From Filimonas sp. (GTDB lineage Bacteria; Bacteroidota; Bacteroidia; Chitinophagales; Chitinophagaceae), in contig JAFKHH010000029.1 of the NCBI GenBank assembly GCA_017306865.1, forward strand, positions 1-47,189: DNA of 47,189 nucleotides, given 5' to 3'. Below, in pieces: positions 1 to 47,189 of this stretch (positions within the stretch are counted from its first letter, which is position 1; every line of letters begins with the position of its first letter). The position numbers and the translations under genes were made by a program. The notes under the pieces are model-generated. The model did not search any database. It was not told where the DNA came from and was given only the letters and a program-made list of their open reading frames with translations.

Positions 1-473
1 CCTTAAACGCATACAACGACCGTAATTTTTTTGGAGGAGATAATGGAGACCGTTGGTGGACGGGTGGAGCAAGTATTACTATTGTGAACCTAATGGGAAA
101 TAAGGATAATATGCTGCGATTCGGAAATGATGTGTTTACGGGAAATTCATTTCCTCGTATGGCATCTAGTGCGAAGTTTGATGAGAAGATGCCTTTTTAT
201 ACATATAGCACAAATAAGCCTCCTTTAAATTATGCAGGTCAAATGTTTTTTGATCAACCAGGTAGACCAGGGTTCAATCAATCATTAAACATGGGGCAGA
301 CTTATTTAAGCATGAATATGGGCTGTGATTTATTCCTGATAAAGCACGTAGGTAAGTTTGATATGTGGAGCCAGAATACGATTCATGATTTAACAGGCTT
401 TCATCGCTTCCTATCAACAGTACCTGATCAATTTATGGTTACAGGAGGTTTAGGAACATCACATAATTGGTAG
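1..473 (+). CDS. C-terminal part of a polymorphic toxin, probable toxin type 23 domain (5' end outside window)
   Basis: The reading frame is open from base 3, well before the first possible start (GTG at 84), so this is the 3' end of a longer gene. The visible 156 residues contain the block NDRNFF..GDRWWTGG..I followed by FGNDVFTG and, near the end, a DLTGFHRFL segment. From memory this resembles polymorphic toxin type 23 (Ntox23) tips, a predicted RNase class in Bacteroidota, but I cannot run the profile search. The toxin tip would normally sit at the end of a large secreted Rhs-, YD-repeat- or T9SS-like carrier, which would lie left of the window. A lipoprotein gene starts two bases after the stop, the usual place for an immunity gene. 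A degenerate copy of the last 60 residues lies at 989-1177. The family name is moderately sure; that it is a truncated toxin-like tail is surer. Confidence 0.6.
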   Translation, partial: LNAYNDRNFFGGDNGDRWWTGGASITIVNLMGNKDNMLRFGNDVFTGNSFPRMASSAKFDEKMPFYTYSTNKPPLNYAGQMFFDQPGRPGFNQSLNMGQTYLSMNMGCDLFLIKHVGKFDMWSQNTIHDLTGFHRFLSTVPDQFMVTGGLGTSHNW

Positions 474-475
474 TT

Positions 476-976
476 ATGAAATATTATGTAACGTTTTTTT
501 TTCTGATAGCATTATCTGCTTGTTCTTCTACAAAAGAGCATACAAATTATAAATATGGCAAAAAACCACAACACTTGCAACAACCCACATTGCTAAGGAC
601 TGACGGAGTTTATCTATATGTATTCAATTATGAAGGAAAGAATGATGGATATAGATTTTTACGATTTTTTGAGAATGGAAGATGCTTTGTCAGCAGATGG
701 TTCGATAAAATGCCTCTTAATGACACATTAACAACTACTAGGAAAATAGATGGCCAAAGAACCTATTTTAGAAATGAAGGAAACAAAGTTAAATATGAAG
801 AATGGGGGGGGGCTTATGTGCGTTATATTTATGTCGTCTGTACATCTGATTCAACTGGGTTAAATGAAGAGTCGTATAAGAGCAGATCCTTTATTAGTAC
901 AATTCACAAAAACCCTAAGATTGATCGCTTTAGATTCATCCCAATTAATTTCAAAAATAAATTTGCAGACTGGTAA
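476..976 (+). CDS. Small lipoprotein, candidate immunity protein (copy 1)
   Basis: This 166-residue protein begins with a lipoprotein signal: a charged start, a hydrophobic core and the lipobox LSAC, so it is probably anchored in the envelope. The rest is a charged, beta-rich domain with conserved blocks KYGKKPQ, LLRTDG, YRFLRFF.NGRCF and a C-terminal FIPI.FK.K.ADW. I chose ATG 476, two bases after the toxin stop; the frame opens at TTG 467 inside the toxin gene, which is less likely. A close paralog lies at 1844-2341. Position directly after a toxin tip and a conserved tail with a variable middle fit immunity proteins, but the function is inferred from context only. No named family recognised. 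Confidence 0.65.
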   Translation: MKYYVTFFFLIALSACSSTKEHTNYKYGKKPQHLQQPTLLRTDGVYLYVFNYEGKNDGYRFLRFFENGRCFVSRWFDKMPLNDTLTTTRKIDGQRTYFRNEGNKVKYEEWGGAYVRYIYVVCTSDSTGLNEESYKSRSFISTIHKNPKIDRFRFIPINFKNKFADW

Positions 977-988
977 TAAAAACAATAG

Positions 989-1177
989 CACAATCAATCC
1001 TTAAATATGGGACAAACTTATCTGAGTCTGAATATGGGATGTGATTTGTTTCAGATAAAGCATGTGGGCAAGTTTGATATGTGGAGTCAGAATGCAATCC
1101 ATGATCTCACTAACTTTCACCGTTTTCTTTCCACAGTACCTAATCAGTTTAAGGTAACAGCAGGTGCAGCATATTAA
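989..1177 (+). pseudogene. Displaced fragment of the toxin C-terminus
   Basis: The stretch translates, without an internal stop, to about 62 residues that match the last 60 or so residues of the toxin at 1-473: both share NQSLNMGQTYLS, NMGCDLF, IKHVGKFDMWSQN and FHRFLSTVP. In its own frame a stop lies at 986-988, so only the tip end survives, with no start codon or carrier. It sits just after the first lipoprotein gene. This is the typical appearance of a retired or reserve toxin cassette left by recombination in polymorphic toxin loci. The match is read directly from the sequence; the recombination history is inference. Confidence 0.75.
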
Positions 1178-1236
1178 AAGCTGTTAATCAATGGAGGAGA
1201 AAAAGACAGAATACTTGATAAAGTTAAATCCGTTTA

Positions 1237-1760
1237 ATGAAGAAATATTTCACAAAGTGGCAATTTTACATATTAATCATACCGACACTTTTTACGTCCT
1301 GTGTATCGTATGACAAAGCAATTTTATATAGCAAAGCTTATACAATTGGCTTCAATAATAAAATGAAGCTCGATGGTTTTTATGCTTCAAAAACAGAGAC
1401 ACTCATTATTCCTCCTATATTTTTTATAAAAATGGCTCGGTTTTATATGGTATTGGTTTTAAAAATACCGAAGAAATTAGACACACTATTAAAAACAATA
1501 TTCAATTTGGTACATGGGGGAATTATAAAATAATTTCTGACACCATCTTTATTGAATCTTTTTGGATGGATGGCGGGAAATGGAGAATGGAGCGTGTTAT
1601 TGAAAAAGGAATAATACAGAACAATGGCATCCGCTTGTTTGAAGAAATAGACCGGCGTGGGAATAAAACAGTAAAAGACGAATTATTATTATTTACACCG
1701 TTCACACCTAAACCAGATTCACTTCAAAATTGGATAAGACAAAAGAAAAAATATAATTAA
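1237..1760 (+). pseudogene. Lipoprotein gene broken by a one-base frameshift
   Basis: Starting at ATG 1237 the product has a lipoprotein signal (LFTSC) and reads well until about residue 63. There the frame runs into unlikely sequence and stops at 1533. If one T is added to the T6 run at 1420-1425, the frame continues as FFYKNGSVLYGIG and runs cleanly to TAA 1758-1760, giving about 174 residues with a plausible charged C-terminus. The break is thus a single-base deletion in a homopolymer. It may be a true pseudogene, a phase-variable tract or a sequencing error. It is not clearly related to the 476 and 1844 lipoproteins but has similar size, signal and position, so it may be another immunity gene belonging to the displaced toxin tail before it. 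Confidence 0.7.
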
Positions 1761-1843
1761 TAACATCTTGCAATTATACAATTCAAAATATCGAACGTAC
1801 TTAAGGTAACTGACGGACTAAAGTCATCACTCAGCTAGTAAAT

Positions 1844-2341
1844 ATGAAATACTATATAATAATACTTCTCCTACTGGCGTTACTTTCATGTTCTTCCGCA
1901 AAAGAACACACGAATTATAAATACGGAAAGAAGCCGCAGATCTTGCAACAACCAACATTACTGAGAACAGATGGAATTTATGTAAATACATATAAAGGAA
2001 CAAATGAGAGTTATAGATTTTTACGATTTTTCAACAACGGCAGATGCTTTGCCAGCAAATGGTTTGACGGCGAAATGATAATTGACACATTTCAAACACT
2101 AAATAAAAGTGCTGGTGAAAGAACATTTTACCGAAATAATGGGAACGAGATTATATATGAAAATTGGGATGGTTATAATGCAAGGTATGGTTATAATTTT
2201 TGCTTAGTAGATTCACTAAGCTTGAAAAAATACGGAGTTAAAAGTAGAGGATGGTCTTCTTTCGAAAAATATCCAGAGTCTATGGACATGCGGCTTAGTT
2301 TTATCCCGATTGCCTTCAAAGAAAAAAAAGCTGACTGGTGA
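1844..2341 (+). CDS. Small lipoprotein, candidate immunity protein (copy 2)
   Basis: This 165-residue protein is a paralog of the one at 476-976. It has a signal peptide with lipobox LLSC and the same blocks: EHTNYKYGKKPQ, QQPTLLRTDG, YRFLRFF.NGRCF, then a more divergent middle and a matching end KKADW. The first 50 residues are nearly identical between the copies, while the centre differs. The gene has no toxin directly upstream; the nearest toxin-like sequence is the fragment at 989-1177, so it looks like an orphan immunity gene kept after loss of its partner. Function is inferred from the neighbourhood. No other family recognised. Confidence 0.65.
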   Translation: MKYYIIILLLLALLSCSSAKEHTNYKYGKKPQILQQPTLLRTDGIYVNTYKGTNESYRFLRFFNNGRCFASKWFDGEMIIDTFQTLNKSAGERTFYRNNGNEIIYENWDGYNARYGYNFCLVDSLSLKKYGVKSRGWSSFEKYPESMDMRLSFIPIAFKEKKADW

Positions 2342-2383
2342 TTATCATCTGTCATAACCGATCGGCCTCTCTAACTGTTGCAA

Positions 2384-2416
2384 AACGTTGACAGGGCTTG
2401 ACGCCCTATCAGTGTT
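2384..2416. repeat. Intergenic hairpin of the TGACAGGGC type
   Basis: Arms 2384-2397 and 2403-2416 pair over 14 bp with one mismatch and two G-T pairs, around a 5-base loop. No T-run follows, so a terminator role is doubtful. Related hairpins lie at 28260-28292 and 34076-34108. Confidence 0.6.
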
Positions 2417-2468
2417 ACTATAAGCCCGCACATATAATAGCTGTGCTACCCCTTGGCATTTGCATAAA

Positions 2469-2500
2469 ATAAAAAAGCCCGGCCAATGCCAGGCTTTGCT
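2469..2500 (-). terminator. Rho-independent terminator of the TonB receptor gene
   Basis: Arms 2475-2483 and 2488-2496 form a perfect 9-bp stem (one G-T pair on the minus transcript) with a 4-base loop, followed on the minus strand by T6. It lies just downstream of the receptor stop. The plus strand also ends in a T-rich tail, so it may work both ways. Confidence 0.8.
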
Positions 2501-2516
2501 TTTAATAACCACTATG

Positions 2517-4883
2517 CTAAAACTTGAAAGTAATATTACCTGTTATGCGCAACGGGTTTTGCGCTGCCAGGCGATATGACCAGTATTTTTCGTTTGTAAT
2601 ATTATCTGCCTTTAGGCCTATGCGGAAGGTAGGCTTATCATAAAATATAGCTGCATCCAGCACGGTGTATTGCGGTATGGTAAATACAAATGTTTTTGTA
2701 TTGGTCTGGTAAGACTCGCTACCATAAATACCACCCAGGCCAAAACCTAATCCTTTAGCTGCACCTTCCGTAAGACGGTAGCTGATCCACAGGTTAGCCA
2801 TTTTGGGAGGGCCTGCAGTTGTAGGGCGTAAGCCTTCTACGCTTGCATTGCTCTTTGTGTATTTACTATCGTTGTAGGTATAACCGGCTATGATGTTCAG
2901 GCCGGCAACCGGGTTGGCAATCAGTTCCAGCTCATACCCTTTGCTCACCTGTGTGCCATCCTGTATAGAAAAGTTAGCATGTGCCGGATCATCGCGCGTT
3001 ACATTCGTTACATTAATGTTGTAGTAGCTAATAGTTGCACTTACTTTATCAAAGTCAAATTTTACACCACCTTCAGCCTGGTTAGCCTGTTGCGGTTTAA
3101 ACACATTACCATCAAAGTCTGACCCACTCACATTATTAAACCCATTCATATAGTTTGCAAAAAGCGATACTTTATTCTTTACTACCTGGTACACCAAACC
3201 AAACTTTGGCGACAGCGCTGTCTGCTTATAGTTACCGGAAGTAGAATCCACACTTGGGTAATAGGAGCCGCCATTTACATAATGGTCTACACGCAGACTT
3301 GCCATTGCCAGCAAACGGTCTGTAATATTCAGCACATCGGAAACATAAGCACTATACGTATTCTCATTATTCGCTACAAAATTCACATACGTTGCTGTAG
3401 CAAACATGGGTTCTACTTTTTCCCAGTTAAAGTTATTATATGCAGCACCAGGTTTTCTGAAATTAAGTGCTGGCATATTTACAGAAGCGTCGTTACGTGT
3501 TGCGCGCAGGTTGTAATAATCCAGGCCAGCCACAATCCTGTTCCGTAAAGAGCCGATCTTAAAATCGCCAATAAAGTTTTGCTGAATATCTGTGCCATAA
3601 TAAGGATATTCCTGGTTTGTTACAGTCTGGCGCAAAGTAGTATCCGTAAGCATTGTTAACCCTACTACATTGCCATCAGAAGAGGAACGTGTGCGGGATA
3701 CAACGGTTTGTGAGGTCCAGCTATTGGATAACTTGTATTTTGCCTGCGCGAAAATATTGTATTGCTGGCTGGTATAAAAGATCGTATTGTTTGCAAAAGA
3801 CAATTTATACGGCATGCCCAACTCTTCCACACTCCTGGCCGTACCTTTTGTAATTGGTGCGACGCGCATAGGAGAGGTAGACTTATAACCGCTTAGCTCT
3901 ACGTCCAGCATCAACGTGAGGCGGTCATTTACTTTATAAGAAAAACTTGGTGCGATTAAATAGTTGCGGTTAAAGCCAGCATCCTGGAAACTTTTCTCAC
4001 TATGCAGTGCCGTGTTTACCCGCAGCAAAGCTGTTTTGTTTGCGTTAAGCGGCGTATTAATGTCTGCAGTCAGGCGGTTCAGGTCCCAGCTTGCCGCAGA
4101 GTAAGAAATCTCTCCTTTGAATGTTTCAAATGGCTTTTTCGTAACCCTGTTAAACAAGCCGCCAAAGGAAGAAACTGTACTGCCAAACAACGTAGCAGAC
4201 GGGCCTTTGATCACTTCTATACGTTCCAGGTTTGCCGGATCTATCGTTGTGTAGGTAAAACTGCTTACGCCATTGCGTACCAACTGCGGTGTGGCAAAGC
4301 CCCTGGAGATAGATGTTGTTCTGCCTTGGTTCCTGATTTCCGCTACACCTGCGCCAGGTACGTTTTTAAACGCGCTATTGTAGTCTGTAATGATCTGTTC
4401 TTTCATCAGCTCTTTACTCACTACCGTATATACCTGCGGATTCTCCATATTGCTCAAGGGCATTTTGGAAACATCTTCACTCTCCTTCCTGGCAAAACGG
4501 TTACCTCCACTCGTTACGATCACTTCTTCCAGCTTTTGTGAGGTGTAGGAAAGCGTGAGTGTTACTGTTGACATTTTCCCGTTCAGCACATTTACGGTAG
4601 CGGTCACTTGCCCTGTACCTACGAGAGATGCCTCCAGTTTGTATTTGCCCGGCGTTATCTTAAATGTAAACTCACCGCTCTCATTTGTTACAGTGCCTTT
4701 TGATAATTCTCTTATAACCACAGAAACACCTGCAGCCGGCTGCCCGTCGCTGGTTAAAACAATACCGGATATACCGGTACCTTTTTCCTCTGCATCTTTT
4801 GCAGACACAGGGCTAAAACTTATACTCAACAATAAAATAAAAAAAATAGAAGGGGTAATAAGCCTGAAGTGGTTACTTCTCAT
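2517..4883 (-). CDS. TonB-dependent siderophore-type outer membrane receptor
   Basis: This 788-residue protein takes up a ligand, probably a ferric siderophore, across the outer membrane using TonB energy. It starts with a signal peptide (about residues 1-28). A carboxypeptidase-like regulatory domain follows at roughly 37-122 (GISGIVLTSDGQPAAGVSV). Then comes a plug domain with VYTVVSKELM, NVPGAG and ERIEVIKGPSATLFG (about 130-250), and a long beta-barrel ending in aromatic FKF. The plug features and the length match the FhuA/FoxA-like siderophore receptors rather than SusC, which is longer and paired with SusD; no SusD is next to it. It appears to be a single-gene unit ending in the terminator at 2469-2500. 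The ligand cannot be read from the sequence. Iron (Fur) control is likely from the family, but I did not identify a box. Confidence 0.88.
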   Translation of the reverse strand: MRSNHFRLITPSIFFILLLSISFSPVSAKDAEEKGTGISGIVLTSDGQPAAGVSVVIRELSKGTVTNESGEFTFKITPGKYKLEASLVGTGQVTATVNVLNGKMSTVTLTLSYTSQKLEEVIVTSGGNRFARKESEDVSKMPLSNMENPQVYTVVSKELMKEQIITDYNSAFKNVPGAGVAEIRNQGRTTSISRGFATPQLVRNGVSSFTYTTIDPANLERIEVIKGPSATLFGSTVSSFGGLFNRVTKKPFETFKGEISYSAASWDLNRLTADINTPLNANKTALLRVNTALHSEKSFQDAGFNRNYLIAPSFSYKVNDRLTLMLDVELSGYKSTSPMRVAPITKGTARSVEELGMPYKLSFANNTIFYTSQQYNIFAQAKYKLSNSWTSQTVVSRTRSSSDGNVVGLTMLTDTTLRQTVTNQEYPYYGTDIQQNFIGDFKIGSLRNRIVAGLDYYNLRATRNDASVNMPALNFRKPGAAYNNFNWEKVEPMFATATYVNFVANNENTYSAYVSDVLNITDRLLAMASLRVDHYVNGGSYYPSVDSTSGNYKQTALSPKFGLVYQVVKNKVSLFANYMNGFNNVSGSDFDGNVFKPQQANQAEGGVKFDFDKVSATISYYNINVTNVTRDDPAHANFSIQDGTQVSKGYELELIANPVAGLNIIAGYTYNDSKYTKSNASVEGLRPTTAGPPKMANLWISYRLTEGAAKGLGFGLGGIYGSESYQTNTKTFVFTIPQYTVLDAAIFYDKPTFRIGLKADNITNEKYWSYRLAAQNPLRITGNITFKF

Positions 4884-5079
4884 AACAATTTTTTAATTCA
4901 GGGCGCAAATGTCGCAGCAGCCCAGAACAACCACTTACTAAATCAGGAGAATTGGCTTACCCAAAAAGGAATTTTATTTTTTATTATATGAAAAGGAGAA
5001 GATTACATTATCAAATTGTTTAATAGTTACATTGTTAGGGCCAACAATATAACCATTAAACAATTTATCTATACAATAC

Positions 5080-5796
5080 TTATACACTCCAATTGCCCTC
5101 TATTTCGTCGCTAAGCTTATGCAAAAAATCCTGCAGGTAAGCTGCATTTTTCTCTCCCAACGCCTTTCCTGTTTTTGTATTCATCATAGCCGGCAACTTC
5201 AGCAACTTCGCAGGGAAATGATCAATTGCATAGCGACTATCATTCAGCTCCCTGTTTTTTGCAAACGGATCGTTGGCTTCAAATAAGGAAGACTTCATTA
5301 ACCCGGCAATATAGAACACACGCGCCAGCCCGATAGCGCCTATCGCTTCCATGCGGTCAGCATCCTGCAATATTTTTGCTTCCGGTGTTTCAGGCGTTAC
5401 CGCTGCAGAAAAACTATGTGCATGTACAGCGTGCGCTACATCATCTATTTTATCTTTGGGAAAATCAGGAAAGTCGTTTGCCAGTATTTCTTTTGTCTTA
5501 TCTGCACTTAGCTTGGATACTTTACTTCTGTCAGGATGATTTTTGGGTACCGTTACAAAATCATGAAAATATGCTGCGGCAAGCAGCACCAGGTTATCTG
5601 CCACATTCCCCTCCTGTTCGTTAATATAACGGCTCGTTTTCCATACACGATGAAAATGCTTCAGATCATGCGCCCCATCCTCATTATGCAGGTGCGCTTG
5701 TACGTATGTAATAAAACGCTGCTCCCATGCTTCCAGATCTATCATTGTCATCGTATTTTTTATTTTTGAAATATCAATATTACTATAAATAAACAT
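5080..5796 (-). CDS. HD domain phosphohydrolase
   Basis: This 238-residue soluble protein has the HD superfamily metal-binding pattern: H43 and H47 in AHDLKHFHR, the HD pair H78-D79 in AAAYFHDF, and a later Asp in ILQDADRMEAIG. The layout resembles the YedJ/YpgQ-like HD hydrolases, which act on nucleotides or similar phosphates; the substrate here is unknown. The first ATG has AAAGGA shortly before it. An alternative start at M16 (MTMIDLEAW, 5751) gives a more typical N-terminus, and the first 15 residues look unlike the family. It is transcribed alone, away from the hydroxylase gene at 5941. Confidence 0.85.
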   Translation of the reverse strand: MFIYSNIDISKIKNTMTMIDLEAWEQRFITYVQAHLHNEDGAHDLKHFHRVWKTSRYINEQEGNVADNLVLLAAAYFHDFVTVPKNHPDRSKVSKLSADKTKEILANDFPDFPKDKIDDVAHAVHAHSFSAAVTPETPEAKILQDADRMEAIGAIGLARVFYIAGLMKSSLFEANDPFAKNRELNDSRYAIDHFPAKLLKLPAMMNTKTGKALGEKNAAYLQDFLHKLSDEIEGNWSV

Positions 5797-5940
5797 CTGT
5801 CCTTTGTATAGTGAAGAACCAAAAGGGAATCGCTTTATTTATGAACATTTATCTTTTGAACAACGGGGGTTTTTCCCGGTATTCTTTACAGCGAATATTC
5901 CCTATTTTTGAGACATACCCAAAGAATCCACCTCCAGTAA

Positions 5941-6633
5941 ATGATCTGTTTCGCCAAAATACCTCTATCAGTAAATATTGCATCCATGCAGCAGGAAGTA
6001 CTTTATCTGCCTGCCAGTTGGAAAGCCCACATGAATGTAGTGCAATACACAGGCGACTGGAATGTACTATCGCTCCGCTCCCCGGGAGGTATAACAGATA
6101 ATATCGTACCTGAAATATTAGACACTGAAACCATCACATTTAAGGATACGCCGTTGATGGAACAGTGCCCTGCCATACAAAAGCTGGTGGCATCGCTTAA
6201 TTGTGAAGTGTACGCTGTAAGATTAATGAATTTAAAAAAAGGGGCGACTATAAAACCACACCGGGATAAGGAACTGTGCTTTGAAAATGGCGAAGCACGA
6301 TTACATATTCCCATTTTTACAAATGACCAGGTAGCCTTTTACAGCCAGGATAACCTAATACCAATGCGTGAAGGTGAGTGCTGGTACATTAATGCAAACA
6401 TTACACATAGTGTGCAGAACAATGGCACCTCGGACCGCATACACCTGGTAATAGACTGTGCTGTGAATGACGCGATCGAGGCATTATTTGAGCAGGCTGA
6501 TAAAACAGAGAAGGCGGAGGAACTGGATGTAAATCAAACACTGGAAGTAATAAAAGCGCTGAGACAAATGAATACAGCAACATCGCTCGATCTTGCTGCT
6601 TCGTTAGAAACACGATTGCAAATAGAAGCATAG
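5941..6633 (+). CDS. Aspartyl/asparaginyl beta-hydroxylase family dioxygenase
   Basis: This protein belongs to the Fe(II)/2-oxoglutarate Asp/Asn beta-hydroxylase fold (PF05118 type). The iron ligands are visible: H107-x-D109 in TIKPHRDKE and H156 in NITHSVQNN, with R166 in SDRIHLVID as likely 2-oxoglutarate partner; RLHIPIF (H122) is also typical. Family members hydroxylate Asp, Asn or related beta-carbons, in proteins or in peptide intermediates. No signal peptide is visible, so it acts in the cytoplasm. ATG 5941 is the first start; ATG 5986 (MQQEVLYLP) gives a more conserved-looking N-terminus and may be the true one. The sulfotransferase gene begins 19 bases after the stop in the same direction, so the two are probably co-transcribed. 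The substrate is unknown; the neighbouring collar or collagen-like proteins are possible targets. Confidence 0.85.
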   Translation: MICFAKIPLSVNIASMQQEVLYLPASWKAHMNVVQYTGDWNVLSLRSPGGITDNIVPEILDTETITFKDTPLMEQCPAIQKLVASLNCEVYAVRLMNLKKGATIKPHRDKELCFENGEARLHIPIFTNDQVAFYSQDNLIPMREGECWYINANITHSVQNNGTSDRIHLVIDCAVNDAIEALFEQADKTEKAEELDVNQTLEVIKALRQMNTATSLDLAASLETRLQIEA

Positions 6634-6652
6634 GACTTTAATCGATCCAATA

Positions 6653-7612
6653 ATGACTACAGAGACAGGGCAAATTCTTTCCGGATGGATACCTTACAGG
6701 CTACAGCATGATACAAGTGCGAGATGGATGTATATGAGTGATATTCCATTTACAGATCCGTTCTTTTATGATACGCTTCAAAAAAGCAAGCAATTAAAAG
6801 AGAACAGCTCGCGGTATCGCTGCACGGCTTCGACAGACAGCCTGGAAGAATGGAGCAGGGAAATAGATTCGGTGCAACCATCTGCGTTTATTTTTCATGT
6901 ATCCAGGTGTGGCTCTACCCTGCTGGCGCAGCTACTGGGACTAGACGAGCAACATATTGTATTGGCAGAAACACCATTTATAGATGAGTTGTTACGTGCA
7001 AAGTATAAACCCGGCGGTAAAGACATGAGCTATATGTTGCCGTCAGCAATACCATTTTATGGACAAAAAAGAAATGGCAAAGAGAATAGGCTATTTATAA
7101 AAACAGATAGCTGGCATTTATTTTTTTACGAAGTGTTGCGCGATTTATACCCGGACATCCCGTTCATATTGTTATACAGAAGACCTGATGAGGTAATTGC
7201 ATCACAGGCTAAACTAAAGGGACAACACGCAGTAGAAGGCGTTATTGAAAAGGAACTATTTTCTTTGGGAGAGTTACCCCCTTTTCATCATAGTCCGAAT
7301 CACTATATGGCGGCCGTACTGGAGCAATATTATACAGCTATGTACCAGATCTGTCAAAAAGATGCCCATGCGCATTTAATGAATTATAACGAGGGCTTTA
7401 TACATATCACTGAAAAAGTATATGCACTTACTAATACGGAGCTAACAGCACAAAGGAAAAGTTCATTTGAAGAAAGATGCGAATATGACGCTAAAGCACC
7501 TAACGAAAAATTTAACCTGGCCCCCTCTGCTGCACAGGAAATACCGGGCTATATGTCAAAAGCATTTGAATTGTATGACCAATTAGATGCGCTAAGATTA
7601 GCGGGTGTGTAA
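6653..7612 (+). CDS. PAPS-dependent sulfotransferase family protein
   Basis: This 319-residue cytoplasmic protein has the sulfotransferase 5'-phosphosulfate loop, read as FIFHVSRCGSTLLAQLL at about residues 78-94. A later segment, PDIPFILLYRRPDEVIASQ, fits the 3'-phosphate-binding strand and helix with Arg and Ser. These enzymes move sulfate from PAPS to a hydroxyl or amino group of a sugar, lipid, peptide or small molecule. The adjacent, convergent APS kinase can make PAPS, and the hydroxylase gene just upstream could create a hydroxyl acceptor. The 3' end overlaps the APS kinase gene by 15 bases on the other strand. The acceptor is unknown. Confidence 0.8.
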   Translation: MTTETGQILSGWIPYRLQHDTSARWMYMSDIPFTDPFFYDTLQKSKQLKENSSRYRCTASTDSLEEWSREIDSVQPSAFIFHVSRCGSTLLAQLLGLDEQHIVLAETPFIDELLRAKYKPGGKDMSYMLPSAIPFYGQKRNGKENRLFIKTDSWHLFFYEVLRDLYPDIPFILLYRRPDEVIASQAKLKGQHAVEGVIEKELFSLGELPPFHHSPNHYMAAVLEQYYTAMYQICQKDAHAHLMNYNEGFIHITEKVYALTNTELTAQRKSSFEERCEYDAKAPNEKFNLAPSAAQEIPGYMSKAFELYDQLDALRLAGV

Positions 7613-8128
7613 TTGCTGCCTGATAAAATCAGTCAGCATAGTCACCGCTTCATCTGCAGACAAAATGGATGTGTCGATAAACAGGTCAGGATGAAGAGGC
7701 GCTTCATAAGGGTCATTTACACCGGTGAGATTATTTATTTTATCCGGATGATCATTGGTCAACAGGGCTTTTTTATAGAGTCCTTTTGTATCACGATCTA
7801 TTAATACGGGTAAAGGACAATATATATGTACGGTCTTCGCGGCATACAGATCAGCTAATTCTGTGCGCGCAGATTCATACGGATTGATGGCAGCGACAAT
7901 GGAAACAAAACCTTTCTTGTTATATTCATGAGCAACCCCACCGAGACGCCTGATGTTCTCGCAACGGTCCTCACGGGAAAAACCAAGATCAGCGCACAAT
8001 GTTTTACGATACTCGTCACCATCAATAATAGTGCAGGGTATCTGCAAAGAAGCTAGTTGTTCTTTTACTAAAAATGCAATTGTGCTTTTACCTGCACCAG
8101 AAAGACCTGTGAGTTGAATTAACAGCAT
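7598..8128 (-). CDS. cysC: Adenylylsulfate (APS) kinase
   Basis: This 176-residue protein makes PAPS from APS and ATP. It has the P-loop GLSGAGKST (residues 8-16), the DGDEYRKTLCADLGFS block, EDRCENIRRLG, and the typical end LTGVNDPYEAPLHPDL. The length equals that of a stand-alone CysC, with no fused ATP sulfurylase. No CysD/CysN or sulfite-forming reductase is nearby, so its job here is probably to feed the adjacent sulfotransferase rather than general sulfate assimilation. It is transcribed against its neighbours and shares 15 bases at its 3' end with the sulfotransferase gene. Confidence 0.93.
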   Translation of the reverse strand: MLLIQLTGLSGAGKSTIAFLVKEQLASLQIPCTIIDGDEYRKTLCADLGFSREDRCENIRRLGGVAHEYNKKGFVSIVAAINPYESARTELADLYAAKTVHIYCPLPVLIDRDTKGLYKKALLTNDHPDKINNLTGVNDPYEAPLHPDLFIDTSILSADEAVTMLTDFIRQQLHTR

Positions 8129-8191
8129 GTTGTATTTGGGTTGTAAAGAAAAATGAATTTATAAACAATAACCAATAGAATAAAGTTTTAA

Positions 8192-9265
8192 ATGGAAAGT
8201 ATTTCAGTAGGCGTATTGTTGCCATCATCCACCATTCTACCTATCAGTAAGGATTTTGAAAAAGGGCTGAAAGAGGGCTTGAAAAAAAATCCCGGGATCA
8301 ATGTAGATATTGTAAAAGAATTTATAGGGCAAGGGAGCTTAAAGCAAACTGAAGATGCTTGCAATAAATTATTCAATTATCACGACGTAGATATTGTAAC
8401 AGGTATTGTCTCTAACAGAGTAGTAGAAGACCTAGCTGAAAGTTTTAAAAACAGGAAGCAATCTATCATAATAAACAACCTGGGTGGTCATATCCCAAAC
8501 ATTAAAAAACTAAATGAGTACATATTTATTAATTCAATGCATCTGTGGCAACATGCATATACATTAGGAAAATGGGGCGTACAGGAGTTTGGCAAAAAAG
8601 GCATGTTTGTTAGTTCCATTTATGACGCAGGTTACAGTTTTTCACAAATGTTTCATATGGGCATGATGGATAGCGCCCCACAAAGCGAGTGGTCATTTTC
8701 TGTAACGCCTATGCCTGCTGCTGGAGAATTATCTGACATCAATGTTCTTTTTCCTTTCCTGGAGAAGTATGAACCTGATTTTATTTTTGCAACATTTTGT
8801 GGTGGCGAAACGACATTATTCTTAAATGAATTTATAAACAGGGGCTGGCAGCATAAAACTAAAATAACAGGTTTGCCATTTTTAACAGCGCCATATCAAC
8901 CATTAAAAGAAGACCTGACAACTTATTCAACATTGCCTTTCTCAAATGAACCGGATGTTTTAGCAGAGAAATCATTTTATCATTTAGGCTATCAGACCGG
9001 CATTACTATTAGTGATGCTGCACAGTCATCAGATGGCACAGATCTACAAAAGCAGGTTGAAAACTTAAACACCATGTTTTCTATTGCAAACAATAGCTCA
9101 GGTGATCAGTTAACAATTGTCAGGCAAGACTTGCTTGCAAATGAGGACAAACCGAAGCCATCTATTGTTACTCAATTTGAAACTTTTGACAAAAAAAATG
9201 ATGCTATGCAAACATTGCATGGCGATATAAATTTTGGTTGGGCTAATCCTTACCTCTGTATATAA
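8192..9265 (+). CDS. Periplasmic-binding-protein-like (type I fold) protein without signal peptide
   Basis: The 357-residue protein reads like the receptor-family ligand-binding fold of branched-chain amino acid ABC transporters: an N-terminal SVGVLLPSST strand, DIVTGIVSNRVVEDLAE, an IINNLGG loop, then YEPDFIFATFCGGET in the second lobe. Unlike exported binding proteins it starts directly with the first strand and has no signal peptide or lipobox, so it should stay in the cytoplasm. No ABC permease or ATPase gene is in the window. Its stop is 2 bases before the formyltransferase start, implying translational coupling. It may bind a small molecule for the cluster or act as a ligand-sensing partner. 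Its role is not known to me. Confidence 0.7.
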   Translation: MESISVGVLLPSSTILPISKDFEKGLKEGLKKNPGINVDIVKEFIGQGSLKQTEDACNKLFNYHDVDIVTGIVSNRVVEDLAESFKNRKQSIIINNLGGHIPNIKKLNEYIFINSMHLWQHAYTLGKWGVQEFGKKGMFVSSIYDAGYSFSQMFHMGMMDSAPQSEWSFSVTPMPAAGELSDINVLFPFLEKYEPDFIFATFCGGETTLFLNEFINRGWQHKTKITGLPFLTAPYQPLKEDLTTYSTLPFSNEPDVLAEKSFYHLGYQTGITISDAAQSSDGTDLQKQVENLNTMFSIANNSSGDQLTIVRQDLLANEDKPKPSIVTQFETFDKKNDAMQTLHGDINFGWANPYLCI

Positions 9266-9267
9266 CT

Positions 9268-10206
9268 ATGAGAATATTACTGCTTTGCAATTCGGATTCA
9301 CTGGCTATACCTGCAGTTATTGAAATGCAAAAAAAAGGAAACCTGGTTGCTGTAGGCGTAACAGAAAAATCTGGTAAAATATTAATTCCAACGTTAACCA
9401 GCGTTGGAGTGGAACAGGAAAATATATACACTTTAAACAATAAAAATTTTGCAGTAACACTTACGCAGCTCATCAAAGACTACCAGGTTGAAGTTGTTTT
9501 TGTGATGACGTTTCCATGGAAACTTCCCTCCTCCGTGCTGGCTTTGCCTGGGAAGGGATGTATCAATTTCCATTTTGGTTTATTACCAAAATACAAAGGC
9601 ACGGACCCTGTATTTTGGCAGCTAAAGAACATGGAGCAGAAAGGTGGCATCAGCGTGCATAGAATGACAGAAGAAATAGATGAAGGGCCGATTCTATTAA
9701 TTGATGAATTACCGGTTATACCAGGCGAAACTTTTGGTATTCATTGTCAGCGTCTTGGCACTTTGAATAGCAGCACTGTAAATAAAGTAATTGAATTATT
9801 AAAACAAAATGAACAGCCGCAGATAATACAGAATGATCAAACCGGAAACTATTTCAAGGCGCCTGATCGCAATGACCTTACAATCTCATGGAAAACGCAA
9901 TCAGCAGACGAAATAGAGTGGCTGATAAACGCGACGAACCCCAGGTACGGCGGAGCGTTGACAACCATTCGCCAGATGCAGGTGAGCATATTGGAAGTGT
10001 CTCCTGCCTCTGTAAATATGGACGCCAATAATCCACAGGAAATAGTTCCCGGAACTATTGTATATGCGGATATGGTGTATGGGCTAATAGTTGCATGCCT
10101 CAACAAACAGTTTTTGAAAATAAATATTGTGCATACAACGGAAGGCTATCTATCAGGCACAAAACTATTCAGCTTAGGTTTTAACACCGGTGAAACTTTT
10201 TATTAA
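9268..10206 (+). CDS. Formyltransferase family protein (methionyl-tRNA formyltransferase-like)
   Basis: This 312-residue protein has the 10-formyltetrahydrofolate-dependent formyltransferase core. The catalytic triad is intact: N100 and H102 in INFHFGLLPKYKG and D138 in EEIDEGPIL. The N-terminal MRILLLCNSDSLAIPAV strand starts the Rossmann-like domain, and the C-terminal third looks like the smaller OB-like domain. Similar enzymes formylate amino-sugars, ornithine or other amines; the sequence differs enough from housekeeping Fmt, and its setting is specialised, so a dedicated amine substrate is more likely. It follows the binding-protein-like gene by 2 bases and precedes three collar genes. 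Confidence 0.82.
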   Translation: MRILLLCNSDSLAIPAVIEMQKKGNLVAVGVTEKSGKILIPTLTSVGVEQENIYTLNNKNFAVTLTQLIKDYQVEVVFVMTFPWKLPSSVLALPGKGCINFHFGLLPKYKGTDPVFWQLKNMEQKGGISVHRMTEEIDEGPILLIDELPVIPGETFGIHCQRLGTLNSSTVNKVIELLKQNEQPQIIQNDQTGNYFKAPDRNDLTISWKTQSADEIEWLINATNPRYGGALTTIRQMQVSILEVSPASVNMDANNPQEIVPGTIVYADMVYGLIVACLNKQFLKINIVHTTEGYLSGTKLFSLGFNTGETFY

Positions 10207-10293
10207 TACAATTTTCACTTGAATAATAATCCAAAAAATGTCTCTTATCTCAAACAAAATAGTAATAGATTTTTTAACCTTAAACAAAAGATT

Positions 10294-10893
10294 ATGGAAG
10301 GAACAGTAGGCGAAATCCGCATTTTTGCAGGAAGCTTCGCACCACGCAGCTGGGCTTTTTGTCAGGCGCAGATAATTCCCATAAGACAAAACACCGCATT
10401 GTTCTCTATTCTGGGAACATACTACGGTGGAGATGGGACAACCACCTTCGGCTTGCCTGACTTCAGGGGCAGAACACCGGTAGGTGCCGGCCAATCACCA
10501 GGAAATTCCCTGTACACAATTGGCGAACAAGGAGGAGCCAATTCATGTACACTAACAATTAGCGAAATGCCTGCACACACGCATACTCCCGTTGTCACGC
10601 AACAGGGAGGCTCTGCAACTGCAACATTAAATGGCACCACCGCATCGGGCACACTACCTGCACCTGGTGGCAACTTAATAGCCGGTGATGGGAACCTCTC
10701 TATGTTTGCTCCCAGCAATAGTACGCCTGTAGCAATGGCACCTAATTCTATTGCATTCAGCAATGTGAGTGTGCCGTTGCCCTCGGTAACAACTGGTATT
10801 ACCGGAGGAAGCCAGCCACACAACAACATTCAGCCTTACTTAGCTTTAAGCTTTATCGTTTGTTTGACGGGCACGTTCCCTGCAAGAAATTAA
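10294..10893 (+). CDS. Tail collar domain (MdpB-like) protein, copy 1
   Basis: The 199-residue product has the phage tail collar domain first described in short tail fibres (PF07484): MEGTVGEIRIFAGSFAPRSW, then QIIPI..NTALFSILGT.YGGDG..TFGLPDFRGRTPVG in the first 75 residues, and the paired C-terminal motif HNNIQPYLALSFIVCL..TFPARN. The middle is a Gly/Ser/Thr-rich, variable region. Bacterial homologs are often called microcystin-dependent proteins (MdpB). No signal peptide is present. ATG 10294 is chosen because MEG starts all three copies; the frame opens 75 bases earlier at a TTG, which is not supported. First of a tandem triplet, with short spacing (23 and 30 bases). Confidence 0.88.
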   Translation: MEGTVGEIRIFAGSFAPRSWAFCQAQIIPIRQNTALFSILGTYYGGDGTTTFGLPDFRGRTPVGAGQSPGNSLYTIGEQGGANSCTLTISEMPAHTHTPVVTQQGGSATATLNGTTASGTLPAPGGNLIAGDGNLSMFAPSNSTPVAMAPNSIAFSNVSVPLPSVTTGITGGSQPHNNIQPYLALSFIVCLTGTFPARN

Positions 10894-10916
10894 TAACCTA
10901 ATTAAAAAAATATTTT

Positions 10917-11531
10917 ATGGAAGGAACAATGGCAGAAATACGCTGCTTTGCAGCAAACTTTGCTCCCAGGACATGGACGCTATGCTGGGGCCAGACAATT
11001 GGAATAAGCCAGAACCAGGCTTTATTTTCTCTTTTAGGAACAACATACGGTGGCAACGGCGTTCAGACGTTCTGCTTGCCTGACCTTCGCGGCCGCATTC
11101 CTGTTGGCACAGGGCAAAGCACAACGGGTGCAGGCACTTACACCTTAGGCCAAAAAGGTGGTGAAGAAACGCACACTATAATAACAACAGAAATGCCTAT
11201 GCACAATCACAATGTTACTGTAACAGCGGGGAGTGGTGCAGCAAATGCATCAGCCACTTTGAGTGCTACAAATTCGGCCGGAACATTATACACACCTGGC
11301 GGCAATGTATTAGGCGCTGATGATGGTAATGGGAACATAACGATCTATGCAGGCAGTGGTGCCGTTGCTGCAATGGCGTCTACTTCAATTACACTGAGCA
11401 ATCTTGTAGCGCCTACACTTGGTGTTACCTTAAATCCGACAGGTGGAACGCTTCCGCATAGCAACATTCAGCCTGTAATGGGTATGAACTACATTATATG
11501 CATGCAAGGGGTGTTCCCATCTAGAAACTAA
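10917..11531 (+). CDS. Tail collar domain (MdpB-like) protein, copy 2
   Basis: This 204-residue paralog keeps the collar frame MEGTMAEIRCFAANFAPRTW, GQTIGISQNQALFSLLGT.YGGNG..TFCLPDLRGRIPVG and the end HSNIQPVMGMNYIICMQGVFPSRN. The middle has more Ala/Gly/Thr and a DDGNGN stretch. It carries cysteines at CFAANF, LCWGQ, FCLP and IIC, several of them shared with its siblings. It is 23 bases after copy 1 and is surely co-transcribed with it. No signal peptide. A phage origin is possible for the domain, but no other phage gene is present, so these are probably host-adapted structural or surface proteins. Confidence 0.88.
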   Translation: MEGTMAEIRCFAANFAPRTWTLCWGQTIGISQNQALFSLLGTTYGGNGVQTFCLPDLRGRIPVGTGQSTTGAGTYTLGQKGGEETHTIITTEMPMHNHNVTVTAGSGAANASATLSATNSAGTLYTPGGNVLGADDGNGNITIYAGSGAVAAMASTSITLSNLVAPTLGVTLNPTGGTLPHSNIQPVMGMNYIICMQGVFPSRN

Positions 11532-11561
11532 CATATTTTTTACCAGTTAAAACAAAAAATT

Positions 11562-12170
11562 ATGGAAGGATATTTATCAGAAATACGCATGTTTGGCGGC
11601 ACCTTTGCGCCACGGTCCTGGATGCTTTGTGCCGGACAACAATTATCAATTAATAATTATACAGCACTGTTCGCCCTTCTCGGTACAACTTATGGCGGAG
11701 ATGGTGTAAATACTTTTAATTTACCTGATCTTAGAAGCCGTGTTCCTGTTGGTACAGGCCAGGGGCCAGGGTTAAGTAATTACCCGTTAGGTATAGTAAC
11801 AGGTACAGAAAGTGTTACATTATTGCAAACACAAATACCATCACATACCCACCAGACCACAGTTACGCCGGGTAGTGGCAATGTAACAGCAACAGCTACA
11901 TTACAAGCTAGCGCAAGTGGTGGAGGTGGTGGTACACCTGGCGGCGCATTATTAGGTACTGATAGCAACAGCGCCACTGTATATGCACCCGGCACCAGCC
12001 CTACAACACCAATGGCAAGTGCAGCAATTACAGTGACAAGCTTTGGCGGCCCAACCCCCAATGTTACTGTAGGCATTACAGGCAGTTCATTGCCACATAA
12101 TAATCTGCAACCTTATCTTGCCACGAATTATATCATTTGTGTAGAAGGTATTTTTCCGTCAAGAAATTAA
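11562..12170 (+). CDS. Tail collar domain (MdpB-like) protein, copy 3
   Basis: This 202-residue paralog reads MEGYLSEIRMFGGTFAPRSW, CAGQQLSINNYTALFALLGT, YGGDGVNTFNLPDLRSRVPVGTGQG and ends HNNLQPYLATNYIICVEGIFPSRN. The middle contains a glycine run (GGGGGTPGGALLG). The three copies have nearly equal lengths (199, 204, 202) and share both ends, while the centre diverges, as expected for trimeric fibre-like subunits with a variable display region. It is the last gene before a strong terminator (12196-12226). No signal peptide. Confidence 0.88.
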   Translation: MEGYLSEIRMFGGTFAPRSWMLCAGQQLSINNYTALFALLGTTYGGDGVNTFNLPDLRSRVPVGTGQGPGLSNYPLGIVTGTESVTLLQTQIPSHTHQTTVTPGSGNVTATATLQASASGGGGGTPGGALLGTDSNSATVYAPGTSPTTPMASAAITVTSFGGPTPNVTVGITGSSLPHNNLQPYLATNYIICVEGIFPSRN

Positions 12171-12195
12171 TGGGTGGAAATAAATATCAATGAAT

Positions 12196-12226
12196 AAAAG
12201 CCCTCAGATTGAGGGCTTTTGTTTTT
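12196..12226 (+). terminator. Terminator of the collar operon
   Basis: Arms 12196-12206 and 12210-12220 pair perfectly over 11 bp around a 3-base loop, followed by GTTTTT. It ends the plus-strand gene run that starts with the binding-protein-like gene. Confidence 0.88.
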
Positions 12227-12329
12227 ACAATCATTTGTATCATACCGTTACATACTGGAATAATCGTTTTACAGCAAATATTATACTCAAGCAAGCAGAG
12301 TCATCTATTTTTTGGAGGATAACATAAAC

Positions 12330-12365
12330 AAGAGAGCACCTACCTATATAAGTAAGTGCTCTCTT
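12330..12365 (-). terminator. Terminator of the collagen-like gene
   Basis: Arms 12330-12343 and 12352-12365 pair over 14 bp with one mismatch around an 8-base loop. On the minus strand the stem ends in TTGTTT. It lies 22 bases after the collagen-like stop codon and faces the collar terminator. Confidence 0.7.
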
Positions 12366-12386
12366 TATAAAATCAATTAACTAAAG

Positions 12387-14945
<2,559 letters not shown>

Positions 14946-14961
14946 TTATTTACTGGATGAT

Positions 14962-16323
14962 TTATTGTTTGATCACTTTATGTGCACGTTTCTCAATGTT
15001 CACTACACGTATATAGTAAATGCCTTGCGCCAGTTTACTGATGTCGCATGTAGCAATGTTCAGGCCTTTGACTGCGGCAAATTCTTTCTGGTCAAATACA
15101 TGGCCCAGGTTATCTACTACCTGTAGTATTACTTTCTGGTCTTTGCTGCTGCTGAAGCGAACGTTCACTGGTCCGGTAGATGGGTTTGGATATACCTGTA
15201 ATACCCAGTCAGGATAGCCGTCAATATTTACAGATACAATGTTGGAGTAACGCACTGTACCATCTTTGTACACCAGTTTATAACGGTAGTACATAGGGCC
15301 GGTTATCAGCTCAGGATCTGTGTATGCATAGTTATGCGAAACGCTGGTTGTACCAGACGCTGCAATGGTAGCAAAACGCTGGAAGTCGCGCCCGTTATAA
15401 GCACGTTCTAACTCAAAATGGTCTGTGTTGATCTCGTACATGGTGCCCCAGCTAAGATTGGATCTGCCGTTAACCAGTACTGCTGTAAAATATGCGGAGC
15501 GTGCAGGATCAGAAATATCACTTGCCAGTACGAAGCGGCCAAGTTGTTTTACACCGCCCAATTGTATATAGTTTGCAACCGGGTCAAACGCATTGTCTTG
15601 TTGCAGTATGCCGCCGGGATTTGTGTTAAACAATGAATATACTCCTAACTCACTTTCCAGCACATTGCCTAACTCCTGGTCAAAATAATAGAACCGCAAA
15701 ATAGCATTGCTGCTAAGTGGCGTAGTGGAATTGATGTCGAAATAGCGGTTGATACCAAAGTTGCCGCTTAATTGCAGCGCCTGGTGTCCTCTTTTAATAG
15801 TAGTAAGTCCAAGATTATCCCCTGTAGTTATTTCTACACCAATGTTGCCGGGGTTTGCTTTATTGGGCGCATTCAGTGTAGCTGTTTTCACCAGGAAACC
15901 GCCTGCAGCCCCTATTACACGTGCATTAGGGTTCTCTCCTGCAATGCTGCCTGTTGCACCAAGGTTCAGATCAGAACCATTGAGATCAATAAAACCATTG
16001 GTCATGCCAAGCGTATTCGTTACATCTATATTGCGAAGTAACTTGATCGTATTACCTGCTTTATCTATTGTAAAATTGTAAAAAGCTGTATTACTTGTAC
16101 CAGATACACTGGCTGCTGTAGCGCCGGTAAACAATACAGTACCGGTACCAGCGTTGAACGTGCCCGCATTACTAATGCCGCCATTGTTGACCACAATATT
16201 TGCAGCACCATTTACCACAACACTTCCGCCATTGTTAATTGTAAGGCCTTGCGCAGACGCAGCGTACTGCATTATACATGCAGACAAGGTGCTGAGTAGA
16301 AATAAGGATATTTTGGGTTGCAT
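14962..16323 (-). CDS. Type IX secretion substrate with C-terminal sorting domain
   Basis: The 453-residue protein has a signal peptide (about 1-24, ending in ASA), an Asn/Gly-rich beta-repeat region (VVNGAANIVVNNGGISNAG, GTVLFTG, about 25-200), an Ig-like module (YEINTDHFELERAYNGRDF, about 300-370) and a C-terminal sorting domain (LQVYPNPSTGPVNVRF to the end, about 375-453). The sorting domain marks export through the T9SS and fixing on, or release from, the cell surface. The protein is a surface or secreted protein without visible catalytic residues. It is the first gene of a probable two-gene unit with the collagen-like gene. Confidence 0.88.
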   Translation of the reverse strand: MQPKISLFLLSTLSACIMQYAASAQGLTINNGGSVVVNGAANIVVNNGGISNAGTFNAGTGTVLFTGATAASVSGTSNTAFYNFTIDKAGNTIKLLRNIDVTNTLGMTNGFIDLNGSDLNLGATGSIAGENPNARVIGAAGGFLVKTATLNAPNKANPGNIGVEITTGDNLGLTTIKRGHQALQLSGNFGINRYFDINSTTPLSSNAILRFYYFDQELGNVLESELGVYSLFNTNPGGILQQDNAFDPVANYIQLGGVKQLGRFVLASDISDPARSAYFTAVLVNGRSNLSWGTMYEINTDHFELERAYNGRDFQRFATIAASGTTSVSHNYAYTDPELITGPMYYRYKLVYKDGTVRYSNIVSVNIDGYPDWVLQVYPNPSTGPVNVRFSSSKDQKVILQVVDNLGHVFDQKEFAAVKGLNIATCDISKLAQGIYYIRVVNIEKRAHKVIKQ

Positions 16324-16493
16324 TAGTTGGATTGCAATTAGTTATTGGATGGAAAATTAGTTATTTTATTTTGTACCCCCTTTAACATTCAGCTTCTATT
16401 TTCCTTGAGGGGATACGGGAAAAATCCCGTTGTTTTATTCAACAACATTGCACTAAAAAAGTTTAATGCATACGTACGCATATAAAAGGAATG

Positions 16494-16856
16494 TTATACT
16501 TCCGTCTTTTTCGTTTCTTCTTTTTCTATCTTCTCTTTCAGCAAAGTCAACTCCTGTGTGAGTTTGGTAACATTTTTCTGCAACTTGGAATTGACTATGG
16601 AAAGATGTAGCAGGTAAATGAGTATAACGAAAATGAGTACAGTGAAGACCAGGTTGGCGGGCACATACACACCAAAAAGATTGGCAACAATATCTAACCC
16701 TTCTCTCCAAAAAGAAAACAGGGTAAGGATGGCGGTACACAGCAACCATACAATTGAATACTCTTCCCTCAGTTTTCCTTTTACAATAAGCCAGGAGATA
16801 TAGGAAAGAAACAGGACGTTGATAACGATGGTTATGATCTGTATGCGTGCCATCAT
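16494..16856 (-). CDS. DUF2304 membrane protein
   Basis: This 120-residue protein has three hydrophobic segments (about 5-25, 35-50, 65-88) and the family signature KGKLREEYSIVWLLC, followed by a short charged, coiled-coil-like tail (KLQKNVTKLTQELTLLKEKIEKE). This fits the DUF2304 family, which is regularly found beside polyprenyl-phosphate glycosyltransferases and is thought to help with lipid-linked sugar handling. It follows the glycosyltransferase gene by 21 bases and is surely in one operon with it. Another minus-strand frame at 16453-16749 overlaps most of it and is not coding. Confidence 0.85.
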   Translation of the reverse strand: MMARIQIITIVINVLFLSYISWLIVKGKLREEYSIVWLLCTAILTLFSFWREGLDIVANLFGVYVPANLVFTVLIFVILIYLLHLSIVNSKLQKNVTKLTQELTLLKEKIEKEETKKTEV

Positions 16857-16877
16857 ATATAAATTTTAATAAATAAA

Positions 16878-17582
16878 TTATTGCCGGACATATGCAAAGA
16901 ACATGGCAATAGTTACTTTGACAAAATAATAAAGTGTGGCGAGATGTCGTATAGAAGAATGTCCACCGAAGCGCTCTTTCATTACCACGGGGGTTTCGCT
17001 GATCCGGAAACCGCAGCGGGCAAATAGTACTAATGATTCCGGTTCCGGGTATTCATCAGGGTATGACCTGGCTGCAATAGCGATCGCTTTTTTATCGAGC
17101 AGGCGAAAACCGGAGGTAGGATCATAAATAGAATTGCCGGTAAAGATCCTGTTTAGCCAATGAAAATACTTAATGCCTATGCGCCTCGTAAAAGAAGACT
17201 GAAAGCCTGCCTTTTCTATAAAACGTGAGCCGACTACTACATTTGCATCCGTTGCAGCTTTGCATTGTAACAGTTTGCAGATCTCTGATGGCGGATGCTG
17301 TCCATCACCATCTACCTGCAATGCAAGATCAAAATTATTTGTATGTGCATATAAAAAGCCTGTTTGCATAGCACCACCAATACCCAGGTTTACGGGCAGG
17401 TCTAATACGATCACATCATTACTCCTGGCTACTGCGGCTGTATGATCTTTTGACGCATCATTTACAACAGCAATAGATATGTCATAGCCAGGTAATTGTA
17501 TTTGTTTTAACTCTTGTAATAAACCGGGCAGTGCTACGGCTTCGTTATAACAGGGAATGATGACTAAAACGGTTTGCGCCAT
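16878..17582 (-). CDS. Family 2 glycosyltransferase (polyprenyl-phosphate sugar transferase-like)
   Basis: The protein has the GT-A fold signature: VLVIIPCYNEAVALPGLL at the start, AVVNDASKDHT, LPVNLGIGGAMQTGFLYA, and the acidic nucleotide-sugar motif QVDGDGQHPPSEI, with GSRF and SGFRLLDKKA further on. This pattern is typical of dolichol/undecaprenyl-phosphate mannose or glucose synthases, which load a sugar on a lipid carrier. No large membrane domain is visible. ATG 17582 (MAQTVLVII) is chosen over the upstream M at 17639, because the 19 extra residues do not resemble the family. The gene is divergent from the dioxygenase gene at 17716. Confidence 0.85.
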   Translation of the reverse strand: MAQTVLVIIPCYNEAVALPGLLQELKQIQLPGYDISIAVVNDASKDHTAAVARSNDVIVLDLPVNLGIGGAMQTGFLYAHTNNFDLALQVDGDGQHPPSEICKLLQCKAATDANVVVGSRFIEKAGFQSSFTRRIGIKYFHWLNRIFTGNSIYDPTSGFRLLDKKAIAIAARSYPDEYPEPESLVLFARCGFRISETPVVMKERFGGHSSIRHLATLYYFVKVTIAMFFAYVRQ

Positions 17583-17715
17583 GAAGGTTTGCCTATTAGC
17601 AGTTATTGGGATTGCCGTAAAACTACACCCTTTTACCAAATAATATTCATGGTATTATTCCCGTATCACCATATATGCCCATTCCTTACCTTCCGCTCCA
17701 AAATCCATCTACAAT

Positions 17716-18735
17716 ATGTCTACGGTTGCACAACTCTCCCCTTCCACAGCTACCGGCACGCTAGGTATTATGCACCTGAAACGCTACTGGGAAAAAACGA
17801 TGGCACGTCGCAATGGTAAAACAGATGCACAATGGGAAGAGGAATGGAATACAGACACGACTATGCTTTCCATGCTTGGCCTGGGCCTGGAGCAAACTAT
17901 TGTTTACTTATTTAATGAAGCACCATCGTTCGAGACTTTTGAACAATGGATCACAGATAGAAATAATGGTACGCCTCCCATTGAAAAAATAGCATTGTTC
18001 AACCAGCTCCTGGCCGCACAGGACACTACATACGTTGAGCAAACAATAGCAGATGTATTAACAGCGGATGATCTTGCACATTGGGAAGCGCATAATTATG
18101 TAATAGTACGCAATGCTGTACCTGCAGCGGACTGTGATGCAACTATACAACTGATCTGCGATTTCCTGGAAGTAGATATAAACGAGCCGGCTACATGGTA
18201 TAGAGAGAACAAAGCCAGGCAGGGCATAATGGTACAATTGTTTCAACATGCACAACTGGAGGCTAACAGGCAATCGCCGCGCATTCGCCGCGCGTATGAA
18301 CAGTTATGGCAACGCAAAGATATTTGGGTAAATACGGACCGTGTAGGTTTCAACCCGCCGCAAACAGAAAGCTGGTACTTTCCGGGGCCAAGATTACACT
18401 GGGATGTGAGCCTGCAATTACCTATCCCGTTTGGTACACAGGGCATCTTATATTTATCTGATACGGCAGCCAACCAGGGTGCTTTCACTTTAGTACCAGG
18501 GTTCAGACACCAGGTAGCAAGCTGGCTGCATCAATTACCTGCTGATGCTGATCCGCGCAAGGAAGATTTGTATGCGCTGGGCGCACAGCCCGTAGTTGCC
18601 AACAAAGGAGACTTCATTATATGGGACCACGCATTGCCACATGGCAGTAGCGTCAATACATCCGACATACCACGCTTTGTGCAATACATTAATTACGCTC
18701 CGCTAAATGCAGAATTCCAGATGAATTGGATATAG
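17716..18735 (+). CDS. PhyH-type Fe(II)/2-oxoglutarate dioxygenase
   Basis: The 339-residue protein has a phytanoyl-CoA dioxygenase-like core at about residues 120-330. Iron ligands are H228-x-D230 in RLHWDVSLQ and H309 in HALPHGSSVN; R320 in IPRFVQYIN is the likely 2-oxoglutarate partner. An N-terminal helical region (GLGLEQTIVYLFNEAPSFETFEQW) precedes it. Family members hydroxylate small molecules, lipids or amino acids. The first ATG is at 17716; ATG 17770 (MHLKRYWEKTM) may be the true start. It is the second 2-oxoglutarate dioxygenase near the collagen and collar genes, but the substrate cannot be told from the sequence. Confidence 0.82.
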   Translation: MSTVAQLSPSTATGTLGIMHLKRYWEKTMARRNGKTDAQWEEEWNTDTTMLSMLGLGLEQTIVYLFNEAPSFETFEQWITDRNNGTPPIEKIALFNQLLAAQDTTYVEQTIADVLTADDLAHWEAHNYVIVRNAVPAADCDATIQLICDFLEVDINEPATWYRENKARQGIMVQLFQHAQLEANRQSPRIRRAYEQLWQRKDIWVNTDRVGFNPPQTESWYFPGPRLHWDVSLQLPIPFGTQGILYLSDTAANQGAFTLVPGFRHQVASWLHQLPADADPRKEDLYALGAQPVVANKGDFIIWDHALPHGSSVNTSDIPRFVQYINYAPLNAEFQMNWI

Positions 18736-19101
18736 GTGAATTGTTCAATTGTTGTATGGTTGAAGAGATTTGAGATTTAAAATTTGAGATTTGAAATGAA
18801 GCCATAAAGCCGCAAGCGCTTACTAAGAAATACGAAGTATTTCTCCTATGTGCCCTTTTGTTCTCTTTGTACAAATCAATCTATCTATTATAAGACTTCT
18901 CAGATTCGTAACTATGGTATCTTTTTTCCTATGTACCTATGTGTTAAAAAAACTTCGCTAAGATCTTCTATACATGTGGTTAAAAAATACGTATCCGTCT
19001 TCTCCTTTATATAACAATGCAACCATAAAACAATTAAACAATACAAAACAACAAAGGCTGCCTTCTTTCGAAGACAGCCCTTTCCTAATCAAAATCCAAA
19101 A
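18736..19101. other. Gene-free stretch with short repeats
   Basis: The stretch has TTTGAGATT-type direct repeats near 18764-18795, a perfect 8-bp stem around AGAAATACGAAGTATTTCT near 18825-18845, and the susD terminator at its right end. I see no coding sequence. Confidence 0.6.
19050..19082 (-). terminator. Terminator of the YdcF-SusC-SusD operon
   Basis: Arms 19056-19065 and 19070-19079 form a 10-bp stem with one mismatch and a 4-base loop, followed on the minus strand by TTTGTTGTTTT. It lies 22 bases after the susD stop. Confidence 0.8.
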
Positions 19102-20625
19102 TTAATACCCAGGGTTTTGATACATTTTTACCGGATCCAGTTTATATTCATTGTAAGGGATAGGGAAGTAATAATCCTTCGTTGTGCAATTTGTCAATGG
19201 CGAATTATCGTAATCCGCCTGCTTCTTTGAGCGGATATAATCCATCAGCTCTGTTGCATTGAAGAAGCGTGTAAGATCGTGCCAGCGATGATGCTCAAAT
19301 GCCAGCTCTATTCTTCTTTCGTGCAGAATGGCCAGCTTCAGCGTAGGATATTTTGCTGCATACGTTGCATCAGTCATCATGGTCGCATAGTCCGGGCGCT
19401 GCGCTCTTGCACGCACCATATTCAAGTATTGGATAGCAGTAGCATTGTCATTCTGATACATATATACTTCTGCAAGGTTCAGGATAATGTCTGCATAGCG
19501 CATCAGTATCCAGTCATTGCCACCATATCCCAGCGTGCCTGCCGTAGTGCTGGCATCCCTGAATTTTGTAATAAAGTAGGAAGAGGTAGCATTGGCATAT
19601 TTTACAGAATAGTTTGTACGCACATCCCCTGTCTCAAATTCATTCAGCAGGTCTTTTGTAAACAATCCGCCCGCACCTTGTGATACAAATAGTGAATTGA
19701 TCGTCTCCCCTTTTGCCTGGTTATTTTTCGCCAGTGAAGAAGAATAATTCGCATCACCCTGCTTATATACAATCTGCAAAATGATCTCTGCATTTGACTT
19801 TTTACTTACATCAAATACATCTGCAAACGGTATGTCTGAGAGCGTAGCAAATGTTTTCTGGTTGTAACAAGCCAGCAAATATGTTTTTGCATTATTCAGG
19901 TTTTCTGTTTTGCCGGATGCATCGAGTGAGGTTGCCATTGTCAGGTACACCTGCCCCAGCAAACCATTCGCTGCCTGCAGGGAAATACGCCCCTTGCCCG
20001 CAGCAGGTTGTACTACCGGCAAGTTGCTGCCAACTACATCTTTCAGGTCAGCAATGATCTGCCCATATACAGCCTCTCTTTTCGCACGCGTAGTTAATGC
20101 AGTTGCCTGCTCCGCAGAAGTAAGGCGGTCTGTTACCAACGGCACATCGCCAAACTCACGTACAAGATTGAAATACATTAACGCGCGGATAAATTTCAGC
20201 TCAGCTATATATTGCTTCCGCGTGTCTTCGCTTGCAAAGGATACTTTGCCTATGAGCGACAAGATCAGGTTTGCTCTTGAGATAGGTGTGTACAAAGCTG
20301 TCCAGTGGCTTTGCAAATAACTGTTGCTTGGCACAAGTGAGAATGCAGTAAACTGGAACGGCTCACCATTGTTTGACTGGTTGTCCGTTGTATTTACATC
20401 GTCTGCACGATCATCCGTCCATAGCTGCGCACCTTCACCTACACAGTTAGAACTTCTCAGCGCCTGGTACGCGCCATATACACCAGTAGCAATATCTGTC
20501 TCTGTCTGGTAACCATTGTCTACAGACACACCGTTGGGGTTTGTCTGCTCAAGAAATGATTTGCTGCAACTGCTGACAGTAACCAGTGAAGCTGCGGCTA
20601 TTAATATAGTAATTGCGTTACGCAT
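19102..20625 (-). CDS. SusD/RagB family outer membrane lipoprotein
   Basis: This 507-residue protein is the surface glycan- or ligand-binding partner of the SusC next to it. It has a lipoprotein signal with lipobox VSSC (about residue 20), a helical TPR-like body (YIAELKFIRALMYFNLVREFGDVPL), and the typical end RYADIILNLAEVYM, LHERRIELAFEHHRWHDLTRF and YYFPIPYNEYKLDP..YQNPGY. The N-terminal SFLEQTNPNG is also usual. It lies 23 bases downstream of susC. The operon has no sugar hydrolase, so the ligand need not be a polysaccharide. Confidence 0.93.
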   Translation of the reverse strand: MRNAITILIAAASLVTVSSCSKSFLEQTNPNGVSVDNGYQTETDIATGVYGAYQALRSSNCVGEGAQLWTDDRADDVNTTDNQSNNGEPFQFTAFSLVPSNSYLQSHWTALYTPISRANLILSLIGKVSFASEDTRKQYIAELKFIRALMYFNLVREFGDVPLVTDRLTSAEQATALTTRAKREAVYGQIIADLKDVVGSNLPVVQPAAGKGRISLQAANGLLGQVYLTMATSLDASGKTENLNNAKTYLLACYNQKTFATLSDIPFADVFDVSKKSNAEIILQIVYKQGDANYSSSLAKNNQAKGETINSLFVSQGAGGLFTKDLLNEFETGDVRTNYSVKYANATSSYFITKFRDASTTAGTLGYGGNDWILMRYADIILNLAEVYMYQNDNATAIQYLNMVRARAQRPDYATMMTDATYAAKYPTLKLAILHERRIELAFEHHRWHDLTRFFNATELMDYIRSKKQADYDNSPLTNCTTKDYYFPIPYNEYKLDPVKMYQNPGY

Positions 20626-20648
20626 AAATTTGTCTTTAATAAAGTGTT

Positions 20649-23600
20649 TTAAAACTGGATCGTAATACCTGTGTTGTAAGAACGCACCAATGGATATTTA
20701 CCATAGTCGATACCAGGCGTTAAGTTGGAACCATTATTAAAATCTACTTCAGGGTTATAGCCCAGGTATTTTGTAATGGTGAATGCATTGTCTACAGACG
20801 CATACCATCTCAAAGCACTGATGCCAATCTTCTTCACTATTACTAATGAAGAAAGGTTTACACCGATCGTAATGTTTGTACACCTGAAATAAGAACCATC
20901 CTGTAAATAATAATCAGACAGGCGTGTACTGTTACTTTGAGAGCCACCACGCGATGCCCTGTACTCATGCCCGTTGCCCGGGTTTGCCTCACTCCGGTAA
21001 CGCTGGTCCACTACTGCGTACTGGTTGCCTGAGCCTTCCATATTCCTGATATAATAGTCTTGCCCATCTACGATCTTGTTGCCTTGTGAGCCATTGAAAG
21101 ACGCACTCAAATCAACCATTTTATAGTTAGCGGAGAGTGCAAAGCCATACGTATATTTTGCATACGGCGTACCGATCACATCTTTATCTGCATCAGTAAT
21201 AACGCCATCACCATTTTTATCTACGAAATAAAGATCACCGGGATTCAATGGCGTTGAAGAGAACGTAGAGATCGGGAATCCCTTCAGTTTATAACCCGGA
21301 GGAAATTTGTTGCCATTCGCTTTGTACACAGCAAGGTCAGCATTTACATTATCCATATCCGATTGCCTTACCATACCGCCAACTTTTACACCGTAGAATG
21401 AACCAACGGGGTCGCCTACTCTTGTAATATTGGTAATGTAACTTCTTTCCGCACCATTCACCTGTATCTCACTTGCATTACCCAGGCTCACTACTTTGTT
21501 TGTATTGGCTGTAATGTTGCCGCTAACGCTCAGGTTGAAATCTTTTGAGCGGATCACTTTATAATCTACCTGTAAGTCGAAACCTTTGTTGCTGATATTA
21601 GAGTTACGCAGGTTAGTAAGCATAGTAGTGCTACCGGACAATGCAGAGATGTTCTGGTTGTACAGCAGGTTATACGACTTACTGATGTAATAGTTAAAGT
21701 TTACAGACAAGCGGTTGTTCAGTGTAGTCGCATCTAAACCAAAGTTGTACTGTGACGTTGATTCCCAACCAAGACCAGCATCTGTAATACCGCCAGCCCA
21801 TGCAGCGTTATTAATCGTATTACCGATAACGACACCACCGGAACCTGTAAGGCCTTGCTCATATCTATAGTTACCAATATTGTTGTTGCCTGTCAGGCCC
21901 CAGCTTGCACGCAGCTTCAACATTGAATTAGCACCTAACCAGTCTTTGTAGAATGATTCATTAGACACAGTCCAGCCTGCCGCAACGGAGCCGAATTTGC
22001 CCCAGCGGTTTTGCGGACCAAAGCGGGAGGATGCATCTGTACGGAATGAACCTGTTAATACATAGCGTCTGTCAAATGCATATACTGCGCGGGCAAGATA
22101 GGATACGAGTGTAGTAACAGATTTTCCTGTATTAGATTGCTGAGAGAAATCACCAGGTGTAGAACCGCCTGCGGTAATCTCAGGTACTAAATCGTTGGTA
22201 AAGTTTTTAGTTGCAACAGCCAGTATATCAGACGTTGTTTTCTGTGCAGTGTAACCTCCCAATACGTCAATGCTATGTTTGCCAAATTGTTTCTTATAGT
22301 TCAGGGTGTACTCCGCCAGCCTGTCTTGTATATTCAGGTTTTGTGCAGAAGCATTTGCAGCTAATATTGCTTGTGATGAACCAGGAGCATTAATACCACT
22401 GCTCAGGTTAGTAGGATAATAATATTCATACTTCTCTGTGTATGATTGACCACCCAGGTTTACTTTAAACGAAAGGTTCTTGACAATCTCATATGTTGCA
22501 TTTACGTTGAAGGTGCTGCGTGTACCTTTGCGCGTGATCTTTACGCGCTGCGCCAGTGCCAAAGGATTTTCAATACCTTGGAATGCATACGCATAACCAT
22601 CTGTCTGCGCACCTGCGCCTTTGTCTGCCGTAGCTAAACTACCATCAGGATTATATGCCGGGAAAATAGGCATGTACACTAACGCGCCTAAGATAGGCCC
22701 CTGGTTAAACCGGCCTTCCTGCACCTCGCGATTATCTGTATTGGTGATGAACGCGTTTGCAGATACTTTTAATTTAGTGCTGACATCTGCATCAATATTC
22801 GCACGCAGGTTAATACGCTTCTGGTACGTACTGTTTAAAATACCCGGCTGATCCAGGTAACCGCCACTAATGAGGTAGCGTGTACCAGCGTTACCGCCTG
22901 CGAAAGAAAGATTGTGCCTTTGCACCAGCGCATTGCCATACAACACATCCTGCCAGTCTGTATTATACTTCGGCGCTAACTTCTTTTGTGTAGGAAAATC
23001 ATACAGGTCTTTGAGAATACAAACAGAACAACCTGTAGCTGTCTGTCCTGCTTTTACAATACGTGTAGCGTTATCATCAGAATAAAATGCATCATTCCAT
23101 ATGACACCTTTTGAAACAAGGATGTCTTTATAGTTTGCATTTCTGCCGTCTACAAACAGGTCTGTAAATTGTGTAGCATCTAGCAGGTCTACTTTTTTTG
23201 CCAACTGCTGGCTGCTTACCTGGTAATCATACGTAAGCTTACCCTTACCCTGTTTCCCTCTTTTGGTTGTGATCAGCACTACGCCGCCAGATGCCCTGGA
23301 ACCATAAATAGCCGCTGATGCAGCATCTTTCAATACTTCTATGGACTCTATATCTTCCGGGTTAATAAAAATATCGTTACCTGCTGTAGATGGATTGTAC
23401 CCGTTTGTAGCACCACCGCCATTGCCCTGCCCTTGTGTAATGTTACCACCCACAGGATAGCCGTCTATTACATATAACGGTTCAGAACTTGCGTTAATGG
23501 AACCGATACCACGCACACGTATTTTTGCGCCTGAGTATGGCGCACCACTTACCTGCGATACTTGCACACCTGCTACCTTACCTACCATAGCCTGGCTGAG

Positions 23601-24074
23601 TGTTGGTGAGCTGAGATTCAGTTCGCTTGCTTTTACACTTGCGATAGAACCCGTAACATCACTCTTACGTATGCGCTGGTAACCTACAGACACTTCTTCC
23701 AGCATGCGCACATCTTCCTTCATACGAATAGAGATGTTGTCTGACACTACTGCTTCCTGTGGCAAAAAGCCTGACATAGAAAACAGCACTGTGCTCCCCT
23801 CTTCTGCCTCTATGGTAAACTGCCCGTTGGCATTCGTCGTTACACCCTTCTTGCTATTTTTTACCTGCACGGTTACACCAGCCAGTGGCTGATCTTTTTC
23901 ATCTTTAACCGTTCCGGATATTTTCACGTATCCTTTTCCTTCATAAACCGTGCGATGCTTCTCTGCATGTAACGCCGGCATACTTATTGGCGAAGCAGCC
24001 AATAACAATACTGCAATACGGCCTGCCAGGCGCATGCCGGGCTGTATATAACCGTCTGTTGTCTTTCGTTGCAT
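20649..24074 (-). CDS. SusC/RagA family TonB-linked outer membrane transporter
   Basis: This 1141-residue protein imports a ligand delivered by the SusD partner. It has an N-terminal hydrophobic signal (about 15-38), a carboxypeptidase-like regulatory domain (ISGTVKDEKDQPLAGVTVQV, about 50-130), the SusC signature near the plug (VSVGYQRIRKSDVTGSIASV, RIRGIGSINASSEPLYVIDG, about 135-290), and a large barrel ending in ITIQF. The length is normal for SusC. It is third in a minus-strand run: YdcF-like, unknown, SusC, SusD, with gaps of 35, 33 and 23 bases. Confidence 0.93.
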   Translation of the reverse strand: MQRKTTDGYIQPGMRLAGRIAVLLLAASPISMPALHAEKHRTVYEGKGYVKISGTVKDEKDQPLAGVTVQVKNSKKGVTTNANGQFTIEAEEGSTVLFSMSGFLPQEAVVSDNISIRMKEDVRMLEEVSVGYQRIRKSDVTGSIASVKASELNLSSPTLSQAMVGKVAGVQVSQVSGAPYSGAKIRVRGIGSINASSEPLYVIDGYPVGGNITQGQGNGGGATNGYNPSTAGNDIFINPEDIESIEVLKDAASAAIYGSRASGGVVLITTKRGKQGKGKLTYDYQVSSQQLAKKVDLLDATQFTDLFVDGRNANYKDILVSKGVIWNDAFYSDDNATRIVKAGQTATGCSVCILKDLYDFPTQKKLAPKYNTDWQDVLYGNALVQRHNLSFAGGNAGTRYLISGGYLDQPGILNSTYQKRINLRANIDADVSTKLKVSANAFITNTDNREVQEGRFNQGPILGALVYMPIFPAYNPDGSLATADKGAGAQTDGYAYAFQGIENPLALAQRVKITRKGTRSTFNVNATYEIVKNLSFKVNLGGQSYTEKYEYYYPTNLSSGINAPGSSQAILAANASAQNLNIQDRLAEYTLNYKKQFGKHSIDVLGGYTAQKTTSDILAVATKNFTNDLVPEITAGGSTPGDFSQQSNTGKSVTTLVSYLARAVYAFDRRYVLTGSFRTDASSRFGPQNRWGKFGSVAAGWTVSNESFYKDWLGANSMLKLRASWGLTGNNNIGNYRYEQGLTGSGGVVIGNTINNAAWAGGITDAGLGWESTSQYNFGLDATTLNNRLSVNFNYYISKSYNLLYNQNISALSGSTTMLTNLRNSNISNKGFDLQVDYKVIRSKDFNLSVSGNITANTNKVVSLGNASEIQVNGAERSYITNITRVGDPVGSFYGVKVGGMVRQSDMDNVNADLAVYKANGNKFPPGYKLKGFPISTFSSTPLNPGDLYFVDKNGDGVITDADKDVIGTPYAKYTYGFALSANYKMVDLSASFNGSQGNKIVDGQDYYIRNMEGSGNQYAVVDQRYRSEANPGNGHEYRASRGGSQSNSTRLSDYYLQDGSYFRCTNITIGVNLSSLVIVKKIGISALRWYASVDNAFTITKYLGYNPEVDFNNGSNLTPGIDYGKYPLVRSYNTGITIQF

Positions 24075-24107
24075 TCGTTCTGTTTTATGGAGTTATCTAT
24101 TTGCTGA

Positions 24108-24980
24108 CTACCAGTTAATACGCATTGTATTCACATTATTCTTTCGTGATGAGCTTACCGCAATGCCTTTGTTATAACCGTTTAGAAAACTGAATCCTTC
24201 CAGTTCATCCAACCTGTCGAGGTCGATCACTTTGATCACTTCCTGTTTGCCGGAAGCAATAGATTTATCCAGGTCTACATACGTAAACCGCCACCTTCTG
24301 CCTTCTATTTGATTTTGTATGAGGAGTAACTGACCTTTGTCTGCCAGCCAGTGAAGATTTTGCACCCAAGGTGTGCAGGTAAATTTTTTATACAGTACAC
24401 CTTTCTCTGAAGTCTTGTGCGCTTTCTTTAATGCAGCAGGATCATATAGACGCACTTCATTCGCTTTATCACCATAATCTGCAGTAGCTACATACCACTT
24501 TTTATTATACTGCACATACTCCGGTCGTGTACCTTGTATGCAGGCATCGTCTTCTATAGTATTTAATAAATTTCCATCCAGCGTTCCTGTACGCTGCAAT
24601 CCCTGCCAGTCTACACAATAGATCATTGCACGCCATAAAGTGCCCTCTTTATTCAGCCGTATGCTGTTACCTATAAACACGGGTTCTTTTGCATGCCAGG
24701 CTATACCTGTCGGGTGATTGATCACGTCTGTATCATTCAGTGTGAGGCGTATTTCTTTTTGCAGGTACACCAGGCTATCGCCATCTTCTTTGTATTCGCG
24801 GATCATACCTACTTCCCTGTCACCATAGAGAAACACGCACCCTCCCTGGTAAGAGATACCCTGGCAGGCGCCGAGTGAATCTACCGTGTAGGTATGTGTG
24901 ATCTCCATCCTGATCTCGTTCGTAAAGGCAAACAGGCATACGATTATCAGCACTGCTGCGCTGGTAAGCAAGTATCTCAT
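24108..24980 (-). CDS. Exported protein of unknown function, probable beta-propeller
   Basis: This 290-residue protein begins with a signal peptide (MRYLLTSAAVLIIVCLFAF). The body has repeated beta-rich stretches separated by turns: AWHAKEPVFIGNSI, WRAMIYCVDWQG, KWYVATADYGDKANEVRLYD, LHWLADKGQLLLIQNQ, and ELEGFSFLNGYNKGIAVSSS. This pattern resembles a beta-propeller that binds a ligand, but I do not recognise a named family or catalytic residues. Four cysteines in the body could make disulfides. It lies between the YdcF-like gene and susC, 33 bases from susC, so it probably serves the same uptake unit, perhaps as an extracytoplasmic binding or processing protein. Confidence 0.6.
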   Translation of the reverse strand: MRYLLTSAAVLIIVCLFAFTNEIRMEITHTYTVDSLGACQGISYQGGCVFLYGDREVGMIREYKEDGDSLVYLQKEIRLTLNDTDVINHPTGIAWHAKEPVFIGNSIRLNKEGTLWRAMIYCVDWQGLQRTGTLDGNLLNTIEDDACIQGTRPEYVQYNKKWYVATADYGDKANEVRLYDPAALKKAHKTSEKGVLYKKFTCTPWVQNLHWLADKGQLLLIQNQIEGRRWRFTYVDLDKSIASGKQEVIKVIDLDRLDELEGFSFLNGYNKGIAVSSSRKNNVNTMRINW

Positions 24981-25015
24981 AAGGCGCGTTGTTTTAGTTT
25001 ATCTATAAAAAACAA

Positions 25016-26317
25016 TTACGGATCTAACGGCTCTTCAGGGTTTATGTGCAATGCCTCTATCAAAGGATAAAATTCCATCTCTGTTTCACTCAGGCGCTCA
25101 CCGTTCTTATAAGGTGCCTCATTCAATTCTTTCAAACAGCGAGCGATCAATGTTTTTTCTATCATCATACTTTGCCCGCGTGTAGTACATGTAAGCGCAA
25201 CTTTATTGAACGGAATGCCATAGCGATAGATCAGTCTTGCCGTGTTGCGCATATTTGTAGTAGTATGCCTTGCATGTGGCTCTATGATGATTGCGCTGGC
25301 TGGTACACCCAGTTTTTCAACCAGGTATTTTTTCATCTCTGTTGCTTCGCAATATTTTGTTTTATAGGGATGTACTTTACCACCAGATGTTACAATGAAT
25401 GGGGCCAATCCCTTTTTATATTGTAATGCAGCCAGCCTGCAACGGATCATACCTTCCGCACTTAATGGCACGGCAGGCTCATCAGGGCCTGCACCCGGTA
25501 TCATGATCAGTGAATATTTATATGCGTTCCATTTTATTGTTTTTACCCTGCTATACGCCGCTTTGTTTTCCCCGGCAACCATTGGCTCAAAATCAGCAGC
25601 CTGCTCTCTTTCATTCACTTCTATAAAACGTAGCGCGCTTGTAAGCGGGATACTAAAAAAGCTTGCACCGTTTGCATGCTCCACATTGATGAGCGATACT
25701 ACGTTATACAGAAAACCTACATAGGCTTGTCTTAAAGCTGTTGTATCGCGCGGGTCACGTACAGGATAACTGATAGAATCTATATTGGGATAATGCGGCT
25801 TCTTCCCTTCTGCATACACACCTATTGCATAGTTTATACCATTGGCGTCCTGCTCCCATGCCTTCACCAGCATTTCCGCAGCAGGTAATTGCTGAAACAG
25901 TACGTAAGTTCCTGATGGAATAAGATGTTCCTTCACCAGTTTGCCTAACGCGTTACCTGGTTGATACAATGCCTTTAACCGGTCACTTACCAATGAGATC
26001 TCCTGCGCACTGAACTGTATAGCACTCGTGTAGCAATACCCATCTTTACCACAACGTTTCAGTGCATCTGCAATAGCATCTTTCTTAGCACGACCAACAG
26101 ATTGCAGTGTAGCATCTGCCGACAATAACTTTTTTACTTCCGGCAACTGACCGAAGAGCGTAAGTAAATAATAGTTCTTTGACTGTACATAATTGCTGCC
26201 ACTCACTAATTGATATGTGGCATCAGGATGGTTGTTCTGCGAGAAGCCTTTGCTTATTGTTACAAACACAAAAAGCAATGCTAGTATGGAGGTTGTTTTG
26301 GGTGCTGATCGTAACAT
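25016..26317 (-). CDS. Exported YdcF/ElyC-like (DUF218) protein
   Basis: The 433-residue protein has an N-terminal signal peptide (about 1-27) and a helical region (about 30-260). A C-terminal DUF218 domain (about 270-400) follows: LIMIPGAGP, LSAEGMIRCRLAALQYKKG, FIVTSGGKVHP, EATEMKKYLVEKLGVPASAIIIE, RHTTTNMRNTARLI. This domain occurs in YdcF, SanA and ElyC, which are linked to envelope or peptidoglycan-lipid processes, but the reaction is not settled. The long N-terminal part is not usual for the family. It is the first gene of the run leading to SusC/SusD, which is an odd place for it. Confidence 0.78.
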   Translation of the reverse strand: MLRSAPKTTSILALLFVFVTISKGFSQNNHPDATYQLVSGSNYVQSKNYYLLTLFGQLPEVKKLLSADATLQSVGRAKKDAIADALKRCGKDGYCYTSAIQFSAQEISLVSDRLKALYQPGNALGKLVKEHLIPSGTYVLFQQLPAAEMLVKAWEQDANGINYAIGVYAEGKKPHYPNIDSISYPVRDPRDTTALRQAYVGFLYNVVSLINVEHANGASFFSIPLTSALRFIEVNEREQAADFEPMVAGENKAAYSRVKTIKWNAYKYSLIMIPGAGPDEPAVPLSAEGMIRCRLAALQYKKGLAPFIVTSGGKVHPYKTKYCEATEMKKYLVEKLGVPASAIIIEPHARHTTTNMRNTARLIYRYGIPFNKVALTCTTRGQSMMIEKTLIARCLKELNEAPYKNGERLSETEMEFYPLIEALHINPEEPLDP

Positions 26318-26705
26318 GTCCTTAAAATATGGGCTGCAAAGTCGGAACGTTTCACTGTTCTGTAAATACCCAACAAGGGAATTAATGATTAGGTATTTTT
26401 TATTTTACCTTTTCTTAATGCACCGAAACACATTATGTTTTATCTGCGAAAGATTGTGCTAATTACGCATATACAAAAATCATTTTATAAGCTGATGGTT
26501 GTACATCAAACCTGCACCCCTTGTACTATATCACTCACAACCCACACCACCACTTGCGCTAACGTCTTTTACTAAATAGCTTCTATAAAAAATGTACATA
26601 CAGTTATATAACACACAATCGTTCCATTCATAAAATAATTACAGTACGATCCATATATAATAACAGAATACATTATATTTAAAACGCAAACGCTTTATCC
26701 AATAA
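26318..26705. other. Divergent intergenic region
   Basis: It separates the YdcF-like gene (minus) from the PAS protein gene (plus). Apart from the promoter candidate close to the YdcF start I see A/T-rich sequence without genes or strong hairpins. Confidence 0.5.
26337..26366 (-). promoter_or_regulatory. Candidate Bacteroidota promoter of the YdcF-SusCD operon
   Basis: On the minus strand CGACTTTG (26337-26344) differs from TAnnTTTG by two bases, and TTTA (26363-26366) from the -33 TTTG by one, with 18 bases between. The YdcF start is 20 bases downstream. Motif only. Confidence 0.35.
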
Positions 26706-27389
26706 ATGAAAAATCTTTCGGTTCTCTATTTACTCTGCCTGAGTGTACTCGTGGCTCTGGTGATCATATTTTATTACCAATGGCGACGACGAAAATTGAA
26801 TGACCATTCCCTGCTCACTCAATACGACGCGTTTTTTGCTTACAATCCTAATCCAATGCTGATCTTCTGTGAAGAGCAAGGTTCTTTCCTCTACATCAAC
26901 AAAAAGGCTGAATCTTTTTATGGCTATTCAAAACCGGAGTTTGATTTGATGACGGTAAATGATATTTGCCTGCCTGCAGAACACACCTTCTCTGGCAGCA
27001 GCCTGCAAAAATTAAAAGCCAATAACGAAAAAGGCACTACCTGGAAGCATATTACCAAGGCGGGTCAGCAGCAATATGTACAGATCTATACGTATCCATT
27101 ACTCTATAAAAAGAAAAAAGCACGCATTGCTATTGTACATGACATTACTGCGCTAAAGGAGCAAGAGGCTTTACTACAATGGCAACACACTTACATTCGC
27201 GAGATTGTATTTACCACATCGCATATTGTACGTGCGCCGCTGGCAAACATTATGTTACTTACGGAAGTACTATCACACGATTCACTTCCTGAAGAAGAAC
27301 ACAATCGTATGCTGCAATTAATTTCAGACTCATCTATGCAATTAGACATTGCAATACGTGACCTGATAGAAAAATTGCGCATGAATTAA
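26706..27389 (+). CDS. Membrane PAS protein with a DHp-like helix pair but no ATPase domain
   Basis: This 227-residue protein has one N-terminal membrane helix (about 5-24), a PAS sensor domain (FFAYNPNPMLIFCEEQGSFLYI, GYSKPEFDLMTVNDI, IAIVHDITALKEQEA, about 40-150) and a histidine-kinase dimerisation-like segment with H173 in TTSHIVRAPLANIML. The DHp segment ends near residue 225 and the gene stops there; the N, G1 and G2 boxes of the kinase ATPase are missing. It may be a pseudo-kinase, a phosphotransfer partner for another kinase, or a truncated gene. The region after the stop does not encode the missing domain in any frame that I see. Confidence 0.75.
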   Translation: MKNLSVLYLLCLSVLVALVIIFYYQWRRRKLNDHSLLTQYDAFFAYNPNPMLIFCEEQGSFLYINKKAESFYGYSKPEFDLMTVNDICLPAEHTFSGSSLQKLKANNEKGTTWKHITKAGQQQYVQIYTYPLLYKKKKARIAIVHDITALKEQEALLQWQHTYIREIVFTTSHIVRAPLANIMLLTEVLSHDSLPEEEHNRMLQLISDSSMQLDIAIRDLIEKLRMN

Positions 27390-27548
27390 TAGACGCTGTA
27401 TTAGTTGTAGACGTAATGGCGATGAAAAATTAATGCCGTTACATAAAACTTAATTGTAATTTAGCTGTACAATCACCACCACTTCCTTCTGTAGCAACTA
27501 CATCAAGTAGTGTTCCCGTATTATTTACCGGATAAATTGTGTTGGGCT

Positions 27549-27662
27549 ATGGAAAGAAAAGATATCATCAGGCTTATTGTTACACTTTGTATTGTTGCCG
27601 CTTTTGGCGCAGGCATTGTTGTGTATTTATTTCCTTTATTCAGGTCGGCCGGTCACTGGTAG
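27549..27662 (+). CDS. Small single-span membrane protein (37 aa)
   Basis: ATG 27549 to TAG 27660-27662 reads MERKDIIRL followed by about 20 hydrophobic residues (IVTLCIVAAFGAGIVVYLF) and a short tail PLFRSAGHW. Positive charges before the helix suggest the start stays in the cytoplasm. It ends one base before the convergent gene at 27664. Small membrane peptides of this kind are common but poorly known, and no function can be assigned. Coding status is uncertain because of the short length. Confidence 0.4.
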   Translation: MERKDIIRLIVTLCIVAAFGAGIVVYLFPLFRSAGHW

Positions 27663-27663
27663 T

Positions 27664-28161
27664 TTATTCACGCAGCCAACGGATCATGTGCGGATATGGT
27701 GGCACATTGTGCTTTGCCGCGTTTTTCTCATCGTAGCAAAAACCTGCCCACTGCAATAGTGGCAATGTAGGGCAATTGCCAGATGTAAACTGTTCTATAT
27801 ACCAGTCTGATGCGCCCCTGTATCCGTCGGGATGGAAGATCAATTCCGGGGGAAGGCCCAATTTTACAGACGCTGCGTACGACCATGCAATGGCGATCAT
27901 TTCTTCGCCCATAGCTGTATTCTTATCTACCAGCACACCTACATTTCCGCCACTTGCATTGCGAACATCAGGCTCCATGGCTGCTATATGACCCGCTTCG
28001 TGTAAGATGTCGCCGGGGTACAATAATTTTTCAGTGTCTACTATAATAGCGCCATTGCGGATCAAAATACCCGGCAAAAAGGTATCAACCGTTATCGTTT
28101 CTTCCATATAAGGAATACCTATCTCATTTAAAAAGTCTTTGATCACCTGCATATCCAACAT
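27664..28161 (-). CDS. Putative HEAGH-type metal-binding protein
   Basis: The soluble protein has an HExxH motif in PGDILHEAGHIAAMEP, followed about 27 residues later by GEEMIAIAWSYAA, whose Glu could be the third zinc ligand. This is the arrangement of gluzincin-like peptidases, but it is smaller than typical ones and I cannot name the family. The N-terminal half has a strand-rich segment (GILIRNGAIIVDTEKLLYPG). The frame opens at 28221; M21 (28161, MLDMQVIKDF) is chosen because the first 20 residues look unlikely and would overlap the terminator hairpin region. No signal peptide, so cytoplasmic. The true activity is unknown. Confidence 0.65.
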   Translation of the reverse strand: MLDMQVIKDFLNEIGIPYMEETITVDTFLPGILIRNGAIIVDTEKLLYPGDILHEAGHIAAMEPDVRNASGGNVGVLVDKNTAMGEEMIAIAWSYAASVKLGLPPELIFHPDGYRGASDWYIEQFTSGNCPTLPLLQWAGFCYDEKNAAKHNVPPYPHMIRWLRE

Positions 28162-28219
28162 AATCGAATGAAGGTACGCCATCTGCCCGTAGCATAACCG
28201 GGAAATTGCCCCTGTACGC

Positions 28220-28246
28220 AAAAAAAGCTATCAAGACTTTGATAGC
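28220..28246 (-). terminator. Terminator after the dehydrogenase at 28314
   Basis: Arms 28227-28234 and 28239-28246 form a perfect 8-bp stem with a 4-base loop and are followed on the minus strand by T7 (A run 28220-28226). It separates the dehydrogenase from the HEAGH gene. Confidence 0.85.
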
Positions 28247-28259
28247 GCGTTGCTTACAA

Positions 28260-28292
28260 AACACTAACAGGGCTTTTAGCCTTGTCAGTGTT
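28260..28292. repeat. Intergenic hairpin of the TAACAGGGC type
   Basis: Arms 28260-28273 and 28279-28292 pair over 14 bp with one mismatch and one G-T pair around loop TTTTA. It resembles the hairpin at 2384-2416 in stem sequence and layout. Confidence 0.65.
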
Positions 28293-28313
28293 GGCATTAC
28301 CTCACCGTAATAC

Positions 28314-29150
28314 TTAATAATCCGTTGAAAAACTTGTTTCTTTATTTGCCTCCAATTCTTTACTCAGCAATTCAATCTTAGCTGTCACCCTGTTATAAGC
28401 ATCCGTACCGATATATAACCGCACCGGTGGATCGGGATTTTCTGCCAATGCGATGAATACTTTTGCTGCTTTTGCAGGATCACCAGCCTGCACACCATTC
28501 ATGGCTGCATACCGTTTATGCGATTCATTGATCGTAGCGTAATCAGCTATTTTGTTTTTAGCAAACACGACTGATTCTTCTGCAAGGAATGCAGTGCGGA
28601 AAGCACCAGGTGCAACAACAGTGGCTTTAATACCCAGCTCACGTACATCTTCTGCCATTACCTCAGTCAGCCCCATTACAGCATATTTTGTTGCAGCATA
28701 TACACCCCAGCCAGCAGCCGGAGCAAACCCTGCTATAGATGATATATTGATAATATGCCCAGACCGTTGCTCCCGGAAATGCGGCATAGCGACCTGCATT
28801 ACGTTTATCACAGCGAATACATTCACATCAAAGCTCTGGTGTATTTCCTCACTGCTCAGTTCCTCAACAGCTCCGCCTATTCCATAACCAGCATTGTTCA
28901 CTACTACATCTAATCCTCCGAAAAAGGCTATCGCCTGGTTGATAGATGCCTGTACAGATGTATTGCTTTTCAGGTCTACTTCCAGCGGCAAAAATTGTTT
29001 GTCGTCATACACACCTACTGCATCAGACAGATCTTTTTTTGACCGGCTGGTTGCGGCCACGCGGTAGCCTTCCTGCAAAAGCGCTTGTACAAGCGCCAGG
29101 CCTAATCCTTTAGAGGCGCCTGTTATATACCATACTTTCTTTAAACTCAT
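28314..29150 (-). CDS. Short-chain dehydrogenase/reductase (copy A)
   Basis: This 278-residue classical SDR has the nucleotide-binding motif TGASKGLG (residues 10-17), NNAG (85-88), the catalytic Ser near 138 (NISSIAG) and Y151/K155 in VYAATKYAV. The R in AATSRSKKD after strand 2 suggests NADP(H). The C-terminal part (FRTAFLAEES, DPAKAAKVFIALAE, LYIGTDAY) matches a common group of uncharacterised bacterial SDRs. The substrate is unknown. It is related to the SDR at 29811-30659 but separated from it by 660 bases of repeat-rich DNA, so it may have its own promoter. Confidence 0.92.
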   Translation of the reverse strand: MSLKKVWYITGASKGLGLALVQALLQEGYRVAATSRSKKDLSDAVGVYDDKQFLPLEVDLKSNTSVQASINQAIAFFGGLDVVVNNAGYGIGGAVEELSSEEIHQSFDVNVFAVINVMQVAMPHFREQRSGHIINISSIAGFAPAAGWGVYAATKYAVMGLTEVMAEDVRELGIKATVVAPGAFRTAFLAEESVVFAKNKIADYATINESHKRYAAMNGVQAGDPAKAAKVFIALAENPDPPVRLYIGTDAYNRVTAKIELLSKELEANKETSFSTDY

Positions 29151-29810
29151 TGTAATTATTTTTTACTTATCCAATTTAATTTATGTTCCACATTGCAAGC
29201 GTTTATTTCGCTAGCGCAGGCCTCCCGGCTATAGGTATTCGAAAGATGTTGCTATATAATCTCAGCAAAAAACATAGCACGTAATTGCCAGGATAGAGAG
29301 CCGAAGGCTCGATAGAATGGTAGAAAGATATATCCCACACCAATCAGAGCCGCAGCGCGGCGACAGAATTATTCCTTTGCAAAACGATTCATTCTGTCGC
29401 TCCTCCGGAGCTCAACTGCTTGCATGAATAATTAAACTACCAATCTGGCGTCCCGCTGGGACTTTATTATTCTTTCGAACACCTATGGACTCCCGGCCTG
29501 TGCTGTATTGTTACTAAACTATACCTACATAAAAGCTTTACAAAAAATAAGCGTAACGATACGTAAATATTAGTAACAAGTAGACACAGGCCGGGAGGCC
29601 TGCGCCAGTAAAGGTTAAGAAGCTAACCACAAAAATCACAAGGCCATTTCACAAGGGCCACAAAGGGAAACCCTTGTGTACCTTGTGTTATCATTGTGAG
29701 CCTCGTGGTTAGGTATTTTTCAGGTTCCCTTAACTTAGTGACACTTCCCGGAGGGTTCAAACATAAGTATCTCACAACCTGCTCCACATAAACACCAATG
29801 TTATTGTATT
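29151..29810. other. Repeat-rich gene-free stretch
   Basis: It contains several members of the GAGCC/GGCTC palindrome family (29298-29323, 29346-29371, 29389-29413), an inverted repeat with arms 29214-29229 and 29590-29605, and a second one with arms 29490-29515 and 29572-29597. CTAACCACAAAAATCAC-type and GTGGTTAG-type ends near 29624-29712 form another imperfect inverted pair with repeated CACAAGG. No gene is seen. Confidence 0.7.
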
Positions 29811-30659
29811 TTAAAAATCAGTTGATGTGCCACGATCTTTTTGTGCTGCCATGTCCTGTTGTACGGCAAGTATCTTTTGCTCTGCCAGGCTGTAGGCATC
29901 TTTGCCTAATACAAGATGCAGCGGCGGGTTCTCGTCTTCGCTTACTGCTATCATTACATTAGCTGCTTTCAGCGGATCGCCGGGCTGATTACCATTTATA
30001 TCATTGCGGTGCAGCAACTCTGTTTGCCTTGCTGTATCGTAATCTGCAATCGGATTTTTTGCGCCCATTGCAGATTCGTTTGAAAGAAAATCTGTACGGA
30101 AATAACCGGGATAAACGAGTGTAACATGCACGCCAAATGATTTTACTTCATCTGCTAAACTTTCTGTAAAGCCTGCCATTGCAAACTTGGTTGCGCAATA
30201 AATACCCCATCCGCCAAAAGTGCCGTTAAGACCGCCTATAGATGAAATATTAAAAATATGACCGGCGCCTTGTTTTCTTAAATAAGGCATTGCATTGCGG
30301 ATCACATTCAGTGCACCAAAGACATTTACATCAAAATTTTTACGTGCTTCTTCATCTGTCAATTCTTCCAATGCGCCCATTTGTCCATACCCAGCATTAT
30401 TGACCACAACATCTATTCTGCCGAATTGTTGTACTGTTTTCTCTATAGCTTGCTTTACATCTGCATTATTGGCTATATCCATTTTTATAGGTAAGAAAGA
30501 TGCTGCGGCGCTTCCTGCTGCATTGATCAGCGCCTGCTCATCACGGGAGGTTGCAGCTACGCGGTAGCCGCTTTCTAATAATTGTTTTACAAGAGATAAT
30601 CCAAGTCCTTTAGATGCACCTGTAACAAACCATACTTTTCCTGTATTCATGTTTTTCAT
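29811..30659 (-). CDS. Short-chain dehydrogenase/reductase (copy B)
   Basis: This 282-residue SDR is a paralog of the one at 28314-29150: TGASKGLG (13-20), NNAG (87-90), NISSIGG with catalytic Ser near 140, and Y154/K158 in IYCATKFAM. AATSRDEQ suggests NADP(H). The C-terminus (YFRTDFLSNES, DPLKAANVMIAVSED, LVLGKDAY) follows copy A closely. An AraC regulator gene lies 72 bases upstream in the same direction, with an exact repeated motif in the gap, so it is likely that regulator's target. The substrate is unknown. Confidence 0.92.
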   Translation of the reverse strand: MKNMNTGKVWFVTGASKGLGLSLVKQLLESGYRVAATSRDEQALINAAGSAAASFLPIKMDIANNADVKQAIEKTVQQFGRIDVVVNNAGYGQMGALEELTDEEARKNFDVNVFGALNVIRNAMPYLRKQGAGHIFNISSIGGLNGTFGGWGIYCATKFAMAGFTESLADEVKSFGVHVTLVYPGYFRTDFLSNESAMGAKNPIADYDTARQTELLHRNDINGNQPGDPLKAANVMIAVSEDENPPLHLVLGKDAYSLAEQKILAVQQDMAAQKDRGTSTDF

Positions 30660-30672
30660 TTATTTATGAATA

Positions 30673-30680
30673 CAAAAGTA
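30673..30680 (-). promoter_or_regulatory. Candidate -7 element of the copy B dehydrogenase
   Basis: The minus strand reads TACTTTTG, an exact match to the Bacteroidota -7 form TAnnTTTG, 13 bases before the start codon. No clear -33 TTTG is present at the usual distance, which fits an activator-dependent promoter. Confidence 0.4.
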
Positions 30681-30720
30681 GTAGCGCTATAAAGGTCAGA
30701 CTAACGTAAAACAAACAATA

Positions 30721-30738
30721 AATTACGAAATTCAAACA
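30721..30738. promoter_or_regulatory. 18-bp direct repeat, copy 1 (candidate AraC operator)
   Basis: AATTACGAAATTCAAACA lies 62-79 bases upstream of the dehydrogenase start and overlaps the araC stop codon. An identical copy lies at 31639-31656. Confidence 0.45.
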
Positions 30739-31631
30739 GCACGAAAACGCGTCGGTGTTGTCTCCAGGTTTTTGCGAAAGAAATTATTAAAATGTGTTAC
30801 CTCGGTAAACCCAAGCGCATAGGCAATTTCCGACACACTCCACCCGGTATGCTTTAGCAATATTTTTGCTTCTTGCAGCAACCGCTCTGCAATGATCTCT
30901 GATGTTGTTTTTTCTGTTATTTCTTTCAGCGCACGGTTCAGATGATTCACATGTACAGACAATAAGGTTGCAAAATCTGATGCAGAGCGCAATGCAAAAC
31001 GCTGGCGTGTATCCTCAATGGGAAACTGGCGTTCCAATAGTTCAAAGAAAAGCGATGCTATACGTTGCGATGCACTTGCCGCATGCTGCTGTTCCTGTGC
31101 GGCGGGTTGCATTTTCAAAACGCTATGCAATATTTCAAAAACAAGATTGCGCAGCACATCGTATTTATGAATATAATCGGAATTCATTTCCGCAAACATC
31201 CGCTCAAATATTTTAGTAATGTCTGTACGCTGGCCATTCGTCAGCTCATATACAGGAATACCATTGGGCTGAAACACTGCGTAATTTTCCAGGTTGCCGA
31301 AGTTGTGAAAAAAAGTACGGGAGAATACACAGAAGTAGCCGCTTTGCTCTTCATCCTGCTGCTCCCAATTGTATGGTATTTGCGGATTCGCAAACAGGAG
31401 CGCCTGCCTGGAAATATTGACCGTCTTGTCAGCATAATGCACTGTATTCCTGCCAACGATCAGGCTGATCTTATAATAATCTTTGCGGCTATATGGTATA
31501 GGCCTTGCATTCCGCCCCACAAAATCATCCAACTTAAACACATTGAAATGCCCTACTTCTTTCCTGATCGTATCAGGAACCCAGTTGAATTTCTTTTTAT
31601 AAAACTCTTCCAGTGTCTGCGTCTTGTCCAT
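30732..31631 (-). CDS. AraC family transcriptional regulator
   Basis: The 299-residue protein has an N-terminal cupin-like sensor half (about 40-170) and a C-terminal double helix-turn-helix: DFATLLSVHVNHLNRALKEITEKTTSEIIAERLLQEAKILL and SVSEIAYALGFTEVTHFNNFFRKNLETTPTRFR in the last 100 residues. The sensor half has the HFNVFKLDDF and YYKISLIVG patterns common in Bacteroidota AraC proteins located beside reductases. It probably regulates the dehydrogenase gene downstream (72 bases) and, from the repeated 18-bp motif on both sides, its own gene. The inducer is unknown. Confidence 0.9.
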   Translation of the reverse strand: MDKTQTLEEFYKKKFNWVPDTIRKEVGHFNVFKLDDFVGRNARPIPYSRKDYYKISLIVGRNTVHYADKTVNISRQALLFANPQIPYNWEQQDEEQSGYFCVFSRTFFHNFGNLENYAVFQPNGIPVYELTNGQRTDITKIFERMFAEMNSDYIHKYDVLRNLVFEILHSVLKMQPAAQEQQHAASASQRIASLFFELLERQFPIEDTRQRFALRSASDFATLLSVHVNHLNRALKEITEKTTSEIIAERLLQEAKILLKHTGWSVSEIAYALGFTEVTHFNNFFRKNLETTPTRFRAV

Positions 31632-31638
31632 ACAATGA

Positions 31639-31656
31639 AATTACGAAATTCAAACA
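31639..31656. promoter_or_regulatory. 18-bp direct repeat, copy 2 (candidate AraC operator)
   Basis: An exact copy of 30721-30738 in the same orientation, 8 bases upstream of the araC start codon. Suggests autoregulation; not proven. Confidence 0.45.
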
Positions 31657-31660
31657 ATAA

Positions 31661-31689
31661 CGTGAATCGTCAGACGGCAATCGTGAATG
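31661..31689. repeat. Interspersed repeat of the CGTGAATCGT..GACGGCAATCGTGAATG type
   Basis: Closely matches 45124-45156 and, less well, 33476-33510. The same gap also holds the reversed text ATTCACGATTACCGATTCACG near 31731-31751, so the region can fold. Confidence 0.65.
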
Positions 31690-31752
31690 AAGCGAATGTG
31701 AGTGGTGAGTTGTCAGTTATGAGTAAGCCATTCACGATTACCGATTCACGTC

Positions 31753-33348
31753 TTACGATTCAGCCAGCACTATCTCCTCCTGCACGCCCACTTCTTCTAA
31801 AAACACAGCATCGTGAGATACGACGATCAATGTGCCTTCATACTCACTGATAGCATCAGTCAGGATAGAGATATTTTGTATATCAAGATTATTGGTTGGC
31901 TCATCGAGAATGATCATATCCGGCGATTGCCTGCTTACAGTAAGGCAGCACAATACCAGGCGCATTTTTTCTCCTCCGCTTAATACTGCACAGGATTTAT
32001 CCCAATCTAAGCGGGTAAAGAGGAAATGTGTTAGCTTACTTTTTAATTCATGCTCTTGCAAATAACCTTCATTGTACTGTTGCAACTGCTCATATACGGT
32101 GAGTGTGTTATTGATGAGCGAATACTCCTGGTCAATATAAATCGCTTTTGTTACTGCACTATCCATCGTACCTGTTGCAGGCTGCAGATCACCCAACATT
32201 AGCCTGATCAAGGTTGTTTTACCCGTTCCATTTCCGCCTTTCAGCGCTATGCGTTGCCCACTCGTTACCTGGAAACTAAGCGCAGCAGGCCACAACCAAT
32301 GTTCCCCATAACGGTAATTGATTTCCTTCGCCATGATCAGTATTTTACCTTTATGCAATGCAGCATTATCAAAGCCGATGCGCATTTTATCTTTCTCCGG
32401 CAGCTCTTTCCGCAATTGATTTACTTCACCAGATATTGCAGAGATCTTGCCAGCATGTACATCTTTCATTTTAGCTGTACTTTTCTCCGCACTGTTCCGA
32501 AGTGTGTTCATCAGTATGGTAGGCAAGCCTGCTTTCTCCTGCTTTTTCTTACCTCTTGCATCCAGTTTTTGCTGGCGTTCCATTGCGTCTCGTTCCACTT
32601 CTTTTGCTTTCCGCAATGCTTTTTCTTTACTCTTCAGCTCTTCTGTTAACGCATTTGCTTCTACTGCCTTTTGCTCAGCATAAAATGTATAATTCCCACC
32701 ATATACAGTTACACCACGCTTGCTTAACTCATACACACTATTCAGCAGGTTTAATAGTGTACGGTCATGGCTCACTACAATCAGCGTATCATTCGTCGTT
32801 TGTATATAGTTGTACAACACTTGCCTGCTTTTAGCATCGAGGTGATTGCTAGGTTCATCGAGCAATACTAGTCCCGGGCGATGAATAGCGATACCGGCAA
32901 GAAACACTTTCGTTTTCTGCCCGCCGCTTAATGCAGCCATTGGGCGGAACAGATCAATGTCATCCAAACCCCAATGTGCTAATGCTTCCTGGCATCGCTC
33001 TTCTATACTCCAGTCATCATCCAGCACCGTCATATTATGCGCTGTAACATCGCCGTTTAGGATGGCATGCAATGCACTTAACTTATCTGCTACCTGTAAC
33101 GCCTTTGCTACTGTGCAATGATTGTATTGTCCAAAGTGCTGCGGTACATAATAAGGCTTAACATCTGTTTTTATAGTGCCGGCTTGCGGTAGCAGATTAC
33201 CTGCGATCATATGTAGTAACGTAGATTTACCTGCGCCGTTATTACCGATCAATGCGATTTTATCTTGTGTGTGGATTATGAGATTTATGTTATCAAACAA
33301 TAAATCTTTATTGGGATGTGCGTACACTACGTTTTGCAGTATCAACAT
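31753..33348 (-). CDS. ABC-F family ATPase (ribosome-associated type)
   Basis: The 531-residue protein has two ATP-binding cassettes and no membrane segment, so it belongs to ABC-F. Cassette 1: Walker A GNNGAGKS (35-42), LSGGQ (140-144), DEPSNHLD (164-171). Then a charged linker (about 225-320, rich in Lys/Glu, the interdomain arm). Cassette 2: GGNGTGKT (371-378), LSGGE and DEPTNNLD. ABC-F proteins act on ribosomes, some relieving antibiotic inhibition or stalls. The length and the long linker fit antibiotic-resistance or translation-rescue types, but the subgroup cannot be decided by eye. A candidate -7 element lies about 110 bases upstream. Confidence 0.92.
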   Translation of the reverse strand: MLILQNVVYAHPNKDLLFDNINLIIHTQDKIALIGNNGAGKSTLLHMIAGNLLPQAGTIKTDVKPYYVPQHFGQYNHCTVAKALQVADKLSALHAILNGDVTAHNMTVLDDDWSIEERCQEALAHWGLDDIDLFRPMAALSGGQKTKVFLAGIAIHRPGLVLLDEPSNHLDAKSRQVLYNYIQTTNDTLIVVSHDRTLLNLLNSVYELSKRGVTVYGGNYTFYAEQKAVEANALTEELKSKEKALRKAKEVERDAMERQQKLDARGKKKQEKAGLPTILMNTLRNSAEKSTAKMKDVHAGKISAISGEVNQLRKELPEKDKMRIGFDNAALHKGKILIMAKEINYRYGEHWLWPAALSFQVTSGQRIALKGGNGTGKTTLIRLMLGDLQPATGTMDSAVTKAIYIDQEYSLINNTLTVYEQLQQYNEGYLQEHELKSKLTHFLFTRLDWDKSCAVLSGGEKMRLVLCCLTVSRQSPDMIILDEPTNNLDIQNISILTDAISEYEGTLIVVSHDAVFLEEVGVQEEIVLAES

Positions 33349-33459
33349 AATTCCTTCTTTTTAATAATGAATAATAAGGCCTGCACAACGTGCTGGCGCC
33401 AATTACTTTATGAAAAGAAGTTATGTCTACATGAGTGTGTCCCGTAATTTGTTGAAATG

Positions 33460-33467
33460 CAAAGATA
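33460..33467 (-). promoter_or_regulatory. Candidate -7 element of the ABC-F gene
   Basis: On the minus strand TATCTTTG is an exact match to TAnnTTTG and is followed by CATTTC. It would give a leader of about 100 bases. No convincing -33 element is seen. Confidence 0.4.
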
Positions 33468-33573
33468 AGGGAAAGTCGTGAGACGTGAACCGACAATCGT
33501 CAATGGGCTATTCTCCCACGCTTCTGCGTCTCTGTAGCAGAGCCCATTTCACGCAAAGGCGCATAAGTACCTC

Positions 33574-33748
33574 GCTGTTCGATATGTTCCGAAGGGAATG
33601 TCGAACTACAGATAATGCGGATGTTTATCCGTTTTTATAAGGCCCGTGCACTCCCCATAACTGTTAACTTAAATAAGATCGAAGCGAATATTTTTTAAAA
33701 CACATAGGGGGAATGAGCACGCCCGGCAAACTTGATTTGAATAGCAAT
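33574..33748. repeat. 175-bp direct repeat, copy 1
   Basis: Matches 33859-34033 over its full length with about 12 substitutions and no gap. The left end holds an inverted repeat GTTCGA..TCGAAC around CCGAAGG. Confidence 0.9.
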
Positions 33749-33858
33749 GCTGTTTCTATAGACAAAAGTGCAACCACTCTAGTAACCTTGAAACTATTTC
33801 CCCGAAGGGACGCATAGAACACATAGGGGAAATACTGCGTATTTCTTAGAAAGCCATT

Positions 33859-34033
33859 GCTGTTCGACATGTTCCGAAGGGCATGTCGAACTACAGATAA
33901 TGCGGATGTATATCCGTTTTTATAAGGCTCGTGCATTCATCATAACCGTCAACTTAAATAAGATCGAAGCGAATATTTTTTAAAACATATAGGGTGAATG
34001 AGCACGCCTGGCAAACTTGATTTGAATAGCAAT
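33859..34033. repeat. 175-bp direct repeat, copy 2
   Basis: Same length and orientation as copy 1, 110 bases downstream of it. Here the inner inverted repeat is perfect (GTTCGACATG / CATGTCGAAC). Confidence 0.9.
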
Positions 34034-34075
34034 AGATAGAAACACAGAAACACGGGAAAGGCAATGAGCGATATA

Positions 34076-34108
34076 AAACCTGTCAGATCTTAAAGACCTG
34101 ACAGGTTT
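34076..34108. repeat. Palindrome of the AACCTGTCAG type
   Basis: AAACCTGTCAG and CTGACAGGTTT form the arms around ATCTTAAAGAC. I know this as a frequent intergenic palindrome in Bacteroidota genomes. Its CTGACAG core is shared with the hairpins at 2384 and 28260. Confidence 0.8.
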
Positions 34109-34222
34109 AGCTGATATATATTCTGCAGATAAAGTGAGTGACACAACGAAGATGATAGTAGCAATACTGCCGATCCCCGAAACAACCATTAAACAATAAA
34201 GCAATGCAACAATTTTCTGCGC

Positions 34223-37200
34223 TTAACTCTCCCCTCCTACATACTCGCTCGGGGTTTTGCCGAACTGTTTTTTAAACTCGCGACTAAAATATTTCCGGTC
34301 GTTATACCCAACGGCATACGCCACTTCATATACGGTCATATTTTTTTGAAGCAGTAGCTCCGCAGCTTTTTTCAGGCGCAGCGATTTCACAAACTCATTC
34401 ACCGACATATTTGTTACTGCTTTTATTTTTTTATACAAGATCGGCTGGCTCATGGCTACTTTACGGGACAGCATGTCTACGCCAAAATCCGGATCGTCTA
34501 TATGCTCATGGATCAGTTGTATCACACGTTCCAAAAATTCTTTGTCAACCGTATTTACATAATTATCCTGCACTTCCACATGCGCCTCTTCTTGTACAAC
34601 CGGCTGTTGCAATTGCTTGCTGAGGCGGATGCGCATTTTCTCTCTTGAAGCCAGCAGGTTGCGCACGTTCAGCTCAAGCGCTTTTGTACTAAATGGTTTT
34701 GTTACATATACATCTGCGCCGGTTTCAAGCCCGCTCACGAGGTCGCTTTGCGCACTCTTTGCGGTCAGTAGTATTACAGGTATATGGCTTGTACGCTCAT
34801 CGGTTTTTATTTTTTCGCAGAATGCAAGGCCATCCATTTCCGGCATCATCACATCACTGATAATAAGATCGGGGATCTGCCCTACTGCTTCATCCCATCC
34901 CTCTGCACCGTTTACGCATTCTATAATATTATATTGCTGCGCAAAAGTTTGTACAACCAGCGCGCGCAGTTCGGGGTTATCTTCTGCAATCAGCAATGTC
35001 AATGGCTTCTCATCTGCATCATTCACAATGGCTGCTATGTTTGCAGCAGGAGAAAGCGCCTCGTGTTTTTCTCCCGGCGCCTGCGCATCTACCTGCTGTA
35101 TTTTTTCATCGCCGGCAAAATGCATATTTCCCTGTAGCAGAGATACGGTAAAGCAAGTGTAGCCATCTTTTCCTTCAGCGGCAGGCTCACTTTCTACCGC
35201 AATAGTACCTTTATGCAACTCTACTATATGTTTAGACAAGGCCAGCCCGATACCATAGCCGGTATTCTGGAAACCATGATCTGCCACCTGGAAGAAATTG
35301 GTAAATAATTTATCCAGGTATTCCGGCGCTATTCCCCGTCCATTATCTTTTACATTGATGACAACTTTCCCTTCTTTTTGCGCAACACTCAAACTTACAT
35401 AGCCACCAGCTTCTGTAAACTTAAATGCGTTGATAAGCAGGTTGAAGAATACTTTTTCCAATTGTGCCTGATCAAAATAAACAGGAATATCTTCTGCATC
35501 ATGAATAAAGGAAGTGCGAATATTTTTTGACTGCGACACCTCCCGGAAACTATCATAGATCTCCTGTAAGAACGGAACTATATTATTTCTACTTACCTGT
35601 AGTTGCAGATGGGCCGTTTCGGCCTTACGAAAATCCATTAGTTCGTTTACCAATCGCAACAGCCTGTTTGCATTGTACTTTACCTGGGACAGTAGTTGGT
35701 ATTCAAACCCATCTTTATCTTTTTTATCCAGCACCTGGTCTACAGGCGCCATTACAAGCGTAAGATGCGTGCGGATCTCATGAGAGATATTGGTGAAAAA
35801 GTTCAGCTTTACCTGGTGCAGTTCATCTTCTTTTTTCAGCAACTCGCGCAGGAAGAAATAGCGGATAACCAGGAACAACATTGATGCAATAGCAATGATG
35901 TATATACAATACGCCCACCATGTCAGCCAAAAAGGAGGCAGTACTTTTATAACCATGGTTATAGGTTCGCTCCACACACCATCGTTATTAGCGCCTTTCA
36001 CATACAATGTGTACGAACCGGAAGGCAGGTTGGTAAAAGTAGCAGAAGGCACATTCACTTCATTCCACATCTTATCAAAGCCTTCCAGCCTGTATGCATA
36101 TTTATTTTTATTACTCTTTATATAATTAAGCAATGCGAAATCAATGGTAAATACATCCTGGTCGTGTTTAAAAACGATCTTCTTTGTAGCTGTAACATTC
36201 ATGTTCAGCAAACCATCTGTACCATCAATACCTACGGGCTCATTGTATAACTTAAGTCCTGTAAAAACGATCGGGGCTACATATTTATTAGATTCTATTT
36301 TATCAGGATAGAACCCGGCAAATCCGTTCAGCCCGCCAAAGAAAAATTCTCCCTTGCTGTCTTTGAGATAAGAATTGTAGTTAAAATCATTACCGGGCAA
36401 TCCGTCCGACACAGTGTACGACTGAAATGTTTTCAGCTTCGGGCTAAATTTTACCAATCCATTATCTGTACTTAACCACAGGTTGCGATGATCGTCTTCC
36501 AAAATGCCCAGCACATTGCTATTGGGCAATCCATCCTTTTCGGTATAGCTGATCAGTTTGCCAGATGCAGGATCGTACATAGCTACGCCGCCGTAGTTCA
36601 ATCCCAACCATATATGCCCGTCCGCATCTTCGCAAATAGAGTTAACCCGATAACTTGTGTTGACCTCCCGGAAAGTATTACCATTAATAACATATAGACC
36701 GGGACCCGCACCTACCCATATATTTTGCTTGCGATCCTGGTACAAAACAGTTGTTTGCACACCGGGGAAATTGCCAATCTCTTTTTTAAGATCAAGCGGT
36801 TCTAATGAAGTTCCTTTTCGCCTAAACACTTTAAAACCATTATTGGTAACCATCCAGAATCGTCCGTCTTTGTCTTCCGCGAGGGATGTAATTTCTGATA
36901 CCGCCGTTTGGGGATCGTTTGGTTCATACAAATAACGGTGAAATCTGTTCGTAGCACGGTCCAGCACATTCAGCCCACCACCATGTGTGCCGCACCAGAC
37001 ATTATCATCACGATCTATATAGACAGCTTTCACCAAGTTGGAACCAAGACTAGTTGCATCATTCACCCGGTTTTTATATATAGTAAAAGTGCCTGTTACC
37101 CTGTTCAGGTAATTCAGTCCCCCGCCCTCCGTACCTATCCACAGGTTATGCTTTGCATCTTCCACTATACTGCTTACTACATTACTACTAAGACTGGAGG

Positions 37201-38257
37201 TGTGTTCATTGTTCTGATAAATAGTAAAATAAGTAGTGTAAGGATAGGTTGTGTTTACGCCTCCGAAATAAGTACCTGCCCATATAGAGCCATTTGCATC
37301 TTCGTAAATACTGTAAACAGAATTTTGACTAAGGCTTTTTTTATTGCCCGCATCATGCTGGTATGAAGTGAAGGTATGCGCAACAGGATCTAATATACTT
37401 ATGCCTTCCTGTGTAGCGATCCAGAGTTTACCATCCCGCACTGGCAGTATGGTACGGATAATATTATTGACAAGGCCAGCTTTATTATTTGCAGACGCTG
37501 TGTAATGCGCAAACGATTGTGTGGCGGGATCATACAAATTCAACCCGTCATTTTGTGTCCCTATCCATAAGTGATGATTCGCATCTTCTGCAATTGCTGT
37601 CACATATCCTGCCCCCAGGCTTTTAGCATCATTGGGATTATGTGTAAACACCTGGTATGTATAATCATTACCATGAGGGGTCATTTTTGTCAGACCTTTT
37701 GTAGTACCTGCCCAGATATTACCATCACCATCTTCCCGTACACTTCGCACCGGCAGCCCGGATATACTGGCCTGCTGCCTGAAAGATGTCCAAACATTGC
37801 GCTGTACATCGGTGATCACATATAAACCTTCTGATGTACCAACCCATAACCGTCCCTTACGGTCTTCATATATACAAAAAACAACAAATGAATCAGAGAA
37901 GCGTATTTTTTCAAAATTGTCTGTAACGCTGTTGTATTTATTTAACCCGCCGGAGCTACCTACCCATAAAATTTTCCGGGAGTCGCAGTATAAAGTATTT
38001 ACATTATTAGATATAAGAGAGGTAGAATCTTTCGGGTCATTTTTATACAGCTTAAACCTGGCGCCGTCGTAACGGTTTAGCCCGATGCGTGTACCAAACC
38101 ACATAAAACCATTTCCATCCTGTGTTACAGACAACACCGAATTAGCAGACAAACCATTTTCAACGGACAGATGAGTAAACGCAACATTTTGCCCCTTCAG
38201 TTCTTTAAGGCAGACAATAAGCAATAATATCAATGCAATTTTTCTCATATGCGGCAA
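34223..38257 (-). CDS. Hybrid two-component system sensor/regulator
   Basis: One 1344-residue protein holds the whole signalling path of a glycan locus. Order: signal peptide (1-22); periplasmic two-component propeller repeats (about 25-690, many WVGT/WIGT motifs); Y_Y_Y domain (about 700-770); one membrane helix (WAYCIYIIAIASMLFLVIRYFF); HisKA with phospho-acceptor H826 (NISHEIRTH); ATPase with NLLINAFKFT, DNGRGI, GYGIGLALSK; receiver with D1135 (IISDVMMPEMDG); AraC helix-turn-helix at the end (VNEFVKSLRLKKAAELL, VAYAVGYNDRKYFSREFKKQFGKTPSEY). Residue 831 is His where almost all HisKA domains have Pro (RTHL instead of RTPL). The gene is divergent from susC. An exact TAnnTTTG (38260-38267) is so close to the first ATG that M4 (38248) may be the real start. 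It is the local regulator of the SusC/D genes on the right. Confidence 0.93.
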   Translation of the reverse strand: MPHMRKIALILLLIVCLKELKGQNVAFTHLSVENGLSANSVLSVTQDGNGFMWFGTRIGLNRYDGARFKLYKNDPKDSTSLISNNVNTLYCDSRKILWVGSSGGLNKYNSVTDNFEKIRFSDSFVVFCIYEDRKGRLWVGTSEGLYVITDVQRNVWTSFRQQASISGLPVRSVREDGDGNIWAGTTKGLTKMTPHGNDYTYQVFTHNPNDAKSLGAGYVTAIAEDANHHLWIGTQNDGLNLYDPATQSFAHYTASANNKAGLVNNIIRTILPVRDGKLWIATQEGISILDPVAHTFTSYQHDAGNKKSLSQNSVYSIYEDANGSIWAGTYFGGVNTTYPYTTYFTIYQNNEHTSSLSSNVVSSIVEDAKHNLWIGTEGGGLNYLNRVTGTFTIYKNRVNDATSLGSNLVKAVYIDRDDNVWCGTHGGGLNVLDRATNRFHRYLYEPNDPQTAVSEITSLAEDKDGRFWMVTNNGFKVFRRKGTSLEPLDLKKEIGNFPGVQTTVLYQDRKQNIWVGAGPGLYVINGNTFREVNTSYRVNSICEDADGHIWLGLNYGGVAMYDPASGKLISYTEKDGLPNSNVLGILEDDHRNLWLSTDNGLVKFSPKLKTFQSYTVSDGLPGNDFNYNSYLKDSKGEFFFGGLNGFAGFYPDKIESNKYVAPIVFTGLKLYNEPVGIDGTDGLLNMNVTATKKIVFKHDQDVFTIDFALLNYIKSNKNKYAYRLEGFDKMWNEVNVPSATFTNLPSGSYTLYVKGANNDGVWSEPITMVIKVLPPFWLTWWAYCIYIIAIASMLFLVIRYFFLRELLKKEDELHQVKLNFFTNISHEIRTHLTLVMAPVDQVLDKKDKDGFEYQLLSQVKYNANRLLRLVNELMDFRKAETAHLQLQVSRNNIVPFLQEIYDSFREVSQSKNIRTSFIHDAEDIPVYFDQAQLEKVFFNLLINAFKFTEAGGYVSLSVAQKEGKVVINVKDNGRGIAPEYLDKLFTNFFQVADHGFQNTGYGIGLALSKHIVELHKGTIAVESEPAAEGKDGYTCFTVSLLQGNMHFAGDEKIQQVDAQAPGEKHEALSPAANIAAIVNDADEKPLTLLIAEDNPELRALVVQTFAQQYNIIECVNGAEGWDEAVGQIPDLIISDVMMPEMDGLAFCEKIKTDERTSHIPVILLTAKSAQSDLVSGLETGADVYVTKPFSTKALELNVRNLLASREKMRIRLSKQLQQPVVQEEAHVEVQDNYVNTVDKEFLERVIQLIHEHIDDPDFGVDMLSRKVAMSQPILYKKIKAVTNMSVNEFVKSLRLKKAAELLLQKNMTVYEVAYAVGYNDRKYFSREFKKQFGKTPSEYVGGES

Positions 38258-38270
38258 GACAAAAATAGTC

Positions 38271-38341
38271 GTTTCAGAAGTTTCCGCGTTTCAATGTTTC
38301 ACATAAACGAAACACTGAAACATTGAAACTTTTGCTGAAAC
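38271..38341. promoter_or_regulatory. Symmetric GTTTC/GAAAC region between sensor and susC genes
   Basis: Four GTTTC motifs are followed by four GAAAC motifs. Inside, GTTTCAATGTTTCA (38288-38301) and its exact reverse complement (38316-38329) flank 14 bases. It may be an operator of the divergent promoters or a structural repeat. Confidence 0.5.
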
Positions 38342-38514
38342 TATCAAAACTTTTCTATTGAAAATCAATGCGTAGAAAAACATTTATAAAATTCACCCTA
38401 TCCATTTAGATTACTCTCCCCTCCCTTTTAACATCGCGCAATAGTTTACACCTGATGTTATATGCAGCCCAATAAATAATGCTGCCCAATGATCACTAAT
38501 TAAAAAAACTGCTT

Positions 38515-41500
38515 ATGCGATTGCTGCGAACCCTTCATGGACCTGCCCATACAAAATGCTGGGCATGGATGTTCCTCTTCCTCTTTGCACCTGTGCTATT
38601 GTTTGCCCAGGCAAAAAAAATTACGGGAACTGTTACCGACGAAAACGGAAAACCTGTTTCAAGTGCGTCCATTACCATCAGAAACAAGAATGGTGGTACA
38701 ACAACTGACGATGCAGGTAAATTTTCTATCTCCGCCATTCCGGGAGATGTGTTAGTTATATCATCTGTAAACAGCGAACCGGCTATTGTAACTGTCGGTA
38801 GCCAGCCATCAGTACAGATCTCGCTAAAATCGAAATCGGGTGTGATAGATGATATTGTAGTTGTGGGCTATGCTACACAGAAGAAAACGGACATGACAGG
38901 CTCTGTATCTACTATTTCGGCAAAGGAACTGGACAACCGTCCTGTTACCAATCTTTCCAGCGCCCTGGCGGGCCTCGCAACGGGCGTGTTTGTAAAACAA
39001 AGTTCCGGCGCACCGGGCAGTGACGGCGCCAGCCTCACCATCCGTGGCGTGGGTACGCTGAGCAGTACATCTGTATTGGTACTTGTAGATGGTGTGATCA
39101 GCAGTATGGATGCTGTAAACCCTAACGATGTGGAGAGCGTTACTATATTAAAGGATGCCTCTTCTGCTTCTATCTATGGTACATTAGCCGCAAATGGTGT
39201 AGTACTGATCACTACCAAAAAAGGAACGAAACTAAAACCAACGGTTACGTACAGCGGTATTTTCTCACAGACTACCCCAACCGGCGTTCCTAAATTTGTA
39301 TCGAACAGTGCGCAGTATATGCAACTGATCAACCAGTCTTCTACAAACGTTGGCAGCAGCACTATATTTGACTCTGCTACTATTATACAACCGTTTATTG
39401 ACGCATCTAAGAACCCGAATGGCTTAACGAGCCTGGGTGTTCCTAATTATGTAGCCTATCCAAATACAAATTGGGAAGATGTTTTGTTCCAGCATAAGTT
39501 TCTTCAAAACCACAACGTATCTGTATCGGGTGGCAACGAAAGAACAACGTATAATGTTTCGCTTGGATACCTGAACAATCCGGGATTGATCGCAAACTCA
39601 CAGGCGGAGAAATACCAGTTCCGCACTAACCTGGAATCTAAGATCGGCGATAATATTACCGTAGGTACACAAACATTTGGTTACTATCAGACGGTTGGTC
39701 TGACTGATCAAAGTTCTCTTGGCCTCTTCAACTACCTGGTGCAGACTTCACCCATGATCTATCCATACTATAATGGTAAATATGGCTCTACATCGGCAGT
39801 AGGTGATGTAATCGGGCAGGCAAGTAATTTGCTGTATTTCACAAATAACAGTGTTGGCTCTAAAGCAAGCACTTACCTGAACACCACATGGTATGCAAAA
39901 GTGAAACTAATGAAAGGGTTATACTTTGAACCGAAGGTAAACTACCAGACAAGGTTTGATGAGTCTAACACCAGCAGTGACCCTACGGCAACAGAACGTT
40001 GGAACTTTTTAACGATGCAACTGGTAACAGCACCTACACAGGCAAGCCAGTTAAGCACTAGCAATTCGTTTACGAAATACTGGAACTATACGCTGGAAAG
40101 CGTATTGCGTTATAATACGACTGTTGCGAGACAACACAATATAGGTGCGCTCATCGGCTTCAATCAATATTACAATAATCAATATAGCACGAGCATTACA
40201 GGTAAGGGTTTAATAGACCCATCTGTGCCGGCTATCAGCACAGCAACCAGTTTCCCGTCTAACCCTTCTGGCTCAGCTACTGACTGGGCTATGCGCTCAT
40301 GGTTTGGTCGTATTAACTATAACTTTAATGAACGTTACCTGGTAGAGGCCAATATCCGCTCAGATGCTTCTTCCCGTTTTGGCCCGACTAAAAGGAATGC
40401 AGTTTTCCCTTCTGTATCCGCAGGCTGGAACTTATCTAAAGAAAGATTTATGGCGGGATTGCATGACCTGAATATTCAGAACCTGAAACTGCGTGGCTCA
40501 TGGGGACAAGTAGGTAATACAATTTCCGTAATCAACGGCAGCACGAATAACTATATCTGGCAGGCGATCTATGGCACTGTTCCATACGCATTCAACAACG
40601 TAGGTATTACAGGCGTGCGCGTAAGCCAATATCCGAATGGCGATATGACATGGGAAACAACGAATGTAACAAACCTTGGTTTGGATGCGACGTTGCTGAA
40701 AAAACTAAACCTGTCACTGGAATGGTACAGCAGGCGTACTACCGGCATCTTGTTCCAACCGCCTATTGACCCTACAGCAGGTACTGCGCAAGCGCCGGTG
40801 ATCAACCAGGCTGTAGTGCTGAATAATGGTGTGGAATTAACAGCAGGCTGGAGAGACCGTATAGGTAAAGTAGATTTCAGCGTGAATGGAAACTTCAGCT
40901 ACAACTACCTGAATAAAGTATTGCAATATAAAGGGCCATTGGTAGAAGGCTGGACTACTGATGCTAGCGGTAATAAAACATACAGCTCCAACATTGGTGC
41001 AGTATCAGCAGGTTCTACACAGCGTATAGTAGAAGGCCACATGATCAATGAATATTACCTGCAAACGGTTTATCATGGTGACGCCAGCTATACGAACTCT
41101 GACGGCTCTGTAAACCCTAACGGCGGCCCTAAAGATGGTATGATCAGAACACCGCAAGACCTGAACTGGGTAAGACAGATGATAGCGGCGGGATACAAGT
41201 TTCCTGTAAACACGGTAGGTAAAGGCCAACTGTATTACGGTGACCTGATCTATGCAGATAACAATGGTGATAAACAATATGGCTTAACAAACGACCAGCA
41301 GTTCCAAAAGGTTTCGTCTACACCTAAATATGTATTTGGTTTCAACATTAATGCTGCATGGAATGGCATAGACCTTTCTATGATCTGGTCTGGCGCAGCA
41401 GGTATGAAATACTACTGGAACCAGACGTATTACAACTCTGGAACAGTTGCATTGGGTGGACAGATCCCTGAGCGTATTGCCAATGACCACTACTATTACA

Positions 41501-41826
41501 ATGAAGCAAACCCATCTGATCCGCGTAATAGTGTGAACGGATTTTTCCCAAGATTGAAATACACAGACAACATCAATAATATAGCAAGCACGTTCTGGTT
41601 TTACAATGCATCTTACCTGCGCCTGAAAAACCTGCAGATAGGTTACACAATACCAGATAAGATCATTAAAAGAGTAGGCTCATACATCAGCAGGGTACGC
41701 GCATTTGTTTCAGGTGAGAATTTAATTACGATCACTCAATTCCCTGGCCCTGATCCTGAAAACGGAACAGGTGTTGGTTACCCAAGTATGAAACAATATG
41801 CATTTGGTATAAATGTAACTTTCTAA
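38515..41826 (+). CDS. SusC/RagA family TonB-linked outer membrane transporter
   Basis: The 1103-residue protein is the import channel of the glycan locus. It has a signal peptide (cut near LLFAQA), a carboxypeptidase-like regulatory domain (ITGTVTDENGKPVSSASITI, about 36-110), the SusC TonB/plug signature (DDIVVVGYATQKKTDMTGSVST, LTIRGVGTLSSTSVLVLVDG), and a long barrel ending in GINVTF. It is divergent from the hybrid sensor, which likely controls it through the 257-base gap, and is followed by susD after 82 bases. The ligand is probably an oligosaccharide with uronic acid, from the downstream enzymes. Confidence 0.94.
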   Translation: MRLLRTLHGPAHTKCWAWMFLFLFAPVLLFAQAKKITGTVTDENGKPVSSASITIRNKNGGTTTDDAGKFSISAIPGDVLVISSVNSEPAIVTVGSQPSVQISLKSKSGVIDDIVVVGYATQKKTDMTGSVSTISAKELDNRPVTNLSSALAGLATGVFVKQSSGAPGSDGASLTIRGVGTLSSTSVLVLVDGVISSMDAVNPNDVESVTILKDASSASIYGTLAANGVVLITTKKGTKLKPTVTYSGIFSQTTPTGVPKFVSNSAQYMQLINQSSTNVGSSTIFDSATIIQPFIDASKNPNGLTSLGVPNYVAYPNTNWEDVLFQHKFLQNHNVSVSGGNERTTYNVSLGYLNNPGLIANSQAEKYQFRTNLESKIGDNITVGTQTFGYYQTVGLTDQSSLGLFNYLVQTSPMIYPYYNGKYGSTSAVGDVIGQASNLLYFTNNSVGSKASTYLNTTWYAKVKLMKGLYFEPKVNYQTRFDESNTSSDPTATERWNFLTMQLVTAPTQASQLSTSNSFTKYWNYTLESVLRYNTTVARQHNIGALIGFNQYYNNQYSTSITGKGLIDPSVPAISTATSFPSNPSGSATDWAMRSWFGRINYNFNERYLVEANIRSDASSRFGPTKRNAVFPSVSAGWNLSKERFMAGLHDLNIQNLKLRGSWGQVGNTISVINGSTNNYIWQAIYGTVPYAFNNVGITGVRVSQYPNGDMTWETTNVTNLGLDATLLKKLNLSLEWYSRRTTGILFQPPIDPTAGTAQAPVINQAVVLNNGVELTAGWRDRIGKVDFSVNGNFSYNYLNKVLQYKGPLVEGWTTDASGNKTYSSNIGAVSAGSTQRIVEGHMINEYYLQTVYHGDASYTNSDGSVNPNGGPKDGMIRTPQDLNWVRQMIAAGYKFPVNTVGKGQLYYGDLIYADNNGDKQYGLTNDQQFQKVSSTPKYVFGFNINAAWNGIDLSMIWSGAAGMKYYWNQTYYNSGTVALGGQIPERIANDHYYYNEANPSDPRNSVNGFFPRLKYTDNINNIASTFWFYNASYLRLKNLQIGYTIPDKIIKRVGSYISRVRAFVSGENLITITQFPGPDPENGTGVGYPSMKQYAFGINVTF

Positions 41827-41908
41827 AAAAGCATAGCGTGTACCACTCAAGATACATACAGAGTGGCCCACTCTCTGACTGGTTCTTGCAAATATTAAAA
41901 ATGAGATT

Positions 41909-43726
41909 ATGAAAAAGTGTTTTTATATATTATTGATCATCGTTGCGGCTGCATCGCTTGGCAGTTGTAAGAAAGATATACTGGATACTGCTCCTAACTA
42001 TGCAGTATCATCCTCCACTATGTGGACCACGGATAACTTAACAGACCTGGGTGTGGCAGGCGTGTACAATGCATTGCGTGGTGGCGGCAGCGGCAGTTTC
42101 AACATGCTATATGAGTTATACTCTATGGACAGGTTTGGTTATACAGGCCAGGCGAGAGACCTTAGCAGCGATGCGGGCCTTACAGCAGCCACGTCTACGC
42201 CAGGCAATAGTTTTTTCAACTCAGCATGGTCGCAGTTGTATGAAGGCGTTAAGAGAGCGAACGATGCTATTACAAGCATCCCTTCTAAATCACCATCAGA
42301 TGCAACAAAGAAGGCGAGATATATTGCAGAATGTAAATTTCTCCGTGCGTATTTCTACTTCCGCCTGAACCAGCTATGGCAAGGTGTACCGGTGTACACA
42401 AACCAGGTAGAATGGAATGGCTTTAATAAACCGGCTTTATCGTCTGACAGCGTATGGATTGCGGTGATAAAGGATTTAACGGATGCAATTAACGAAACAA
42501 ACCTGCCTGTAAAGTATGCAGCGGGCAATGCTAACTACGGACATATTACGAAAGGTGCGGCGTATGCGCTGAGAGGCATCGTTTACCAGTATCAAAACAA
42601 ATACGATCTCGCTATTGCAGATTTCCAACAGGTGCAGGCAGCAGGATATGCTTTGTACACAGGCGCGGGCGCACTTAGCTATAAGATGCTGTTTAAAACA
42701 GCGAATGAGCAAAGCCCTGAAATGATCTTCTCTATGCAGAACATGGACCAGGCTGGCTATGGAGGTACAACAGAATTTTACTGCGGCAACCGCTCTTCAT
42801 GGGGTTCTTGCTGGAGTACACTCTCTCCTTCCAATGAGCTGATAGATCTATACGAAAATGCAGATGGCAGCAAATTTAACTGGGATAATATTATACCGGG
42901 CTATAGCACGATGCCGGTTGCACAGCGTGAAGTGTACTTCCTGCGCAACAATGCTACTACAGCAGAGCTGACAGCAGCTCAGGGACGTGGCGCACAAACA
43001 TCGCTGTACCTGCCTACAGGCAACGAAGCACGCATTGCAGCAGCCTATGCTAACAGGGACCCTCGTCTTGCACAAACGATCATTACACCATACTCCACTT
43101 ATTTAGGCGCTCCGATCGGCGGTTCCGGTGACCTGACTTATACATGGCGCTGGCCTTTCAGAAACGACAATCCGCCAACACAGGATCTGAAATCTGATGT
43201 GGTGAATTATGGCTTTTACTGGTACAGGAAGTTTGTGTATGAAGGCAGCTCTGAAGGTACAACAAGAGACCAGGTCCCTACAGACTACCCGATCATCCGC
43301 TATGCAGATATTGCACTAAGATGGGCGGAGTGCATCAATGAACAGAGCGGCCCGGTACAGCAGGCGCTGGACTTGATCAACTCTGTTCGCAGCAGGGCTG
43401 GCATGCCGGTGTTGCAAACAACAGATGCGTCTAAACCAACATTCGTATCAGGACAAAGTGATTTGAGAGAAAGAATAAGAAACGAGCGCAGGGTTGAATT
43501 CCCTAACGAGGGCGTTAACTTCTTTGATGAGCTGCGCTGGGGCACATGGAAACAAAAGAAATTTACACTTGCGGATGGCTCTGCAAACGGCATTAAACAT
43601 GCCTGGGGTAAGATCATTACGCAATATGTGTACCAGGGTGATTATGTTACCAGGTGGCCAATACCAACATCTGTAATACAGATAACAAATGGCACGGTAG
43701 CTAAGACACCAGGATGGATTTACTAA
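41909..43726 (+). CDS. SusD/RagB family surface glycan-binding lipoprotein
   Basis: This 605-residue protein is the lid partner of the SusC upstream. It has the lipobox LGSC (about residue 20), TPR-like helices (YIAECKFLRAYFYFRLNQLWQGVPV), and the late motifs IIRYADIALRWAECINE, LINSVRSRAGMP, RIRNERRVEFPNEGVNFFDELRW and PIPTSVIQI. It is longer than the 19102-20625 SusD because of an insert in the middle (DLYENADGSKFNWDN and following). The terminator-like hairpin 80 bases after its stop splits the operon. Confidence 0.94.
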   Translation: MKKCFYILLIIVAAASLGSCKKDILDTAPNYAVSSSTMWTTDNLTDLGVAGVYNALRGGGSGSFNMLYELYSMDRFGYTGQARDLSSDAGLTAATSTPGNSFFNSAWSQLYEGVKRANDAITSIPSKSPSDATKKARYIAECKFLRAYFYFRLNQLWQGVPVYTNQVEWNGFNKPALSSDSVWIAVIKDLTDAINETNLPVKYAAGNANYGHITKGAAYALRGIVYQYQNKYDLAIADFQQVQAAGYALYTGAGALSYKMLFKTANEQSPEMIFSMQNMDQAGYGGTTEFYCGNRSSWGSCWSTLSPSNELIDLYENADGSKFNWDNIIPGYSTMPVAQREVYFLRNNATTAELTAAQGRGAQTSLYLPTGNEARIAAAYANRDPRLAQTIITPYSTYLGAPIGGSGDLTYTWRWPFRNDNPPTQDLKSDVVNYGFYWYRKFVYEGSSEGTTRDQVPTDYPIIRYADIALRWAECINEQSGPVQQALDLINSVRSRAGMPVLQTTDASKPTFVSGQSDLRERIRNERRVEFPNEGVNFFDELRWGTWKQKKFTLADGSANGIKHAWGKIITQYVYQGDYVTRWPIPTSVIQITNGTVAKTPGWIY

Positions 43727-43805
43727 GCAGGTTAATAAGCAACAATAAAAACGTTGCTAACCTTATGACTTTTCTTTAGCAGTCGTTTAAATAGCAATCA
43801 GTGAT

Positions 43806-43840
43806 GGAGAGCGGCGATGCAGCGCCGCCTCCTTTTTTTT
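43806..43840 (+). terminator. Intra-operon terminator between susD and GH88
   Basis: Arms GGAG-a-GCGGCG (43806-43816) and CGCCGCCTCC (43823-43832) form a 10-bp stem with one bulged A and a 6-base loop, followed by T8 (43833-43840). Likely causes partial termination. Confidence 0.85.
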
Positions 43841-43875
43841 ATCATTCACTCTGTAAAGAATATAAACCGATATTG

Positions 43876-45123
43876 ATGAAACGTGCTTTTCTACTCACCG
43901 CCATACTTGGCCTGCTTGTTACCGCATTTAAGACAGATACAAGGGAGAAGGATTTTATAAAAGAAAATTTTTCTTTTGCAGACACGCAACTATCCAATAT
44001 GCTAAAGGAAGTTGGTAACCGTAAAAATGCTTTCCCCCGCACGACCGACAGGAATGGACAACTTGTTACAACCAATATGTATGACTGGACTCCCGGTTTC
44101 TTTCCCGGCACACTTTGGTATGCGTACGAATATGCGCATAATGCTACATTGAAAAATGAGGCGATCCGCTGGACAGAACAACTGGAGCCATTAAAGGATT
44201 TTACGGCACACCACGACCTTGGCTTTATGACGTACTGTAGCTTTGGCAATGCCTATCGCCTTACAGGCAATGAAGCATACAAGGCTATCCTGGTTAAAGC
44301 CGCACACTCACTCAGCACACGATATAACCCGGTTACAGGTTGCATTAAATCATGGAACCAGTTTAAATCATGGCATGGCAATAAGACATACAATTTTCCT
44401 GTGATCATTGACAATATGATGAACCTGGAGTTACTTTTCTTTGGCGCAAAAGCATCCGGTGATACAATGCTTCGCCATATTGCCATATCGCATGCAGTGA
44501 ACACGATGCGCTACCAGGTAAGAAAGGATTATAGCTCTTACCATGTAGTATGCTACGACACTGCTACCGGCAAAGTTGCCGGCAGGGAAACAGCACAAGG
44601 CTATGCAGACAACTCCACCTGGTCGCGTGGGCAAGCCTGGGGCATTTATGGTTTTACGATGGTTTACCGGGAAACAAAGGACAAACGTTTTCTTCAAACA
44701 GCTATCGGCATGGCAGATTTTTATCTAAAAAATCTACCGGCAGATAAAATTCCTTACTGGGATTTTAATGCGGGACAACAAGGTTACGCACCTGGCGTAA
44801 ACTCTAATGCGTTAAAAGTAAAAGGCGAATACCGCGATGTATCAGCCGCTGCCATTACTGCATCTGCATTATTTGAACTTAGTACTTATGCAGGTAATAA
44901 AGGGGCTGCATACAGAAAAGCGGCAATAGATATGCTTCATACATTGTCTACAACCACATACAGGGCCAGCACAGGAACAAATGGCAATTTCCTGCTGCTA
45001 CATAGCGTAGGTAGCATTCCGCACAACAGTGAAATAGATGCACCGCTGGTATATGCAGATTATTACTATCTTGAAGCTCTGCTGAGGTACAATAGATCAT
45101 TAACAAAGTCAGTGGGTCAATAA
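43876..45123 (+). CDS. Glycoside hydrolase family 88 (unsaturated uronyl hydrolase)
   Basis: The 415-residue exported enzyme has a signal-like start (MKRAFLLTAILGLLVTAF) and the GH88 alpha/alpha-barrel signatures: TNMYDWTPGFFPGTLWYAYE, HHDLGFMTYCSFGNAYRLT with candidate catalytic D114, FPVIIDNMMNLELLFF with D179, and QGYADNSTWSRGQAWGIYGF. GH88 enzymes hydrate the double bond of 4,5-unsaturated uronic acids made by polysaccharide lyases and so release the end sugar. ATG 43876 is chosen because an upstream GTG (43801) would place the terminator hairpin in the coding region. No lyase gene is in the window, so the lyase would be elsewhere or right of it. Confidence 0.92.
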   Translation: MKRAFLLTAILGLLVTAFKTDTREKDFIKENFSFADTQLSNMLKEVGNRKNAFPRTTDRNGQLVTTNMYDWTPGFFPGTLWYAYEYAHNATLKNEAIRWTEQLEPLKDFTAHHDLGFMTYCSFGNAYRLTGNEAYKAILVKAAHSLSTRYNPVTGCIKSWNQFKSWHGNKTYNFPVIIDNMMNLELLFFGAKASGDTMLRHIAISHAVNTMRYQVRKDYSSYHVVCYDTATGKVAGRETAQGYADNSTWSRGQAWGIYGFTMVYRETKDKRFLQTAIGMADFYLKNLPADKIPYWDFNAGQQGYAPGVNSNALKVKGEYRDVSAAAITASALFELSTYAGNKGAAYRKAAIDMLHTLSTTTYRASTGTNGNFLLLHSVGSIPHNSEIDAPLVYADYYYLEALLRYNRSLTKSVGQ

Positions 45124-45270
45124 TCGTGAATCGTGAGACGGCAATCGTGAATGGGCTTAAGCACAATTAATAATACGCTGCTCACTTTGTGATCTCTGCG
45201 TTCCCTTTGCGTCCTTTGCGATACTTATGCGCCTTTGCGTGAAACTTTGCCACAAAGACACGAAGCCTTT
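45124..45270. repeat. Interspersed repeat region between GH88 and the DUF2264 gene
   Basis: It begins with the CGTGAATCGTGAGACGGCAA-type repeat (also at 31661 and 33476) and continues with TTTGCGTCCTTTGCG and GCGCCTTTGCGTGAAAC text that recurs in part at 33545-33566. No gene. Confidence 0.65.
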
Positions 45271-45300
45271 AAGAAGCACCAAGAAGAAAATTTAAAAAGT

Positions 45301-46530
45301 ATGAAATTAACCTTACGATTGTTTTGCAGCATTCTTTGTTGCAGTTTTCTATCCGCTTCCTTCGCTCAGAAAACAACCACCGGCGCACAAGACCGTCAAT
45401 ACTGGAGTGACTTGTTATACAAAATAGCTGCGCCGCCTATACTTAATTTATCGCAAGGCACGCTAAAACAAAATATGCCGGTAGAGAAAGGGCCGGGCTA
45501 TGGACTGAAAGCAGAAAAGGTAACTTACCTGGAAGCTGTAGGCCGTACAATGGCGGGCGTTGCGCCGTGGCTTGCGCTACCTGATGATAATACGAAAGAA
45601 GGCAAACAGAGAAAAGAATTACGTACTGCCTTACTAAAGGGGATTGCAAATGCTGTAGATCCTGCCAACCCTGATTATCTCAATTTCCGCACAGAAGGGC
45701 AACCTATTGTAGACGCGGCCTACATGGCACAAGCGTTTATACGTGCGCCAAAAGCATTGTGGGAACCACTTGATACCCTCACCAAAAAAAGAGTTGTAGA
45801 AGAGTTTAAAGCTTTACGTACCAGGACAGGCGCTTACAACAACTGGCTTTTATTCACTGGCATTACAGAAGCATTTCTACTACACATTGGCGAACAGGCT
45901 GACCCGGCGCGTATTGAATTTGCAAAAAAGAAAATACAGGAGTGGTATGTTGGTGATGGATGGTATAGCGATGGGCCTGCTTTTAGCATGGACTATTACA
46001 ACAGCTATGTGATACACCCGATGATGGTAGATTTCCTTAAAATACTGGTAGCGCACAACAGGGCTAAACAAGAAGAATACGATGCAGCACTTAAACGCAT
46101 GGTGCGTTATTCAGAATACCTGGAACGCTTTATTTCTCCTGAAGGCTACTACCCTGCTTTTGGTCGCAGCTCTACATATCGCACAGCAGCTTTCCAGGCA
46201 CTTTCCCAAACTGCGCTGATGGAAAAGCTACCTGCCTACATTGAACCGGCGCAAGTGCGTTGCGCACTTACGGCAGTTATGCACCGCATGTATGACCAAT
46301 GTAACAATTTTGATGACAAGGGCTGGCTGGTACTTGGCTTTTGCGGACATCAACCAATGATTGCAGATGTGTACACTTCTACCGGTAGCTTGTATATGGC
46401 AACACTGGGTTTTCTTGCGCTTGGCTTGCCTGCAGACAATCCTTTCTGGTCTGCACCTGCTGCTGACTGGACATCCAAAAAAGCGTGGAGCCAACAGCCG
46501 TTCAAGAAAGATTATCATGTAGAATATTAA
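45301..46530 (+). CDS. DUF2264 family protein, probable uronic-acid glycosidase
   Basis: This 409-residue exported protein has a signal peptide (cut near SASFAQ) and reads as DUF2264 (PF10022): YLEAVGRTMAGVAPWLALP, YLNFRTEGQPIVDAAYMAQAF, YNNWLLFTGITEAFLL, WYVGDGWYSDGPAFSMDYYNSYVIHPM, YPAFGRSSTYRTAAFQALS. The fold is expected to be an alpha/alpha barrel. I recall that related proteins were placed in a CAZy family with beta-glucuronidase activity, which I could not verify. It lies after GH88 in the same direction; together they suggest degradation of a uronate-rich glycan. ATG 45301 is chosen as it starts the signal peptide; the frame opens further upstream in repeat DNA. Confidence 0.85.
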   Translation: MKLTLRLFCSILCCSFLSASFAQKTTTGAQDRQYWSDLLYKIAAPPILNLSQGTLKQNMPVEKGPGYGLKAEKVTYLEAVGRTMAGVAPWLALPDDNTKEGKQRKELRTALLKGIANAVDPANPDYLNFRTEGQPIVDAAYMAQAFIRAPKALWEPLDTLTKKRVVEEFKALRTRTGAYNNWLLFTGITEAFLLHIGEQADPARIEFAKKKIQEWYVGDGWYSDGPAFSMDYYNSYVIHPMMVDFLKILVAHNRAKQEEYDAALKRMVRYSEYLERFISPEGYYPAFGRSSTYRTAAFQALSQTALMEKLPAYIEPAQVRCALTAVMHRMYDQCNNFDDKGWLVLGFCGHQPMIADVYTSTGSLYMATLGFLALGLPADNPFWSAPAADWTSKKAWSQQPFKKDYHVEY

Positions 46531-46612
46531 TTATTAAAATCCTTTGCCCAGGCGTGTGTCTTCACGAACCAGTTACCAACCGGCGCGTGAAGACACGCGC
46601 CGGAGCTTTTGA

Positions 46613-46668
46613 AATCGAAGTGCCCAATCATACTAGTCTCCCGATTAGTATGATTGGGCACTTCGATT
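46613..46668. repeat. Perfect 23-bp inverted repeat
   Basis: Arms 46613-46635 and 46646-46668 are exact reverse complements around a 10-base loop. No T-run follows. It lies 83 bases after the DUF2264 stop and could still act as a 3' end of that transcript. Confidence 0.9.
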
Positions 46669-46826
46669 CCGTCGAAACATTAATCGACAGAGTCGATATA
46701 CCTACACATCCCGGTCTCCGCCCTACTGTGTATCCTCATCTTTTACCACCATGTTGCATACCTACGGCATGCAAGAGAACCCGATAATATATATACTACC
46801 AATATCTGATCCCTACGGGCAATATT

Positions 46827-46934
46827 ATTAAGTTAAGAGTGGACCACTTTCAAAAAGCATATTTTTCCAGTGATGGTTGCACTTAAAAAGTGGTCCACTC
46901 TGGCGTATTCATTTTTAAGTCTGCTTAACTTAAT
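46827..46934. repeat. Nested inverted repeats around a TGGACCA motif
   Basis: Inner arms AGAGTGGACCACTTT (46836-46850) and AAAGTGGTCCACTCT (46887-46901) are exact reverse complements, 36 bases apart. Outer arms ATTAAGTTAAG (46827-46837) and CTTAACTTAAT (46924-46934) are also exact. It looks like a small mobile-element remnant or MITE. Confidence 0.7.
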
Positions 46935-47120
46935 GACATTGCCCTACGGGATCATAACCCGATTACATAAAAGTTTTTGTATCTGAAACGCAGATCCCGT
47001 AGGGATCAAACATTGGTAGCTTCCCCAATACACAGGCTTCGGCATGCCGTAGGTATGCGACCTATTTCTCCTGCTACCTGTTTTAAAAAGCGTAATGATT
47101 GTAATACTTGTGATCTCAAT

Positions 47121-47189
47121 AGAGCCGGAGGCTCGGCAGAATGGTAGCCATGAATAATTATAAGAAAAGAGCCGCAGAGCGGCGACAGA
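47121..47189. repeat. Paired palindromic repeat (GAGCCGGAGGCTC and GCCGCAGAGCGGC)
   Basis: Two palindromes about 47 bases apart, each followed by GGCAGAATGG or GGCGACAGA. The same pair, in the same order and spacing, is found at 29298-29371. The repeat probably goes on beyond the window. Confidence 0.8.

Follow-up and report, generated by a model that had tools for sequence, protein, structure and literature searches.

Eight genes between positions 5941 and 12170 of the window, the whole 47,189-nt stretch of Filimonas sp. DNA analyzed here, belong to a conserved module in which genes for tail-collar proteins (PF07484, hereafter collars) occur singly or in threes. The collar module is present in at least four bacterial phyla, and we found no description of it in the literature searched. 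We assign a probability of about 0.5 to a reading in which the three collars form a heterotrimer accompanied by a likely cytosolic binding protein (BP), a formyltransferase (FT) caps their initiator methionines, and an Asp/Asn beta-hydroxylase-family oxygenase (HX), a sulfotransferase (ST) and an APS kinase would provide a sulfated hydroxyl on the same complex.

All eight genes carry the domains named in the original prediction, as judged by Pfam and NCBIfam matches (Table 1), and all three collars exceed the PF07484 cut-off (87.9-95.6 bits versus 24). The genes and domains of the predicted tight cluster thus stand, but the APS kinase gene is on the minus strand, overlapping the ST 3´ end by 15 bp, and the eight genes therefore are not one operon. 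A terminator had been proposed at the cluster end, and we found a strong hairpin followed by a T-rich stretch there; this hairpin is missing from the list of the consensus scanner. The collars also are variable in the middle and conserved at both ends, as first noted, with invariant columns at 11-97 and 174-201 in 62 aligned collars.

Table 1. Features in and next to the collar cluster (positions in the window).
Feature	Position	Strand	Evidence
HX, Asp/Asn beta-hydroxylase-family oxygenase, 230 aa; accessory	5941..6633	+	PF05118 70 bits vs cut-off 22.6
ST, sulfotransferase, 319 aa; accessory	6653..7612	+	PF13469 36.4 bits vs 27
APS kinase, 176 aa	7598..8128	-	PF01583; TIGR00455 150.1 bits vs cut-off 138.7
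BP, type-I periplasmic-binding-protein fold, 357 aa	8192..9265	+	PF13458
FT, formyltransferase, relative of Fmt, 312 aa	9268..10206	+	PF00551 + PF02911
Collar protein 1, 199 aa from ATG, MEGTVGEIR...	10294..10893	+	PF07484 89.2 bits
Collar protein 2, 204 aa, MEGTMAEIR...	10917..11531	+	PF07484 87.9 bits
Collar protein 3, 202 aa, MEGYLSEIR...	11562..12170	+	PF07484 95.6 bits
Intrinsic-terminator-like hairpin	12192..12224	+	-20.1 kcal/mol, z -5.7
Collagen-like repeat protein, 843 aa; recurs next to window-type loci	12387..14918	-	NCBIfam SclB-like 257.5 bits, below cut-off 325
T9SS type A sorting-domain protein, 453 aa; recurrent neighbor	14962..16323	-	TIGR04183 34 bits vs 23

Co-occurrence across genomes, the check suggested for the original prediction, was assessed in 124 loci that were picked by hand rather than at random. 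An acyltransferase repeatedly accompanies collars across phyla (68/124 loci), as does BP within Bacteroidota and Deinococcus (55/124, mainly Bacteroidota). Among the Chitinophagaceae collar loci (n = 42, window included), BP is found in 32 and FT in 28, and in loci picked solely through BP from other families of Bacteroidota, a same-strand collar gene was 14-86 bp away in 11 of 11 cases. HX and ST likewise both recur adjoining collars in several Bacteroidota families. The proposed link between the enzyme families and the collars consequently holds in graded form: acyltransferase and BP are the most regular partners, while HX, ST and APS kinase are only optional accessories. BP was rejected as a universal collar partner, being present in only 55/124 loci and in 5/26 loci with a GNAT acyltransferase, as was a large neighboring protein as a strict partner, since 62 of the 91 loci whose flanks were complete have an ORF of at least 600 aa no more than 2.5 kb away, a conservative count that skipped overlapping genes and is given without a background rate. 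Searching plasmids with BP gave 11 weak matches, including Deinococcus KNUC1210, which is a collar locus.

The collar triplets look like units. The three window collar genes are consecutive, on the same strand and encode proteins of ~200 aa each, and among 75 collar genomes those with 1 (28 genomes) or 3 (31 genomes) collar matches are the most frequent. Within subgroups, the collars at positions 1, 2 and 3 are separate lineages; position labels on the collar tree need 29 changes, versus 56.9 in shuffles. Window collars 1, 2 and 3 each group with the same-position collars of L016, L063 and L073, and in one genome with six collar triplets (L081) the collars group by position, with L081 c2 collars grouping with L066 c2. 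The structure model of the collar was poor (pLDDT 60.9) and was not used for a fold search. A profile search matched the collar domain to the T4 short tail fiber protein gp12 (1ocy, 8.6e-07) and a long tail fiber (8kec, 3.4e-09). By analogy with the heterotrimer of virophage DSLV2, the three collars likely are subunits of one complex, which would assemble 1:1:1.

The acyltransferases encoded with the collars are of two mutually exclusive types: over the 124 loci, FT is found in 42, GNAT in 26 (detected with a model built from loci within the studied set), both in 0 and neither in 56. An acyltransferase is present in 63/86 multi-collar loci versus 5/38 single-collar loci, and 23/86 multi-collar loci have neither type inside the interval used. 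The window FT has the Pfam domains of the 10-formyl-THF formyltransferase fold, with Asn, His and Asp residues that we take to be catalytic (N100-x-H102...D138, kept in 43/43 FTs). Its best NCBIfam match is Fmt (TIGR00460), at 106.5 bits below the cut-off of 201.5, with ArnA (95.8 bits) and PRK06988 (95.2 bits) little lower, and the genome encodes a separate housekeeping Fmt (G000:C1, 284 bits). Fmt is the nearest family for 2/2 FTs scanned and RimI (TIGR01575) is the best match for 7/7 GNATs scanned, all below cut-off; both of these nearest families act on alpha-amines. PseH, an amino-sugar acetyltransferase, is a second, weak match for the GNATs of two loci (L111 and L115).

The type of enzyme matches the collar N-terminus. 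A small second residue is found in 61 of 68 collars of GNAT loci versus 11 of 130 collars of FT loci, and in 36/41 versus 4/17 for loci fetched after the hypothesis was formed (p 4e-6). In genome G206, the FT trio starts MD/ME/ME and the GNAT trio MA/MA/MD. The E of an E-I-R motif is at index 7 in 47/49 GNAT-locus collars with a small second residue and at index 6 in collars with a large second residue (60/63 for FT loci, 6/6 for GNAT loci); thus, collars of GNAT loci with a cleavable methionine carry one extra residue, and the predicted mature N-terminus stays in register. A dependent-evolution model of enzyme type and N-terminus was favored (LR 39.3, p 6e-8) for one tree with linked collars, and tree-aware pairs gave two independent switches on well-supported branches, too few for significance. 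Exceptions to both the residue and the register patterns are the MSTEPF-type FT loci (L093, L094, L138 and L139), with index 8. At loci lacking both enzymes, too, most collars start with Met-Asp/Glu (47/72; second residue not small in 57/72), so residue 2 does not separate FT loci from loci without an acyltransferase. Based on the exchange of FT and GNAT together with the N-terminal pattern, FT seems to act on collar N-termini, and we infer from these sequence comparisons that the acyltransferase caps them.

Alternatively, the enzymes might decorate a surface glycan or lipid rather than the collars, which would then be lectin-like recognizers of the decorated glycan. An amino sugar would receive its N-acyl group from FT or GNAT and a sulfate from ST, and HX would act on lipid A in the manner of LpxO. 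Known decorations of glycans or lipids include N-formyl/N-acetyl exchange, sulfation, carbamoylation and lipid hydroxylation. The closeness of the ArnA and PRK06988 scores to that of Fmt, the PseH matches, a weak LpxO match for HX (NF033391, 22 bits, cut-off 500) and a GtrB-like glycosyltransferase near the cluster are in line with such a function, as is the LPS binding reported for the DSLV2 trio (PMC12724248). Glycan decoration does not, however, predict the match in second residue and register; RimI is the best match of every GNAT scanned, and no amino-sugar synthesis gene is found among the annotated neighbors, which are part of all neighbors. We consider this alternative somewhat unlikely.

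H107-x-D109...H156 of HX, presumably the metal ligands, is kept in 16/16 relatives, and H82, R85-C-G-S-T-L90, R176 and S184 of ST, which we take to be the phosphosulfate motifs of PAPS sulfotransferases, are kept in 9/9. The window ST and APS kinase are the single PF13469 and PF01583 matches in the genome. APS kinase is also found at the collar locus L073, with weaker matches at L066 and L104, and probably in G308 as well; all 7 of the genomes tested contain one or more matches somewhere. It was rejected as a core gene, since the DXS cluster L016 and the majority of loci lack it. No Asp/Asn column of the collars is confined to HX loci. Within the FT set plus L051, a C-terminal Asn/Asp is commoner in HX-locus collars (0.97 versus 0.60), a difference confounded by descent.

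HX, ST and APS kinase could instead be unrelated neighbors of a collar-BP-FT operon, given that most collar loci are without them (HX in 14 of 124 plus 2 fused to ST, ST in 8), the APS kinase gene has the opposite orientation, and HX lies away from collars in 16/30 genomes with short-type HX, among the collar matches listed. Yet collars have HX next to them in several families as well as in Pseudoalteromonas (L165), HX-ST fusions adjoin collars (L083 and L104), and genomes with PF05118 are enriched for collars (30/39 versus 75/244 overall, p 8e-11). Collars are present in 29/30 of the short-type HX genomes, a type whose cut was chosen after the scores were seen, and HX is within 8 kb of a collar in at least 13/30, among the collar matches listed. 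Chance neighborhood strikes us as unlikely.

In agreement with the original prediction, no phage structural genes were detected beside the collars by PHROGs searches of the 8 cluster and 10 neighboring proteins or, elsewhere in the window, by visual inspection; among the 10 neighboring ORFs, virion-family matches were obtained only for the low-complexity collagen-like repeat protein. Proteins with G-x-y repeats are near collars in the window and at L016, L063, L073, L080 and L104. The adjacent virion structural genes that would mark a prophage or contractile particle were not found, and sheath-like proteins of this genome are encoded only on other contigs (C41 and C42). The collars could be fiber tips, matured by the enzymes, of a contractile tail-like particle whose genes lie in another part of the genome; the overlap of sheath and collar genomes is somewhat above expectation (collars in 31/72 sheath genomes versus 75/244 overall, p 0.0095). 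With no sheath relative at E 1e-10 in 44 of 75 collar genomes and structural genes missing beside the collars, we regard this as improbable, and a role as obligate tips of a sheathed particle was rejected on the same count.

BP had been described as signal-less, and no signal peptide is visible. The AlphaFold2 model is confident (pLDDT 91.6) and places the first strand at residues 3-10, and neither this model nor the starts of the relatives read revealed an export signal; BP likely is cytosolic. Foldseek matches are to type-I binding-protein folds of the LivJ/AmiC type (11-12% identity for AmiC), and a C-terminal tail, W-x-N-x-Y-x-C, is conserved (45 of 56). Synthesis of a small amino-acid-derived molecule that is bound by BP and displayed by the collars gained no specific support and is very improbable, despite the amino-acid/amide-binding fold of BP, a weak likeness of HX to a non-proteinogenic amino acid hydroxylase (33.9 bits, cut-off 300) and RiPP-like genes near the collar loci L115, L156 and L163, since BP accompanies collars at loci in which neither HX, ST nor FT was detected (e.g. 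L085-L088) and, among the annotated genes of the window cluster, none stood out as a peptide synthetase or precursor gene.

In the favored reading of a capped and sulfated collar heterotrimer, FT would be a protein N-alpha-formyltransferase where the initiator methionine stays, and GNAT an N-alpha-acetyltransferase where its removal leaves mostly Ala, Ser or Thr. BP may serve as a chaperone or carrier via its conserved, poorly ordered C-terminal tail. HX would act first, followed by ST with PAPS from the adjacent APS kinase, and the capped trimer could be a receptor-binding tip, perhaps together with the large protein often encoded alongside. More tentatively, FT might be a dedicated N-terminal formyltransferase that puts or keeps a formyl group on the retained methionine of this three-subunit tip; a RimI-like enzyme, interchangeable with FT in evolution, would acetylate the Ala, Ser or Thr N-termini of the same complex, and in the window type an HX-ST relay would write a sulfated hydroxy residue on the tip. 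We know of no earlier case of a dedicated protein N-terminal formyltransferase.

Bacteria widely encode free-standing "tail fiber" or "microcystin-dependent" proteins (COG4675), and COG4675 members have been seen in soil metaproteomes (PMC5579227); no described function for them was found in the literature searched. They now gain a subunit rule (three), regular partners (acyltransferase and BP) and a predicted chemistry at one defined atom, the N-terminal amine. If FT does act on protein, bacteria would have a post-translational modification of a new kind, and the exchange of FT and GNAT would imply that the complex needs N-terminal capping, not a particular acyl group.

Among known systems, virophage DSLV2 also has three consecutive same-strand PF07484 genes, encoding proteins of 196-247 aa that are reported to form a heterotrimer with a conserved collar and a variable head (PMC12724248). 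The DSLV2 trio is viral and adjoins a minor capsid gene, whereas the window trio is part of a chromosomal module with enzymes and BP; the terms "formyltransferase", "acetyltransferase" and "substrate-binding" are absent from the main text of PMC12724248. T4 gp12 and the phage long tail fiber share the collar domain with the window collars, but the latter are without a shaft, have no adjacent virion genes that we found and are three paralogs, not one. Fmt has the same fold and N-H-D residues as the window FT, which falls short of the Fmt cut-off in a genome that has its own Fmt. RimI, which acts on N-terminal alanine, is the best match of the scanned GNATs standing in the place of FT in other loci, all below its cut-off, and is absent from the window cluster. 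Finally, AmiC, also signal-less, and LivJ-type binding proteins have folds like that of BP, which is set apart by its C-terminal tail, its linkage to collars and an identity of 10-17% in the matches listed.

The genes, domains and order of the cluster were read in the window and agree with the original prediction, which also proposed that they form a modification system built around three tail-collar proteins (PF07484; here, collars). That second claim stood in part, with its centre shifted: the collar trio is likely a three-subunit tip whose N-termini are predicted from sequence to be capped, with hydroxylation and sulfation as predicted optional additions.

Features of the window (HX, Asp/Asn hydroxylase-family oxygenase; ST, sulfotransferase; BP, binding-protein-fold protein; FT, formyltransferase)
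Feature	Coordinates	Strand	Remark
Collar cluster	5941..12170		HX, ST, APS kinase, BP, FT, three collars, hairpin terminator last; APS kinase on the strand opposite to the other genes
GtrB-like glycosyltransferase	16494-17639	-	with a 115-134 aa companion near window-type loci L016 (DXS), L063 and L073
Phytanoyl-CoA dioxygenase-family protein (PF05721)	17716-18735	+	near the cluster
HEAGH-motif protein	27664-28221	-	185 aa

In the 6.15 Mb genome to which the window (contig C16) belongs, the three collars are the only PF07484 matches, the APS kinase is the only PF01583 match and ST is the only PF13469 match, the family to which the sulfotransferase count is limited. An intact housekeeping Fmt, separate from FT, is encoded elsewhere in the genome. 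Contractile-sheath-like proteins (L174, L175) are encoded on contigs C41 and C42; on C42, two short ORFs, tube-like by eye, adjoin the sheath, and this locus is possibly an extracellular contractile injection system.

In a family scan, collars were present in 75/244 genomes, most commonly with one (28 genomes) or three (31 genomes) matches per genome. We read 125 hand-picked, non-random loci, taken from regions around collars or BP in part of the collar genomes, other Bacteroidota genomes and 24 of 76 collar-matching plasmid records; a collar was detected in 124. The first 42 loci, comprising 40 chosen by collar within the family, the window and DXS, contained BP in 32 cases and FT in 28. The most frequent order was collar-collar-collar-BP-FT-large protein, and the window-type order HX-ST-(APS kinase)-BP-FT-collars. 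Chitinophagaceae bacterium DXS (Danxiaibacter flavus), a member of the same family, was the closest relative found (BP identity 80%), and its cluster has the window's gene order without the APS kinase. The cleanest test of linkage is a BP-only search of 296 genomes of the phylum, which gave 11 matches beyond the window, none in the window's family; in 11/11 of these BP-picked loci, a same-strand collar gene lay 14-86 bp from BP. Overall, BP was found in 55/124 loci.

ACYLTRANSFERASE beside the collars was FT at 42 loci, an acetyltransferase (GNAT) at 26, both at 0 and neither at 56 (n=124), and an acyltransferase accompanied 63/86 multi-collar loci versus 5/38 single-collar loci. BP was found at only 5/26 GNAT loci. 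Annotated trios adjoin GNAT outside Bacteroidota in Deinococcus (two trios with both BP and GNAT), Ruegeria, Paenibacillus, Aminobacter, Comamonas, Azospirillum, Rhizobium, Pontibrevibacter, Phyllobacterium and Sinorhizobium. An acyltransferase is absent next to the collars in, among others, Deinococcus QL22, a second KNUC1210 plasmid, Tistrella and Tateyamaria, and in the single-collar records of Hymenobacter, Aliiroseovarius and Burkholderia, the last with its collar adjoining a phage tape-measure gene. The best NCBIfam match, below the curated cut-off in each case, was RimI (S18-alanine N-acetyltransferase) for 7/7 scanned GNATs and Fmt for 2/2 scanned FTs. FT residues N100, H102 and D138, which we take to be catalytic, are kept in 43/43.

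Collar starts were examined after the FT/GNAT exchange had been seen, and new loci were fetched thereafter. One rule set the start of every collar, namely the Met closest to a constant offset from a motif; of 302 collars over 124 loci, 32 were unscored (2 FT, 5 GNAT, 25 neither). Removal of the initiator Met depends on the second residue, which was small in 61/68 GNAT-locus collars (Ala, Ser or Thr in 58), 11/130 FT-locus collars and 15/72 collars of loci with neither enzyme. Among later-fetched loci the proportions were 36/41 for GNAT versus 4/17 for FT (p 4e-6, with same-locus collars non-independent and L170 nearly duplicating L110). The E of an E-I-R motif lies at index 7 in 47/49 GNAT-locus collars with a removable Met, that is, with one extra residue, and at index 6 in collars with a large second residue (60/63 at FT and 6/6 at GNAT loci). 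Given this one-residue shift in register, the predicted mature N-terminus falls in the same place in both types, and also within mixed trios. One genome (G206) carries a trio of each type, with starts MDGT/MEGY/MEGT at the FT locus and MAEPF/MAQPY/MDPF at the GNAT locus. Because the second-residue and register patterns match the enzyme type, the acyl group is predicted to be placed on the collar N-terminus.

A glycan target for the acyltransferase remains a live rival because this capping reading has limits. Only two independent FT/GNAT switches fall on well-supported branches, too few to reach significance; a dependent-evolution model gives an improved fit (LR 39.3, p 6e-8), but on one tree with linked collars. 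In loci with neither enzyme the second residue is Asp/Glu in 47/72 collars, resembling FT loci, and the rule is therefore stronger for GNAT than for FT. At FT loci L093, L094, L138 and L139, the MSTEPF collars violate both patterns and, in favour of a glycan, FT is only slightly more similar to Fmt than to ArnA.

Besides predicted N-terminal capping, the simplest reading of the remaining enzymes is a relay in which HX would hydroxylate and ST would then sulfate the hydroxyl so formed, using PAPS supplied by the adjacent APS kinase. The presumed metal-binding motif of HX and PAPS-binding motif of ST are invariant in relatives, and the two proteins are fused in L083 and L104. HX lies <=4 kb from the collar array in 14/124 loci, also near GNAT trios (L128 and Pseudoalteromonas L165), and ST occurs in 8/124. 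Collars are enriched in PF05118 genomes (30/39 versus 75/244, p 8e-11). Linkage is far from strict, since among 30 genomes with short-type HX it lies <=8 kb from a collar, among the collars listed, in 13, elsewhere in 16 and was not placed in 1. Carbamoyltransferase genes (L051, Tateyamaria L168) and RiPP-type genes (L115, L156, L163) at collar loci suggest that some of these loci have gained further modifiers.

At L168, on a Tateyamaria omphalii plasmid, genes for a carbamoyltransferase and a sulfotransferase accompany a collar trio; FT and GNAT were searched for there and not detected. In arrangements like those of RiPP clusters, lasso-B2 genes lie near collar trios on Azospirillum plasmids (L115, L163) and a Deinococcus QL22 plasmid (L156), accompanied by PqqD at L115 and L156 and by genes for an asparagine-synthase-like protein and a 2OG oxygenase at L115 and L163. 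Small proteins resembling the HEAGH-motif protein by eye occur near collars at L048, L051 (no Pfam match), L054, L059, L071 and L083, and one is fused to HX (L070_6440, 409 aa). A conserved, weakly UshA-like protein of 233-313 aa (f9) is found near collars at L049, L050, L051, L060, L067, L077 and L083, adjoining GNAT in 4/7.

No signal peptide is visible in BP. It is modelled as a type-I binding protein (pLDDT 91.6); structural matches, with 10-17% identity, include AmiC, UrtA and aromatic-acid-binding proteins, and BP may act as a chaperone or carrier. The last dozen residues are modelled with low confidence; W350 is kept in 55/56 and the tail W-x-N-x-[YF]-x-C in 45/56. A conserved yet flexible tail suggests a docking element.

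When the 120 collars of L081 and 34 three-collar loci were placed on a tree, gene position required 29 changes (perfect, 2; shuffled mean, 56.9), and 0/200 shuffles were as low. Position is strongly clustered yet requires 29 changes rather than 2, and positions are thus lineages within subgroups, not across the whole tree. At window-type loci, first, second and third collars form separate groups. L081 (genome G421) has eighteen tandem collar genes, or six triplets, followed by a formyltransferase; these genes group by position, the second collars together with that of L066. Other trios group by locus (L080, L094, L054, and L058 with L076), which suggests repeated triplication.

No description of the collar module was found in the accessible portions of the open-access literature searched; one report lists COG4675 among soil metaproteins, partly assigned to Pedobacter (PMC5579227). 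In virophage DSLV2, three consecutive PF07484 proteins are reported to co-purify, giving three bands, with a native mass near that of a heterotrimer (PMC12724248). By analogy, the bacterial collar trios are likely heterotrimers like that of DSLV2.
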